From Buxus sempervirens (taxonomy: Eukaryota > Streptophyta > Magnoliopsida > Buxales > Buxaceae), in contig OX387183.1 in NCBI GenBank assembly GCA_947561395.2, forward strand, positions 5,947,883 to 6,011,882: 64,000 nucleotides of DNA. Reading direction: 5' to 3'. A program made the translations under genes and the position numbers. The notes beneath the pieces are model-generated. The model saw only the letters and a program-made list of their open reading frames with translations. It was not told the DNA's origin and searched no databases. Numbering within the stretch: the stretch's first letter is position 1; every line of letters begins with the position of its first letter. Of this stretch, positions 1 through 64,000 are shown in pieces.

Positions 1-618
1 AAACCTTGGTTCACACACCTGACTACCAAAGTTACTGACAGTGACATGTGATTCAGAAGTAGCATATGATTTGGCAATCCCAACTTGCCCACTTATATTT
101 TGACATCACACTTCATACACTAACTTTCAGCCCTAACACATTCCCTGTATGACATAAAAGCACAACACAATCTAAAATCTTTGAAACAACTTAAAAATCA
201 TCTTGAACATTCAAGATTCCTTCCATTTATGTCAAAAAAACCCAAAGACTTGATAGAGCCTACATCTATGCATGCAATGTACATGACCTACCAAGAGTGT
301 CCACTGATAGGTGCTGGGGGCTTGATTAGCATCAATCCATTTGGCAGAAAATACATTTCAGACCATGTGACTAAAACTAGTGAACATATGTGCGGCATAC
401 CTTTCTTTATCTATCAAAGAGACAAATTGAAATGAACAACAAAAAGGAGGACAAAAGCAACTATAATCATTTTTTTAGTTAACAAGAATTGTAATGGTAG
501 ATCCAAAGGAAAGGAACATATCAAACATACTATATAATAGAAAGGATATAATGGAAGCATTATAGAGAAAACAGAATATGATGAAAAGAAAAGGAAGCAA
601 GTGGAAGAAGAAAAAAAC
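1..618. other. Left-edge non-coding stretch, probably intron of the SUGP1-like gene
   Basis: No exon, RNA gene or repeat boundary is recognised here. I looked on the minus strand for the missing 3' exons of the SURP/G-patch gene (charged helix and G-patch) and found none. The stretch is therefore most likely part of a long intron whose next exon lies left of the window. A short open frame on the plus strand at 181-435 has no recognisable domain. Confidence 0.4.
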
Positions 619-787
619 ATGTCTAACCTATGTTACATGGACGCGGGTACGGGTGTCGGGTGCGGGTACGTGTCTAGGAGTCGGATCCCTTTGACCCTCA
701 AAATTTAGGATACGGGGACTCAGCTGAAAAGTATCCAAAATTTGGATACGGATACTGAGACTCAGCTAAAAATAAGTTTTCTAGTAT

Positions 788-789
<2 letters not shown>

Positions 790-834
<45 letters not shown>
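790..834. repeat. (AT)n microsatellite inside the Mutator-like element
   Basis: About 45 bp of uninterrupted AT dinucleotide repeat. Confidence 0.95.
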
Positions 835-843
<9 letters not shown>

Positions 844-1261
844 TTTTCTCAAATCAAAAATAATATATATAGATATTATTGTATATTCAGTATATATTTG
901 TACTTTATAAAATATATTATTTTTATAGTAGAAGGGCGTCTTGTTATGCCCATTTTTTCTTATATTTTATATTCATATTAATAATGTTATTGTTTTTTAT
1001 TTTTATAAAATTAAATATGTTCTTTAAAAAGAGGGGCTTATACCCTCGTTTTATAAATGATGGGCATATGCCCTTCGTTCCTGTCGAGAAAGGCCCCCTC
1101 CCGCTCCTGTCGAGAAAGGGCTCCCTTCCGCCACCAACAAAGAAAACAACCCAGGTACGCTCCCCCTCTCCCTTCTCACTCTATCTCCTTCGTCCTCCCT
1201 CCCTCTCTCCCTTTCGCCCTTTCTTATTTCTTTCTTTCTTCTTCTTATTTATTTTTTTCAA

Positions 1262-1600
1262 AGTAACAAAGGAGGGCGACGGTGCACACCCTTCTCACTG
1301 TCGCCCTTCTCCACTCTCCTCTCTCTGGTTTACCCTCTCTCTCTTCTCTCCCCCTCCTCCCGTCCTCTCTCCCTTTCTCTATATCTCTTCTTTCTTTCTC
1401 CTTTCTAACATTTTCAGACGAACAGGGGAGAGCGACAGTGAGCCCCCTCTGCAGTGTCGCCCTCCTCCACTCTCCTCTCTCTTCTTTCTTTCTTTTTTTT
1501 TAAACAAAGGAGGGCAACATTGCACCCTTCTCACCATCACTCACCACTTCCTCTCTCTCTCTATTCTTTCTTTCTTTCTCCTCCTTTCTTTCACTGTGAC
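1262..1600. repeat. Three degenerate tandem units inside the Mutator-like element
   Basis: Three units begin with similar text (near 1266 acaaaggagggcgacggtgc, near 1422 gaacaggggagagcgacagt, near 1503 aacaaaggagggcaacattg). Each continues into a second gtcgccc-type motif and a CT-rich tract. Unit length falls from about 150 to about 80-95 bp. Within a unit, GGGCGAC and GTCGCCC form a small inverted repeat. Confidence 0.6.
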
Positions 1601-1750
1601 ATGGTTTAAATTTTTTTTTTTTTTTACAGTGCCGTGTCTGAAAGCAAGGAAAAGGATCTAACACAGATCCTGTACCAGTACCCGTGTCGTGTCGTGTTGA
1701 CACAGGTACTTTATGGTTTTATAAAGGGTCCGTGTAACATAATGTCTAAC

Positions 1751-2446
1751 AATATAGAAGAAAGAATGGATAACGAATGGGTTGAAAATTGCAAACCCCC
1801 AACTTATGGAACCACCTAACACTCAATAAGTAACATAAGCATAAGTAGTCACTGAACAAGTTCTACGGATTACAAAGGTCAAGAAACTCAACCCATCAAT
1901 TTCTAGGTTCCAAAAAAAAAAAAGGTTGATCCGCAATCAATCTTTTGTAAAACTTCAACCAAACCCCAATTAAACCTGGGACGTTCGGCTGAAGGGTTAC
2001 AAATTGCCACCTCAATCTCAGTGAACAGTGATCATCAACTAACAGTTCCAAGTGGCAGACACCCCTGAAATATGAAATATAAAAAACCAGGCAAGTAATA
2101 CAAGTGACCAGATCTTATCTTAAAATTCTAAACATAACAACCTGTATTCAAATCCAGAGCACTCTAAACCAAAAGATTTCCATTAGCACATCCAAGTCTG
2201 ATGGCATCACTTTCAGGGCAATTGCCCTTCCACCAAAATATGGTTACATTGCACATCCATTTCCATAACCAAGGATTGAATAGGAGTAGAACCATAATGT
2301 ACTTCTCAACCTTGTTCACTGCTGTCCTAAAATGAAAGACTAATCCTATAATGTAACTCCAACTTAGTAAAAATTTTCTGTTAAAAAGCTATACAAGAAG
2401 AAAAATTTTACCAGAAGATATTTCCCATGGAGAAAAGGACACCTAC
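1751..2446. other. Non-coding, probably intron of the SUGP1-like gene
   Basis: This lies directly 3' (minus strand) of the exon ending at 2447. No further exon of the gene, no RNA gene and no repeat with clear ends is seen. Confidence 0.4.
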
Positions 2447-5400
2447 CATAAGAGCAGCTTCCTCCAGCTGATGATGAATGAGTAAAAGACGATTGTGCGT
2501 CATCACGAACTTCATATAAAGCTGAGGCTGGAATCTGATAATTAGATTTCTGCTGAACAGGCCCTTGAGAACCATAAGACGATTTAGAAGCAGAACCACT
2601 TGTACTGGCTGAACAAAGGAAAGAGCCAGAAGTTATCAACTTCTGATAAAAATGCATATTATCACAGATTCATGTTACAAATCACATGGTCAACTCACTT
2701 ATGCTTAAAAAAAATTCCTTGCTTAAATTAAAATTCCATATGTAGAGTTCAGCGAATGAGGTAAATTTAAGGCAAACATAATGCATGTTTGTGTTCACAG
2801 GGTGGCATGATAGGTTTACACAATTCACAAAAAACTGAATTTTGCATGCATACAAAACATAGACACATGCGCACAAACACACACGTATATGGATGTTGGG
2901 GATGTTCATATAATTGTCCTCTTTTTTTTTTTTGGTTGCCTTACAAATAATTAAAAGTAGGGGGTCAAGATTGGTTTCCAGCATCAGCAGGTTCAATCTC
3001 CATCCCCTATTCCTCTCACCTTTGTCTATAGGTGACCTTTAACAATATCAATCCATATCGAACTCCAATAGATTAAAAAGGCTTTCACTTCATTAGTGTT
3101 ACATGATGTTCTTGAGTGCTATTGAATTGGGAGCCAGATTTTTATTGCCAATTGAGTTAAGCAGTGTGGGTTCCACCTAATATGTGAAAAGTAGTGTAGA
3201 ACTGGGCTCAAGGGGCAAGTTTCTAGGTAAATGCTAAAAGACTATTAATTTAGGGGTGGTTTCACGTGACAAGTACAAAATGATAAACTTAGGAGGCTTT
3301 ATTCTCAGTTTTATACTAAATTAATACTTATTTAGAACCCAAAAAGTATTCACATTTCTGAACTTACGCATGAATAGCGAGTTTCTTAAGGAGTTCACCA
3401 CAAAGGACTGGTATGCCTTCCTATGCCCCTCTTAGAATGGACAATCAATCTAAAATTTCATGGTTATATATTAAGAATCATAAGGGTGATAATGCCCATA
3501 TATTGACCCTAAGAATTTATAATAATTGGATGCCATTTTGGTGAAGATCTTGGCCATGCTCTTGGGGTTCAAATGAGGCTCCTATAAATTTATTGGAAGT
3601 GTCATACTGTGTATGTGTTCAAGATAGATAGATTCTTGACTTCCCGATTGATCATCTCAGTCAAGGTGATTCCAAGATTAGCTAATAGCTTGGCTCATAG
3701 TCTAGACAAAGATGCACATACACGCAGACACACACATAGATTGTCTGTGCCCATGGCTCAGGGTACTAGAGTCTTTGCGTCAATTAGGAAAATTCCTGTT
3801 ATTTAGTTTTCTAGCTTGCGTTGAACATTTCATCTATAAGTGTAGTTCGTGAGAGCTATAATGGTCAAGATCCCATGGATAAGGGATATCCATCTTGACT
3901 TGTGTACAAGCACCTCGATTTTTCTATTTTTACAATTTCATTGGTTGTCAAAAATAAAATAAAATATTAGATCTGGAGATAAGCAAAAAGTGTATCAAAG
4001 GTCTCCAGAAGCTACCAGAAGACAGAACAAACAAAAGCATCAACTAAATACTAGTTAAAGAATGCAAACAAATCCCTCCTGCAACCCTCCATAACTATTT
4101 GATCTGCAAGTTTGTTGGCTAACTTAGACACGTTATGGAGTGAGGTCTTCAGCCCATGCTTCAAAGGTCAGGCCAAACAAATAAGATGAATAAGTTTCCA
4201 AGGTAAAAATCTTTCTTCATTAAAAAGTTACAGTTAAAAGTATGACCTCTCAGCAAAAACAATTGTCAAAATGATGCAGTATCCACTGTACCACAAGACT
4301 CCAAGTTAGGACTTTGCCATCTTTTTTCTATGACAAAGACCCTCAGAAGACTCTTTGTACTACTAATTTTAGTGTTCACATCTGCATCTGGGTTAGCAGC
4401 ATGTTGAAAGCTATGGTACCTTTTAAATAAAAATATTTTGTCCCAACTAGACATCCATAACAGCTTCAGCAATAATATTAAACAAAACAATCATCACTAA
4501 TCCATATAAAAATAAAAATAAAAAAATGGGAAACACGGAATCAGAAAGGTAAATGTACTAACCACTGTTTGATGTCTGAGACCCCCTAGTCTGTGCAAGA
4601 GCCTTTTCTTCTTCAGCAAGCCGACAATCATAGTACTTGTAATCTGCACAGCACTCATCAAACAGAAACCTGAAAAGAACAATATATACCAGCTAAATAA
4701 AGAGAACAAGAAAATGTATAAAGAAAGTGACCCAAACTAATGAAGTCGGTACAAAATCCATGTCAAACAAAGAAATGAAGATAGAAGGACAAGAAAGAAT
4801 GTGGATAAGAATGTAATCTAATTCCAAGACTCCAGGCACATGGGAGAACACGACATATAATAAAGAGATGAAGAAGTATGAGACAGACGCCAACAATCAC
4901 AATGCATTCATCCACTTCAAACAAATATGAACAAAAAAAAGACACAAAGGTCTAAGGAGAAAGTGAAAGGAAAAAAAACCAGAGAACTATAAGGATGGAA
5001 CATAGCCGTTATAAAACACCATATACACTTACAAGATGGATAATGGACAGACAGACGCAAAGAAAGACGGTATGTCACTTCAAACAAACACATGAATGCA
5101 TAAAATCAGAATAACGAGGTTTCACATGTGAAATTATTAAATAATCAATAATGTTTCACATTAATTCTGGATTGCCCAATGTACTTCAATTAGACCTCAA
5201 AAAATAAAATAACTACTCATTTACAACAAAACCCTGCATATTCATCAAACATACGGAAAAAGGAATAGAGGAGAGGGAGAAGGAGGGGTTAAACTTCACA
5301 AAACAAAAATGCACAAAATTTATGGCTTCTCATTACTAAGCTATATTGCATATTCAAAAAGGAAACAACTGATACTTATATATTTAACAAATGAATAATG

Positions 5401-8400
5401 ACGCGATGACTTATTGATAAAGACTGCTTATGTGATAAGTCAAGCAGAGGAAGCTCAATTACTGGAACCTTTGATGCTTCCTTAGTTATTAGTGATCCCA
5501 ATGCCTTAAATTTCAAGATCTATAATGAACAGCTTAATCTAAATACAAGGATAAAAAAATGTGAAAAATCCATCTGCTCTCACTCACAATATTGCATAGA
5601 AAAAAATTAATCATATAAGTACAAGAATCCATATATATGCATATATATATTCAGAAAACTTGAGAGAAAATATCATTTTGGTTGCATAATATTCAGCTGC
5701 AGAATTAATGATACTCAAGAATGAAAAATAACATTGTGCATCGTAACTACGCAATTCATAAAAATAAAGTATACTTGTATTTCTAGTTGTTGAGAGAATA
5801 TATGCAGAAAGATCACGAAAAGGTAAATGAGATGAGGAATATTTCACCAAATATCTTTTGGATATAATTTCATATATTTGTATAGCATTAATAGACTTAA
5901 AACATATTTAACATACTTAAAAGGTGTGTTTCCAGGATTTCTTTGCCGAGTAACGTGCTCAAACTGCCGTCCATGTTTAGCCACAAAGCTTGCTAGTTTG
6001 TCGGCAACTTTCTTCACTGCAGGATCACTTGGGGAAGGCGGTGCTGCATGTCACTTAAATAACTGATTAATACCAAGAGCATGAACAAGAGAATGAAAAT
6101 TACTCTTGTAGCAGGGCGTGCCACATTTTCCAATCTTTCATTCACCATCAATGTCGATAGGGATTTAACACATAGGCTGCATTCATGAGAAGAAACTTTC
6201 AAGAATGCTTTCTCCCTTCATACACCAGTTCAAGATAAAGAAGTTATATGTAAGTAAACAATTCTTTACAATCCCCTATAAATAGGAGATAGGATAGCAA
6301 GTTTCCAATAACAAGAGTTTTTCCCCTTTTTTTAGCATTTCGAATGAATAATTTGGTCAAGGAAAAGATCAGTGATTATAGGAATCATTAAAAGTTCATA
6401 TCCTTGTGCCCTACCGGTTCTAAGCACAGATTCACCAAAAGTTTGTGTAATAGATTAAATAAAAAGCAAGTGGTTCACACCTGGACATACATCAGACATT
6501 TTAATCCATGTTGGTCACTCAGAAAGAAAAATAATCTCATAGTTCCCTACTATGGTTAATGACGATTGATATTTTTTTTTTTATCAATTTTATCAATAAT
6601 GAAGATTATATATATTTAAAGAGGAAGAAAGTAGTGCAAAGTAGCATCCCCTATAAGGGGTAACAGTCACCACCCAACTCCCTCTACATGCCCATCCTCA
6701 TAGAGCTGAACCAACAAATTGACTAAAACCCCACAGATAGCAAACAGCAAATAAAGTAATGAGAGGAGTGGGCACCCACAGACACGATAGAACAAGATGT
6801 TCTACACATGTTGCAAAGGAGCATACATCCAAAACAGAAGAAGGAAACAAAAGGTAAGAGATAGAAGTATCCATCACTCCAGCTCCACGCCCATGACAAA
6901 ATCCATACCCTATACACACAACGATTGATATTTTTGGGATTTGCCAAATGCATCAATAGTAATAATGATAGTAATGTATTTTGCAGCAAACAGAAACATT
7001 AAAGAATATGAAGAAAAAAGTAAATTTTAGAATGCTGAACAAATTGTGAACCTATGGTGGTATTTGTATGATAAAATCCAATGAGATCCACAGTAAAAAG
7101 CAGGTAAGAGCTAGGACATCCTAAATATGAAAGACAGAGATAACATGAAGAAGTATGAGCAATTGTTTGATTTTCACATCTGGGAAAGGCCATCAAGAAA
7201 AAAATAATGCAAGAAAGCCTGCATAAAAGTATGCATATCATACACATAGGATGCATCCTGTGCATAGCAAACAATAGACACACCTATGTTCATGCACAAA
7301 AACATGTGGATCTCATTTTGGCCCACCAGAAGCGCAGCCACAACCAATATTATGCCTAGTGAACTCCCTCAAATAAAATCCGCTCAATTTGGTGAACCCA
7401 GCAATCATAATGCTGACCATATCTTTTGCTCCAATGCTTCCGAAAAATCAGCATTTTAAGGGCTTTGACAAATGGTTATAGGCACCCAAACATTCTTTTG
7501 TAAGGGTTCTTGTCATGCAAAAATAATGGTGGAAGATAGCAAATTTTTCTTAAGTGGACATAAATAAGTGCCATGTGTTGTCATATTAAGGTGCACAAGG
7601 GACTCATCATCACTCCCTCTCTCTCCACACACACACAAAGACTGAAAAAAATTAAAAAAAAAAGGGAAAAGAGGGAAAGAACTATCTAGGAAACAGATGA
7701 TAATAAGTAAAATGCTACAGCACAAAACAAGTCATAATTAGAAAATAAATGTAAGAATCAAGAGTTTTGAGAATTAATCATCTAAAAACAAAAATTACTT
7801 TGTTCATGTATTACTTTGTATGGATATAGACCCCAAGGCATAATAAAAAACAATAAATGCTTATAAGTCTAAGAATACATGAAGCAAATACTTGCATACG
7901 TGAATTGATAGCACACATTCATATGATAAAGCAAAATTCCACTAGCAAAACCATCATAAATGGTTAAAACAATGAAAAATGTGAATAAAGCGATCAAAGA
8001 ATTGGCAATACTAACATTGAATGCATGTTTTATGATAGTTCATTATCTATCACGAGAGTGTGAGGAAGCAAAATCCCAAAAATAATTTATAAACTTGACC
8101 TGACCAGGTAAAAGCATAGTCACATAAGCAGTAATTACCAACATCCCCTTGGTCTTTTGGTGGCTCAGAGGTGTTTGTTTGACTCAATTTCTGCCGTTTA
8201 GCTGGGCCATCACCTGACCCAGATTCTATATCCACTCCATCTTCATCATCATCTCCGCCCAACTTAACAGGAACAGCTGCAAGCTTTGATTTCTGTTTCA
8301 AGCTGAATGCAAGTTTGCCACTCATAGCAGCTGGCTTGTCCTTGCCAGACTTACTTAATTTAGGATCCAGGGAAATTTTATCAACAGTGGGATTGGGCGT

Positions 8401-8538
8401 CGAGGTTCCTGATGAACTTGTGCTCAATTTGGACCCTTTTACTGCAGCACCATTATCTTTCTCTTGTTGAAGCTGTATAAACTTTTCCATGAATGAACCA
8501 TCATTATCAAAGAGGCTAGGAGCAACAGTTTTCTCCAT
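2447..8538 (-). CDS. SURP and G-patch domain protein (SUGP1-like), 5' part
   Basis: Putative pre-mRNA splicing factor, related to Arabidopsis At3g52120 (recognised by sequence character, not by search). Four coding exons on the minus strand splice in phase: 8139-8538, 5917-6043, 4563-4669, 2447-2608, giving about 265 residues. The start ATG at 8536-8538 opens with MEKTVAPSLFDNDGSFMEKF, the N-terminal block typical of this family. Residues 60-133 are low-complexity and acidic/Lys-rich. A SURP (SWAP) module lies at about 142-190 (VKKVADKLASFVAKHG, then NPGNTPF and FLFDE with DYKYYDCRLAEEEKAL). SURP modules bind splicing factors, so nuclear spliceosome assembly is the expected role. The last visible exon encodes a Ser-rich linker (YQIPASALYEV). 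The expected charged helix and C-terminal G-patch are not in the window, so the gene runs off the left edge. All junctions are GT-AG with consistent phase. Confidence 0.88.
2609..4562 (-). other. Intron of the SUGP1-like gene
   Basis: This 1954-bp intron has donor gttagt after 4563 and acceptor ag before 2608. It contains a CA-rich patch near 2860-2890, a T-run near 2922-2935, and a possible non-LTR retroelement remnant at 3609-3960. No additional in-phase exon was needed, because flanking exons join as AACAGTG plus CC to give Asn-Ser-Ala. Confidence 0.75.
3609..3780 (+). mobile_element. Possible LINE remnant (RNase H tail)
   Basis: One plus-strand frame reads SVKVIPRLANSLAHSLDKDA. This resembles the end of the RNase H domain of plant non-LTR elements, where a phrase such as PRxAN.xAHxLAK is usual. 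No reverse transcriptase, poly-A tail or target duplication was found, so this is a weak call on one short motif. Confidence 0.3.
4670..5916 (-). other. Intron of the SUGP1-like gene
   Basis: 1247-bp intron, donor gtatgt next to 5917 and acceptor ttttcag before 4669. AT-rich; nothing else recognised. Confidence 0.8.
6044..8138 (-). other. Intron of the SUGP1-like gene
   Basis: 2095-bp intron splitting the acidic linker from the SURP module. Donor gtaatt follows 8139 and acceptor atgcag precedes 6043. No repeat with clear ends was found. Confidence 0.8.
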
Positions 8539-9518
8539 GGAGATAGGATCAAGTGCTTTTCAGTTGTTCACAGAAATATCCAATGAAACAAGAAAGCTTC
8601 CAAACAATTCAGACGTTGAAATGCAACATCTGGTGCCGATCTCTGTAACTGTGCACTCGCTGCAACTCAGCTTCGAACCAAGAAAGGAGACTAACTTCCA
8701 AGAATTAGAATAACAAAAATTTAAGGCATAAAAAAATATAAAGGAAAAACTGATGACTATCCATCAAGAACCCAATTTACCATCCATACTGATTGCTTCA
8801 ATATCCTAAAATTAACAAATAATATGTATGCATAAACGGATTCATACAATTTAAAAGAATACTCCAAAATTAAAGGTTGGACTTCATACAGCATCCAATA
8901 CAGGCTCAAATTACCATAAACCTCGCTCAATTTATGTTCTAACAAATGCAAATTTCATCAGAACGACCATAAACATATTCACGCTATTAGTTCCAAGCTT
9001 TAACCGAGAACTCAACTAACACATGAAAAAATTTAACGGCAAAAAGATTAACCACCACCCCCCAACACACAATAAGGAGAAAGAGGGAGAGCGAGAGAGA
9101 AATTGTCAGCAAACCGCAAATTTGAGCGACAGGAACGAGATAATTGATGCATAAACCAATTCCCATATACATCAGACAAGACCCTAATAAGGAACTGTTG
9201 CCTGAGAAATAAAAATACTCTCAGCCAATCACCATTGGGGTATCTAACGAAAACAAAGATCAAACAACTTCAAAGAAACCAAATCTCACAGATTCTGACT
9301 GAAAAAAAAAAATTTATAGTTGGCAAAATGAGTTTGAAGTAACAATAAATATGTCAAACTGAAACCCTAAATGCTCAATCACCATGCAAATGCATTCCAA
9401 AATAAAATTCTTGAACTTTAACAGCGTCAGTATAATCCCGACCCAGAAAACATCCACAATGAACCATAAAAACAAGAATTGAAAAATAAGGATTAAACAG
9501 GAAGAAATATCTTCTTAC
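8539..9518 (-). other. 5' UTR intron region of the SUGP1-like gene
   Basis: Between the start codon (8538) and the donor at 9511-9518 there is no coding frame. The intron begins with gtaagaag. Its acceptor is uncertain: a ttgcag at about 8660 or an ag about 20 bases upstream of the ATG would both serve. A long first intron in the leader is common in housekeeping plant genes. Confidence 0.5.
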
Positions 9519-9690
9519 CTACTCGCTGAATGCTATGAAAACAGAACCACAGACCGTTAATCTTCTTAAAATAGCGTGATAAAAGGAAATTTAAAGCCCT
9601 TGTCAGAGATCGAGAGAGAAGAGATCAATAAATCCCTAAAAGTAGATAGCCCGCCGCCAAATAGAAAAAACAGGAGAATCGCATCTGCCG
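9519..9690 (-). other. Non-coding first exon of the SUGP1-like gene
   Basis: The minus strand reads from a CT-rich leader (tctcttctctctcgatctct) to GCAGCGAGTAG-type sequence followed by a consensus donor, gtaagaag, at 9511-9518. The transcription start is inferred from the TATA motif about 25-30 bases upstream and is approximate. Confidence 0.5.
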
Positions 9691-9704
9691 GCTAGAGCAG
9701 CCTG

Positions 9705-9717
9705 TATTTTATATATA
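9705..9717 (-). promoter_or_regulatory. TATA box of the SUGP1-like gene
   Basis: Minus-strand tatatataaaata lies just upstream of the CT-rich leader of the non-coding first exon, at the right distance for a start near 9680-9690. Confidence 0.5.
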
Positions 9718-10061
9718 ATGTTTATGATATCATGTAACGGAGGTGCATCGTCTCGAATAAATCTCATCTTTACTTGAAAAATAACAACCGATAGTTATGA
9801 AACAGCGGGATCTCCAAAAAGATCAATGGACAGAAAATGGTCCAAACGGACAGATGTCATAAATCCACGTGACTCCGTTTGGGCGAAAGCTACTATCGCC
9901 GGAAGTTCTGCACGCGCTGTATGTGCGTGACGAGTAATAGCCCGATTGCCACGCGCATCATGTGCGACACCAGCCACAAGAAAAAATTCACCTGGTTCGC
10001 CCCACAAAGCCTCTCTATTAGAGATGTTTCTTTAAAAAGACCAATTCGCCCGTATAAAATT

Positions 10062-10477
10062 GGAAAAATTATGAAAAAGGGCCGCTTTTTAAAATATTTA
10101 TAAAATAATCCACTAAAATGTCAAATTACAAGACTAATGTTTAAAAAATATTTTACGAGTAATGTTTAAAAAATACTTTACGTGAAAAATCACTTTTAAA
10201 AATATAATAGGTAAAACACGCTTGTGTCCACGTAAGATACACTTATATTCCACGTAGAATGTGTTTGTGTCTAATTTAAGAAACTTGTGTCCATGCAGCG
10301 GTTGTGTTCCAAATAAAGTGATCCTCAAATTTAATTCTTTTTGAAAAATAATCTTATAATTTAATTTGATGGATTTTTTTATAATTATAGACGAAAAGTG
10401 GCCCTTTTTAGTAATTTGGCATTTTAATGGACTGTTTTTATAAATATTTTAAAGAGTGATCCTTTTCACAATTTTCC
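10062..10477. mobile_element. Foldback (MITE-like) element, family shared with 23861-24327
   Basis: The left terminus ggaaaaattatgaaaaaggg (10062-10081) is matched in reverse complement by the right end (10461-10477). Inverted similarity continues inward over about 90 bp (gctttttaaaatatttataaaat; ccattaaaatgccaaattac). The centre carries short cgtgtcc / acgtgg-type repeats. A second member with the same ends and core occurs at 23861. No open frame. A clean target duplication was not found for this copy. Confidence 0.7.
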
Positions 10478-11050
10478 CTTTTTAAAAATAATTCTAATTC
10501 AACCATGAAATTCTTGATAATTAAGAACTAATGAATAAGACTTTTCCAACAAATGCCCTCAAAACACACTTTCTTAACAAATGGCCCTCAAAACACACTT
10601 TCTTAACAAATGGCAGATCATGTGGCTTCTATCTACAATTTTATTTGCAGCATATATAGGATGTCGTTTCCCTGGACCGGCCATGATGTGCCTGTATCAA
10701 CCCGACCCGATAAGCAACCCTAACTTGACATCAAAATGCAACTAAGAAGTGCCGAGCTACTAGCAAACTTTGATAAGAAATTAAACTTATAATAACCCGG
10801 TTCGATTGATTTGAGTAAAGCATGTTGGATCGTGCTGTTGTGATCATACCTGAAGTTTGCTTCAACCTCAATCTGTAAGCTAACCGCTTCTCGGTGAGAA
10901 AATCCAAACTGCTGCGGTAAAGAAACATGGAACCCCATTTTCTTGAACCAAATCACCATTAAAATACAAAGAGAAAGAAATTAACAGCAAGCTAGCAAGG
11001 GAGTTTTCTACCAAAAAAAAAAAGCTAGAAAGGGAGAGTCACTACATTCG
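10478..11050. other. Spacer downstream of the LRR receptor-like gene
   Basis: A short direct repeat (caaaacacactttcttaacaa at about 10560 and 10588) and otherwise AT-rich sequence. It includes the 3' UTR of the gene ending at 11051. Short minus-strand frames here show no domain. Confidence 0.45.
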
Positions 11051-13613
11051 TCAGCGTGATCTAAGGCGATCAAGGCTCTCAGACACAGCTCTCATTCGAG
11101 GTCGTATGTCCGGGTCCACTTCTGTGCAGCTGAGTGCAATATGAAATGCTGCAAGAACTTGCTTCTTTGCATAAACCTCACCCAGAAGAGCCGGGTCTAT
11201 GATTTCCGACAAGGGCCTTTCTTCATAAAATGCCTTCCTCACAAAGCTTTCCAATCCCAGGCCATCATTCTCCTCCAACCCAGCATCCGGTAGCCGGCCG
11301 GTCAAGGCCTCTAAAAGCACAATGCCAAAGGAGTACACATCGCACTTCTGCGTCAACCTGCCGCTCCCGGACGCTCGAACCTCCAGTGCCGAGTAATAGG
11401 CAGAGGATGAGGCCGATGTCTTCGAACCACCAATTGCCGGGGTGACCACCATTTTGGTGGAGCCTTGTTTCTTTGGTGCAGGCTCTCCAAGCTTGCAGGT
11501 CCCGGAGACAAGACGGGCAACGCCAAAACCGGCAATATATGGCTCAAGATCATTGTCAAGAAGGATCTTGGATGACTTTATGCTGCCATGAAAGTACTTA
11601 CGAGGGCTGCATTCGTGAATGTACATCAGACCTCTTGCTAGACCTTGTGCAATATTCAACCTTGCAGCCCATGTCAAAGGTTGCAACGAATTCAAAGGCC
11701 CACCTGCAACATTTGATTAAAGGCCTTAGTAACTGCAACTCCCATCACCAATTCACCATGGTTGATTCTTTTACAGAGAAGACATGTAATGTCCGACATC
11801 CCAATCACACGTCAAAAATGGATGAAAGCTCGGTAAGGTGTTTGATTCCCTTTTGGGGACAAAACTAGGACGGTGAACAGCACAAAGAATGCAAGAATCT
11901 AGGACTTTTTTCACGTGGTGAGGACCCCATTAGATTTGTTATCAGGTGAAAGTTTTGAACCATGTAATTCAATGGGGATGGATCAATTGCTTGAAGTACA
12001 CAGAGATATTTGACAAGAGAGGCTCTGAACCAAGTTATTTCTGACTCTACGAAGACAAATGGAGAAACTCCAAGGGGTTGCAGACAAATAGTACAGCGTC
12101 ACGAGCATACATAAAACAGACAAAGACAGAGATAATAATAAGTCTCACTCATATAAACCTGAACAAAAAGATCACAGCCGTCCATTTCAGAAATAACTTC
12201 GCCCGTGAAGTGTTGACTCGACAGCTAAAGGGATGCTCAGAAAAACAAAAACAAAAACAAACCACAACAAAACAAAAGAAGGGGTTTGGAGTTGGATGAG
12301 AGGATGTTACCGTGCAACGCGGTGTATAAGCTGCCGTTAGGGATGTAATCTGAAACGAGAAGCTTCTCATCATTGGCGTAGTAATAAGCTCTCAGCCTTA
12401 CGATGTTGGGGTGGCGGACGCGATTGATTGCTTCCACTTCGGATTCGAACTCCTTAAACCGCCCAATTTCTCCGCTTTCGCTCAGCCGTCTCACCGCCAC
12501 TACTGCTGGCGGTGCACCGGATCCTCGCCCCACCACCACCTTGTACACGATCCCGCTTCGGCTTTTTCCGACGACGTACGCCGATGCCCTCAACAAATCC
12601 TCCAATTCCAATCCAAATCCTTCGTCCAACACCACGAATTTGCCCTTTTGTCCTTCGTCGCTTTCCACTTCGTCGAATCTCTCTTTTCCCATTTCGCCCT
12701 CCCTGGATCTCCATTTATTCCGAAGCAGCCACGCCGACACCGAAACTGCCCCGACTATTACCGAAATGCCGGATATTATCGTAATGGCTACTCCGCCATT
12801 AATTCCTCTCGCTTTCTCGCTGTGTTGTTGTTCAGGATCTGCTCCTTTTGGGAAATATCCAGTGGGGCTTCTGGGATTCACAGGTTTTATGGGGATTCTA
12901 GGGTTTTCAGTGTCTGGACATGGAGTTTTTAGCGGGAAGCCACACAGATTAGGGTTTTCAGAGAAAGCAGTGGGCCCTTGGTTCAGTAAAGACCCCGTCT
13001 GAGGTATTTTTCCGGTGAGATTGTTGTGACGGAGGTCTAAACTCAGGGTCATCGGAAATTCCCCGAATGACGCTGGTATCTCGCCGGATAACCTGTTGTT
13101 GGAGAGGTTAAGATTCCCGCCTAGGTTGGGGAGCTCGCTCAGACCTTCTGGGAGCGACCCATTAAGGAGATTCGAAGATAGATCCAGATGAACTAGGGTT
13201 TTGAGTGTCTTGATTTGTTCTGGGATGGGACCAGTAAGGGAGTTATAAGAGAGGTCAAGATAGACAAGAGAGGTGGCGTTGAAGAGACGAGAAGGGATGA
13301 GCTTGGTGAAATTGTTGTGAGAGAGTGAGAGACGTCGGAGAGAGACGAGTGCGCCGAGTTCCGACGGAATGTAGCCGTTCAAACGCTTGTTTGGAAGGTA
13401 GAGTTCATCGACTCGGCCGTGAACGCAAGTGATTCCAAGCCATTTGCATGGCGTTGAATCGGACTCGGACCAGGTTCGAAGAACGTGATCTGGGTCAGTA
13501 GTAACAGCTGCTTTAAGTGCTAGAAGAGAAAGACCATCTGAGTTCAGAGAACGAGCAAGCGAAGGCAATAAGACGAGGAGATATGAAGCAAAAACAAGTG
13601 GAAAAAACTGCAT
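11051..13613 (-). CDS. LRR receptor-like protein with an inactive-looking kinase domain
   Basis: Two exons, 12311-13613 and 11051-11703, join in phase (LHG then GPLNS) to give 651 residues. A signal peptide occupies about 1-22. An LRR N-terminal cap with SDGLSLLALK follows (about 25-63), with paired Cys at 56 and 63. LRRs span about 68-205, then a Pro-rich juxtamembrane stretch, one membrane segment at about 273-297, and a kinase fold from about 340 to the end. Key catalytic positions are changed: the VAIK Lys is Arg (AVRRL, about 375), the HRD position reads HGS (about 473), the catalytic-loop Asn is Lys (SSKILLD), and DFG is GFG (493-495). The protein belongs to the plant LRR-III-like group near At3g57830/ZAR1 relatives, several of which are annotated as inactive kinases. 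It is probably a plasma-membrane signalling scaffold. An in-frame ATG ten codons upstream (13641-13643) is possible, but the start at 13611-13613 puts the hydrophobic signal directly after Met. Confidence 0.93.
11704..12310 (-). other. Intron of the LRR receptor-like gene
   Basis: 607-bp intron at the position conserved in this RLK group, after the kinase LHG motif. Donor gtaacatcct, acceptor gttgcag. Confidence 0.9.
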
Positions 13614-13910
13614 TTTTCTCTGGTGCAGTTGAAAAAGGTGCACTGTTTGACCTGCTGTTTATTCTTCAAGGCGATCTCCGCAACGAGGAGTTGCAGAGGG
13701 GACTCTGAGAGAAGAGAGGAGAAGGAAGAAGACGAAGCTTTGGGGCGTGAACTGTGAACTGCCGTAGCTGTAAATGGGTTATTCTCGAGGTGACGACGTG
13801 TAAGTAACATGGCTATAATTTGAATTACGTGACCAAAATGGCCCTAAACTAAATTCTTTTTCACGCTGACGCCTAATGAAGAGAATTTATAAAGTATATA
13901 TTTTACCAGA
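13614..13910 (-). promoter_or_regulatory. 5' leader and possible promoter of the LRR receptor-like gene
   Basis: Upstream of the ATG the minus strand is CT-rich and holds an out-of-frame ATG frame (13544-13810) that overlaps the main start. This could act as an upstream ORF if transcription starts that far up. A TATA-like tatactttataaatt lies at about 13885-13900. Start-site placement is inference. Confidence 0.3.
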
Positions 13911-16900
13911 AAAAAAGGAAAGAGAATTTCATTTTGACGGTCGAGATTGATTTTATCAAAAGTAGCTTGTGTACGGAGGGTCAGCTTCTCAGGGAGGGAA
14001 GAGAATGTCGCATAAAGCAATTTGTCGAAAGGAAGGATATTTTTGTAATTAAGGTTATATTTCTTCCCCCGTATTTTCCTTTTTGTGGTAATAAAAAATC
14101 ATAAAAAAGACACGTGCTCCTGGGTTGGGTTCATGTTTCCACTAACGGAGGAGTGGTGCTTTCAGTTAATCGATAAAGAGGCTTTCGTAATTTAAAAGGT
14201 GGAGGGAAAGGGTCAGTGATGGCCTGATGGGTGACACCGTGACAGGGGTGTAATGTGGGTAATTTGAATCCGAAACGGATTTACTTGTCTTAAAACATTG
14301 AATGGGTTTGAGTTGATTGATTTTGAACAGACTAGCTAAAGAAAGTCATAAAGGAGAGAAGGAACAGTTTTTTAACTTATTATTAAATTTTTTAAAATAA
14401 AAAAGATAATTTTTATTATTGTATATTTTATTAATAAATCTTCGCAACTTTTAAACCTAACTAGGTCGATATGGTAGTGGGTTGATGTCTTTATTAAACC
14501 AACTCGAAATGAAATAGAACTTTTATATATATATATATATATATTTTGTTAGACAAAACCAAATCTATTTATATGGAAATTTGTCTATATTTATATATTT
14601 ATATGTTAATTTATAATTTATATACTATCTATAATATAAAGAAAGGGCTAGCATTTATGTCGGTTTTCAATTCGGTTTGGTTTGTTTTTAAGTTAACTAG
14701 GAGAATGCAAGCATTCTGCGCATAGCAAATTTAAAAGAGAATTGAGGGCATTTTGGGTATTAAAAGATTAGACAGTTAGTTATTGATACACCTTGCATTG
14801 ACAAATGGGTATAGAAGTTAATTTGATTAAAAAAGGTAAAGGGCATTTATGTTATCGAATGTCAGCCAAAAAACAGGAAGCTCGCTTTATAATAGTAATA
14901 GATACTTTAAGAATTGATCCACTGCCACTTGTTTCCAAACTAGAAAATGAAATCCAGCAACAGATATGGAAGTCACTTTGGGTCATTAGAGGTAGGGGGA
15001 ATGGGAATGGGAGAGGGAGTATTTCATGTAAATCTGCTCCTCTGTTGAGTTCCTAAGAGCCAAATATGTACCATAAGTACACTATTTGTGTACTTATGAA
15101 CCATGCTTTTCCTTATCTTCATATTTATATATATAAAATACCTTATTTACCAATAAAAAAAAATAGATACTTAAAGAGGCATTTTGTTTTGGGTTAATGT
15201 CAACTTGAACCAAACCAAACTAAGTTGCACACTTACCTGGTAGTGACTAGTACAAGGGATGCAAAGTGCATTCCAAATATCAAAAGGAGGGAAACTGGTT
15301 AGTAGTTAGTGATCAAGGTGATATTTCATATTTTATTAACTTATTCTATAAGTGGGGCCTTTCGAAAATTTTTTTACAGGTTGATTATCAGCAACAAAGC
15401 CTGTTATTTGGAGGACCCATAATGTTGATCTTATGCACTTTTCTCTCCAATATACGACTATAGATACAACCAGTTAGTTGTTGGGAAACTTGGGTTCACC
15501 CATTGTTCATTTATGGACAACTTAAAAAGATAAAACAAAATATATATATATATATTTAATTTGTTGCATGGTCAGAAAAAAAAAACAAAGAAGGAAAAAA
15601 TCAATTTTAATAAGAGGGGATTCTCACATAAAAATTTAATGTCCTAATAATAAGCATGGTGCAACTTACCTCAGCTTGATCCAAATTGACATCAACAACC
15701 CAAAACCAAACTCAATTAAGAACCAATCTCACCAACCTAATAAACATATTGAAATTAAATTAAAAAGCCTAAAACCAAATAAACACAACCCAACCCAACC
15801 CAACCTGATAATCTCTATAGTTTATGAGGCTAAAACATGAAGACAAGCCTTTTATTTGTATTTCCATGTTATACTAATTGTAAATAAATATCTGTACTTT
15901 GGAATGAAATCGTCTGTCACAGGATCCCTTCGGCAAATCCTTTAGCATCTGTTGTATGCTGCCACATGCAACATCTCATGGTTGCTGCTTTTTCACATTT
16001 TTTTAATCTGAAACATCACTTAAATTGACATTCACATTGAAAATACAACAAGAGTGAGATGTTGTAAGTGACGGTATCCGACGGATGTCACTGGGTCTAC
16101 AGCAGTTTCCCTGCGGTAGACGATCTCAAACCCACACAATTGCATATATACAGTGGTTCCGTTTAATAAAACATATTTATAATCCAGATTTTGGTTTTGT
16201 AATTTAACTGAGATGTCAAACCAACTTGGTTCAGGTTAGAGATTTTGGAACCAAACCGAACCAAGTGAGTTGAAACTCAAACCGACTCAAAGTTGGGTCA
16301 GCCAATTTTCAGGTTTAACCAACTCAAGTTGCATTCCTAGTAATAAGTGTTAATAAGCATCATAAAAGTTAGTATTCATATAATGACCAATATAGCTTAT
16401 GAGACACATTGGCTTTGCACTAAAATGAATGTAGCTAACATGAATATGCTAAGAATTATGCTTCTGCAGAAGAAGAAAATAGGGTTTCAGCTCTTTTTCT
16501 TTTATTTTAAACTAATGAGTAGCACTTACAATGCTCTATATAGTCAGATTTAAAAAAGAACATAGGTAATTGTTTGGGATATAATAGGATTTAAAAAAAA
16601 TGCTAGGGCAATATTCATAAAGTAAAAAACTAAAAAAACCAACAACTGGTTATGAGTAACAAGTTATTTTTTATTACATATGATACTCACCTAAACAGGA
16701 AGTGATATTTGAATTTCTTTTCAGATGCCAGAACTCAATTAAGTCAAGATTGCAATACAGGAAGTATCAGTTAAAAACATGTCATACATATAGCAGTTCA
16801 ATAACAGTTGTTTCTGGACTCTTTGATTTTCTTCCCACTTGAAAGAGGAAAATGAAAAACTGCTCTCTTCACAGATTTCAATTTGATGCATGGAGTACAT

Positions 16901-17298
16901 CAAAATTCCCATATGAGAAGTTTGAAATCACACAAGAACTATAACTGAAAATTAATGAAGACTTATGACCTCATAGCTATTTTAAACCATAATCAAGTAA
17001 TTGTATATATATATTTTGGTTAGGGGGATAGGGGGACCGGCACATAGCCGGGATTCACGCACACTTGATGAGGGTGGGACTGGATCTTTCTTTTTTCAAG
17101 TAATTATATTTATATTATGGGAAGAAAAAGCAATCTATCTACTTGAATTATTTCAACCGAATGAAATATAAGACATAGAAGTATGAAAAAGAATATTATT
17201 ATGATATTATGAATAATATTAAGATACCAAAGACTACATACTCATTATATGATCTTTCTCAACAAGTCTTCATTCTCATTTTGTCTTTGATGAACATG
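13911..17298. other. AT-rich intergenic region between LRR and OTU genes
   Basis: No gene is supported. It contains short AT microsatellites (about 14526-14545, 15539-15557). Several stretches use the ccaaaccgaacc / caacccaaccc wording common in decayed plant transposons (15190-15240, 15660-15810, 16200-16340), with the phrase aagttgca near several of them. A GC-rich patch at 17015-17080 (gggggaccggcacatagccg) stands out from the background and may be a repeat fragment. No complete terminal repeat with target duplication was found. Confidence 0.4.
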
Positions 17299-20200
17299 CT
17301 AAAGTCTTGATCTACAGCATTTCTTCCCAGGAATCTGCAATGCATTGTAATGGCTGAAGCCATTATAAAGGACTTTGATTGGATTCTCCTTCCCATATTC
17401 TTGGCCGTACTCAGCAATGGATATTAGGCCTCCAGAATCCGTATCATGCATGTAGACTGTGATTGGCATTCTGCAGCATCCAAAAATTACAGATTCTTAT
17501 CACTTTAAGCTATTTAATGTGAGATTCTTATTTTGAATAAGATCCATAGCACGCAGAAAGAGTGAGAAAAAGAGAGAAGAGTGTCTGCGTGGAATATGAC
17601 AATCTGGAATGTATTATAATGACTTCCATCAGAAAATGTTTGTTTCCCCACAAATTTATATAAAGTTATTGGAAGAAAATTAACGTGTTGATCATTATGG
17701 GAATAATGGGTTAAAGGATCAAGAAAGATGAGATTAGAAAAGAAAAGCATCCAGACTCAGGAGTAGCCTCGACAGGGGCAACATAAAGTAGAATAGTTTG
17801 AGACGATTTGGCATGATAAAAAATTACATGAGTTACAAAACGTGTAAACTAGTGCAAGTTATGAAGAATTAAAAGTCAGTGAATGATAGAGACAGTATAA
17901 TCAAAGGTCGAAATAATGGAAAGAGAAACATGATGCAGACTCCCAACTCAAAAAGGAAATATGAATTGTTGAATGAGACCTTAATTTACATTCCAAACTC
18001 ATTTCAGTGCAAAATGAAGTAATTAAGAACAATTTTTTTCAAAAGTAACAACAGATAAATGCAAATTGACACATCATACAAGGAATCCTGGTTTGACATG
18101 ATTATCACAATTGGCAGCTGAGTTGCAAGTTGCCATTTAATCATGTACTCTTCTGTATAACCTCTCTTCAAATACCATGTTTTAGCTTCAAACACATACA
18201 TATGCCAAAAGAGCATCCTATTAACACATCTTTCTCGCTGGTAACGATTGATGGAACTTCAATAAACAGGCATCAACTAGGCCTGCATGGTAAAAAGGTT
18301 AGCAAGAATTCTAACAACCCACTTGGATGTATAGTTTGGATTGTCCATGCCAAACCTCAAGAGAGCAGGAAAGCCCATGTTTAACCAGCATATGATCTTC
18401 TTCTTTTCTTTTTTCCTTTACTTTCCCTTTTTTTTTAGGTCCTTTTTTCTCATGATATAAACAGGTGCCAATGGGGCTTCTGTCTGAAGATTAATTGATC
18501 TGTCTGAAGATTAATTCATGTGGCATAAACAACTGTTCTGCTTTAGGTTAATAGTTTGTATTGGCCCTGACATTCCTCCACATCAAAGGAAAGATCATGT
18601 CTCATGACTCTCACCAGCAAACTAAACCAGGTAATACACCACAGTTAGAAGTACAAGAGATGATTTGGCTAACTCAATCACCCTTGTGTACTTTCACATG
18701 GCTCCACTTTATAGCTCCAAACATGCTTCCCATATCAAAGAAAATCACTCCCTAAATCTAATATTTTTCTTTCATAAAACTAGGAATCAAAGTTCATAAG
18801 ACCTGCCCACAGGTAGAACTCATACTGACAATGTTCCGCCAACCTGCTATGTATCACTAACTGATTGACTTTATTTGGCAATTATCAATAAAGCTAGCTC
18901 TTCCATTCAAGACATGTACCGTTCTTTCTTGCTATTTATAATTATTTTCTACAGAGTTCATCATTATTAATCTACTCATACAGTCTTACCCAGTGTTTAC
19001 CGTTTCGGCGGTAGGCGAAATTTTGGATTTCGCCCCCCAAGCGGCACGAAATAGGGGGGGGGGGGGGATGGAATTTTCTTGTTTTCTGTGCGTGCTGGCG
19101 AAACACTAGCGAAATGCTGTAAAACAATCAAAAAATTGGTAATTTTGATTTACAATGCTCAAGTCATGTGAAATTTAACCCAATTTAGATGAAATTTTAT
19201 ACAAAAAGCTTTATTCTTCTATTTGGACAAAAAATCTTTACATTTATTGTGTAAAATCAATTATTTATCCCAAGCAAATGGGTGATTTTAAGCAATAAAC
19301 GTTTAAATTTTCGTCCAAATATGGAGGAATAAAGCTTTTTCATATGAAATTTCATCTAAGTTAAGCTAAATTTCACACAATTTGAGTATTTTAAATTGAA
19401 ATCACCCAATTTTTGGGTTGTTTCACTGCATTTCACCAACTTTTCGCTAGCATCTCGCTAATTTTCACTAAACTTTGCCAGAACCTATTTTTTCCCCGTT
19501 TCGGCGAAATTTCGGCGACGTGCTGCCAAAATTTCATTTCGGTGGCTTGGTGAAATGCCAAGTAGCACTGAAATGGCAAACCTTGGTCTTACCCACAAAT
19601 TTGAACTTGCCTCAGCTGATGGCATGGCATGTCTTACTTCTCTTATTACATGGGCAACAGCCACACAAACGAGGATAGTGAGTTTTTGGTTTTGGTTCTC
19701 CTAGTCCTTGGTGTCCAAAAAATTCAAGCAAAGGAATCAGCTAGAAATGCACTTCATGGTTTAGAAGTCCCCTTAATTTCTCTAAGGCCACTTAGTTTGA
19801 TGGAAACTGTTTATATAGACTTGAGAAGTGAACAAAGCAAGTTTATATGGCTTTAAACTTAAGCAATCTTTTCTTCATGGGCTAGGATACCTATAATGGG
19901 ACTACTGCTTTAAATTCTAAACCTAGTTGCTTTCTCTCCATCTGCCATGTAAGACAACATGACTCCATTGGTTTGGTTAAACCAAGATTAACTAAACAAG
20001 TCGAGAGCTCTGGTCTAAAACAAAAAATTCAATGGCTGTCATTGGACATGAAAAAGGCCAATGCACATCTTAGTATGGCAATGCGAATTGACATATTTTT
20101 TATGCGGGCCATCTCAAGGTCTCCTGGCAGGTTGATGGCTGAAAAACTCATGTCACCAGGTAACATATATATGTGTGTGTGCACTCAGACACATGCCTAT

Positions 20201-23200
20201 ATACATACAAATATACATATACAAACATACACCAGATAAAATACAAAAGAAGACTCACTGGAGAACATGTGAGGCCATAAACAGCTCAGGCTCGCCTCCC
20301 CATACATATGGGTTCCTGATCCGTGAAACATATGTGTCGAAGTCACCTTCAACAAACCTGTGCAGATTGTACTTGCATCAGAAAAATGTAAATCAAAAAT
20401 AAATATAAACATGAAAATGGATCACTTTCTTCTTGTCAGAGGTAACTTTCAAAGCTTTGAGCCTGCCAACCCCATCCATATAAATTCAAAAGATAGCTAG
20501 TTTCCAGATTTGTATGACCCCTGATATGCAAAATCCACGGACTGTTTGGGCAAAAATCAGTCTAAGATTGCAAGAAATTACTAAACTAAATAGATTTACC
20601 ATTCTGTTTCCTCTCGCCTTTTAACAAACTCATCTGCAACCTGCCAAGGTCAAAGGATTCATGCAACTCAAGAACAAAATAAGAAGAGGGGCAAAAAAAG
20701 GGGGGAAGGGTGGGTGTGGAGGGGGTGGGAATGAATGCATTGGCATAACAAGAATTGTGTAAAGTCATGAACACCATATTGACACACATGTTTGGTTAAC
20801 AACATTTTAAACAAAAGAGAATTTGTATCCTCAGTCATTTTCATGATAGAAACTACACACTGTGGGCCAGTCAACTGGCAGAGACATACCATAATAGACA
20901 AGGTCAGCCTTCAAGATATGTTTCAGATTTCAGCATAAGGATTCTCAATTTCAACATATAACAGATTCCAATGCATATTAATCTCATTTTCTAATAGATT
21001 TCAAATACATAGAATTACTGGCAAGATTTAATATGAATTACAAGATTAGATAAGAATCTCAGCAGAGAACATGTATATATTAGTTGGAGCCATTTGCTGA
21101 GTCTGTTAATATAATCTGTAAATGCTGTACTATTTTTACTCTTCAAAACTAATTCAAAAGATTTCCTAACATCATCTTTCGATGTAGGGAATTTTATGTC
21201 AGTCAAACTAATGAAATCCAATTTTATGCAATGGCAGAGCCAAATAGTGGCTTAATTGAGAGTCAAGATGTTGTTGATTTTATCAATGAGAAATTATCCA
21301 TGACATCATGTCTAATCCTTTATGCAACTGCTGAAGGTGCAATAGAAATCAAAAAAAGAAAGTGACAATGAAAACCCAGACATTGCTTTGAGACATTCAA
21401 ACTATTTTCTCAGAGGATGGATCACTGGCACTTTATGAAAACAAGTCCTATGACTGATGGTTCGAGTTGGCACTACAACTTAAGTCTGCAAGGCTTTTAC
21501 TTGATCACTTTGCACAAGGATCTCAGGAACACAATTTGTTCTTCTCTAGCAACTTCAGTTCCTTCAAAAAGTAATGTCAACCATTTTTTACTAGGCACCA
21601 TCCATAGACCTGCGTAGTGGCAGGAGCCTCGTGCACTGGGCTAGCCCTTTTTTTTCAGTCTTTAAGAGCTGATGCAACAATTTACACGCTATTTGTAAGC
21701 CAATAGAAGACGGGTGCAAAGTTTTTGATCTTCACAAAGGGCCTGGACCAGAATATGACTTCTTTGTTTTTAAACCAATAATGCTCAAGATGCCTACCCC
21801 TCCGTGGTCAAAAGATTATCCATTTCAACTGAGTTACAAAACTATGAAAAATTTCCATCAACCTCAAGATTTAGACTACATCTTTGCTTTTGTTGGCCAA
21901 AAATTCTCAAAGGAAGCAATAGATGGATTAACACAATAATTCATGGCTATGGTTGACATTACTCTATGCCCATATAACAGTTAACCCTGTATCTTATTAT
22001 ATTATTGAAATACCACAATAGGCACACATACACAAGGGCTATTAATGGGTCGGATTTAGATCCAAATTCAACTTAGATTTCATCTAAAATCATCAAATAT
22101 GAACATGCATCTATATCTGATGGTTTGAATATGTTTTTTAATCATTAAGATCATATAAGTTCAAATTCGGACATGGATTTCCTATATTTTGATCCAAAGA
22201 GAAACCGGATTCAACTTTTTCTATGAAATTTCAATTGTTTAACTTAAGCTTCATTTAATGGAGCTAAAACACATATTGATTAAATTTTACCGTTGTCATT
22301 AACTGATCCTCCTCTTTGACTGCAGCGGAGTGGCGGCTGGATTAAGGTGGTTTGACAGACCAGCCCAGATATAAACTAGTGTTTTGATGCTACTTAACAA
22401 AATTAGCTTATTAGATTAAGCCAATATACTATCAAAATTTGGATTAGGTTCAACATTTTGGATTCAATATGGATGACAAAATCAGATTAAATTCAGATAA
22501 TGGTCGATCCAATTTGTATTCAACCAGTTGGCAGCCACAGATTGGCCCACGGCTTTTAGTTTCTGCCATCTGGCTACTAAAGATACAAACTATAAAAGAG
22601 AATGCACATTTGGAGATACAGAACAAGTTGACTGACTTGGCAAGGGCTGAGACCATTGGGTGGTTGGTTTTTGGTCCGACATACATTAGCAATTTTGAGC
22701 TGCCAAACATGTTTAATACAGGTAGCCACACAAAATGACTAAGCAAATGCCCGTTTGCTTAAGTTGGCAAAAGCATATAACATTGTGCGAGGAATCCTTG
22801 TCACAAGAACTTGTTGCATTTATGAGTTACTATGTTGTTGCATCAGAACTTACGTAGCATCAGTATTTGGCACAGAATTTCAGACTTGATAAATTTAAGA
22901 ACCAAAGCTAGTGGACAAACAAAGTGCTGTAGAAAATAATTAAATTCACAGGACATGCTGCACTAAACAATATTATTTCTAATGAGTTGTCCAATGTTGC
23001 TGTCAATATAGACCTCCTTAACAGTTCAATATTATATTTTGATAAATTACATTTAGATTGGGAATTTGCATTATGTGCTCAGATAAGATTCCAGAAGTTA
23101 GATTTACATTAGTTACGAATTTTTTTACCTAGTCTTAGATATCATGGAATTAGTCTTTCTTACAGTTATGTTCATAGGAGGATTAATTTTTATGTCGGAT

Positions 23201-25959
23201 TTTGTCTATCCTCATTTTATAGTTAGAACTGGTTTCATTTTAGGATTAAAATTAATAACTATATGAAGGAGCACATGCTCTATGGTTTTCCCAATATAAA
23301 ATGGAGAATCAACAAAGAGTGATAGAATAGTAGCCTTTAGCTTCATGCAGCAAAAATTCTTTTTAATCTTCTCCCTCCCCTTGCTCTCAGGTTCAGTGCT
23401 GTATACATTTAGGGTTTGCAACTGAATTCAAGACTGCTGTGCTCATACCCATGTTGGTGTGCTCATGATTGACAGATCTAATTTGTAAGAAAGGAATCAA
23501 TGGGGTGATAAATTCTGTATTTTCTAGAAAAACAACTATGTCAAAGCCTTTTTCTCCTTTCTCTTCCAAACCATGACTTGGTGGTTTGTGCTTAGGCTTC
23601 CACTTGACAACTCCTGCATTTTAAGTATGAGAAGGTTTAAATAAGCTTAATAATGCTATTTTAGCCACCTGGAAAACCATTTATAGGAAATTACAAATCA
23701 CACTCTATGCTAGATGCTAGCCTGTGATCTAAAAATGGAGAAAGGAAATTTATAAATTTCATTTCCAAATCTCTTAAATGTCAGAATCTGATACGTGTAC
23801 AAAATAGGCACATCACTTGTCTAGAAGTGCCCATGAAATATAGGTTACCAGATAAAATATGGGAAAATTATGAAAAAGGGTCCCTTTTGGCAAGTATTTA
23901 TTAAAAAATTCCATCAAAAAACTTATTTCTAGAAAATGGTCACTTTAAAAAAAAAAACATTGAACAGTAGAATCACTTTACTGTAGCTACGTGGAATACA
24001 AGCGCAACCTACTTGGAAAACACAAGCACATTACACGTGGGATACGAGCATATGATGCGCTCGTGTCCCATGCAACATGCACTCATGTCCCACATAAGAT
24101 GTGCTCGTATCTCACATACAATGTGCTCATGTCCTAAGTATGTTGTGTTCGTATCCCACGTAGTTATAGTAAAGTGACACTACTCTTTAATTTTATTTTT
24201 GAAAAGTGACCCTGTATGTCAATTATTTTTTAAAAGTGACCCTTTTTCTGCAAGACTGCAAATGAGATTTTTTATGGATATTTTTTATAAATATAAGACT
24301 AAAAGTGACCCTTTTCATAATTTTTCCTAAAATATTACCTAAAATTAAAATTGAACATTTTGGGTTGTTAACTATAGTTGATCCAGTATATTGCCAAATG
24401 GAAAGTTCTAGATGTAAAATGCATTGCACCTTCAAGTTATTAGTACCCTTGAAACAAATTAGTCCAGTGCCCTTACTAATCGTTTGCGAAAATCCCTGCT
24501 GCTCTTTGTTGGCAAGGGCTTATGTCATTAATTCAAGAGGCGCAAGCTCAACACCCATTAAATCTTGAGTTGTAGATCCCATTACGGTAGGCATATTCTG
24601 TGACATCCTCGTTGTTTGAATGGGTGGGTGAATGGGTAATCTCACTTGGTGAGCTACCAAGCGAGGATGTGCATATGGTTGGGATCCCACAATGCTCGAG
24701 GATGCTATAAGTAGTCTTGTGATCCCTTATTTAACAAAAGACCTTTTAAGGCATAACGTGGGACTAAATCCCCTTGGAACCCTCAAGTTAAACGTGCTTG
24801 GGTAAGAGCAGTTCTAGGATGGGTGACTACTGGGAGGTTTTCTCATGTTATCCCTTGAGGACATATCCGTGAGGCCCCATTAGGCCAAGAGCGGACAATA
24901 TCTTGCCAGATATGGGTCCGGGACGTTACATATTCAGTGGCAAGAACAAAAATATAATGGACGACCAACTATTTATTTGTAAATCAAGTTTTTACCAATA
25001 CTAAAATCATGGTGTGGAGCCCATCAGCACAACTTAGCATACAAATAGCGAACAACTCAATTAAAAAAAATGAACAAAACAATCGTTCAGCTTATCATAA
25101 TTAAGATGAAACGTTGGGAACGTACCCTAGCCCGCAACTCATCTGCTAATTCTCTTTGGAGACTCTCACTTGGAGATGGTTTCCCAGATCGTAGATAGGC
25201 CCCATAAACAACAGCACGGAACAAACATCTCCCATCTCCAGGAATGCCTGCACAGTATGTGGTAGTTATCTACATCAAGCCCCTGTTAAATTGAAACTGG
25301 TTGACCACAAAATGTAGTTTCAAATAAAGAGGTTTTGACAAAATAGCAAGAGGAAATGAATCAATCACAGGAATATGTCCATTACATAAACAAAAATACT
25401 GAAAAACTAAAGCCCACTTAACAAGATTTTTCTCACCAATTACAGAATATTCAGTATAAACTTTCTTCCCATATGAAGAACTTATCAACGATGCACTACA
25501 GTCATCCCCATCCTCCTGCTGAGCTGTGTCTGCATATACTTGTTTAGAACATGAAAAACAAACAAACAAGCTGAAATCCAAGCCATCAGATGCACCTCTT
25601 TTTGACCAAGATGCAGGTCCCACATTCCACCTGAATTTGGAGCATATTCCTCGCTTTGGCAGCAAAAGCTTCAACCTCATATTTTGACATGGCAATAAAA
25701 TTTTAATACATGTCATAGGGTGTACTTTAGAATTATCTAAGCTTTTGGATGCTAATGGGGGCCTTTTTATCCTCTGGCTGGAGAAGTCACACCCGTGGTA
25801 GCTTATCTGCAGAGCTCGAGACCCAATAACTAATGAACAGGAAGTAGGCCTAGAGATGGTCACATAAGCATATCTTGGTTGGGGATGCGCAAAATGGACG
25901 GATGAACAAGCTAAACAAAAATATAATTTAGACACCATGCCACAGGCATTGGCACTCAT
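17299..25959 (-). CDS. OTU-domain cysteine protease (deubiquitinase)
   Basis: Five coding exons, 25437-25959, 25126-25247, 20600-20640, 20259-20357 and 17299-17470, join in phase to give 318 residues. This matches the size of Arabidopsis At3g57810 (OTU4-like). Residues 1-174 are a poorly conserved, basic and Cys-rich N-terminus with a short hydrophobic patch, and could hold a targeting signal. The OTU fold follows: GDGRCLFRAV (catalytic Asp about 179, Cys about 182), ELADELRARVADEF, RREETEWFVEGDFDTYV, WGGEPELFMASHVLQMPITV, and AEYGQEYG...LYNGFSHYNAL with catalytic His about 302. The family removes ubiquitin from substrates, so an active enzyme is expected. The gene is spread over 8.7 kb because two introns are 2.8 and 4.5 kb and have taken up several transposons. 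Confidence 0.93.
17471..20258 (-). other. Intron 4 of the OTU gene
   Basis: 2788-bp intron. Donor gtgagt follows 20259 and acceptor gctgcag precedes 17470. It contains the foldback element at 18993-19585, a short duplication of ctgtctgaagattaatt near 18481-18520, and a CA/TA-rich microsatellite patch near 20168-20232. Confidence 0.85.
18993..19585. mobile_element. Full-length foldback element with 10-bp target duplication
   Basis: Perfect flanking direct repeat gtcttaccca lies at 18983-18992 and 19586-19595. The two halves are inverted copies for almost the whole length. The left terminus gtgtttaccgtttcggcg aligns with the reverse complement of the right end (12 of 18), and the inner arms match better (agctttattc, gtgaaattta, ctagcgaaatgctg). 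Arms meet near 19265. A G-run of about 14 lies at 19055-19068. There is no coding capacity. A 9-10-bp TSD with long inverted arms points to a Mutator-related foldback. Confidence 0.75.
21606..21656 (+). mobile_element. SINE-like 3' end fragment
   Basis: The phrase tgcgtagtggcaggagcctc followed by gtgcactgggctagccc and a T8 run resembles the 3' end of plant Au-type SINEs, which end in a short T-run. The tRNA-like promoter half is missing, so it is at most a 5'-truncated copy. Confidence 0.4.
23861..24327. mobile_element. Foldback (MITE-like) element with 8-bp TSD, same family as 10062-10477
   Basis: Flanking direct repeat taaaatat lies at 23853-23860 and 24328-24335. The left end gggaaaattatgaaaaaggg is inverted at the right (cccttttcataatttttcc). 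Subterminal aaaagtgacc phrases are shared by both arms. The centre is a minisatellite of about 27 bp (gtgctcgtgtcccacg-type units, about 24010-24165) with alternating orientation. No open frame. Confidence 0.75.
24599..24930 (+). mobile_element. Cassandra-type TRIM solo LTR carrying 5S rRNA-like sequence
   Basis: The 332-bp unit starts TGTGACATCC and ends GGGACGTTACA, with TG...CA ends. It is flanked by 5-bp direct repeats tattc (24594-24598 and 24931-24935). Inside, 24777-24850 matches the 3' two-thirds of plant 5S rRNA: caagttaaacgtgcttggg, then taggatgggtgac and ctactgggagg. That stretch includes the pol III internal promoter region. LTRs with embedded 5S sequence define the Cassandra TRIM family. 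No internal region or second LTR is present, so it is a solo LTR left by recombination, lying in an OTU intron in antisense orientation to the gene. Confidence 0.85.
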
Positions 25960-26444
25960 TGGTTTTTTCTAAAATTTTAATTCGTACAGTTCATATTTTA
26001 TCACATTAATTGGTGGGTCAACAAACTATATTGTTGGAGTAGATGGATGTACAGGCATAGCTCCGTGCACCTGAACACATAGTAGCCAACTAAGTAACAA
26101 GCATAACCTTAAAAAAATGCATCTTCCATGGTATTACTATTTAACAAGATAGATGCACGTTAAAACCATCATTTCCATGTACTTCTGCTTTTAAGCATAT
26201 ATTTCTCATCAAACAAGTATCTAATATTTATTCAGTGTCCTGAATTTTATTATTTATTCATTGACATAAGTCTCTTCTCCATTCTGTTGCTCGCTCCTCC
26301 TAAATCCTTCCAAATTTTAGATGCAAAACACGAAGCAAGGAAATAATAACCAGAATATGTGCATGTATGTGAGTAGAAAACATAGATACAAGTGATAATG
26401 TTAAAATAATTCCATAAATTTTGTGCATACAGATTTACAGGGGA

Positions 26445-26482
26445 AATTACTTCAATGTTGTTCCTTCTCTAACTGTTCAAGT
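26445..26482 (-). other. Candidate short terminal exon (DLLEQLEKEQH-stop)
   Basis: On the minus strand, acceptor-like ttttatgcag is followed by a frame reading DLLEQLEKEQH and a stop. The same acceptor and the first six codons are kept, with a synonymous change, in the duplicated copy near 45366-45390. No family is recognised and upstream exons were not established. Confidence 0.25.
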
Positions 26483-27629
26483 AAGTCCTGCATAAAAGGA
26501 AATATTATATAGACATGTAATCAATCACAAATGAACTTGTTTAAGATTTCAGATTTCCATACTGAAAAGCCACAGAAGCATATAAGTTGTTAGGATGTTA
26601 TAATCATCCAGTTCTTTAGCTCCACCAATTGGAAGAGACTTATATTCCTCATTTTCAAAACACACTATAACCAACATGAATTTGCTACCATGAACATTTT
26701 TACCATCGAAGCAGCATGGCATGGCTTATGCACTGCCAGGTTAGGACTGCCAGCAATAATTACAGATTCACGGTTAAATTTAGAGAAGGGGCATTTAAAA
26801 TTTCCTTCTCGAAACAATCAAATGTCAAATTCAATGAGGTTGCATGCTGAAGTCCAGCTTAGCCAACCCTCAACACTCTTAAAAAAATGGAAAAATAAAG
26901 CAACCTTGAATTTGGAAATTATCAAAAATCAATGAAAATTACCTAAACCTTGAACAAAATCCAAAACCCCATATCTTTTTTCAAAGAAAAAAAGCTTTAT
27001 TCAAATCAGCTTTTTCTTTTTTTCTTTTTTCGTATTTTTTACATATGAACATCTAGTTTACAACAACATGTGACATGTAGAAATATCAGTTTTAAATGAC
27101 CGGTTATTGAAAATAGCAAAAAACGTTAAGAGGCAAAAAGCCCATTCTGATCGCCATTTAGGCAAGCAGCACCAACATCAACCCGCAATGGTTTCAATAC
27201 TTTCAACACATGGCTTAAACTGCTAACTGTCCAATCATTATTGTTTTGACAATAAGACACAGAAACAAATAGGAAAAGAAAAAGAAAAATCAAGTTTTAC
27301 TGTCCTGCATCAGTTCATATAATAGAAAATAAACATTAATGCCAACAACAGAAAAGTCACAACGTTTCTAAATCACCAACACTTGTGCAATCAATCAATT
27401 TTTAATGCTAAAAGAACCATCAGGACATAAGAAAATAGATAGGGAGAAAAGGAAAATAGATTTCGAACCTGTAAATGTCAACACAGACGAATGAGGAGAC
27501 AAAGACTCCAATCAAGCGCCTAAACGAATTCCAAAAACCCTACAAAAAGGCAAGAAATCTACAAAAGAAAAGAACGTGGAGTTACGAATTCGAAAAGCAA
27601 AAGAAGGCTTTTGAAGCAAAGAATACCTG

Positions 27630-27692
27630 CTAATCTTTCAGTTTACAACAAGTCGAAAACCAATGTCCGTGGTTTCTGGAACAAATTGTCAT
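27630..27692 (-). CDS. Short upstream ORF in the OTU leader
   Basis: ATG at 27690-27692 opens a 20-codon frame (MTICSRNHGHWFSTCCKLKD) ending in TAG, three bases before a good splice donor. If this leader belongs to the OTU transcript, the frame is a classical uORF that could lower translation of the main frame. It could also be a decayed or alternative first coding exon. Confidence 0.3.
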   Translation of the reverse strand: MTICSRNHGHWFSTCCKLKD

Positions 27693-28239
27693 CCTCTTCT
27701 CTGCTTCTTTGCAAAGACTCTTTCTGGTGACGAGCAAGCTCTTCCAGCTCTCAAACGTTGGTCTGACATAGAAGGCTGCGTCTGAAAGTCTAAAGAGCGC
27801 GGCAACTTGTGTGGTTTTTTATTAATGAGGTGAAGTGTGGGACCGACTCTGATTCAGCAGAAATCACAAAATGCCAATGGTTCGGGTTTCAAACCGAAAT
27901 CGAACTGAATCCGAAACCCTTTTTTTAAGGCGTCGTTTGTCATTGATCTTGAAAACTTGTCCCCCTAGGACTTGAAATCTGCTGGAGCCTTTGGCTGGAA
28001 GATCTGTTGGTCCAACGGTGATGTATGTGTCCACATAGATGTATAAAGCCTATGTATACACACCTTCTTGGACGGGTTTAAACGGGTGTTTGATTTTGTT
28101 TGCAGAATAAGTTTTCCCCAAATGATTTTGTTGCGGAATTGTAGACACCCCAAATTGCACTAAAAATGAGAAAATAATTGAAAATATTAATTGGGATTTG
28201 AAACAGGTCAAAAAAGTGTAAAATCTGGCCAAACTGGTC

Positions 28240-28345
28240 ATGACCGTATTTTGTTTACGGACTGGTCATACCTGCAGTTGATATACGGTCATGGCGTGCC
28301 CGTATTAATAATACGGGCAGGGCGCGACCGTAATATATATACGGG
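28240..28345 (+). promoter_or_regulatory. U3 inverted repeats built on CCGTAT / ATACGG
   Basis: This patch, about 210-310 bp upstream of the LTR TATA box, contains at least six CCGTA or TACGG motifs. One is the near-perfect palindrome gcccgtattaataatacggg. Equivalent patches lie in the 3' LTR (38279-38385), in the diverged solo LTR (46430-46565) and, unexpectedly, in the internal leader (31165-31300). They may be transcription-factor sites or cruciform/hairpin structures. Confidence 0.5.
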
Positions 28346-28552
28346 CACGGGGTCTTTGTGCGAATTTTACCTTTTTTATTTTTGAGCCTTATCTGCACCC
28401 AAATATCTCTCTTGGATAAGCGAATTATATTATTTATCTGTTCGAATTATCTCATTTATCCTTGTGGATAAAGGATTGGCATGATCTTGTGTTTAACTCA
28501 AACTGAAACTCTATCCTGCCAAACCTTGGACCAACCTTACCCCTGGGTGTGT

Positions 28553-28562
28553 CTATAAATAG
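28553..28562 (+). promoter_or_regulatory. TATA box of the 5' LTR
   Basis: ctataaatag, followed about 25-30 bases later by the probable start of transcription. The same box is at 38590-38599 in the 3' LTR. Confidence 0.7.
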
Positions 28563-29956
28563 AGGCTCTTTCCTCTAGCTAAGGGCCACGAAATTTTGAG
28601 TCCAAGGAATTCTAAGAAGCTCCAAGAGAAGAATCCCTGCTGCTCTGCCTGATCAATCCAGGTAAGTCCCCTATCCCTTTTTATTTTCTGTCTTTAAATT
28701 CTAGAAGTAATAGGATCATCTCTATTGCTGTAGAATAAGGGCATATCTGTTTTTGTATTCCTAAACTTGTCTCCAAGTACCTCAAGGGTCTCTCTAGCCG
28801 TAAAACGTGAAGAGAGAACTAGGGGAAAGGGGAACAGGTGGATCCCTAGAATAGAACCCCATATCTGTTTTTTCTCTTTTTTCTAGAATAAGGCATGTGA
28901 TTGTGTTTGTGTAACCAAACCTATCTCCAAGTACCTCAAGAGTCTCTCTAACCGTAAAACGTGAAGAGAGAACTAGGGGAAAAGAGAACAGGTGGATCCG
29001 TAGGGTAGACCCCCATGTGCTCTAATCTGTGAGATGTGGCTGTTTTAAATATCCTGATCATGTTTTAATGCTTTTTATGATATATTTGAATGAATAACAT
29101 GAATCTATGATGTTTATAGCATGAGATCCCCTATTTTTGCCAAAATTTGGATTTTTGCCACTTTTGCACCTACAGCACTGTTTTCGTGATTTTTGTGGTT
29201 TTAGGCTAGGATCTTGGATTTATCATGATCAATATGGTAGATCTGAATCCAGAAGCCTGAAAGTAAATTCTAGGGTTTCATGAGATGGTTTTTAAATTGT
29301 TTTTCATTATTGAGAAAGGACCCTACGGTCTAAATTCTCCCCTTTTGGTGTTTTTCATCAATGTGGGTATTTTTGGTTTTTATTTTTGGATTTAATGTGA
29401 AATTTGGGCTTTATCTATGTCCTGGACTATTCAAGTTCAATTTTGAAATATTTTGTAAAAATCATATTTTTCTAGATTTCTAGAATTTGACTTGGAGCCA
29501 GATTTTTGGATTTTTCACTTTAAATTGATTTTATTTGATTTTATCTCAATTTTATTTTGATCATGAAACCCTAGGAATGGTATGATCATATTTGATAGTT
29601 CTGGATCAATCAGACTATTCATATGAAAAAACCATACAATTTTTGTCTTTTTTGTGATTTTTCCTGATTTTATAGCAAGCCTTTTTTATTTGTAAAACAT
29701 GAACAATACCTGGCAACCACCTTGTGTGGATGAATAGGGGTGCCTAACACCTTCCCCTGTCCATAACTTAATCCCCTTACCCATCTCTGGTTGTTTTTTT
29801 AGGAGGGATATTTTGCCCTAAAATTGCCTTTTGTGCTTATTTGATATTTTGGTGTCCATTCACACCTAAATTGAATGGTGGCGACTCTTTGTTTTAATTA
29901 ATCCCGTGTGATGATTGAGGAAATCATTAGATTGATTTTTTCCCATGTCTCACAAC

Positions 29957-29974
29957 TGGCGACTCTGCTGGGGA
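29957..29974 (+). other. Primer-binding site (probably tRNA-Arg)
   Basis: tggcgactctgctgggga starts two bases after the LTR. It ends in the TGG expected opposite a tRNA CCA end. The wording agrees with the tRNA-Arg primer reported for Ogre/Tat elements; the tRNA itself was not checked. Confidence 0.7.
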
Positions 29975-31164
29975 TTTGAGGATTTAAGCCTTTTGGTGTT
30001 TGTTCATGTTTTTGATTTTTTAGTTGCTTGCTATTTTGTGTTCTTAAGCATGTTGAAAATGTTTTAAATCTGAATTATTGCTTAAGAATTCATGGGGGTA
30101 GAAACATGCTTAATTTTGATTCATAGGATTGTTTCTACAAACATGTGTAGGGGAGGTCCGTTTTGATGAGTTATGCTTATTTCTTGCTATATTTTTATAG
30201 CATGTTTTAATTTTCAGCATGATCTCCATGATGATTTTGGGTGTATAACATGATCATATGTTTGCATGATAGATGATTTTTTTTTATGAGCATGTTTTGG
30301 GTGCTATAGGATTGCTTTATTTACTTGTTTATTTTAAATATGCTTTCCTATTATGCCTTAGTTTGTTTATGTATGGCTGCGAAAAGAGTGGCAAGGGTTT
30401 GGGACGTTGTGAATGTAACCTATTTTTACAATGCACTGTGCACCTTTTATTTTTACACAGCCTACCCTTAACCTATAGGAAGTTGAACCCGAATGTGTGT
30501 AGCTTGGCGCAACGAGGTCGATACTTCGGAAAGCGAAAGTGAAAACATTCACCTTAGAACTTTGAGCTAATGATGTGATGATAATGTGGATCTGGGATTC
30601 TGGTCATCACTAGGCTTGAGTGCTAAGTTGCCATTAAGCCAAAACCCAAAACCCCTACGCTTGAAGGTGGAGTTACACGTTTTTGGCTAAAGTATACAAT
30701 TACGTGGGGATATGGGTTTGTATGATTGTGGGAAGGCCGTGTGCATGGCTTACAAACCAGGGCATAATGCGGATGCCATATTGAAGGTAAACAAGGTAAC
30801 AAGGTAATCCTATGGTTTTGCATTATTTTCATGTCATAGGGGTGTCATGGTGCCCATTGGTTCGGGATAAAATTGGTCCCAAAATATGCATATTTTCTAA
30901 AATTGGTACAGCCCATAGGAAGAGTTTCTAACTCTGTTTAGAATCAATCCTACCCAATGTTCATACAAGAGGCAACACAAGGGTACCAAATTCTAGAATA
31001 TGGAGTCAATTCAGAGGGTACATGTGCCCTCCTAAGCATGTGTTTTAGCAAGAAGGCCAAGGTCCACTTTGGGACAGTTTAGAAGCTCTGCAATGGGTGA
31101 ACCGTACGTTTGGATGAACAATGAAAGTGACCAAACCATGTAAAAACTGGAAAAACATAACAGG

Positions 31165-31300
31165 GTTCCGTAAAACCGCATTTAGTACACGGGCTGGGCT
31201 TACCCGTATTAGTTATACGGGCTAGGCTCGCCCGTGTTTTCCATACGGTCACGGCTTGCTCGTAATTTGAATACGGGCAAAGCTGGACCGTACTGTGTAT
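31165..31300 (+). repeat. Leader copy of the ATACGGGC hairpin patch
   Basis: acccgtattagttatacggg plus further ccgtaa / atacgggc / gaccgta motifs echo the U3 patch but lie 1.2 kb inside the element, upstream of the hairpin arrays. Confidence 0.6.
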
Positions 31301-31463
31301 ACGGTTTTCTCGGAATATTCAACTTTAATCAGTTTTTCCCACTAAAATCTTTCTTTAACCTTTAAATAATGATAAAGGGAAACAAGTTTGAATAAAATGC
31401 TTCAAAAAAAAAAAAAGAGAAAAACAAAAGAAAACAAAAAAAAATGTGAGAGAAAGGTTCCTT

Positions 31464-32155
31464 GGGCTTCTGAAAGCCTTTGAATTTCAGACTTTTTCAA
31501 AACTCTTGGGCTTCTGAAAGCCTTTGAATTTCAGATTTTTCAAAAATCCTCGGGCCTCTGAAAGCCTTTGAATTTCAGACTTTCTTTCTCCAAAAAACTC
31601 TTGGGCCTCTGAAAGCCTTTGAATTTCAGATTTTTCAAAAAATCCTCGGGCCTCTGAAAGCCTTTGAATTTCAGACTTTTTCTCAAAAAATTCCTGGGCC
31701 TCTGAAAGCCTTTGAATTTCAGATTTTTTCAAAAATCCTGGGCCTCTGAAAGCCTTTAAATTTCAGATCTTTTGGGCTTCTGAAAGCCTTTGAATTTCAG
31801 ACCTTTTTCTTTTGGGCCTCTGAAAGCCTTTGAATTTCAGAGCTTTTGGGCCTCTGAAAGCCTTTGAATTTCAGACTTTTTTCAAAATATCCCTGGGCCT
31901 CTGAAAGCCTTTGAATTTCAGATTTTTCAAAAAATCCTCGGGCCTCTGAAAGCCTCTGAATTTCAGACCTTTTCCAAAAATATCCCTGGGCCTCTGAAAG
32001 CCCTTGAATTTCAGACCTTTTCCTTTGGGCTTCTGAAAGCCTTTGAATTTCAGACTTTTTCTCAAAAATCCCTGGGCTTCTGAAAGCCTTTGAATTTCAG
32101 ACTTTTTCCAAAAATCTCTTTGGGCCCCTGAAAGCCTTTGAATTTCATATCCTTT
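31464..32155 (+). repeat. Hairpin array A1: 16 units with TCTGAAA / TTTCAGA stems
   Basis: Sixteen units of about 34-50 bp. Each has the lead GGGC(C/T), arm TCTGAAA, loop GCCTTTGAA, arm TTTCAGA, then a T-rich spacer. Fifteen units keep both arms intact; the last (about 32128) has changes in both. Loop variants include gcctttaaa, gcctctgaa and gcccttgaa. Confidence 0.9.
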
Positions 32156-32170
32156 TTCCTTTTCGGGACC

Positions 32171-32197
32171 TGTTGGAAGCCCTAGAATATTCCAACA
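32171..32197 (+). repeat. Hairpin C, first copy (TGTTGGAA / TTCCAACA)
   Basis: A perfect 8-bp stem around loop gccctagaata separates arrays A1 and B. It is identical to the copy at 32953-32979, including flanking ggacc and aa. Confidence 0.9.
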
Positions 32198-32206
32198 AAC
32201 CTTTTT

Positions 32207-32663
32207 TGGGCCGTCTATAAGCCTCTGATTTATAGACACACACCTTTTTGGGCCGTCTATAAGCCTCTGAATTATAGACACACACCTTTTTGGGCCGTCT
32301 AAAAGCCTCTGAATTTTAGACAATCATTTCTTTGGGCCGTCTAAAAGCCTCTGAATTTTAGACAAATCATTTTTTTGGGGCCGTCTAAAAGCCTCGGAAT
32401 TTTAGACAAATCATTTTTTTGGGCCGTCTATAAGCCTCTGAATTATAGACACATATTTCTTTGGGCCGTCTAAAAGCCTCTGAATTTTAGACAAATCATT
32501 TTTTTGGGCCGTCTAAAAGCCTCTGAATTTTAGACAATAATTTCTTTGGGCCGTCTAAAAGCCTCTGAATTTTAGACAAATTATTTCTTTGGGCCGTCTA
32601 AAAGCCTCTGAATTTTAGACAAACCTTTTCTTTGGGCCGTCTATAAGCCTCTGAATTATAGAC
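32207..32663 (+). repeat. Hairpin array B: 11 units with GTCTAWAA / TTWTAGAC stems
   Basis: Eleven units of about 41-45 bp. Each has lead GGGCC, an 8-bp arm, loop GCCTCTGAA and the matching arm. Seven units read GTCTAAAA with TTTTAGAC and four read GTCTATAA with TTATAGAC (near 32213, 32253, 32427, 32639). No unit mixes the two forms, so pairing is kept throughout. Confidence 0.92.
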
Positions 32664-32675
32664 ACACATATCCTT

Positions 32676-32930
32676 TGGGCCTCTGAAAGCCTTTGAATTT
32701 CAGAACTTTTGGGCCTCTGAAAGCCTTTGAATTTCAGACTTTTTTTCAAAAACTCCTTGGGCCTCTGAAAGCCTTTGAATTTCAGACTTTTATCAAAAAT
32801 CCTCAGGCCTCTGAAAGCCTTTGAATTTCAGACCTTTTCCAAAAAAATATCCCTGGCCTCTGAAAGCCTTTGAATTTCAGACCTTTTTCAAAAACCCCCC
32901 GGGCCTCTGAAAGCCTTTGAATTTCAGAAC
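32676..32930 (+). repeat. Hairpin array A2: six further TCTGAAA / TTTCAGA units
   Basis: Six units of the same type as array A1, all with intact 7-bp stems and loop GCCTTTGAA, on the far side of array B. Confidence 0.9.
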
Positions 32931-32952
32931 CTTTCTCTCTTTTTGCAGGACC

Positions 32953-32979
32953 TGTTGGAAGCCCTAGAATATTCCAACA
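32953..32979 (+). repeat. Hairpin C, second copy
   Basis: Same 27-bp stem-loop as 32171-32197, closing the array region just before an A-run and the gag start. Confidence 0.9.
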
Positions 32980-33175
32980 ATTCAATTCAAAAAAAAAAAA
33001 AAAAAAAGAGAAGCAAATAAAGAAACAAAATCCAAACTCGTGTTCACCCAGCTTGCACATAGGCATTCCTAGGCATGTGAATGAGATTAATTGGGCACTG
33101 ATTTTTTTATTTTTTTTGCCAGGTACTAATACACTTGCAATCATAGCTCCTGTAACCAGATCAAGAGCTCGCGCC

Positions 33176-34873
33176 ATGAATCCCATTGAAGACGAAGCTG
33201 ATGCTCCTCATCCAGATGTTGTCCTACTCCAGGAGCAAGTGGCAGGACTAGCCCAAATGCTAGAGAACATACTATCGGTGTAGGCCCAACAAGTACAAGC
33301 CCAGAACCAATCATCCACTTCCAACCAAGCACCTTCACCTCCAATCAATATCCCACCTCCGGTTCAACCCATTCCTGAACCCATTTCTAAACCTACCCCT
33401 GAACCTATACTGATCAGGGAGGAGATGGTTGAGTCTGAGAAAGAGAATGAAAAAGAAAAGATGAGGGATGAAATAGAAAGAAAATTCATGCATAGGCTGG
33501 AGATGATCCAGGATGAAATGAGGGAAGTGAAAGGGATATGTAACTTTGGGGGCACCAATTTTGAAGATCTGTGCCTATACCCCGATGTATGTCTACCGGC
33601 CAAGTTTAAATGCCCAGATTTTGATAAATATGATGGCACTGGCTGCCCAATGAGCCATTTGAAGTTATACTGCGGGGCTTTATGCCAGTTTGGCCCGGAT
33701 GACGGCATACTAATCCAGCTCTTCCAACGGAGTTTGACTGGAGCTGCTTTGAGGTGGTTTGCCACTTTGGATCATGGGAAAATAAGAAGGTGGAAGGATT
33801 TAGCAGATTCCTTTTTGGCACAATACAAGTTCAACTCTGAGATTATACCAGATAGGTATGACATGATGAGGATGACAAAGAGAAATGATGAGACCATAAG
33901 GCAATATGCTAAAAGGTGGAGGGAGTTGGCTGCACAAGTCAAGCCACCCGTGGGAGAACCAGAAATGATTTCAACTTTCATCATGACATTGGGGCAACCG
34001 TTTTACAGTCACTTGGTGGGTCAAACTACCACCAACTTTGCTGCCCTAGTGCAAGTGGCAGACAGAATTGAAGATGGGATCAAGTCTGGGAAAATAGCTG
34101 ATTGCTCTGCAGTGTTGAACCAGGAAGCTTCCACCACTTTCTCTACACAGAAAAAGGAGAATGGTAATGGAAAAAGAAAGAATGAAGAAAGGATAGAAGC
34201 AGAAGTAAATATGGTGCAACCTCCCAGGGAACCCTTTCAAATCAATGTCCATCCACCTCCTATCAAGCCAACCCATCAAGTTCCTTTGTTGCCTATCCAA
34301 ATTAATGTCCCTTTTGCACAGCATGTGAAGGAGGAAACAGAAGTAAGGAAGAGAAGGGAATTTTCTAAACTACCTATGAGACCATCTGAACTTTTGCCTA
34401 CCTTACTTCAGAAGGGTTATGTGACTTTGAGGTTGCCAAATCCTCATGCAAGTAAAGGGAAGAATTATGATTCATCTGCAATCTGTGATTATCATATGAG
34501 CACTCCAGGGCATACCACAGATCGTTGCTTGGCCCTAAAGCATGCAATCCAGGATTTGCTGGATAATAACTCCTTATCATTCAATTCAGTTACACCCATC
34601 CCACCTACCGATAACAATGGGGCAGGCAACTCAAATGCAATAGGGGCAATTTTCTCTGGAGAAAGAAGATCTGATCCTTCTCAGCTTATCGCTCCTTTTG
34701 GTCCAACAGTCAGGGTTTATCTTGAAAGAAATGCTCCTGGTTATGAGCAGGAAGGCTTGCCTCACTTAGCAAGAGAAAGAAAGTATCTGAAAAAGGGAGA
34801 AAAGTCAATTTTTGCCTTTGAGAACAGGGGCAGTTTTCAAACTCCCACGTTCTCTGAAAAGAAACCTGCATAA
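33176..34873 (+). pseudogene. gag of the Tat-like retrotransposon, interrupted by one stop
   Basis: The frame starts at ATG 33176 (MNPIEDEADAP). It meets a TAG at 33281-33283 and continues in the same frame to 34873, with a long uninterrupted stretch from the Met at 33425 (482 residues). Visible features: a charged coiled-coil N-terminus, the retrotransposon Gag fold (FDKYDGTGCPMSHLKLYCGA, ALRWFATL, WKDLADSFLAQYKFN, YAKRWRELAAQVKPP), and a C-terminal zinc-knuckle-like CDYHMSTPGHTTDRC at about residues 354-368 of the 482-residue frame. Gag packages element RNA in cytoplasmic particles. No protease frame follows. Either the internal Met at 33425 is used or this copy is inactive; the stop could be new, since the LTRs show that the element is young. 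Confidence 0.85.
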
Positions 34874-37800
34874 GAAGAATGCACATTTCCTGAGGATCCT
34901 AAGGAGCCTTGTTCTCAGGAAGTGATTTTAATAAAGGCTCTTCAAAAAAAGAAAAAAAAGATTTTTCCCTTTAACATTTTTCTAGAAAATAAAAAAGTTT
35001 TTAGCAAGGTCCTTTTTACTTATGAATCATATCTCTTATTGAATTTCATTGAGTTGAATATGACTTTGACATTGGGCTCAATTTTGAGACTGAAATCGAA
35101 GAAAAAGACATTTTATGTGAAAATTCAAATCTTTTTAAGTGTCATGAGAAGAATATTTTGCAAAATTATGAAGTGACCAATTTTATGGCCTTTGGAACCA
35201 AAGATGATCCACAGTCTTCAACAGAAAAAATAGAATAAGATTTGAAGTTTTTGCATTAGAATACAGAAAGGATCACATCACTTGCTGATTCGTTCAAAAG
35301 GAAGTTGATAATATTGTTTGAAGAAATTTTGGGGCTTTGCACTTGAAAATATGAGAGAAGATCTGACCTTTTCGTGGGAAATAGAATTGGACATTATTTG
35401 ATGGAAAGAATCCAAATTCATAAGATTGATCAAAAGGTGAAGAACTTGTTCATAATAGAGATCCTATTTGAAGAGGCTTTCATGTTGACAGAAGGTGATT
35501 AAGAAGGAAAAAAAGAGAAGAAAAAATCCTGAGCCAGTCATGTAGTACAACTCTACCAAGTCGAAAATTCAATTTTTTCTTAAAATGATAAGAGGCCTTT
35601 CTTTCTTATATCTCTAAATTTTTTGAAATCCCTAGTTAAACCCTTTGAGCTTGATACATTTTTCTAAGTAACCTAAACTGAGAATTGTAACCCCACACTG
35701 GGGCAAATTTATTAAGGCATAAAAAAAAGGAATGAAGGGACAATTATTGAAGTTCAAGAGGGATTTTGAATATGTTTTCAGAAAATGGGGCAAAGAAAAA
35801 AAGAAATGAAGAAAAAGAAAGAAAAAAAAGAAGAAGAAAAAAAAGATAATCAAATGCTAGTTGGAGAATGTCTTCAAAATTGTGAAGAAAAGAATGGAAA
35901 AAAGAAGTTCAATACTGGAGAATAAGTTTCAAATGAAGAAATCAAATTGAGGGAAGAACTTCATTACTGGGGGCAATTTTGTATTCATTCCAAGGGAAGA
36001 AATGCCTTAAAAATTACAATTTCAGTTAACCCATTTAATCATATGGTATTTGAGCCTTTTATTCCTTTTCTTTCTAAACAAACACCAAGCCTTCATTTCG
36101 TCCCATTCATAAGTCCTCTTTGATTAAGAAATTTTGAATTAAGGTAGCTTGGACCACATAGTTGCTGGTGATGAAGGATAAAAAAAAAAAAAGAAGAAGA
36201 AAAAAAAAGAAAAAAGAAAAAAATGGAGAAAATGTAGTGAAAACCCGGAAGGGCGCTACATAGCAAATAATTGGCTATCTACAAGAAAGAAATCGTCAGA
36301 GAGGAAAGTCCAGAATTGGCATAGATCCAGGTGAAGTCCTCATGTTGGTGGTTATTTTGAGATACAGTCACTCTTCAAGTGATTGAGGAAAATTCTCTTT
36401 TCAAGACTAAAGCAACATAATCAGAACTATGATATGAATCATCTGTGAACAAGTTAATGGCCATCAAAATTGCCATTAGGAAATTATTGTTGAAGTTGAA
36501 GTCATAAATTCCCATATCATGGATACAATGGAGAAACAATTGTTCTTCAATTGGATGAAGGAAAATGTCTTTCCAAGACTGGGGCAAAATAGTCAGATTG
36601 AAAGAGTCGTCATATCTGGAGCATCAATTGACAAGCCGATGGTTATGGGGATGACTCTAAAGGTTCCAAAGGTTGATTTTGGTCTTTCTTCATTTTCTGA
36701 AATAATCTTCTCATTATTCAACTTGATTTTAATTCTTTTGGACTATATGCTAATAAGTGATTGGATCATTTTTTCAAAAAAATATAAAAACACAAAAAAG
36801 CAAAAACTATATTTTTGGCCTATGATGAGCATCTATATCTTTTCATAAAACATTGGTTTTGCAAGCATTAGAGGATTCTGAGGCCGCTAGTATAAAACAT
36901 ATTTTCTTATGTTTGCATTTGCATTCTTCTATTAGGATTTATTTTTGGCAAAGGTTAAAAAAAATAAGAGAGAGAGAGAAAAAGAAAAAAAGAAAAAGAA
37001 AAAAGAAAAAAAAAAGAAAAAAAAGAGGATCATCTCTGCTGAGGGGCAAATACTTCTTCAAACAATCAAAACCGGAGCATGCTCAATGTCTTTCCTTCTG
37101 GGTTTTCATTGGAATGAATTCCAACATCTGGAAAAAGCAATCAAGCTTTAGTCTTCGAATTTGAAAGAAAAAAAAAAGGCTTCGAAGCAATGGCATGTTT
37201 TCTTCATTAAACAAGGGTTCCCAATTCTTCAATCATGAAGAAGGATTTTACTGGGGTAGCAAGAAGGCATGAAAGACAAATCATGGGTTGTAAAGGCATG
37301 AGGTTAGATCAACAGATCATGATCCATCAATCAAGATGAGGGCATTAACTTGGGCAATTAAAAAGCATGAAGACAGGTTATGGGCAGTAAGGGCACATAT
37401 ATCGTTATTGAGAGAGCAAGAAGATAAAGAAGCAAAAGCAAGTTCCAAAATATTCAAGCACAGGTTCGGGCATCAAATGGCACCCCAGGTATATTAAATA
37501 AGAAAGTCAATCAGGAAAATTCAAAAAGTGAAAAACATCAAAATCAATTGAGTTTGCAGTGGTCAATTTTAAATCCACATTCTTTTCAAAATTTGCTTGT
37601 CTCAGATTTCTTTTCATAGCCATGAGAGCTCCAAGAAATCTGAGATAAGGAAGATACGCCACCCCATCAGACTTCAAGCAGGGGTTTCATTGGCTATCTT
37701 CGAATCCATGTTTTAATCATTTCTTTGTTTGACCAAAGCAAGTTCAATTAATGAGATGTCTTTCAAATGTGTAATTTTGAGTTGTGTCTGTTCTTTGCTA

Positions 37801-38161
37801 TTCATTATGCTACAACTGCAGGCCACCCAGAAAAATTGTCTTTTTCATCATTTTCTCCACACTTTTCAGGAGATCAATGTCTATATTAGTTGTAAGTTGC
37901 AAGGATTGCCACTTTACCCACTTTTGTTTTAAAAATTTTGTCTCAAATCTCACTTCATAGCCACGAGAGCTCAGTGAGAGGAGAGAGGAGGATTTGGCCC
38001 TTAAGCTGAGGGACTTCTTAGCAAATCTTCCACAATCAATTCTTTTTTTCAAAAATCATCCATTTAATCCTCGCAAAGTGCAATTGGTTAGACAAAAGTC
38101 TCAGAAAGTGCAATTGGTGGGTCTTTTTGCTCTCTGCTTGTAATTGGTTCCAATTACCAGC
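34874..38161 (+). other. Non-coding 3' part of the retrotransposon, pol missing
   Basis: No protease, RT, RNase H or integrase motif is seen. The stretch is rich in A/G runs (35800-35850, 36180-36235, 36955-37030). It contains two pairs of diverged internal duplicates: about 36376-36480 with 36541-36660, and about 37560-37640 with 37900-37990 (shared catagcca.gagagct). It ends in short caattggt repeats before the polypurine tract. Confidence 0.7.
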
Positions 38162-38175
38162 AAAGAGGGGGCAGC
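38162..38175 (+). other. Polypurine tract
   Basis: aaagagggggcagc lies immediately before the 3' LTR, the expected plus-strand primer position. Confidence 0.8.
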
Positions 38176-39990
38176 TGTAGACACCCCAAATTGCACTAAA
38201 AATGAGAAAATAATTGAAAATATTAATTGGGATTTGAAACAGGTCAAAAAAGTGTAAAATCTGGCCAAACTGGTCATGACCGTATTTTGTTTACGGACTG
38301 GTCATACCTGCAGTTGATATACGGTCATGGCGTGCCCGTATTAATAATACGGGCAGGGCGCGACCGTAATATATATACGGGCACGGGGGTCTTTGTGCGA
38401 ATTTTACCTTTTTTATTTTTGAGCCTTATCTGCACCCAAATATCTCTCTTGGATAAGCGAATTATATTATTTATCTGTTCGAATTATCTCATTTATCCTT
38501 GTGGATAAAGGATTGGCATGATCTTGTGTTTAACTCAAACTGAAACTCTATCCTGCCAAACCTTGGACCAACCTTACCCCTGGGTGTGTCTATAAATAGA
38601 GGCTCTTTCCTCTAGCTAAGGGCCACGAAATTTTGAGTCCAAGGAATTCTAAGAAGCTCCAAGAGAAGAATCCCTGCTGCTCTGCCTGCTCAATCCAGGT
38701 AAGTCCCCTATCCCTTTTTATTTTCTGTCTTTAAATTCTAGAAGTAATATGATCATCTCTATTGCTGTAGAATAAGGGCATATCTGTTTTTGTATTCCTA
38801 AACTTGTCTCCAAGTACCTCAAGGGTCTCTCTAGCCGTAAAACGTGAAGAGAGAACTAGGGGAAAGGGGAACAGGTGGATCCCTAGAATAGAACCCCATA
38901 TCTGTTTTTTCTCTTTTTTCTAGAATAAGGCATGTGATTGTGTTTGTGTAACCAAACCTATCTCCAAGTACCTCAAGAGTCTCTCTAACCGTAAAACGTG
39001 AAGAGAGAACTAGGGGAAAAGAGAACAGGTGGATCCGTAGGGTAGACCCCCATGTGCTCTAATCTGTGAGATGTGGCTGTTTTAAATATCCTGATCATGT
39101 TTTAATGCTTTTATGATATATTTGAATGAATAACATGAATCTATGATGTTTATAGCATGAGATCCCCTATTTTTGCCAAAATTTGGATTTTTGCCACTTT
39201 TGCACCTACAGCACTGTTTTCGTGATTTTTGTGGTTTTAGGCTAGGATCTTGGATTTATCATGATCAATATGGTAGATCTGAATCCAGAAGCCTGAAAGT
39301 AAATTCTAGGGTTTCATGAGATGGTTTTTAAATTGTTTTTCATTATTGAGAAAAGACCCTACGGTCTAAATTCTCCCCTTTTGGTGTTTTTCATCAATGT
39401 GGGTATTTTTGGTTTTTATTTTTGGATTTAATGTGAAATTTGGGCTTTATCTATGTCCTGGACTATTCAAGTTCAATTTTGAAATATTTTGTAAAAATCA
39501 TATTTTTCTAGATTTCTAGAATTTGACTTGGAGCCAGATTTTTGGATTTTTCACTTTAAATTGATTTTATTTGATTTTATCTCAATTTTATTTTGATCAT
39601 GAAACCCTAGGAATGGTATGATCATATTTGATAGTTCTGGATCAATCAGACTATTCATATGAAAAAACCATACAATTTTTGTCTTTTTTGTGATTTTTCC
39701 TGATTTTATAGCAAGCCTTTTTTATTTGTAAAACATGAACAATACCTGGCAACCACCTTGTGTGGATGAATAGGGGTGCCTAACACCTTCCCCTGTTCAT
39801 AACTTAATCCCCTTACCCATCTCTGGTTGTTTTTTTAGGAGGGATATTTTGCCCTAAAATTGCCTTTTGTGCTTATTTGATATTTTGGTGTCCATTCACA
39901 CCTAAATTGAATGGTGGCGACTCTTTGTTTTAATTAATCCCGTGTGATGATTGAGGAAATCATTAGATTGATTTTTTCCCATGTCTCACA
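38176..39990 (+). repeat. 3' LTR
   Basis: 1815 bp, nearly identical to the 5' LTR. By eye the differences are four substitutions and two compensating one-base indels (one in a G-run, one in a T-run). Confidence 0.95.
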
Positions 39991-39995
39991 GGAAT

Positions 39996-40657
39996 CACCT
40001 CAACACTCATTTTTTAATTTTCAAAATAAATTTTGCAAAAGTACGTGGCATGTTTGTAATATTTATAAATTCGTAAAAATATACTTGAAACCTGTTTTAA
40101 AGACCCATGTACATGATAATAAAAAACTTATCATTTTTGAAAACTTTTTTTAATTCAAAACAATGTCAAACTTGTAATATTTATAAGCTCCATTTGAATC
40201 AATCGTCCTTAACCAAACATCACATTTAACCTTTAGTCATTCTCCAATCTAACATCTTGTCCATAGATATTGCTATGTGCAGTGTTCTTGTTTTCTTTGA
40301 TTTTTATATAAATAGATCTCTTTATTACCGATAAAAAAAATGAATGATTAAAGAGGCTTAATTATAAAATGAAAACCAAACAAAAAATGATTAATACAAA
40401 TACAAAACCCATTCTATGGTGTGTTTTAGATTGGTTCATTGGTTTTAACTGATAAAATCAAACCATCTGGTGGTCTGACTTAAATGTGTGTATATGAAAT
40501 CAGTTTAGTTCGTTTTAACCTTAAAAGCGAAACCAAACTGAAACTGAATCGGTTCTATACAATATAAACTAAAATTGATAACAACCGAAAACTGACCCTA
40601 ATGCATTTGGGTCGGTTCAAATTACAGGCTTTAACCGAGCCGTTGCCATATTCATCT
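39996..40657. other. Intergenic stretch right of the retrotransposon
   Basis: AT-rich. The part at 40380-40640 has aaccaaactgaaactgaatc / ggtcggttcaaatt wording typical of a decayed element, but without clear ends. No gene. Confidence 0.35.
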
Positions 40658-41141
40658 GGGGAGAAATTAACTTTTAGTGCTACTTTTTAAACATAATTAA
40701 AATTCAATCAACAATATTTTGACTTTTGATTTCTAGAATAACAAAAGAATTAAACTTTCGTGATATTTTACTATTACAAACAAATTATTCCAAGAATACC
40801 CTAGAATAACAAAATAATTAAATTTTCGTGATATTTTACTATTATAAACAAATTATGTCAAGAATACCCTTATACCAGTCACTCACATTACTTGTACTTT
40901 CTATCAACATTGTGTACTAACTTGTACAAGTCATTTTATTGGCTTGTACAAATTCCTTTAATGATTTGTACAAACGATTTGAATGAGTAATATGAGGGTA
41001 TTCTTGGAAGAGTAGGTTTATAATAGTAAAATGTCATTAAAATACAATTATTTTGATAAAGGTTTCTTAAAAATTAAAAGTCAGAACATTTCTGACTGAA
41101 TTTTAATTATTTTCAAAATATCACTAAAAATTAATTTTCCC
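40658..41141. mobile_element. Foldback element with internal 68-bp tandem duplication
   Basis: Terminal arms are inverted over about 75 bp: the left starts gggagaaattaacttttagtg and the right, reversed, gggaaaattaatttttagtg. Direct repeats ttcatct lie at 40651-40657 and 41142-41148. The left half contains a 68-bp tandem duplication (40734-40801 and 40802-40869). The middle has four ttgtacaa-type palindromic phrases. No coding capacity. Confidence 0.65.
40734..40869. repeat. 68-bp tandem duplication
   Basis: Two copies starting tagaataacaaaa and ending caagaataccc, differing at a few positions. Confidence 0.85.
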
Positions 41142-41920
41142 TTCATCTTAAGAGCACAAATATTTCTCCTTAATTTATTTTGTTGGGCTAATCATGTTGT
41201 TCATGGACCACCCTTGATGTCTAATAGTCTATAACAAGTTTAAAAGAGCTTGAACCGAGGCCTCGAGAGCAACATCCTAAAAACTTCTATTGCTAGAACA
41301 ACTAGTTTCTTCAATATTTCATTTTTCTTTCATGGAAAAACACACATGAGACAGCATGAAGCATTGGTTGGGTTCTAACATATCATCACCTTTTTTTTTC
41401 TTTTTCCAAAAGGCAGTTTTCTGTTCTCTTGAAATCCAAATGCAACCAAAGTGATGGGATATTATAGGCTACCCGAAGGGACACACTCCACACCCATTTT
41501 GGATACAAGGTTCCAAGTAGGGTTGGTTCTAAATTAATAATTGGACATATAATTAGAGTTGGATAGATTCACAAAAAAGGTGCTTCTAGAGTGTTCTGTA
41601 ATAGGAATGTTGGGCAATGAAAAGGAAAGACAACCATATGGTGCAATATATAATAGTTTCATCTAAGTAAATCTTACTTAAATTCCACCAATAACATGTT
41701 TAACTTACAATACTACCCATTAAAGAACTATTTGCTTCTGGGGCACTGCCAATTTCCTTCACACAAAGCTGGTCCTTTCCATGGGCAACAAGCACAAACT
41801 AAGGAACAGTAAACTATATCATTCAAAGCTTGTTAGATTGCAACTCTGCAACATAATCAGGGGAATATGCCTCAATTCAGTTTCAGTACATTTGCCATCT
41901 GAGGGCATGAACTAGATCAC
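41142..41920. other. Spacer downstream of the LHT-type gene
   Basis: This holds the probable 3' UTR of the transporter. Its 41463-41560 segment (gaagggacacactccac, ttttggatacaag) is the source or sister of a copy at about 45432-45560. Confidence 0.45.
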
Positions 41921-44577
41921 TCATGAATAGAACGTATATGTCGATGAATCCGTAATGATATTCCGCAACCCTCCAATCGTCGATGCCAACATGATGAAAA
42001 CACCGACGAAGATGCATACCTGAAATACAACATTCATACATTAATATGAAAATTTGCAGAATTTACAATCTCTTTTGTCAAAATTTTCTTATCAGTAGCT
42101 CTTGGTTACCCAATTGATGAGCCATGAACTGCTGAATCTCCTGGGTTTTTTGATTGCAAGCCACATTATACTAGGAAGCTGAAACAATTCCCAACATAAA
42201 TCCAATGCATCAATGGTGAAAACTCATTAAAACTGCTTAATAAAGAAGAGAAAAAAAAAAGGAAAATGTGACAAGATTTCAGTAACTTACAAAGAAGGAT
42301 GTAGGAGCAAAACCAAATCCTCCAAAGAAACCAAGAAGATCCCCGAAGAAGGGGAAAGTGACACCGATAAAAAGCGTAAATGCTGCAAAATAATTTCGCA
42401 ATTTTGTTTCCAATAGCAAATAAAGGCAGTTCTTATTAACATGAAATAAAAACTGTATCCTACACTAGTAGATTTTTTTTTTCTTGGGTCAACAAAGAGC
42501 CTTATTTCTTACCAACATAGGCAGTTCTAGTGACAATTCGAAGTGGAATTCCTGGTGGAAGGTTGAATCTCTTCACCATTGTCTTCTCAAGCATGTCAAA
42601 CACTGGCATTGCAAAAACCTGCAAGTATTTTTTTCTGTTACAAATAAATTACGGATGTCTGCTAACAGAATTTTAACTGTTCTAATGTACACATATCTGT
42701 AGTCTGCTCTATGTATTTCAAATTCTATATGTTGCTAATTTTGAGTACAAAAATGGTCTTTGGTTTTGATTTAACAGAAGTGAGATGCTTAAGGAGTACA
42801 AACGTTCATTGAATTGGACCCATGGAGGGTGTTCTGTTACAAGGATACATCCATTCTTCATGCCCTCTATACAATTTTCCTTTCTTTCTGAATTAAAAGC
42901 ACTCTATATTGTTTCAATGTGTTCAGTGGGAAAGAGGTTTATTTATGGACAATAGTAACGCTTCATATTGGTTTGATTTAAACCCAGGTAGAGTATTTCA
43001 CAGTTGAGGCTATGAGGCACCTAAACATAAGGTTTTGTTTGGACCATAAAAAAGATACCCCTAAAAGTTTGATTATTGGAGAGATTTGGAGACCATTTAT
43101 CTGCATCTAACTGGGGAACAAAACCATCATTATACTTCTAACCAAGGGATGATCATGCTATGCAAGATTTTTTCTAGAAAAGATTTCTGAATATGGTTTA
43201 AAGTTTAAAGGGGGGATATGAAATTCCATCATTCAATTGATAATTAAGCTATAATCATAAAACCCATTAGATTTCAAGCTCCCTGCAAAGAGGAGGGATG
43301 CAGTGTCATACTCATACCTGGTAGCTACCAATGACATGGACAACCACCATCAAATTAGCTGCAGCAATGAGCCATTCTGGTCGCTTAAGGGTGATGAGTA
43401 TATTATCATCAACAATGTTCCCGAAAGTCCAGTATCCAATCAGTGCCGTTGGAAAATAGCAAATTGCCACGATAAAATATGCGGTCATGGCACCTCTCCA
43501 CATTGGAATCTTTGAAGGCTTATCAGGAGTAGATGGAATTGTGGCCTGAATTTCAAGAACAATGGCAGCGCCCGCGAACGCAAACGATATCTGTCCAAGC
43601 GCATTAAAGACCCGAAACATGTAATCTGTAGGGGTAGTTTTCTTGTATGCATAGCTGACATTCGCAATCCTTCCTCTGCTCAAGCAACCGACCCAAGATA
43701 TTGTAGAATAACTGCACTTCAAATCATGAAAGCATTGTAAAACCATAATATAAGACGGTAACAGTCTCTTTGAGTGATGAATCCATCTTGCTCACAGACT
43801 AAAGCCAGGCTATTGTTATTAATTACCTCAGTGACATGACTGCCGCGGCGAGGGAAACACCGGCAACTGAATTGAAGTTGGGAAGCTGAGAGAGGAAGAA
43901 GTGTATGGATCCAAAGATGCAAATCCAGTAGGATTGTCTTATGGGGGTGCAAGTAGAGCAGGCAATCTCCATGAACTTCTTCAGGCACTTGCCTCCTGTG
44001 ACCATGTAGACGATGTCGCACCCAACCTGGACTATAAGTTGCTGGGGTAGCACTATCCATGGCCCAAGCTTTGGACCAAAAGCATGTCGTCCTAGCTCAT
44101 AGTAGCGATCGAAGCGAGTCCCCGGAACACATTCATGGAGTTGTATCATCTGCCACACTGTAAATAAGGTGATGCACCATGACAACACCAAAACCAGTGT
44201 TCCTGGACCCCTATAAGAGAGACAGAGAAAGAGAGAGGGGACATCTAAGTGCATGCGTCCATACAAGGGAGTATAATCTTGAAAAACCAAATTTAGTTTA
44301 TTGTTATTGTATGTAATTCTGTATACCATCCTAAGTAGGCCATGGCATAAGGCAAGCTGAGAACACCTGCACCGACCATGGCTGTAACACTGTGGAAAGC
44401 TGCATACCACCATTTTCCTTGACGAGGATGACCATGCTTAGACAACTCTTCATCTGAACTAAGTTCCTGCAGAAATACCATGAACAAGATTATTCATCTA
44501 AAGCAGGGGAGGTTACAGATGATGAAACAAAGATGTTTTTAGCTAACCTTTGGAGGGAGAGGACTTGCTGAAACCAT
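41921..44577 (-). CDS. LHT-type (lysine/histidine transporter-like) amino-acid permease
   Basis: Eight exons (44548-44577, 44327-44466, 43827-44210, 43318-43711, 42513-42618, 42291-42382, 42110-42178, 41921-42019) splice in phase to give 437 residues, close to the 440-odd of Arabidopsis LHT1/LHT2. All introns are GT-AG. The protein is an AAAP-family secondary carrier, expected to import neutral and acidic amino acids with protons across the plasma membrane. Landmarks in order: [20 protein letters not shown] and [13 protein letters not shown] (first helices), [100 protein letters not shown], and [20 protein letters not shown]. The tail matches the family ending in TYTFYS. About 10-11 membrane segments are expected. 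The first exon supplies only ten residues ([10 protein letters not shown]). Confidence 0.94.
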
Positions 44578-45274
44578 CTTTGCACCAAATCAACAGACAC
44601 CTTAATTGCAGGAGGTAAGAGTGATTTATTGTACTTGTAAATGGTCAGTGACTAGTATGATTGTTGAAAATAAAGGGAAACCTAATGGTCCTTATCTGGA
44701 TTTTCAGATAAGTGGATGTACTTTTCCCACCAACCCCATTGCAGCACTAGCTGAGGAAATACAAGTTGTGATTGGGACCTTGTATAACAGCAACTCAAAA
44801 ATCTATGCATCAGAGGGTCTTGGGAAATTTATGGGTTTGTATTTCCCTGAGGATCATTGCAGAATAAGGCATGGGAGGTATTAGGTAATTCCTTACTTTG
44901 ATAGGAACTAATGATGGGAAAGTTAGTTGGTTGGTGATGCCCATTAACATTCATCTTGAATCATTACTTGTAACTTTATGAAGAATCTGCTTAGGGTAAT
45001 AATTGAGGAGCTGAGGGTGCTGTTTGCTTTCTTTTCTGATGTTCGTGGGGGGTTCAAGCCTTCACCTTTAAACTGGTCCTAATAGCTTTCGACGCCCCAA
45101 TGTGACGAAAAGTGACTCCACATCACAAAAACAGACCTCAAATCACCTTTTTGCTGGTTTTACACACTAAAGTAACTATAGATATAGATAGGTGGTGGTT
45201 TGCTATAATTTCTAACACGGAAGGTTGGCCCAGTTCAATCCGAAAGACCCCGCCGATGGGGTGATAAGATTCGC
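44578..45274. other. Upstream region of the LHT-type gene
   Basis: No gene supported. It includes the probable 5' leader and promoter of the transporter on the minus strand; no confident TATA box was picked. Confidence 0.4.
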
Positions 45275-45560
45275 ATACATTTCTCATTAAACAAGTATCT
45301 AATACTTATTCAGTGTCATGAACTTTATTATTTATTCATTGACATGAATCCCTTTCCCATTCTCTAACTGTTCTAGTAAGTCCTGCCTAAAAAGGAAATA
45401 GTATATAGAAATGTAATCAATCACAAATTAACAGCTACTGAAGGGACACACTCCACGCCCATTTTGGATACAAGTTTCCGAATAGGGTTGATTCCAGTTT
45501 CGAACTTTATTGAACCAATTAATAATTGGATATGTTTTGGATCCTCAATTGTGATCTTCA
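45275..45560. repeat. Chimeric duplication joining pieces from 26.2-26.5 kb and 41.5 kb
   Basis: 45277-45345 matches 26198-26284 (tctcattaaacaagtatcta, ttatttattcattgacat). 45357-45430 matches 26465-26535 (tctctaactgttc, aagtcctgc, atgtaatcaatcacaaat). 45432-45560 matches 41463-41560 (gaagggacacactccac, cattttggatacaag). About 180 bp of the first source is missing, with ttct microhomology at the join. The pieces are therefore copies fused at a new site. Confidence 0.7.
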
Positions 45561-45820
45561 ATTGACCACCATAAGGAGGATACACTAACAAGAAGATTAC
45601 ATATATAATTAGAAAAATGGTTAAATAAGTCATAAGTTGAAATTAAGTGCTTAATTAAGTAATCTCAAACGTAGCCTTAGGTGGCGTTTGGGATTACTTT
45701 TGCATATGGATAAGTACTTAAAAGATAACTTGGTTTATTTAACCATAGTTGTAAAAAAAGTGCTCATCTGAAAAAATTGGTGTTTGGTAAACACATATAT
45801 TTAAGCACTTAATAAGATAG

Positions 45821-48167
45821 TGTAGACACCCCAAAATTGCACGATTTTTTATAAATCTTGAAGGAGAGAAATATTTTATTTGAATTTTCAATTCTTAGCA
45901 TTGGGTTTGAGATCCTTAACCGATTTGAATCCAAAACCATCATTAACCCATTTGAATCCAAAACCACAAAGGAAAAGGCCGAATTCAATCTTTTGTGTAA
46001 AGTCAAACTTTTTCCGGTTGAATTTTGTTGACTTTTGACCCCAGAAAATGAAATCTTTTTTAAAGCAAGATTTCAAGATAATTTTTCCCTGTAATCAAGT
46101 TTTTAGCAATATTATTGCATAAATGACTTTTTTCAAATTTTAAATCTTGACGAATACCTTGGTATTAACATGTTGAATCTTTTTACCGGATCTGAAAAAC
46201 CGGAATTTAGCTTGGAACTGGAAATTTGACTTTTTATTCACTGGGAATTTGAGTCTGGAACTATTTTTAATGGATTCAAATGGGGGGTGTTTGCTTATTT
46301 ACATGTAATATCTTAAGTAAATGGAGATTAAAAAATACGAGAACATTTACTTAAATGATATTACATGTAAATAAGTATTGTCTGTGCAGAAACAGGTCAA
46401 AAACTGTTAAAAATTGGTAAAACCTATCATGCCCACATTTTATCTGTAGACTAGTCGTACCCGTAATTTATCTACGGGCTGCTAATGCCTGCAATTGATA
46501 TACGGGCATGCTTTGCCCGTATTAACAATGCGGGCAGGGCACGCCCGCATTATATATACGGGCACAGGGTTTTTATGCGAATTTATCCTTTCTCGATTTT
46601 GGAGCCTTATCTGCACCTAAATCTCTCTTTGAGAGATTCGAATTCTCTTATTTATCCATTTGAATTCTCTTATTTATCCTATTTGGCAATGGATTGGCAT
46701 TATCTCTGTTTTTAATTCAATCTGAAACTCTATCTTGGCAACCCTTGGACCAACCATGCCCCTAGGTTTGCCTATAAATAGAGGGCAGATCCTCAAGCAA
46801 ATGGCTATGAATTTGAAGTCTGAAGAGCTCTAAGTGAAGAAAGGAATCCCTGTTGCTCTGCTTGCTCAATCCAGGTAAGTCCTTTTTCTCCTTTATTTTC
46901 TGTCTTCAATTCTAGAAATAATCTGATCTTCTCTATTGCTGTAGAATAAGGCCTGGTTTATAATTGTATTCCCAAACCTACCTCCAAGTACCTCAAGACC
47001 CCTCTCTAACCGTAAAAGGTAAAGAGAGAGCTAGGGGAAAGGGGGAACAGGTGGATCCCTAGAATAGCACCCCATAATCTGTTGTTCTTATTTTCTGTAG
47101 AATAAGGCCTTTGATTGTGTTTGTATCCCCAAACCTATCTCTAAGTACCTCAAGACTCCTTTCTAGCCGTAAAACGTGAAGAGAGAGCTAGGGGAAAAGA
47201 GAACAGGTGGATCCGTAGGGTAGACCCCCATGTGCTATAATCTCTGAGATGTGGTTGTTTTTAATATCCTGCTAATGTTTTAATGATTTTACTTTAAATC
47301 TGGAGGGATCCTATGAATCCATGATGTTTATAGCATGAGATCCCCACTTTTTTCTATAATTTGGATTTTTCACACCTTTGCATACAGCACTGTTTTTCTT
47401 AATTTTAGTGATATTTGGCTAGGATTTTGGATTTACTATGATCTATATGGTAGATTTGAAACCAAAAGCCTAAAAATAACGTGTAGGGTTTCATGATGTG
47501 ATTTTGAAATTGTTTTAAATCTTGGAGAAAGGATCCTATGGTCTAAACTCTCCCTTTTGGTGTTTTTTCATCAACATAGGTTGAGTGGGGGTTCTATTTC
47601 TCCACTATTGAGAGATCCGGATAAGATCTGTAATCCAAGTAATTTTATTCTTCAAGATTTTAGTCGAGATTTCCATCTGATTTTTCAATCTTTTAATGGT
47701 TTAGCCTAAAACTAGTTTTTCATGTTTCTCTTTAGATTGGTTTTATCTGATCTTTTATCTCAAATTTATTTTAATCATGAATCCTTTAGAATGGTATGAT
47801 CATATTTGAGAGTTCTGAATTAATCAGGCTATTCGTATGAAAAAACCATACACTTTTGTCTTTTTTTTTTTATTTTTTATGATTTTAGTAGCAAGCCTTC
47901 TTTATTTTTAACATGAACAATGCCTGGCAACCACCTTGTGTAGATGAATAGGGGTGCCTAACACCTTTCCCTGTTCATAATTTAATCCCCTTACCCATAT
48001 CTGGTTGTTTTTTTAATAGGGTTATTTTTACCCTAAATTTGCCTTTTTATGCTTATTTGAGATTTTGGTGTCCATTCACACCTAAACTGAATGGTGGCGA
48101 CTCTTTGTTTTTAACCAATCCCGTGTGATGATTGGGAAGTCATTAAATTGATTTTCCATGTCTCACA
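45821..48167 (+). mobile_element. Solo LTR, diverged member of the 28140-39990 family
   Basis: It starts TGTAGACACCCC and ends TGTCTCACA, flanked by gatag at 45816-45820 and 48168-48172. It aligns with the 1815-bp LTRs along most of its length, including the hairpin-rich U3 patch, TATA (ctataaatag at about 46772), duplicated R/U5 motifs and 3' end. It carries about 500 bp of extra U3 near its 5' end, including a short palindromic element. Many substitutions show that it is much older than the complete copy. Confidence 0.88.
46294..46375. repeat. Short palindromic element in the solo LTR U3
   Basis: cttatttacatgtaata at 46294-46310 is the exact reverse complement of 46359-46375. The inner ttaagtaaatg / catttacttaa arms also pair. 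About 80-100 bp, MITE-like, absent from the younger LTRs. Confidence 0.7.
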
Positions 48168-48564
48168 GATAGTAAGTGCTTTTTAGTTAAGGAAAGTGTT
48201 TGGTAAACATATGTATTAAAGCACTTACTTTTTTATTTTATCTAAAGTAATCATATCAAAGCCTTTTATTTTATTTGTATCCCTATAAAAAACAAAAATT
48301 AAAAAAAAGAAAATTTTTTAAAAATAAGCTTTTAATAAGGAATAAAAAACAAGAATAAGTGCATCTTACAAAATAAATCCATCTATCAAGAAAATATAGA
48401 AAGTAATCCATAACAAAGGAAAATAGTATCTATGAAGTAAAACCCCACATATGTATCAAATGCCAAAATATGTAATCAACTAAAACTAATATGACCACTA
48501 TCATGTGAAAGCTTTTAGCATTTGCAATCGTATCTCTAATACAACCCATCTCCCCAAGCAATTG

Positions 48565-49750
48565 CTACTGGATGATACCATCAGGATCTGGTTCATCATA
48601 AAAGGATATTTCTTCATCTTCATATTGTCTAAAATGCTCATCATATAATGCAACTTGTCGAATAAAATTGTATATAGCCATTGTTGCCACAACGATATAT
48701 CTTTGTGTTGAAAATGGATATGGAACCATCAATTTTAAAATTGGGAACTGCGTCTTCAGTACACCAAAACATCTTTCTATCATATTTCGTAACAATGAAT
48801 GGGCATAATTAAATAATTCTTTAGCCCCCCTAGCTCGACTACCACGTCGAAAGTCTTGAAGATGATAACGAACTCCTCGATATGATACAAGAAAACTATG
48901 CATATTAGGATACCCCGCATCAATAGCATAATATTTACCTGAAATTTTGAAAGAAAAAAAAAAGAACATTAAACTATTGTGATAAAATATCTACTTAAAG
49001 TCAAACAAAAACATTTAATTAATTTATTTTACAAACCAAGTGGGGCATGAGGAAAATTCAATTCTGGTTTACCCATGACATTTTGTGTGTAACCACCTTT
49101 CCTACCACGATATGGGTCTTGTCGCTCTAATGGTATAATAGCGCTAATATGTGTTCTATCTAGTGCACCAATACAATCCTTCATATTAGGAAAAAAATTA
49201 TTGAACATTTATTAACAAAGAGTATAGTCAAATATTTACTAAAAATAAAAATAAACTTGTATTCATAAAGTTTTTCAATTACCTTGAAAAATGGCCAATA
49301 TTTCTTATTTCTATGTATTTCTACTGGTACTTTAGAAAATGAATGAGATGTTATGATAGATATTGAAAATTTTGCCATTGCAATCAAAACATTATTGAAG
49401 TGACGGCTTATAGTTTCACCTGAATGTGAAAACATCTCTTGTAGCATTATGTTTCATTGATTATGTCCTATAGTGATCATAAAAATGATTAGTTGTTCTT
49501 CTACCCTATCTTTAAGGGTATCGCATAATGCCATAAACACATGCTTTTCCATACGAAATAAATCATAACAGGATGACCCTCTAAAATTTCATACACAAAG
49601 GCCCATCCTATGTATTTCGATACTTGACATGGCTCTTTTATGATATGAAGACCATGCTATCGTTGAATGAATTTGGCAACTATTAGTACCGACATATCAA
49701 TTTGTTCTTCTGAGTCCATGTGACCAGAAAATAATGACACATCTCCCTTA
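48565..49750 (-). pseudogene. PIF/Harbinger transposase (DDE type), decayed
   Basis: Minus-strand exons 49283-about 49750, 49037-about 49184 and 48565-48938 fit a HARBI1-like nuclease with GT-AG borders. Recognisable blocks: HSGETISRHFNNVL and KYWPFFK; then CIGALDRTHISAIIP (first Asp), ERQDPYRGRKGGYTQNVMG; then KYYAIDAGYPN (second Asp), YRGVRYHLQDF, ELFNYAHSLLRNMIERCFGV (Glu) and LKTQFPILK. All three catalytic acids survive. An in-frame TGA just upstream of the HSGET block and poor upstream sequence mark it as dead. No Myb-like partner ORF was seen. Confidence 0.8.
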
Positions 49751-49760
49751 ACTATAGATT

Positions 49761-52125
49761 GAAAAAAAAAACTTGCTTCCTGGTTCCACTCCATCTATCT
49801 CGTCAAGACGTTCAATACAATCAGCTATGGTGTATTGCTTTTCAGCTTATGCGGCTAACAAGATGCAGCAGTCCTCAATTCAACATCCATATTATATTGG
49901 CAACTAACAACAGAACATGCAACAGCAGCTATCCCAATGACTTTCTACATAAAACCCACCAAGGAGTTGCTGCAACACCACAAAGGGGTTTCTATTCATA
50001 TATAAAGGCGTTTCACTTGGTGATTCCAGTAAGCATATAAGATCAATCAAGCCATGTTCTAAATTGTTACTAGTTATAGATTTGTTGTTGTCGTTATATC
50101 TAGGTGGCTGGCTGTTTGCAACTAAGCATCAGGAAATTTTTCTAACTCAAGTTAACAATCAATCATATCGTCACAGTCATTCCAAAAGATCCCTCGTTCA
50201 TAAGTGATATTGGCAAAAGCAACCAGCTTGCATATTTGTACACATAAAAGTTAAATACCAGAGGAGCTATATAACTAATTAATAACTCTTATTAAAGATG
50301 TTTTCCATGTCAAGGACTAGACATAGATCTGCAAAGCCAAATAAGAAGGCTCCAATTTTCTCCAATTTCGTTGTACACACATGTAGCAGTTTCTTTTATA
50401 TCATTAATTTTATAGTAGTAGCAATGCATCAATAATTTTATCACATACTACAAAGAATCAAAAAGATTTTCAGTTGCATAGGACATTAGAAGCCACCCAG
50501 ATATAAGAAACAAGACCAAAATCTTAAGCCACCCAGTAACAAATGCATCAATAACTTGGGGCCTATTGCGTTACCAAGTTCTGATCATACCAAAAAGCTG
50601 ATCACCATGTTTACTTTGTTTCAAAAAAAGAAAAAAAAATTGTTTACTTTGATTCATCAGGCAATTTGAAAGCATGATTCTTGTGGGGAAAATGATAGAA
50701 ATATCTCAAATTCTTTTTCAATAACTCAAACAATTTTCCAAACCCTGTGTTTGTTGTTTGTTCTTTAACTGCAGTTCCTTCCTGGTGCCATTGTTTAGAA
50801 ATTCTTGCAAATTAGCTCCAATCCTCAAATGAACTAAACAAAAAGTTTCATGCTTATTAATAAACTAAGGAAATTCAATTAAATGAAACAATGTAGTTTG
50901 GGAAACCATTGCCAGTGTTTTGTTAAATTCCTTAGACTCAACTTTGGTCCGAAGAAGTTATATTAATTTGTTTCGGTATTCACTTCATTCACTTATAAAA
51001 GTAGATTCTCTTTTCCCCTTTTTGCTAACAGTAAACTAGGAGAAGCCTGAAAATTGTGTATGTATCAAAACATTTATTGGATTCAGATTTTATCAAAATG
51101 GATCGATGTTAGCCCAAAAATTACAGAAAACAAATGATCCCTTCTAATCATTCATCTCATTTTGAGCAGTCAGCAATCATACAAAGCAAGTTTGATTTGT
51201 TAAGCGACGGCCATTGACCTAGATGGTTTGAATCAAGTTCACACTGTCATGCCTCAGTCTTCGGTCACATAAAATAGTATGATCGCAAAACACTGAAACG
51301 TGACTTAAAGATACCAATAACACTAATTTCAAGAAATAACACAATTCTCAAGATGACAATAATAATGCCTAATAAAATCCAAGAAAATTTCTTCTACAAC
51401 CCATCATAACATGAAATCTCAAATTAACAATCCCTACTGAAATAAGACAAATCCTTAACAATATGACATCTAAATCCAATGATAATAATAAAATTAAACT
51501 ATTGACCATAGAACTTCAAGAAACTTTCACTTAGGCTTCTTCAAACTTTGGTCCTGCAACTGACCTGAAATTATTTGTTTCCACAAAAGGGTGAGCTCAC
51601 AGTCCAGTAAGAAGAATTACTTTAATTTATATGAACTAATAATGTAAAATCTCTAGCCAATTAAGTTTAAACATATCAAATTTCATGCTATGCATAGAAT
51701 TGATATAATTAGATTTTGCACGATAATTCATGATGTTCCACATTATATGCATTCAACATAAACATCACAATAATTCATTCAAGTGCACAAGCATCAGTGT
51801 CAATTAATTATTTATTATATTATGAAATACAAATTATGGGGTCTTTATTCTAATGATTCTCATGTCAAATCTAACTGGAATTATAGTCAAGTCCACCGAC
51901 TAGAGCAATCCAACTTTTGGCTAGGATCAATCGCCCTTGGATCCCACTTTAATACAATAGGGATCAGAATCTCATAAATTCCACATGTACATCGTGGTTT
52001 TAGGGGCTTTCAACCCATGAGACACAATCGCCCAACCTTATTTTCCATAAATTTAGGGACTCAAACCCCAAGAACACCAATTTATCACTAAGATGGTCAT
52101 TCCTCATGAGCAATCACTAGAATAA

Positions 52126-52172
<47 letters not shown>

Positions 52173-52900
52173 ATTTACCAATATGTCAATTCTTTACATA
52201 CAATTGACCACATGGCATCCTGATTAGAATTTTGTCCTAATTCTCATGATCCGCTATAATATTTATCCAAAGCTTATTATACAATAAAGCATTATGTTTA
52301 ATGCCAACATTTATCATCTCATACATAAAACTGAAAGAATTTTAGTACTTTCTATTAATAGAGATTTTCTCTATAATCATACTTTAGTATTTTTATACCT
52401 CTAACAAACTTCATAAAAGAATCAAAATCAACCCATCTAAAATTTCACCGTCCCGGTAAAACTAATAATTATATTTATGGGTTTTGTCTTTTTTTTTTTA
52501 AGTAAAACAACAATAGTACTTATATAATATAATCGTAATGCTTATTATTATTATTATTATTTTTATATTTATTTTCTTCTACCAATATTATTATTTTTAT
52601 ATGAAACAAGCCAGCATTTGTTTTTTAAAACTTAAAGAGAGTCTTGCACCAAAACAAACATAGTATGGCATACGTTCTACATTGATAACCATGTCATGTT
52701 AACTAAGTTGAAATCAATGTAGTATTGAAAGGTATAACCATGACTACAACTCCACATCCAAAGGCTAGATAACATTAAAATGAATTCATGTGATTAACAA
52801 TAAAGAGAATCATTAACTAGTATTAAAGCCCTATATGGTTAATTGTACGTCACGTTTTCATAACTATGTGTTATGTTGTAACAAGAATAACCATAACATT
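49761..52900. other. Intergenic region without recognised genes
   Basis: AT-rich non-coding sequence. 51180-52090 has features of an old LTR-like or satellite-like repeat (gggtgagctcacagtccag, gggactcaaaccccaagaac) but no boundaries were found. A TA microsatellite (52128-52169) and a TTA-rich patch (52540-52600) are present. Confidence 0.4.
52128..52169. repeat. (TA)n microsatellite
   Basis: About 42 bp of uninterrupted TA. Confidence 0.95.
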
Positions 52901-52909
52901 GTGAGAAAG

Positions 52910-53303
52910 GGCCTCACATCAGCTGGAGCGGGATGCTGGAAGATCGGCTGGAGCTTCCGCCGATTTCCGCCACGCGTCCCGCTCCAATACTTGACAAAAA
53001 CGGAGAGTCTCCGTTAACGAACGTCCACCCCCCCAAATTAACGGAGACGTCTCCGTTACGCTCATCTTCCCCAAAATAAAAAACCTCCCGCTCCCGCTAG
53101 AAACCCAAATCCCAAATCGAACGAAAATCAAAATCCCCAGGATCGTGCTTGCAGATTTCAACCTCGGGGATGATAGAAACAGGCAAACCTTAACGAAAGC
53201 ACTTTGCGCTGCAAGTACTGAACAACAAGCTCTCTTCGTCTGTGGATGCAATCGGAAGCAAGGAGGCAATCTGGTAACTCCATGTTTAATCAAATGCTAT
53301 CTT
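52910..53303 (+). repeat. Left long TIR of the 9.4-kb element
   Basis: 394 bp, inverted at 61954-62353. Contains two AACGGAGA...TCTCCGTT palindromes near 53005 and 53041. Confidence 0.85.
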
Positions 53304-53726
53304 TGCTAGCTAGTTTTCGTGTTTCATTTTCTAACTTGAAACGGTGATTAATCAAATACTATCTGCCATTTCCCATTCCTCGTCCCACGTTGATGGTGAA
53401 GAATATTTCCCCACCATCTCTCAATTGCTTTGGCTTTCAAACTTGGACTTTCTTTTGCGTTCTATACTTTAGAAAAAAAAAAAGGACAACCATTCCATAA
53501 GGATTTCTTCGACCAAATTCCCATTTAATCCAATGATTTTAACAAACTATGTAGTTAATGCATTATCTGATATATCCCCTTATCATGATAAAATTACTTT
53601 GTTCAATATATAAATTGGGCTCACAGGTATAACGACCATCAGATTCTTCACTTTAAAGAAGCAACAAAAGGGGCCAAAAAAAAGAACGGCAAAATCATTA
53701 AAACTAATGGTAGCCATGAAAATAAA

Positions 53727-55336
53727 ATGGAATACGTGCTGTGTTTGCATATTTTTGTATTAGTTGCATTATCTCTACCTTTTGTTTATCAACAAGCTCA
53801 CACGGTTGTACATTCAACTTATGAGGTAAATTTTTATTTGTCATTTTCGTTTCTTTTTTTTTCGACTTCGTTCCTTTCCAATCATATGCTAGGAAAATTT
53901 GTCACTAATTATGTAAAATTTTCTGAAGTTTTGCATGTTTAATTTTTTGAGTTGATCTTGTATTGTTGAAATAGCTTGCATATCATGTGTTTGTTGAAAT
54001 TTCTAAAGGAAATTGGGCTTTGGGAATGAAGACATTTAGAATATGAAGCTAGAAACATCTCCATTTTCTGGTCATTAACAACATAATAAGAGAAGATCGG
54101 CTGGAGCGTCTCCATTTTGTTTATTTTATTTGAGGTGAAAAGATGGCCATCATTGGGGCAATATGTGCTAGATACATCTTTAAGAGAGTTCATAGGTATT
54201 ATTAACACAATATTGATGCCCAAAATGAAGAGAACTTGACCAGGCTGTGGTTTTTTTATACAAGATAGTATGTATCCAGTCTTGGTTATTTTGGAATGGG
54301 GACTGCTTTCCCTTCTAGTATATTTAGTAAAATATCATCCTCTAAAATCTTCTTGATTTTCCACACTATGAGGGCTTCTTTCTTCTTTATATGCAGGGGA
54401 ATTAAGTGTCCAAATTGTGCATACTGTGACAATTTTACAAATGTACTGGTCAATTGAGTATACATATAGTTTGTTGTTACAATTGGATTCTTCTTTTTTA
54501 TTTGTCCACCTTTACCTTTTACTGGTATTACGTTAAGCTAGAGGCAGAAAATTTCCAATCTCATGGGAACGGCATTATGACTTTTACTCCATATATTTTG
54601 TAGGATCCCATACCTAAATTTGGAAATTTTCTTTAGGATTTTATCTTATTGTACCTTATTCTAATATTACAAAGTCTTGTGGAAATAAAATATCTTTGGC
54701 ATTATGTTATGAGTGCAAGAGTTCCTCCCTTTGTCTTGAACATCTTTGTCTTCAACATATTTATGATTTACTTTCTTTTACATTTTTTCTATATAAATCA
54801 TTAATTATATTTTTTTGAGATAATTTATTTGGGTGAATTTAACAGGAATTTTATATTATTGTAATATAACCTGGGAAGTTGTTATTACTGGTTACATATG
54901 AATTTTTTATCTAACAAAATTCTATCTAAACATTCTCTCTTCATCAATTTTTATTATGTATTTGAAATAATTTACTTCTATGATAAAATCAAATGGTGTA
55001 TAATATTGTTCTTGCACAAAAGAAAATTACTGAAAATGTTCTTTCACGGCTTCTGCATTTCAGACCTTCCCAGCCATTAACAAGATAAAGAAGAACCATG
55101 GCATACTGGCTTTGATTGGATGGGGGATTCTCCTTCCATCTGGTTCAATCATTGTTAGATACTATAGACACCGGGCTCCTCTGTGGTATTATCTTCATAC
55201 ATTTATTCAGTTTGTAGGTTTTCTCATTGGCCCTGCTGCTGTGGTGGCTAGAAAGCTCCTCTATGATAAAATGCATGCCAAAGTGTCGACTCACAGAGGC
55301 ATTGGAATCTTTGTCCTTGCTCTCAGTATTCTTTAG
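53727..55336 (+). pseudogene. Captured cytochrome b561 fragment joined to a signal-peptide-like exon
   Basis: Exon 55064-55336 encodes a cytochrome b561 core fragment of the kind seen in At3g61750-like DOMON/b561 proteins: KIKKNHGILALIGWGILLPS, IVRYYRHRAPLWYYLHTFIQ, and STHRGIGIFVLALS. Three conserved His and the Arg after helix one are present. An upstream in-phase exon, 53727-53825, starts with Met and a strongly hydrophobic stretch (HIFVLVALSLPFVY), then a gtaaat donor. Both junctions are phase 0, so a short membrane protein of about 123 residues could be made. The b561 exon ends in TAG directly before gttaatg. In relatives the last codon before this donor is CAG (Gln), so a C-to-T change probably truncated it. 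The remaining helices are absent. Confidence 0.75.
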
Positions 55337-56081
55337 GTTAATGACTTCTTCCCTAGCCAGATTTTAAGCATTACATTATGACTTGTCACATGCACTTAAA
55401 AGTTTGAGTGTGGGGACTCATTGATCCTATCATTTCATGCCCAATAATTTTTATATTATTGATTGATGCTTCTTTCACTGTCTAAACTAATGAGATGTAT
55501 ACTTGCTTGCTTAAACGTTGTTCTAGAAGATGATCGATAGACAAATACCTTTAGATTGCCATTTGTGATGTTTTTGACTGTTTTCGCATTTAATAATCAC
55601 TTTGTATTTGACTTTCAATCACCATTATTATTAACTTTCTAAATGAGACTTGTTTTTTTCCAATTTGCTGTTTTTATGTTGGATCTTTGATTTTCTTTCT
55701 TTTTGATTTTTCTTGTCTCGCCACTTAGATTATAATTTCTTTTGGAAAAGCTAATGGCATTGTTTCTTAGATTAAAACATGATGCTGTGATGGTTTTATT
55801 TGTTTGTATCAAACTTTATTTTCTGGCAAAATAATGGTCTTTTTCAATGTAATTGATAATATTTTATCTTTTATAACTTCAATTGACTTCAATAAAAGGA
55901 AAAACAGAGAAGAAAGAGAGATTCTTAGCATTGATGAAGACAAAAGAGTAGCTTCGAGATACTGTCAGGTCTATACAGGCTTCTTATTAATGTTGATTTC
56001 CAATGTTATCCAGATAGTTTTTGATATGGATTCCAATATAGAAAAGAGAACCAAAAAATATATACACTACGTTTTTTATAG

Positions 56082-56351
56082 CATTGATTGCGGCGCCTTT
56101 TTGATAAAGGTCATGGAATTTTGGGATGGAGCATCATTGACAATAGAATTTACACAAGCAAAGACCATGGTTGATGTTCACTTAGTTTTATTTGTCTTGC
56201 CGAACATTCTTTAGCTTAAATATATACTCTACGTTTCTTTTTGTAGGATAATATTAAGTACTTTTGCGATAAGCTCATTTCAGACCTCATTGTTCAGTCT
56301 GATAGTGGAGTCACCGAATCAATTGGTTCTCTTATTGATCGGGAGAAATGA
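56082..56351 (+). pseudogene. Captured ULP1-like SUMO protease C-terminal fragment
   Basis: After an acceptor (ttttttatag) the frame reads IDCGAFLIKVMEFWDGASLT and FTQAKTMVDVHLVLFVL. The DCG with catalytic Cys and the MEFWDG block are those of plant C48 peptidases. It stops at 56212-56214. A second piece after ttttgtag (56247-56351) reads NIKYFCDKLISDL and ends at TGA. The catalytic His and the rest of the fold are missing. ULP1-like sequences are known passengers of some plant Mutator-like elements (KI/Kaonashi type), which fits the setting. Confidence 0.6.
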
Positions 56352-57261
56352 AGGTACAAGACAAGGATATAAGACAATTATTTAAATTGAGAGCTTCTAT
56401 TGCCAATTGTAGCTTTATTGGATGACCTTCTCAATGTTTTGTGACTTCAGAATGGGGAGGAATTGACCGGATTACCTCACTACCTCATGCAAACAATTCA
56501 TATTTGTTCAAGCTTGGCAGATCTGTGCTGGTATCAACATGGTAAGTGGCATTCTAAACAAATCTAATCATAGGCAAGTTTTTTAAAAAGTCAACCTGAA
56601 CTGTTTATGTAAACTTGTTTTAACAGGTCATTGTACTGCAGTGGTTTTGGGGTTCTAGGTACCGCAAGCGGGTTAAAGTTTAATGATGGGAATGTCGAGA
56701 ATTGATGCCTTGGGTATGCTTAGAGGTTGACTGTCAAATAGTTTTCAAGATTATTTCAGTGTTGTTTTTTTGTTGCTTCTCCTCTTTTACTTTGTGGTCC
56801 TGTATATGACCTTTGTTGTTCAAGGGAGAGAGAGGAAACTATGATCAGTTTGTGGATATTATGTGGCTCCGTAGCGGTGGGTGAGTTTGTATGAATGTGA
56901 TTGTTGATCAGAGATGACGTTTAATTGTTAATACAGGGTGTAGTTGAATGTTAGAAAGAAAGGACATATATCAAAGAAATATCTAATTTTTGGTTCTCAA
57001 TGGATCATGTTTTGTTTCATAGGTTTTTCAATATTTACCTTTGGTTCTCAATGGATCCATGTTTTGGTTCTCCTTCACATGTGCATATAACTTCTTTTAT
57101 TAATTTAAGTTTCAATTCCTTGCTTAATATCAGAAATATGGACAGGTAGCTTTCACTGACAGGCAAATTTTATCTCTTTATTGTTCTTAACCCATTCACA
57201 CTGATCGGATAAAGGTAGTGAAAATTAAGGAAATGGACTTGTCTGTAATAATAATATATCA

Positions 57262-57772
57262 TCATTAACAACCCAAGTCAGCATTAGGGTACAACACCGC
57301 TAACAAACGTGGGTACAACCCAAAATAGCATGGGGTACAACCCTCTTAGCAACGGGTACAACCCAATGCTACCTTGGGTACAACACCGCTAACAGATGTG
57401 GGTACAACCCAAAATAGCATGGGGTACAACCCTCTTAGCAACGGATACAACCCAAGTCAGCATAGGGTACAACACAGCTAACAAAAGTGGGTACAACCCA
57501 AAATAGCATGGGGTACAATCCTCTTAGCAACAGGTACAACCTAAGTCAGCATAAGGTACAACACCGCTAACAGACGTGGATACAACTCAAGGAAACATGG
57601 GGTACAACCCTCTTAGCAACGGGTACAACTCAAATCAGCATAGGGTACAACATCGCTAACAAATGTGGGTACAACCCAAAATAGCATGGGGTACAACCCT
57701 CTTAGCAAGGGGTACAACCCAAGTCAGCATAGGGTACAACACCGCTAATAGACGTGGGTACAACCCAAGGTA
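57262..57772 (+). repeat. 88-bp higher-order tandem repeat, forward arm
   Basis: About five and a half copies of an 88-89-bp unit made of four 22-bp subunits, each starting GGGTACAAC: A (ccaaaatagcat), B (cctcttagcaac), C (ccaagtcagcata) and D (accgctaacaaacgt). Subunit D starts near 57287, 57376, 57464, 57555, 57642 and 57731. Confidence 0.9.
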
Positions 57773-58455
57773 GCATTGGGTTGTACCCGTTGCTAAGAGG
57801 GTTGTACCACATGCTATTTTGGGTTATACCCACGTTTGTTAGCGGTGTTGTACCCTATGCTGACTTGGGTTGTACCCCTTGCTAAGAAAGTTGTACCCCA
57901 TGCTACCTTGAGTTGTATCCACGTCTGTTAGCGGTGTTGTACCTTATGCTGACTTGGGGTGTACCTGTTGCTAAGAGGATTGTACCCCATTCTATTTTGG
58001 GTTGTACCCACTTTTGTTAGCGGTGTTGTACCCTATGCTAACTTGGGTTGTATCCGTTGCTAAGAGGGTTGTACCCCATGCTATTTTGGGTTGTACCCAC
58101 ATCTGTTAGCGGTGTTGTACCCTATGCTGACTTGAGTTGTACCCGTTGCTAAGAGGGTTGTACCCCATGCTACCTTGGGTTGTACCCACGTCTGTTAGCG
58201 ATGTTGTACCCTATGCTGACTTGGGTTGTATCCGTTGTTAAGAGGGGTGTACCCCATGCTATTTTGGGATGTACCCACATCTGTTAGCGGTGTTGTACCC
58301 TATGCTGACTTGGGTTGTACCCGTTGCTAAGAGGGTTGTACCCCATGCTATTTTAGGTTGTACCCATATTTGTTAGCGGTGTTGTACCCTAATTCTGACT
58401 TGGGTTGTACCTGTTCTTAAAGGGGTTGTACCCTATGCTACCTTGGGTTGTACCA
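57773..58455 (-). repeat. 88-bp higher-order tandem repeat, inverted arm
   Basis: About seven copies of the same unit in reverse orientation (GTTGTACCC phase). They abut the forward arm at a palindromic turning point near 57770 with no unique spacer. The whole is an inverted repeat of about 1.2 kb. Confidence 0.9.
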
Positions 58456-60588
58456 AAGGATTATATAAATCATTTATATTTTAAGTAAGCAATTTTTGGA
58501 TCATTTCCTGTTACTTCTTTTGATTATTACAAGGAAGAACTTAGGGTCAGCTACATATCAGACTCTTGATCAGCTTGTGCCAACTAGCAAGAGAAGCCAG
58601 GGACAAGTCCTTTCTTCTATTTGTTTAGATAGGAATATTGAAAATCATGCCAAGGAAACAACAAAGACAGCTAATGGTACCTTCTAACTTCGCACTCCTT
58701 GGCCAAAGACTCAAAACTTCATTGTCAAAACTCCTAAGCAAGCTTTGCCATTATACCTCTTATGCTCTGAAGTTGGGGATTAGAGGGATATACCTCAAGA
58801 ATCTCATTGCAAGAACCTTCAATGAAAACAGGGTTTCATCAATCTAAAAACAGCATTAAAATTAGAGGACACCATTACTTTTAACAGAAAAATATGGGTA
58901 TGAAATCATTGACAAACCCATTTTATGCCATTGAAAACAACTTTTCCAGGAGCTCTAAATTATTGAATCATTTCAGGATAGCTATTTGAACCCATAAATG
59001 GCCTTTGTTTTAGCTTTTAGACAGTATAAATCCCCTGAGTAGCAGCCCCAAGAACAAACGAAACTTTCTCACTTTCTGGATCTATGATGTCAAAGGTCTC
59101 CTCCCATTTGACCCAACGAACAAAAGAAACATAAAAGGTCTCCTTTCAGTACTCTGCCCTTGTTGTTGATCCAAATGCATAAATTGGCTACAATCTCTTG
59201 TGCTCTTGAACTTTAACATCTCTGTAGTACATATAGCCCCAAACTACTGATGATTAAATTAAATGACTTGAAAATAAATACACAAACGACTATATAAAAA
59301 TAATGGTTGACACTCTCACCTGATCACAACCATCAAAGTAACAATCTCCCTCTTCCGTAGGGGTCTTACCAACTTGAGAAGAAACTTGGTTGGAGTTATA
59401 GCTTATTAGCTCATTTATACTAGAAAAAATAAATAAAATTAGACTCAATAGAAGCAATAATCTTGTCATATTCATAATATGAGAAAGATATATGAATCAC
59501 ACTTTGTGCCCTGTACAACAAAAGAAGCAATATTGGTTTGTCATAGTTCCATGGCCTAGAATAAACTGATTTAACAATTTCTGTATTTGAACGCTTCCAA
59601 ATGGGGAGATTAACCACATATGTCATGGTGACAAAAAAATTTAGATTTTAATGTGTTATGGGAGTTGGATTCCAACTCAAATAGTTTATCCCATATATTT
59701 GTTTTGGGACTGAGAGGAGCATACTTCCATGATATCTACTCAAGGCTCAGAAAATGGAGCATCTTTGTATAACTAGTTTGTGGAATTTCCTTTGACACAT
59801 CTGAAAAACAGAATAATTGCATAATATTTTATGCAAACAATGTAAATAAAATTTAAATTGTACCAAGCGTCTTAGAACTATGCAAATTTCTACTCAGTGC
59901 CACCAAGCATGAACATTTGGGCTAAAGCCTTAATCCATAGTTGTAGCTTTTGAATGGAGGAGTTAACAGGTTTCAGATCGTAAGCATCTTAGTTTGTCTT
60001 CCAAAATAGAATTCCAAATGCTATCGACGTAAATTCAAGAAATACAATTCAAGCCTGAAATATTAGATCCTTGTGGTACAATCTTGTTTCAACATTAGAA
60101 CTGGCATAATAAAGTCATACCCTTTGATATCAATTTGCTGCTATCTGTCCATATCTTAGATTCCTATTTGGAATTAAAGTCCCCCAGCCCATATAAAATA
60201 GGGCAAATTTGTATCCTCCTTACCAAAAATATAAAACATATAAACAATAACAGAAGGCAACTAATATAAACCTGTTAGTGTTGCTCGAATGTTGTTGTGA
60301 ACCAATGCCGAGAAAGAACTGTCCTCCAGTTGATCGTGTGTCATCAAGTCCAATTTTCTACATAATATAAGAAAATTTTTATTGCATATTATATAATAAA
60401 AAATGATGAATATTTTGTTGTGAAAATCATACCACTAAGAGCTATCATGTAAACTAAAATAATAATGATGCATCACCTGAGTGAAGCTATGCCTGCTACC
60501 TTCGTTCATGTTAAAAGTCCTTTGATAATGTAAAGTGTGAATAAGTTCTTTATGATACAATAAATTGTACATATATACATGAACATAC
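58456..60588. other. Interior of the 9.4-kb element, unidentified captured sequence
   Basis: Exon-like pieces that I could not assign: plus-strand YQTLDQLVPTSKRSQGQVLS near 58550; minus-strand QVSSQVGKTPTEEGDCYFDG before a gtgaga donor near 59320; and minus-strand STGGQFFLGIGSQQHSSNTN near 60290-60350. They may be further captured fragments. No complete gene. Confidence 0.35.
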
Positions 60589-61111
60589 CTGCAAAAGTAG
60601 TGATAAAAACATCCTTATAGCGGATAACATTCTGGGATTTTTCTACATACATGGCAGTTGGACTGCATCTATTATTGCCACTGCTCAATTCAGAGGTCAG
60701 CAACACAAGGCCATAATATGCAAATGAATTTCCAAAGAATACCAGCCATAGGAGAAGAGTTGATCTGATTAATTTTGGTGACAGTAGCGTAAAAATTGAA
60801 GTGGCTTCTCCTGTTTTGGAATCTACACTCCCAGGTGATGTAGCTCCGTTTCCTTCTGGTGATATTAAACAAGTATCTTCTGATGGAGTATATGACTCAA
60901 TTTTATTATCAGAAACAAGCATGCCAGAAGGTAGTTCTTTTTGGTTCATTTTGGTTATCTTTTCCAAAATGTTTAGTGCATCAACTGTTCTACCTTTCAA
61001 GCAAAGATACCTCGGTGACTCTGGTGTAAAACCATAAAAGAACAACAAAAATGATGTTGGTACAGAAGACAGTGCAAGTAGTCACCTCCAACCCAATTTT
61101 GGCATTACAAG
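60589..61111 (-). pseudogene. Captured exon of a NIAP/OCT7-type nicotinate transporter
   Basis: A single 523-bp exon lies between acceptor attgcag (before 61111) and donor gtatgttc (after 60589). It encodes a middle piece of a plant MFS transporter related to At3g13050. Landmarks: VMPKLGW at the start, LALSSVPTSFLLFF (membrane helix), TPESPRYLCLKGRTVDALNI (sugar-transporter-like loop), LLWLVFFGNSFAYYGLVLLT (next helix), and KDVFITTFA before the donor. The codon after GWR is TGA (61082-61084), where relatives have Trp, so the piece cannot be read through. Flanking exons of the gene are absent from the element. Confidence 0.8.
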
Positions 61112-61953
61112 CTGCAATGAATATTGAACGGAAACTTAAGTTCAATAGCAGAAAAATTTTCTTGTCTTGACTAGGAACAACCAATCATAAATTAAGAATC
61201 AAAATAATCATAGTTTTGAAATATAAAAATGTTGAGTAAACTTGTACTTTATATGAAACTTTCAGTTCGAGTGTAATACATTTTTGTCAATTTGCTACGA
61301 CTCACCAAAGGAGTCATGCTTGAGTACTTTTCTAGCACAAGTGATGGCCACAACATACATCTGGACACATGGAACAATAACCACTACTCCATTAAGCATA
61401 ATATCCACAGATGTTTCCTAATGGTCTTGAACTCCACTCATCAAAATGGATTAAAAGATGTCCAAAATCAGTAATCACGGCTGATGATGGGCTACTTTAT
61501 GATTCATTATCAGTTGACTAACTGGTGATACCCAATCTCTTCATTCCAAATGTGGAACCTGAAAAACCATATTCTCATTGTACCATATGCCAAATCTCAG
61601 GTGCATCCCTTAATTTGATGGGCGAAGAAGATGCACTGATTGATGGGACTATGAGAGAGTATCTAAGCTAGTACATTTACTGTAGGGAACAGGGAAAAAA
61701 ATAGTTTGAGCGAGCTAAAAATGACTGAAAGATGTTCAATAATCAATCAAGGTCTATCAATCCTTTCGCTTAAGAAGACAGCAAGATCTTCCAGACTCAT
61801 TTCAAAACAATTATATTATGGAATTGGAACATTATATCTTCTTTAGTACTGGATTTTAAAGTTCAAGAATCAAGGAAAAACGAAAAAGGGCAAATCTAGA
61901 AAAGATTAATGAAAAAACAAAGAAGTTGAAGAGATTTGCCAAATCGAATCAGA

Positions 61954-62353
61954 GATAGTATATGATTAAACATGGAGTTACCAGATTGCCTCCTGGCTTC
62001 TGATTGCATCCCACAGACGAAGAGAGCTTGTTGTTCAGTACGTGCAGTGCAAGGTGCTTTCGTTAAGGTTTGCCTGCTTCCTTCATCCCTAAGGTCGAAG
62101 TATGCAAGCAGATCCTGGGGATTTTGATTTTTGCTCGATTTGGGATTTGGGTTTCTGGCGGGAGCGGAAGGTTTTGATTTTGGGGATTTCGTTTTTGGGG
62201 AAGATGGGCGTAACGGAGAGTCTCCGTTAATTTGGACTGTGACTATTAACGGAGACTCTCCGTTTTAGTCATGAGCTGGAGTGGGACGCGTGGCGGAAAT
62301 CGGCGAAAGCTCCAGCCGATCTTCCAGCGTCCCGCTCCAGCTGATATGGGGTC
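61954..62353 (-). repeat. Right long TIR of the 9.4-kb element
   Basis: 400 bp, inverted copy of 52910-53303. Contains AACGGAGA/TCTCCGTT palindromes near 62212 and 62250. Confidence 0.85.
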
Positions 62354-62375
62354 GTGAGGAAGCAACCAATCCATG

Positions 62376-63203
62376 ACCCCATATCAGCTGGAGCGGGACG
62401 CTGGAAGATCGGCTGGAGCTTTGGCCGATTTCCGCCACGCGTCCCACTCCAGCTCATGACTAAAACGGAGAGTCTCCGTTAATTGAGACTCTCCGTTATG
62501 CTCATCTGCCCCCAAAAACGAAATCCCCAAAATTAATGGACTTGCCCGATTCTCATTGGCTAATTCAAAGCTACCATTATCAAATAACAAATATGAGTAC
62601 AACCCAAGGTAGCTTGGGGTACAACCCTCTTAGCAATGGGTACAACCCAAATCAGCATAGGGTACAACACCGCTAACAAACGTAGGTATAACCCAAGGTA
62701 GCTTGGGGTACAACCCCCTTAATAACGAGTACAACCCAAATCAGCATTAGGGTACAACACCACTAACAAATATGGGTACAACCCAAGGTAGCATGGGATA
62801 CAACCTTCTTAGCAATGGGTACAACCCAAGTCAGCATAGGGTACAACACCGCTAACAAACGTGGGTACAACCCCCTTAACAACGGGTACAACCCAAGTCA
62901 ACATTGGGGTACAACACCGCTAACAAACGTGGGTACAACCCAAAGTAACATGGGGTACAACCCTCTTAGCAACAAATACAACCCAAGGTAGCATGGGGTA
63001 CAAAACCACTAACGAACATGGTACAACCCATGTCAGCATGGGATACAACCCGCTTAGCAAAGGGTACAACCCCATGCTAACTTGGGTTGTACCCATGTTC
63101 GTCATGGTACAACCCGATGCTAACTTGGAGTGGGACGCGTGGCAGAAATCGGCAAAAGCTCTAGCCGATCTTCCAGCGTCCCCGCTCCAGCTGATATGGG
63201 GTA
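62376..63203. mobile_element. 828-bp Mutator-like element of the same family
   Basis: Perfect 9-bp duplication caatccatg at 62367-62375 and 63204-63212. Ends accccatatcagctggagcg and its complement match the TIR of the 9.4-kb element; the right TIR is truncated to about 80 bp. The interior (62592-63118) is mostly the GGGTACAACCC higher-order repeat. No coding capacity. Confidence 0.88.
62592..63118. repeat. GGGTACAACCC higher-order repeat inside the short element
   Basis: About five degenerate 88-bp units forward, then a short inverted part from about 63065. Subunits A-D are the same as at 57262-58455. Confidence 0.85.
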
Positions 63204-63212
63204 CAATCCATG

Positions 63213-64000
63213 TACATAAAGTAAATAGAGGAGTTGAAAAGTCAATAAAGTAATCAGAGAGTTGAAAAGTAAAGTAACGCCCATAACACGTCCATGGGCA
63301 ATGTCCTTTTCTTTTATTAAAAAAATAAAAGAGTTGAATGGTGAAGTGATATGATGATTCTGTATCTTGGATGTGATTGCTAGTGGGCTATATAAAGACA
63401 AAAGAGAAGTATGTCATCACTGATGATGACTTCCATGATCCCATGTATGCAATGAGATGAATGACCATGGCATTACACTATTGGACGAATCAAGTCTGGA
63501 ATTGTCCATGCAGGTTTTTGCCTACAATCCAACACTTTATCTAGACACATGATCATGATAACCTATGTGTGTGCTCACGCAGGATTTCAGTCTTTGAAAA
63601 TAACAAGACTAAATACGAAATTAACTAGAGTTCAAGGTTCAAGTAGCAAAATAAAATCACACAAACATGATTAACCCTACAACGACAAACCATCATGCAT
63701 AAATTCTAAATAAAACTCTTCAAATCTCTTTTATTGAAAAGAAATCTCACATGATTAATCATATAAAATAAAATAAATCCCTTACCTTAATCAAACCCCA
63801 AATCTCTTAGGGTTTCTCCTATTCTTCCTTTTCTTTTTCTAATCCTCCTAAGGTTTCGTGTTCTTCTTGGAAAAGAATAGAAGAAAGCAAAAAGGTCAAA
63901 AGATGTAGGACCTTCTCTCTTTTGGGTTTATCTCTTTTAAAGCAAGAGAAACTCTAATGTGTATGTGCCACTAGGGAAGGTCCTACATTAGCACCACTTA
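63213..64000. other. Right-edge non-coding stretch
   Basis: No gene or bounded repeat recognised. tgtaggaccttc near 63904 and gaaggtcctaca near 63976 form a 12-bp inverted pair about 60 bp apart. A CT-rich tract lies near 63800-63860. Confidence 0.4.

Follow-up and report, generated by a model that had tools for sequence, protein, structure and literature searches.

The 64,000-nucleotide stretch of Buxus sempervirens DNA analysed here (contig OX387183.1, positions 5,947,883-6,011,882; hereafter the window) carries, on the plus strand at 31464-32979, a tandem array of 35 small hairpin units in the leader of an LTR retrotransposon at 28140-39990. Our tentative reading, to which we give slightly less than an even chance, is that tandem amplification of a cis-acting RNA element in a gag-only LTR retrotransposon family produced the array, and that it serves as a many-site handle on the unspliced RNA, most likely for the family's own Gag, in packaging or dimerisation. 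Each unit, consisting of a lead (GGRCC), a 7-8 bp stem and a loop opening with GCC, would form a local hairpin on the plus strand. Splicing would yield a short gag mRNA lacking both array and primer site, the unspliced RNA would be the genome for packaging and reverse transcription, and the array would mark that RNA at many sites, most likely by being bound by the element's own Gag. We infer that the RNA folds in the cell, is spliced and binds Gag, and we likewise infer its function; the many-site Gag signal in particular is suggested by the position of the array (between primer site and gag, 3′ of the splice donor), its regular presence, its repetition and its pairing.

Anatomy of the element and its array

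Element anatomy, the presence of the array in the copies examined, the covariation of the arms between stem classes and the splice-site motifs were computed from the DNA. The element is bounded by a 5′ LTR at 28140-29954, which starts TGTAGACACC, and a 3′ LTR at 38176-39990; the two, 1815 bp long, are 99.67% identical, with four mismatches and two gap positions between them, and the target-site duplication GGAAT stands before 28140 and after 39990. As far as its sequence tells, the element is young. A TATA box (TATAAATA) lies at 28554-28561, a candidate primer-binding site (TGGCGACTCTGCTGGGGA), recognised by position and TGG start, at 29957-29974, and a polypurine-tract-like stretch (AAAGAGGGGGCAGC) at 38162-38175, directly before the 3′ LTR. 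The gag frame (PF03732, E 4.6e-12) occupies 33176-34873, with an in-frame TAG at 33281-33283 in this copy, and its translation contains the motif CDYHMSTPGHTTDRC, which we take to resemble a variant zinc knuckle. Among 33 stop-to-stop frames listed, nine besides gag were scanned; none held a protease, RT, RNase H or integrase domain, and they gave merely sub-threshold matches to unrelated families, so that the element appears gag-only as far as these nine frames show. The retrotransposon leader that the earlier note had assumed as the setting of the array is borne out; it measures 3.2 kb from the LTR end to the gag ATG (33176).

Several other repeats accompany the element. Inverted repeats with CCCGTA/TACGGG-type arms occur at 28283-28320, in the upstream part of the LTR (with perfect 10-bp arms at 28297-28320), and at 31203-31306, in the leader 5′ of the array. 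Between gag and the 3′ LTR, 35792-37026 is filled with A/G-rich low-complexity repeats (AAAGAAAA). Outside the element, 46461-47574 includes a related LTR piece, 82% identical to the element's LTR, and 89-bp tandem repeats (GGGTACAACCCAA...) stand at 57268-58454 and 62585-63129; in the former, two such arrays face each other and form a large inverted repeat.

A pattern scan found 34 perfect hairpins with a GCC-opening loop in the leader. They fall into class A (TCTGAAA/TTTCAGA, 21 perfect units), class B1 (GTCTAAAA/TTTTAGAC, 7 units, all perfect), class B2 (GTCTATAA/TTATAGAC, 4 units, all perfect) and class C (TGTTGGAA/TTCCAACA, 2 units, both perfect); the 35th unit is a broken class A hairpin with the arms CCTGAAA/TTTCATA. 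Their order is 16 A, one C, 11 B1/B2, six A and a final C, with the inner C hairpin at 32171-32197 and the 3′-terminal one at 32953-32979. The scan thus reproduces the extent and the unit counts given in the earlier note, including 11 perfectly paired B units and 21 intact hairpins among 22 of class A. Of the two motifs that the note described as shared, the GCC loop start is present in 35 of 35 units, while the lead GG(G/A)CC is found in most, the exceptions being some A units with GGGCT and one unit with CTGGCC. Hairpins with 7-bp arms and a loop of 9 or 11 number 37 within the array (1.5 kb) versus 28 across the other 61.8 kb of the window, and 500 dinucleotide shuffles of the array gave 0.74 on average and five at most. 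Since the units are tandem copies, the 37 hairpins are not 37 independent events; the array's hairpins are beyond chance, and their excess over shuffles says nothing more.

The predicted leader intron and the wider family

We predict a leader intron of 4461 nt at 28662-33122, on the plus strand. Its donor (CAG/GTAAGT, cut at 28661/28662) lies in the LTR downstream of the TATA box, and its acceptor (CCAG/GTACT) just 5′ of gag, where a CACTGAT branch-like motif, a pyrimidine tract and CCAG make up the predicted 3′ splice site (33090-33122). The related LTR piece within 46461-47574 retains both TATA box and donor and is 79% identical around them. Splice-site reading covered 55 of 63 copies, eight being excluded for want of an anchor, and also left out L084, which has a different sequence 3′ of its array. 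Of the 55 readable copies, 49 have an acceptor of the form [CT]AG/GTAC and 52 a branch-like CTRAY motif 5′ of it; the intervening pyrimidine tract differs between copies in length and sequence. Acceptor and CTRAY were both present in the three second-subfamily pieces read. With the start of exon 1 set at 28585 from the TATA box, 78 ATGs fall inside the predicted intron and none in the predicted exons before the gag ATG. As the predicted intron encloses the primer-binding site and the array along with these ATGs, only unspliced RNA would carry both, and the layout implies that spliced RNA could make Gag, with reverse transcription open to unspliced RNA only.

The same layout raises the possibility that the structured array sets the share of unspliced RNA or slows ribosomes on it. 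That the array lies in a predicted intron with so many ATGs and has pyrimidine-rich spacers between its units is in keeping with such control over splicing or translation. Against this, splicing is itself a prediction, and unit numbers that vary so widely are ill suited to fine control; we regard this explanation as quite unlikely.

Two further observations concern the sequence around the acceptor. At 33123-33178, 5′ of the gag ATG, the window and the second-subfamily pieces L083 and L085 share, to judge by eye, the frame LAIIAPVTRSRARAM, with differences mostly at third positions; the start of translation may formerly have lain farther 5′. Immediately before GCTCC, 44 of the 46 copies scored have the codon ATA and 2 have ATT.

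To place the array in its family, the genome (676.5 Mb) was searched with the array DNA, where the best 40 of 2211 candidate places were scored, and with the Gag protein, where the best 82 of 11658 were scored and the closest relatives taken from these. No stop interrupted the matched part in 72 of the 82 gag matches listed. When the 30 best gag loci were cut out, all 30 had an array upstream (at least 21 loop motifs in each), and the 23 non-redundant loci among them held 14-28 units within 1500 bases of gag. The 37 arrays with both flanks contain 22-45 units each (median 30). In what we call subfamily I, the terminal unit is a C hairpin in 60 of 60 arrays, and the 7-bp stem is perfect in 91 of 92 C units. 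These 60 arrays remained after the removal of L001-L008, whose places recur among loci fetched later, and of seven of L046-L075 that duplicate other arrays or fall within them; near-identical segmental copies, L012/L013 and L032/L072 among them, were retained. Arrays L046-L075 are truncated 1500 bases 5′ of gag; the array of the window is represented by L046, which covers 27 of the 35 units. At one place (G000:C15:10540859-10579485), five gag copies stand head to tail, 9257-9268 bases apart, as if neighbours shared LTRs.

Searches for other stem letters gave 18 and 13 hits, and seven of the 18 places were fetched. Three of these (L076-L078) led to a second subfamily, which comprises L076-L078 and L083-L085, six pieces of 601-2201 bases, and has the stems D (TTTGAAA/TTTCAAA), C2 (CTTGGAA/TTCCAAG) and C3 (TTTGGAA/TTCCAAA). 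The four AAAACAAA places (L079-L082) were rejected as arrays, having no matching 3′ arm. An extra hairpin recurs in the leaders of L077 and L083-L085, in units of about 76 bp; its arms are either TTTGGTTGG/CCAATCAAA, which include a G.U pair, or fully paired in the form TTTGATTGG. Throughout, units were found with seven templates, written after the sequences had been seen and allowing five mismatches, a procedure that would miss remoter stems.

Genome-wide, 27,786 units keep the lead GGGCC, the loop GCCTNTGAA and pair 3 of the stem. So large a copy number might suit a source or decoy of small RNAs, or a repeated peptide. Known Dicer substrates are, however, far longer than stems of 7-8 bp, and the 20 commonest unit spacings, which run from 33 to 57 nt, have no period of three and hence preserve no constant reading frame. 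A coding repeat was rejected on these spacings, and the small-RNA and peptide explanations together seem to us highly improbable.

Covariation of the stem arms and its possible origins

Among the 1851 units of 66 arrays or array pieces, 1611 have a perfect 7-bp stem, and all of these use just seven sequences: TCTGAAA (659), TCTAAAA (592), TCTATAA (229), GTTGGAA (94), TTTGAAA (27), TTTGGAA (5) and CTTGGAA (5). Every class is one base pair away from another, with both arms altered. TTTGGAA is linked in this way to GTTGGAA, CTTGGAA or TTTGAAA, TTTGAAA to TCTGAAA, TCTGAAA to TCTAAAA, and TCTAAAA to TCTATAA, giving a minimal tree of six double changes. The earlier note's observation that the stems differ and stay complementary thereby extends from four stems to seven, connected by single base-pair steps. 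Reshuffling the 3′ arms among the seven stems gave full pairing in 2 of 20000 trials and as many double changes as observed in 76 of 20000; 14195 of 20000 reached the number of pair types, which therefore does not exceed the shuffles. For the 159 distinct cores, 198 of 500 shuffles reached the number of pair types and 197 of 500 that of double changes, and none of 500 reached the paired share, which was 91.0% versus 81.1% in the shuffles. Pairs were counted by script and not from the MAFFT alignment, which misplaced the longer C loop. The seven-stem set is our best evidence that pairing rather than sequence has been kept, or copied, through about six double changes, and with only seven classes these represent few independent events.

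A second argument of the earlier note, that the absence of mixed arms proves selection on each unit, fails. In the 60 arrays, the pair that distinguishes B1 from B2 matches in 818 of 825 units, four being mixed (three T.T, one A.A) and three carrying point changes. In L085, of the second subfamily, a mixed unit stands four times. As a control we used the unpaired spacer of each unit (26 of the 825 B units fit no spacer type and 28 are of intermediate type). Units whose 3′ arm has parted from its own spacer are just as rare, with one clear and two to three doubtful units over 7 nt, as against three clear arm-arm recombinants over 14 nt. Because splits between arm and spacer are equally scarce, linkage by descent explains the scarcity of mixed arms, and we rejected the case for selection built on their absence, there being no depletion relative to the spacer control. 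What remains of the claim of selection on pairing is thus that arms change together across the seven stems; for the single unit, absent mixed arms prove nothing.

One-sided changes are frequent. The earlier note had named mismatched arms in other copies as a finding that would speak against its reading, and 142 of 804 A units are indeed mismatched or joined by wobble only, which counts against it. The outermost pair is A.C in 100 of 825 B units, and nine units, above all in L084, combine a C2 5′ arm with a C3 3′ arm (TTCCAAA), leaving the outermost pair mismatched. Of the 156 stem changes counted in class A, 74 turn C to T or G to A at CTG/CAG sites in one arm or the other, so that about half of them would reflect decay at methylated CHG sites after insertion.

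These patterns bear on the main and serious competitor to a functional reading. Template switching by reverse transcriptase or during DNA replication could copy one arm to the other, as in quasi-palindrome correction, and tandem duplication could then amplify the hairpins, with no function needed. A proposal that template switching creates and maintains matched hairpins is put forward in the relevant parts of PMC8794818. The wide variation in unit number, from 22 to 45 in 37 arrays, the finding that mixed arms are no rarer than arm/spacer recombinants and the abundance of one-sided stem changes all accord with neutral hairpins of this kind. Copying alone, in contrast, leaves three things unexplained, namely the low variation of the lead GGC, the same position of the array in 30 of 30 gag loci, and the way in which the balance of A>G and T>C is reversed between stem interiors and loops. 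Weighing both sides, we consider a purely neutral origin somewhat unlikely. The array should also help to tell whether matched hairpins arise through selection on RNA pairing or through template-switch copying.

The last of these patterns can be read in terms of strand. In plus-strand RNA, A>G in a stem converts an A-U pair to G.U, and T>C leaves A.C. Counted as array-level events, A>G versus T>C stood at 33 v 18 in stem interiors and 2 v 30 in loops (Fisher p 5.6e-8, the events not being fully independent). By class, the stem counts were 21 v 4 in A, 8 v 8 in B1, 3 v 3 in B2 and 1 v 3 in D; at the outermost pair the direction was reversed (A>G 4, T>C 24), and C>T and G>A in stems were about equal (49 v 46). 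The asymmetry points to plus-strand RNA, but it comes from class A. At pair 3, T.G outnumbers C.A as well: the genome-wide counts are 27,786 T-A, 185 T.G, 93 C.A (about 10 of these places being units with a shortened stem) and 3 C-G; the three compensated units compare with 0.6 expected from independence, and genome-wide compensation at this pair was rejected for lack of a clear excess of the compensated state.

Folding of the units and comparison with known systems

Single stems are weak: those of A, B1, B2 and C reach -5.8 to -8.1 kcal/mol. When the whole array was folded in a nested model, 7 of 34 units formed their own hairpin in the minimum-energy structure, and the stability z score against 40 shuffles was -2.8 for the plus and -2.5 for the minus strand; the modelled fold is thus only mildly stabler than shuffles, and units compete among themselves. 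The lead GGGC is, in addition, complementary to the loop start GCC(T), and because the lead lies outside the stem, a lead-loop helix would cross the stem and make an H-type pseudoknot possible. Its geometry (L1 of 1-3 nt, L2 of 0-1, L3 of 5-7) fits all seven stem classes. With ViennaRNA stacking energies and a penalty of 9.6 kcal/mol, the Dirks-Pierce value, the pseudoknot is favoured over the plain hairpin by a roughly estimated 3.6-4.0 kcal/mol in all classes. Covariation in the lead-loop helix amounts to a single class-level shift: the C units, whose lead is mostly GGGA and whose loop begins GCCC, would form GGG:CCC in place of GGGC:GCCT.

Transitions per 1000 units are low at lead positions G2 (6.9), G3 (11.6) and C4 (19.7) and at loop positions G1 (5.2), C2 (3.5) and C3 (5.2). 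They amount to 19.1 at loop G7, to 32.4 at the first lead G, where A also pairs, and reach their highest value, 77.6, at the nucleotide between lead and stem. Loop T6, A8 and A9 are as invariant as GCC, so low variation does not make GCC special. The low variation of lead and loop fits a pseudoknot, and a plain conserved motif would look alike; each unit may possibly be an H-type pseudoknot that joins the lead GGGC to the loop start GCC(T). On this model it is tempting to speculate that the leader carries 22-45 tandem pseudoknots in a removable intron. Acting at many sites as a signal for packaging or dimerisation, they would let a gag-only element tag its unspliced transcripts for the Gag that it encodes and vie with an autonomous partner for the partner's enzymes, a scenario that we nonetheless judge unlikely.

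The constancy of the lead could also have its cause in DNA, if the units were repeated protein-binding sites. TTGGGCC/T presumably resembles the plant site II / TCP motif TGGGCY, GGGC varies little, and in 793 of 797 A units a C or T follows it. Such sites leave the seven complementary stems unexplained, and most C units have GGGACC or GGGACA instead, which makes a DNA-level element very improbable in our view.

A signal on unspliced RNA, our preferred reading, was compared with known systems at several levels. An Rfam scan assigned the unit to no family at gathering score, the one match being at chance level (15.3 bits against a threshold of 68), and a known RNA family was therefore rejected. 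A search of titles and abstracts, whose coverage leaves out most subscription journals, returned no hairpin array in the leader of a plant retrotransposon. To our knowledge, little is known of how RNA is marked for packaging in plant LTR retrotransposons, gag-only ones above all, and an array between primer site and gag, in a predicted intron, offers a defined RNA to probe and to assay for Gag binding.

The element itself resembles the TR-GAGs (terminal-repeat retrotransposons with GAG domain) in its two LTRs, candidate primer-binding site, polypurine tract and gag domain (PF03732), and in the lack of protease, RT, RNase H and integrase domains from the nine other frames scanned; we know of no leader hairpin array in TR-GAGs. 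Like Tat/Ogre elements, it is an LTR retrotransposon with internal non-coding tandem repeats whose number varies. The passages of PMC7004042 on these elements place their hypervariable tandem repeats downstream of gag-pol, in the 3′UTR. Here, in contrast, the long array lies in the leader, 5′ of gag, each unit being a hairpin with covarying arms, and downstream there are merely short A/G-rich repeats.

For the proposed separation of a spliced gag mRNA from the packaged RNA, BARE provides a precedent, since the parts of PMC3735527 on its RNAs describe the two as separate pools; the same source states that fairly little was known, as of 2013, about the packaged RNA of other elements. BARE, as described there, splices after gag and has two promoters, whereas in the Buxus element a leader intron before gag is predicted.

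Among RNA signals, the runs of small H-type pseudoknots at the 3′ ends of plant RNA viruses are similar in kind. They differ in that the present units lie in a retrotransposon leader, are more numerous and form pseudoknots in a model. With retroviral packaging signals and the multi-site packaging signals of RNA viruses, the array has in common its place between primer site and gag, 3′ of a predicted splice donor, and its many hairpins with a shared motif; it stands apart in its 22-45 tandem copies and in its stems of several sequences.
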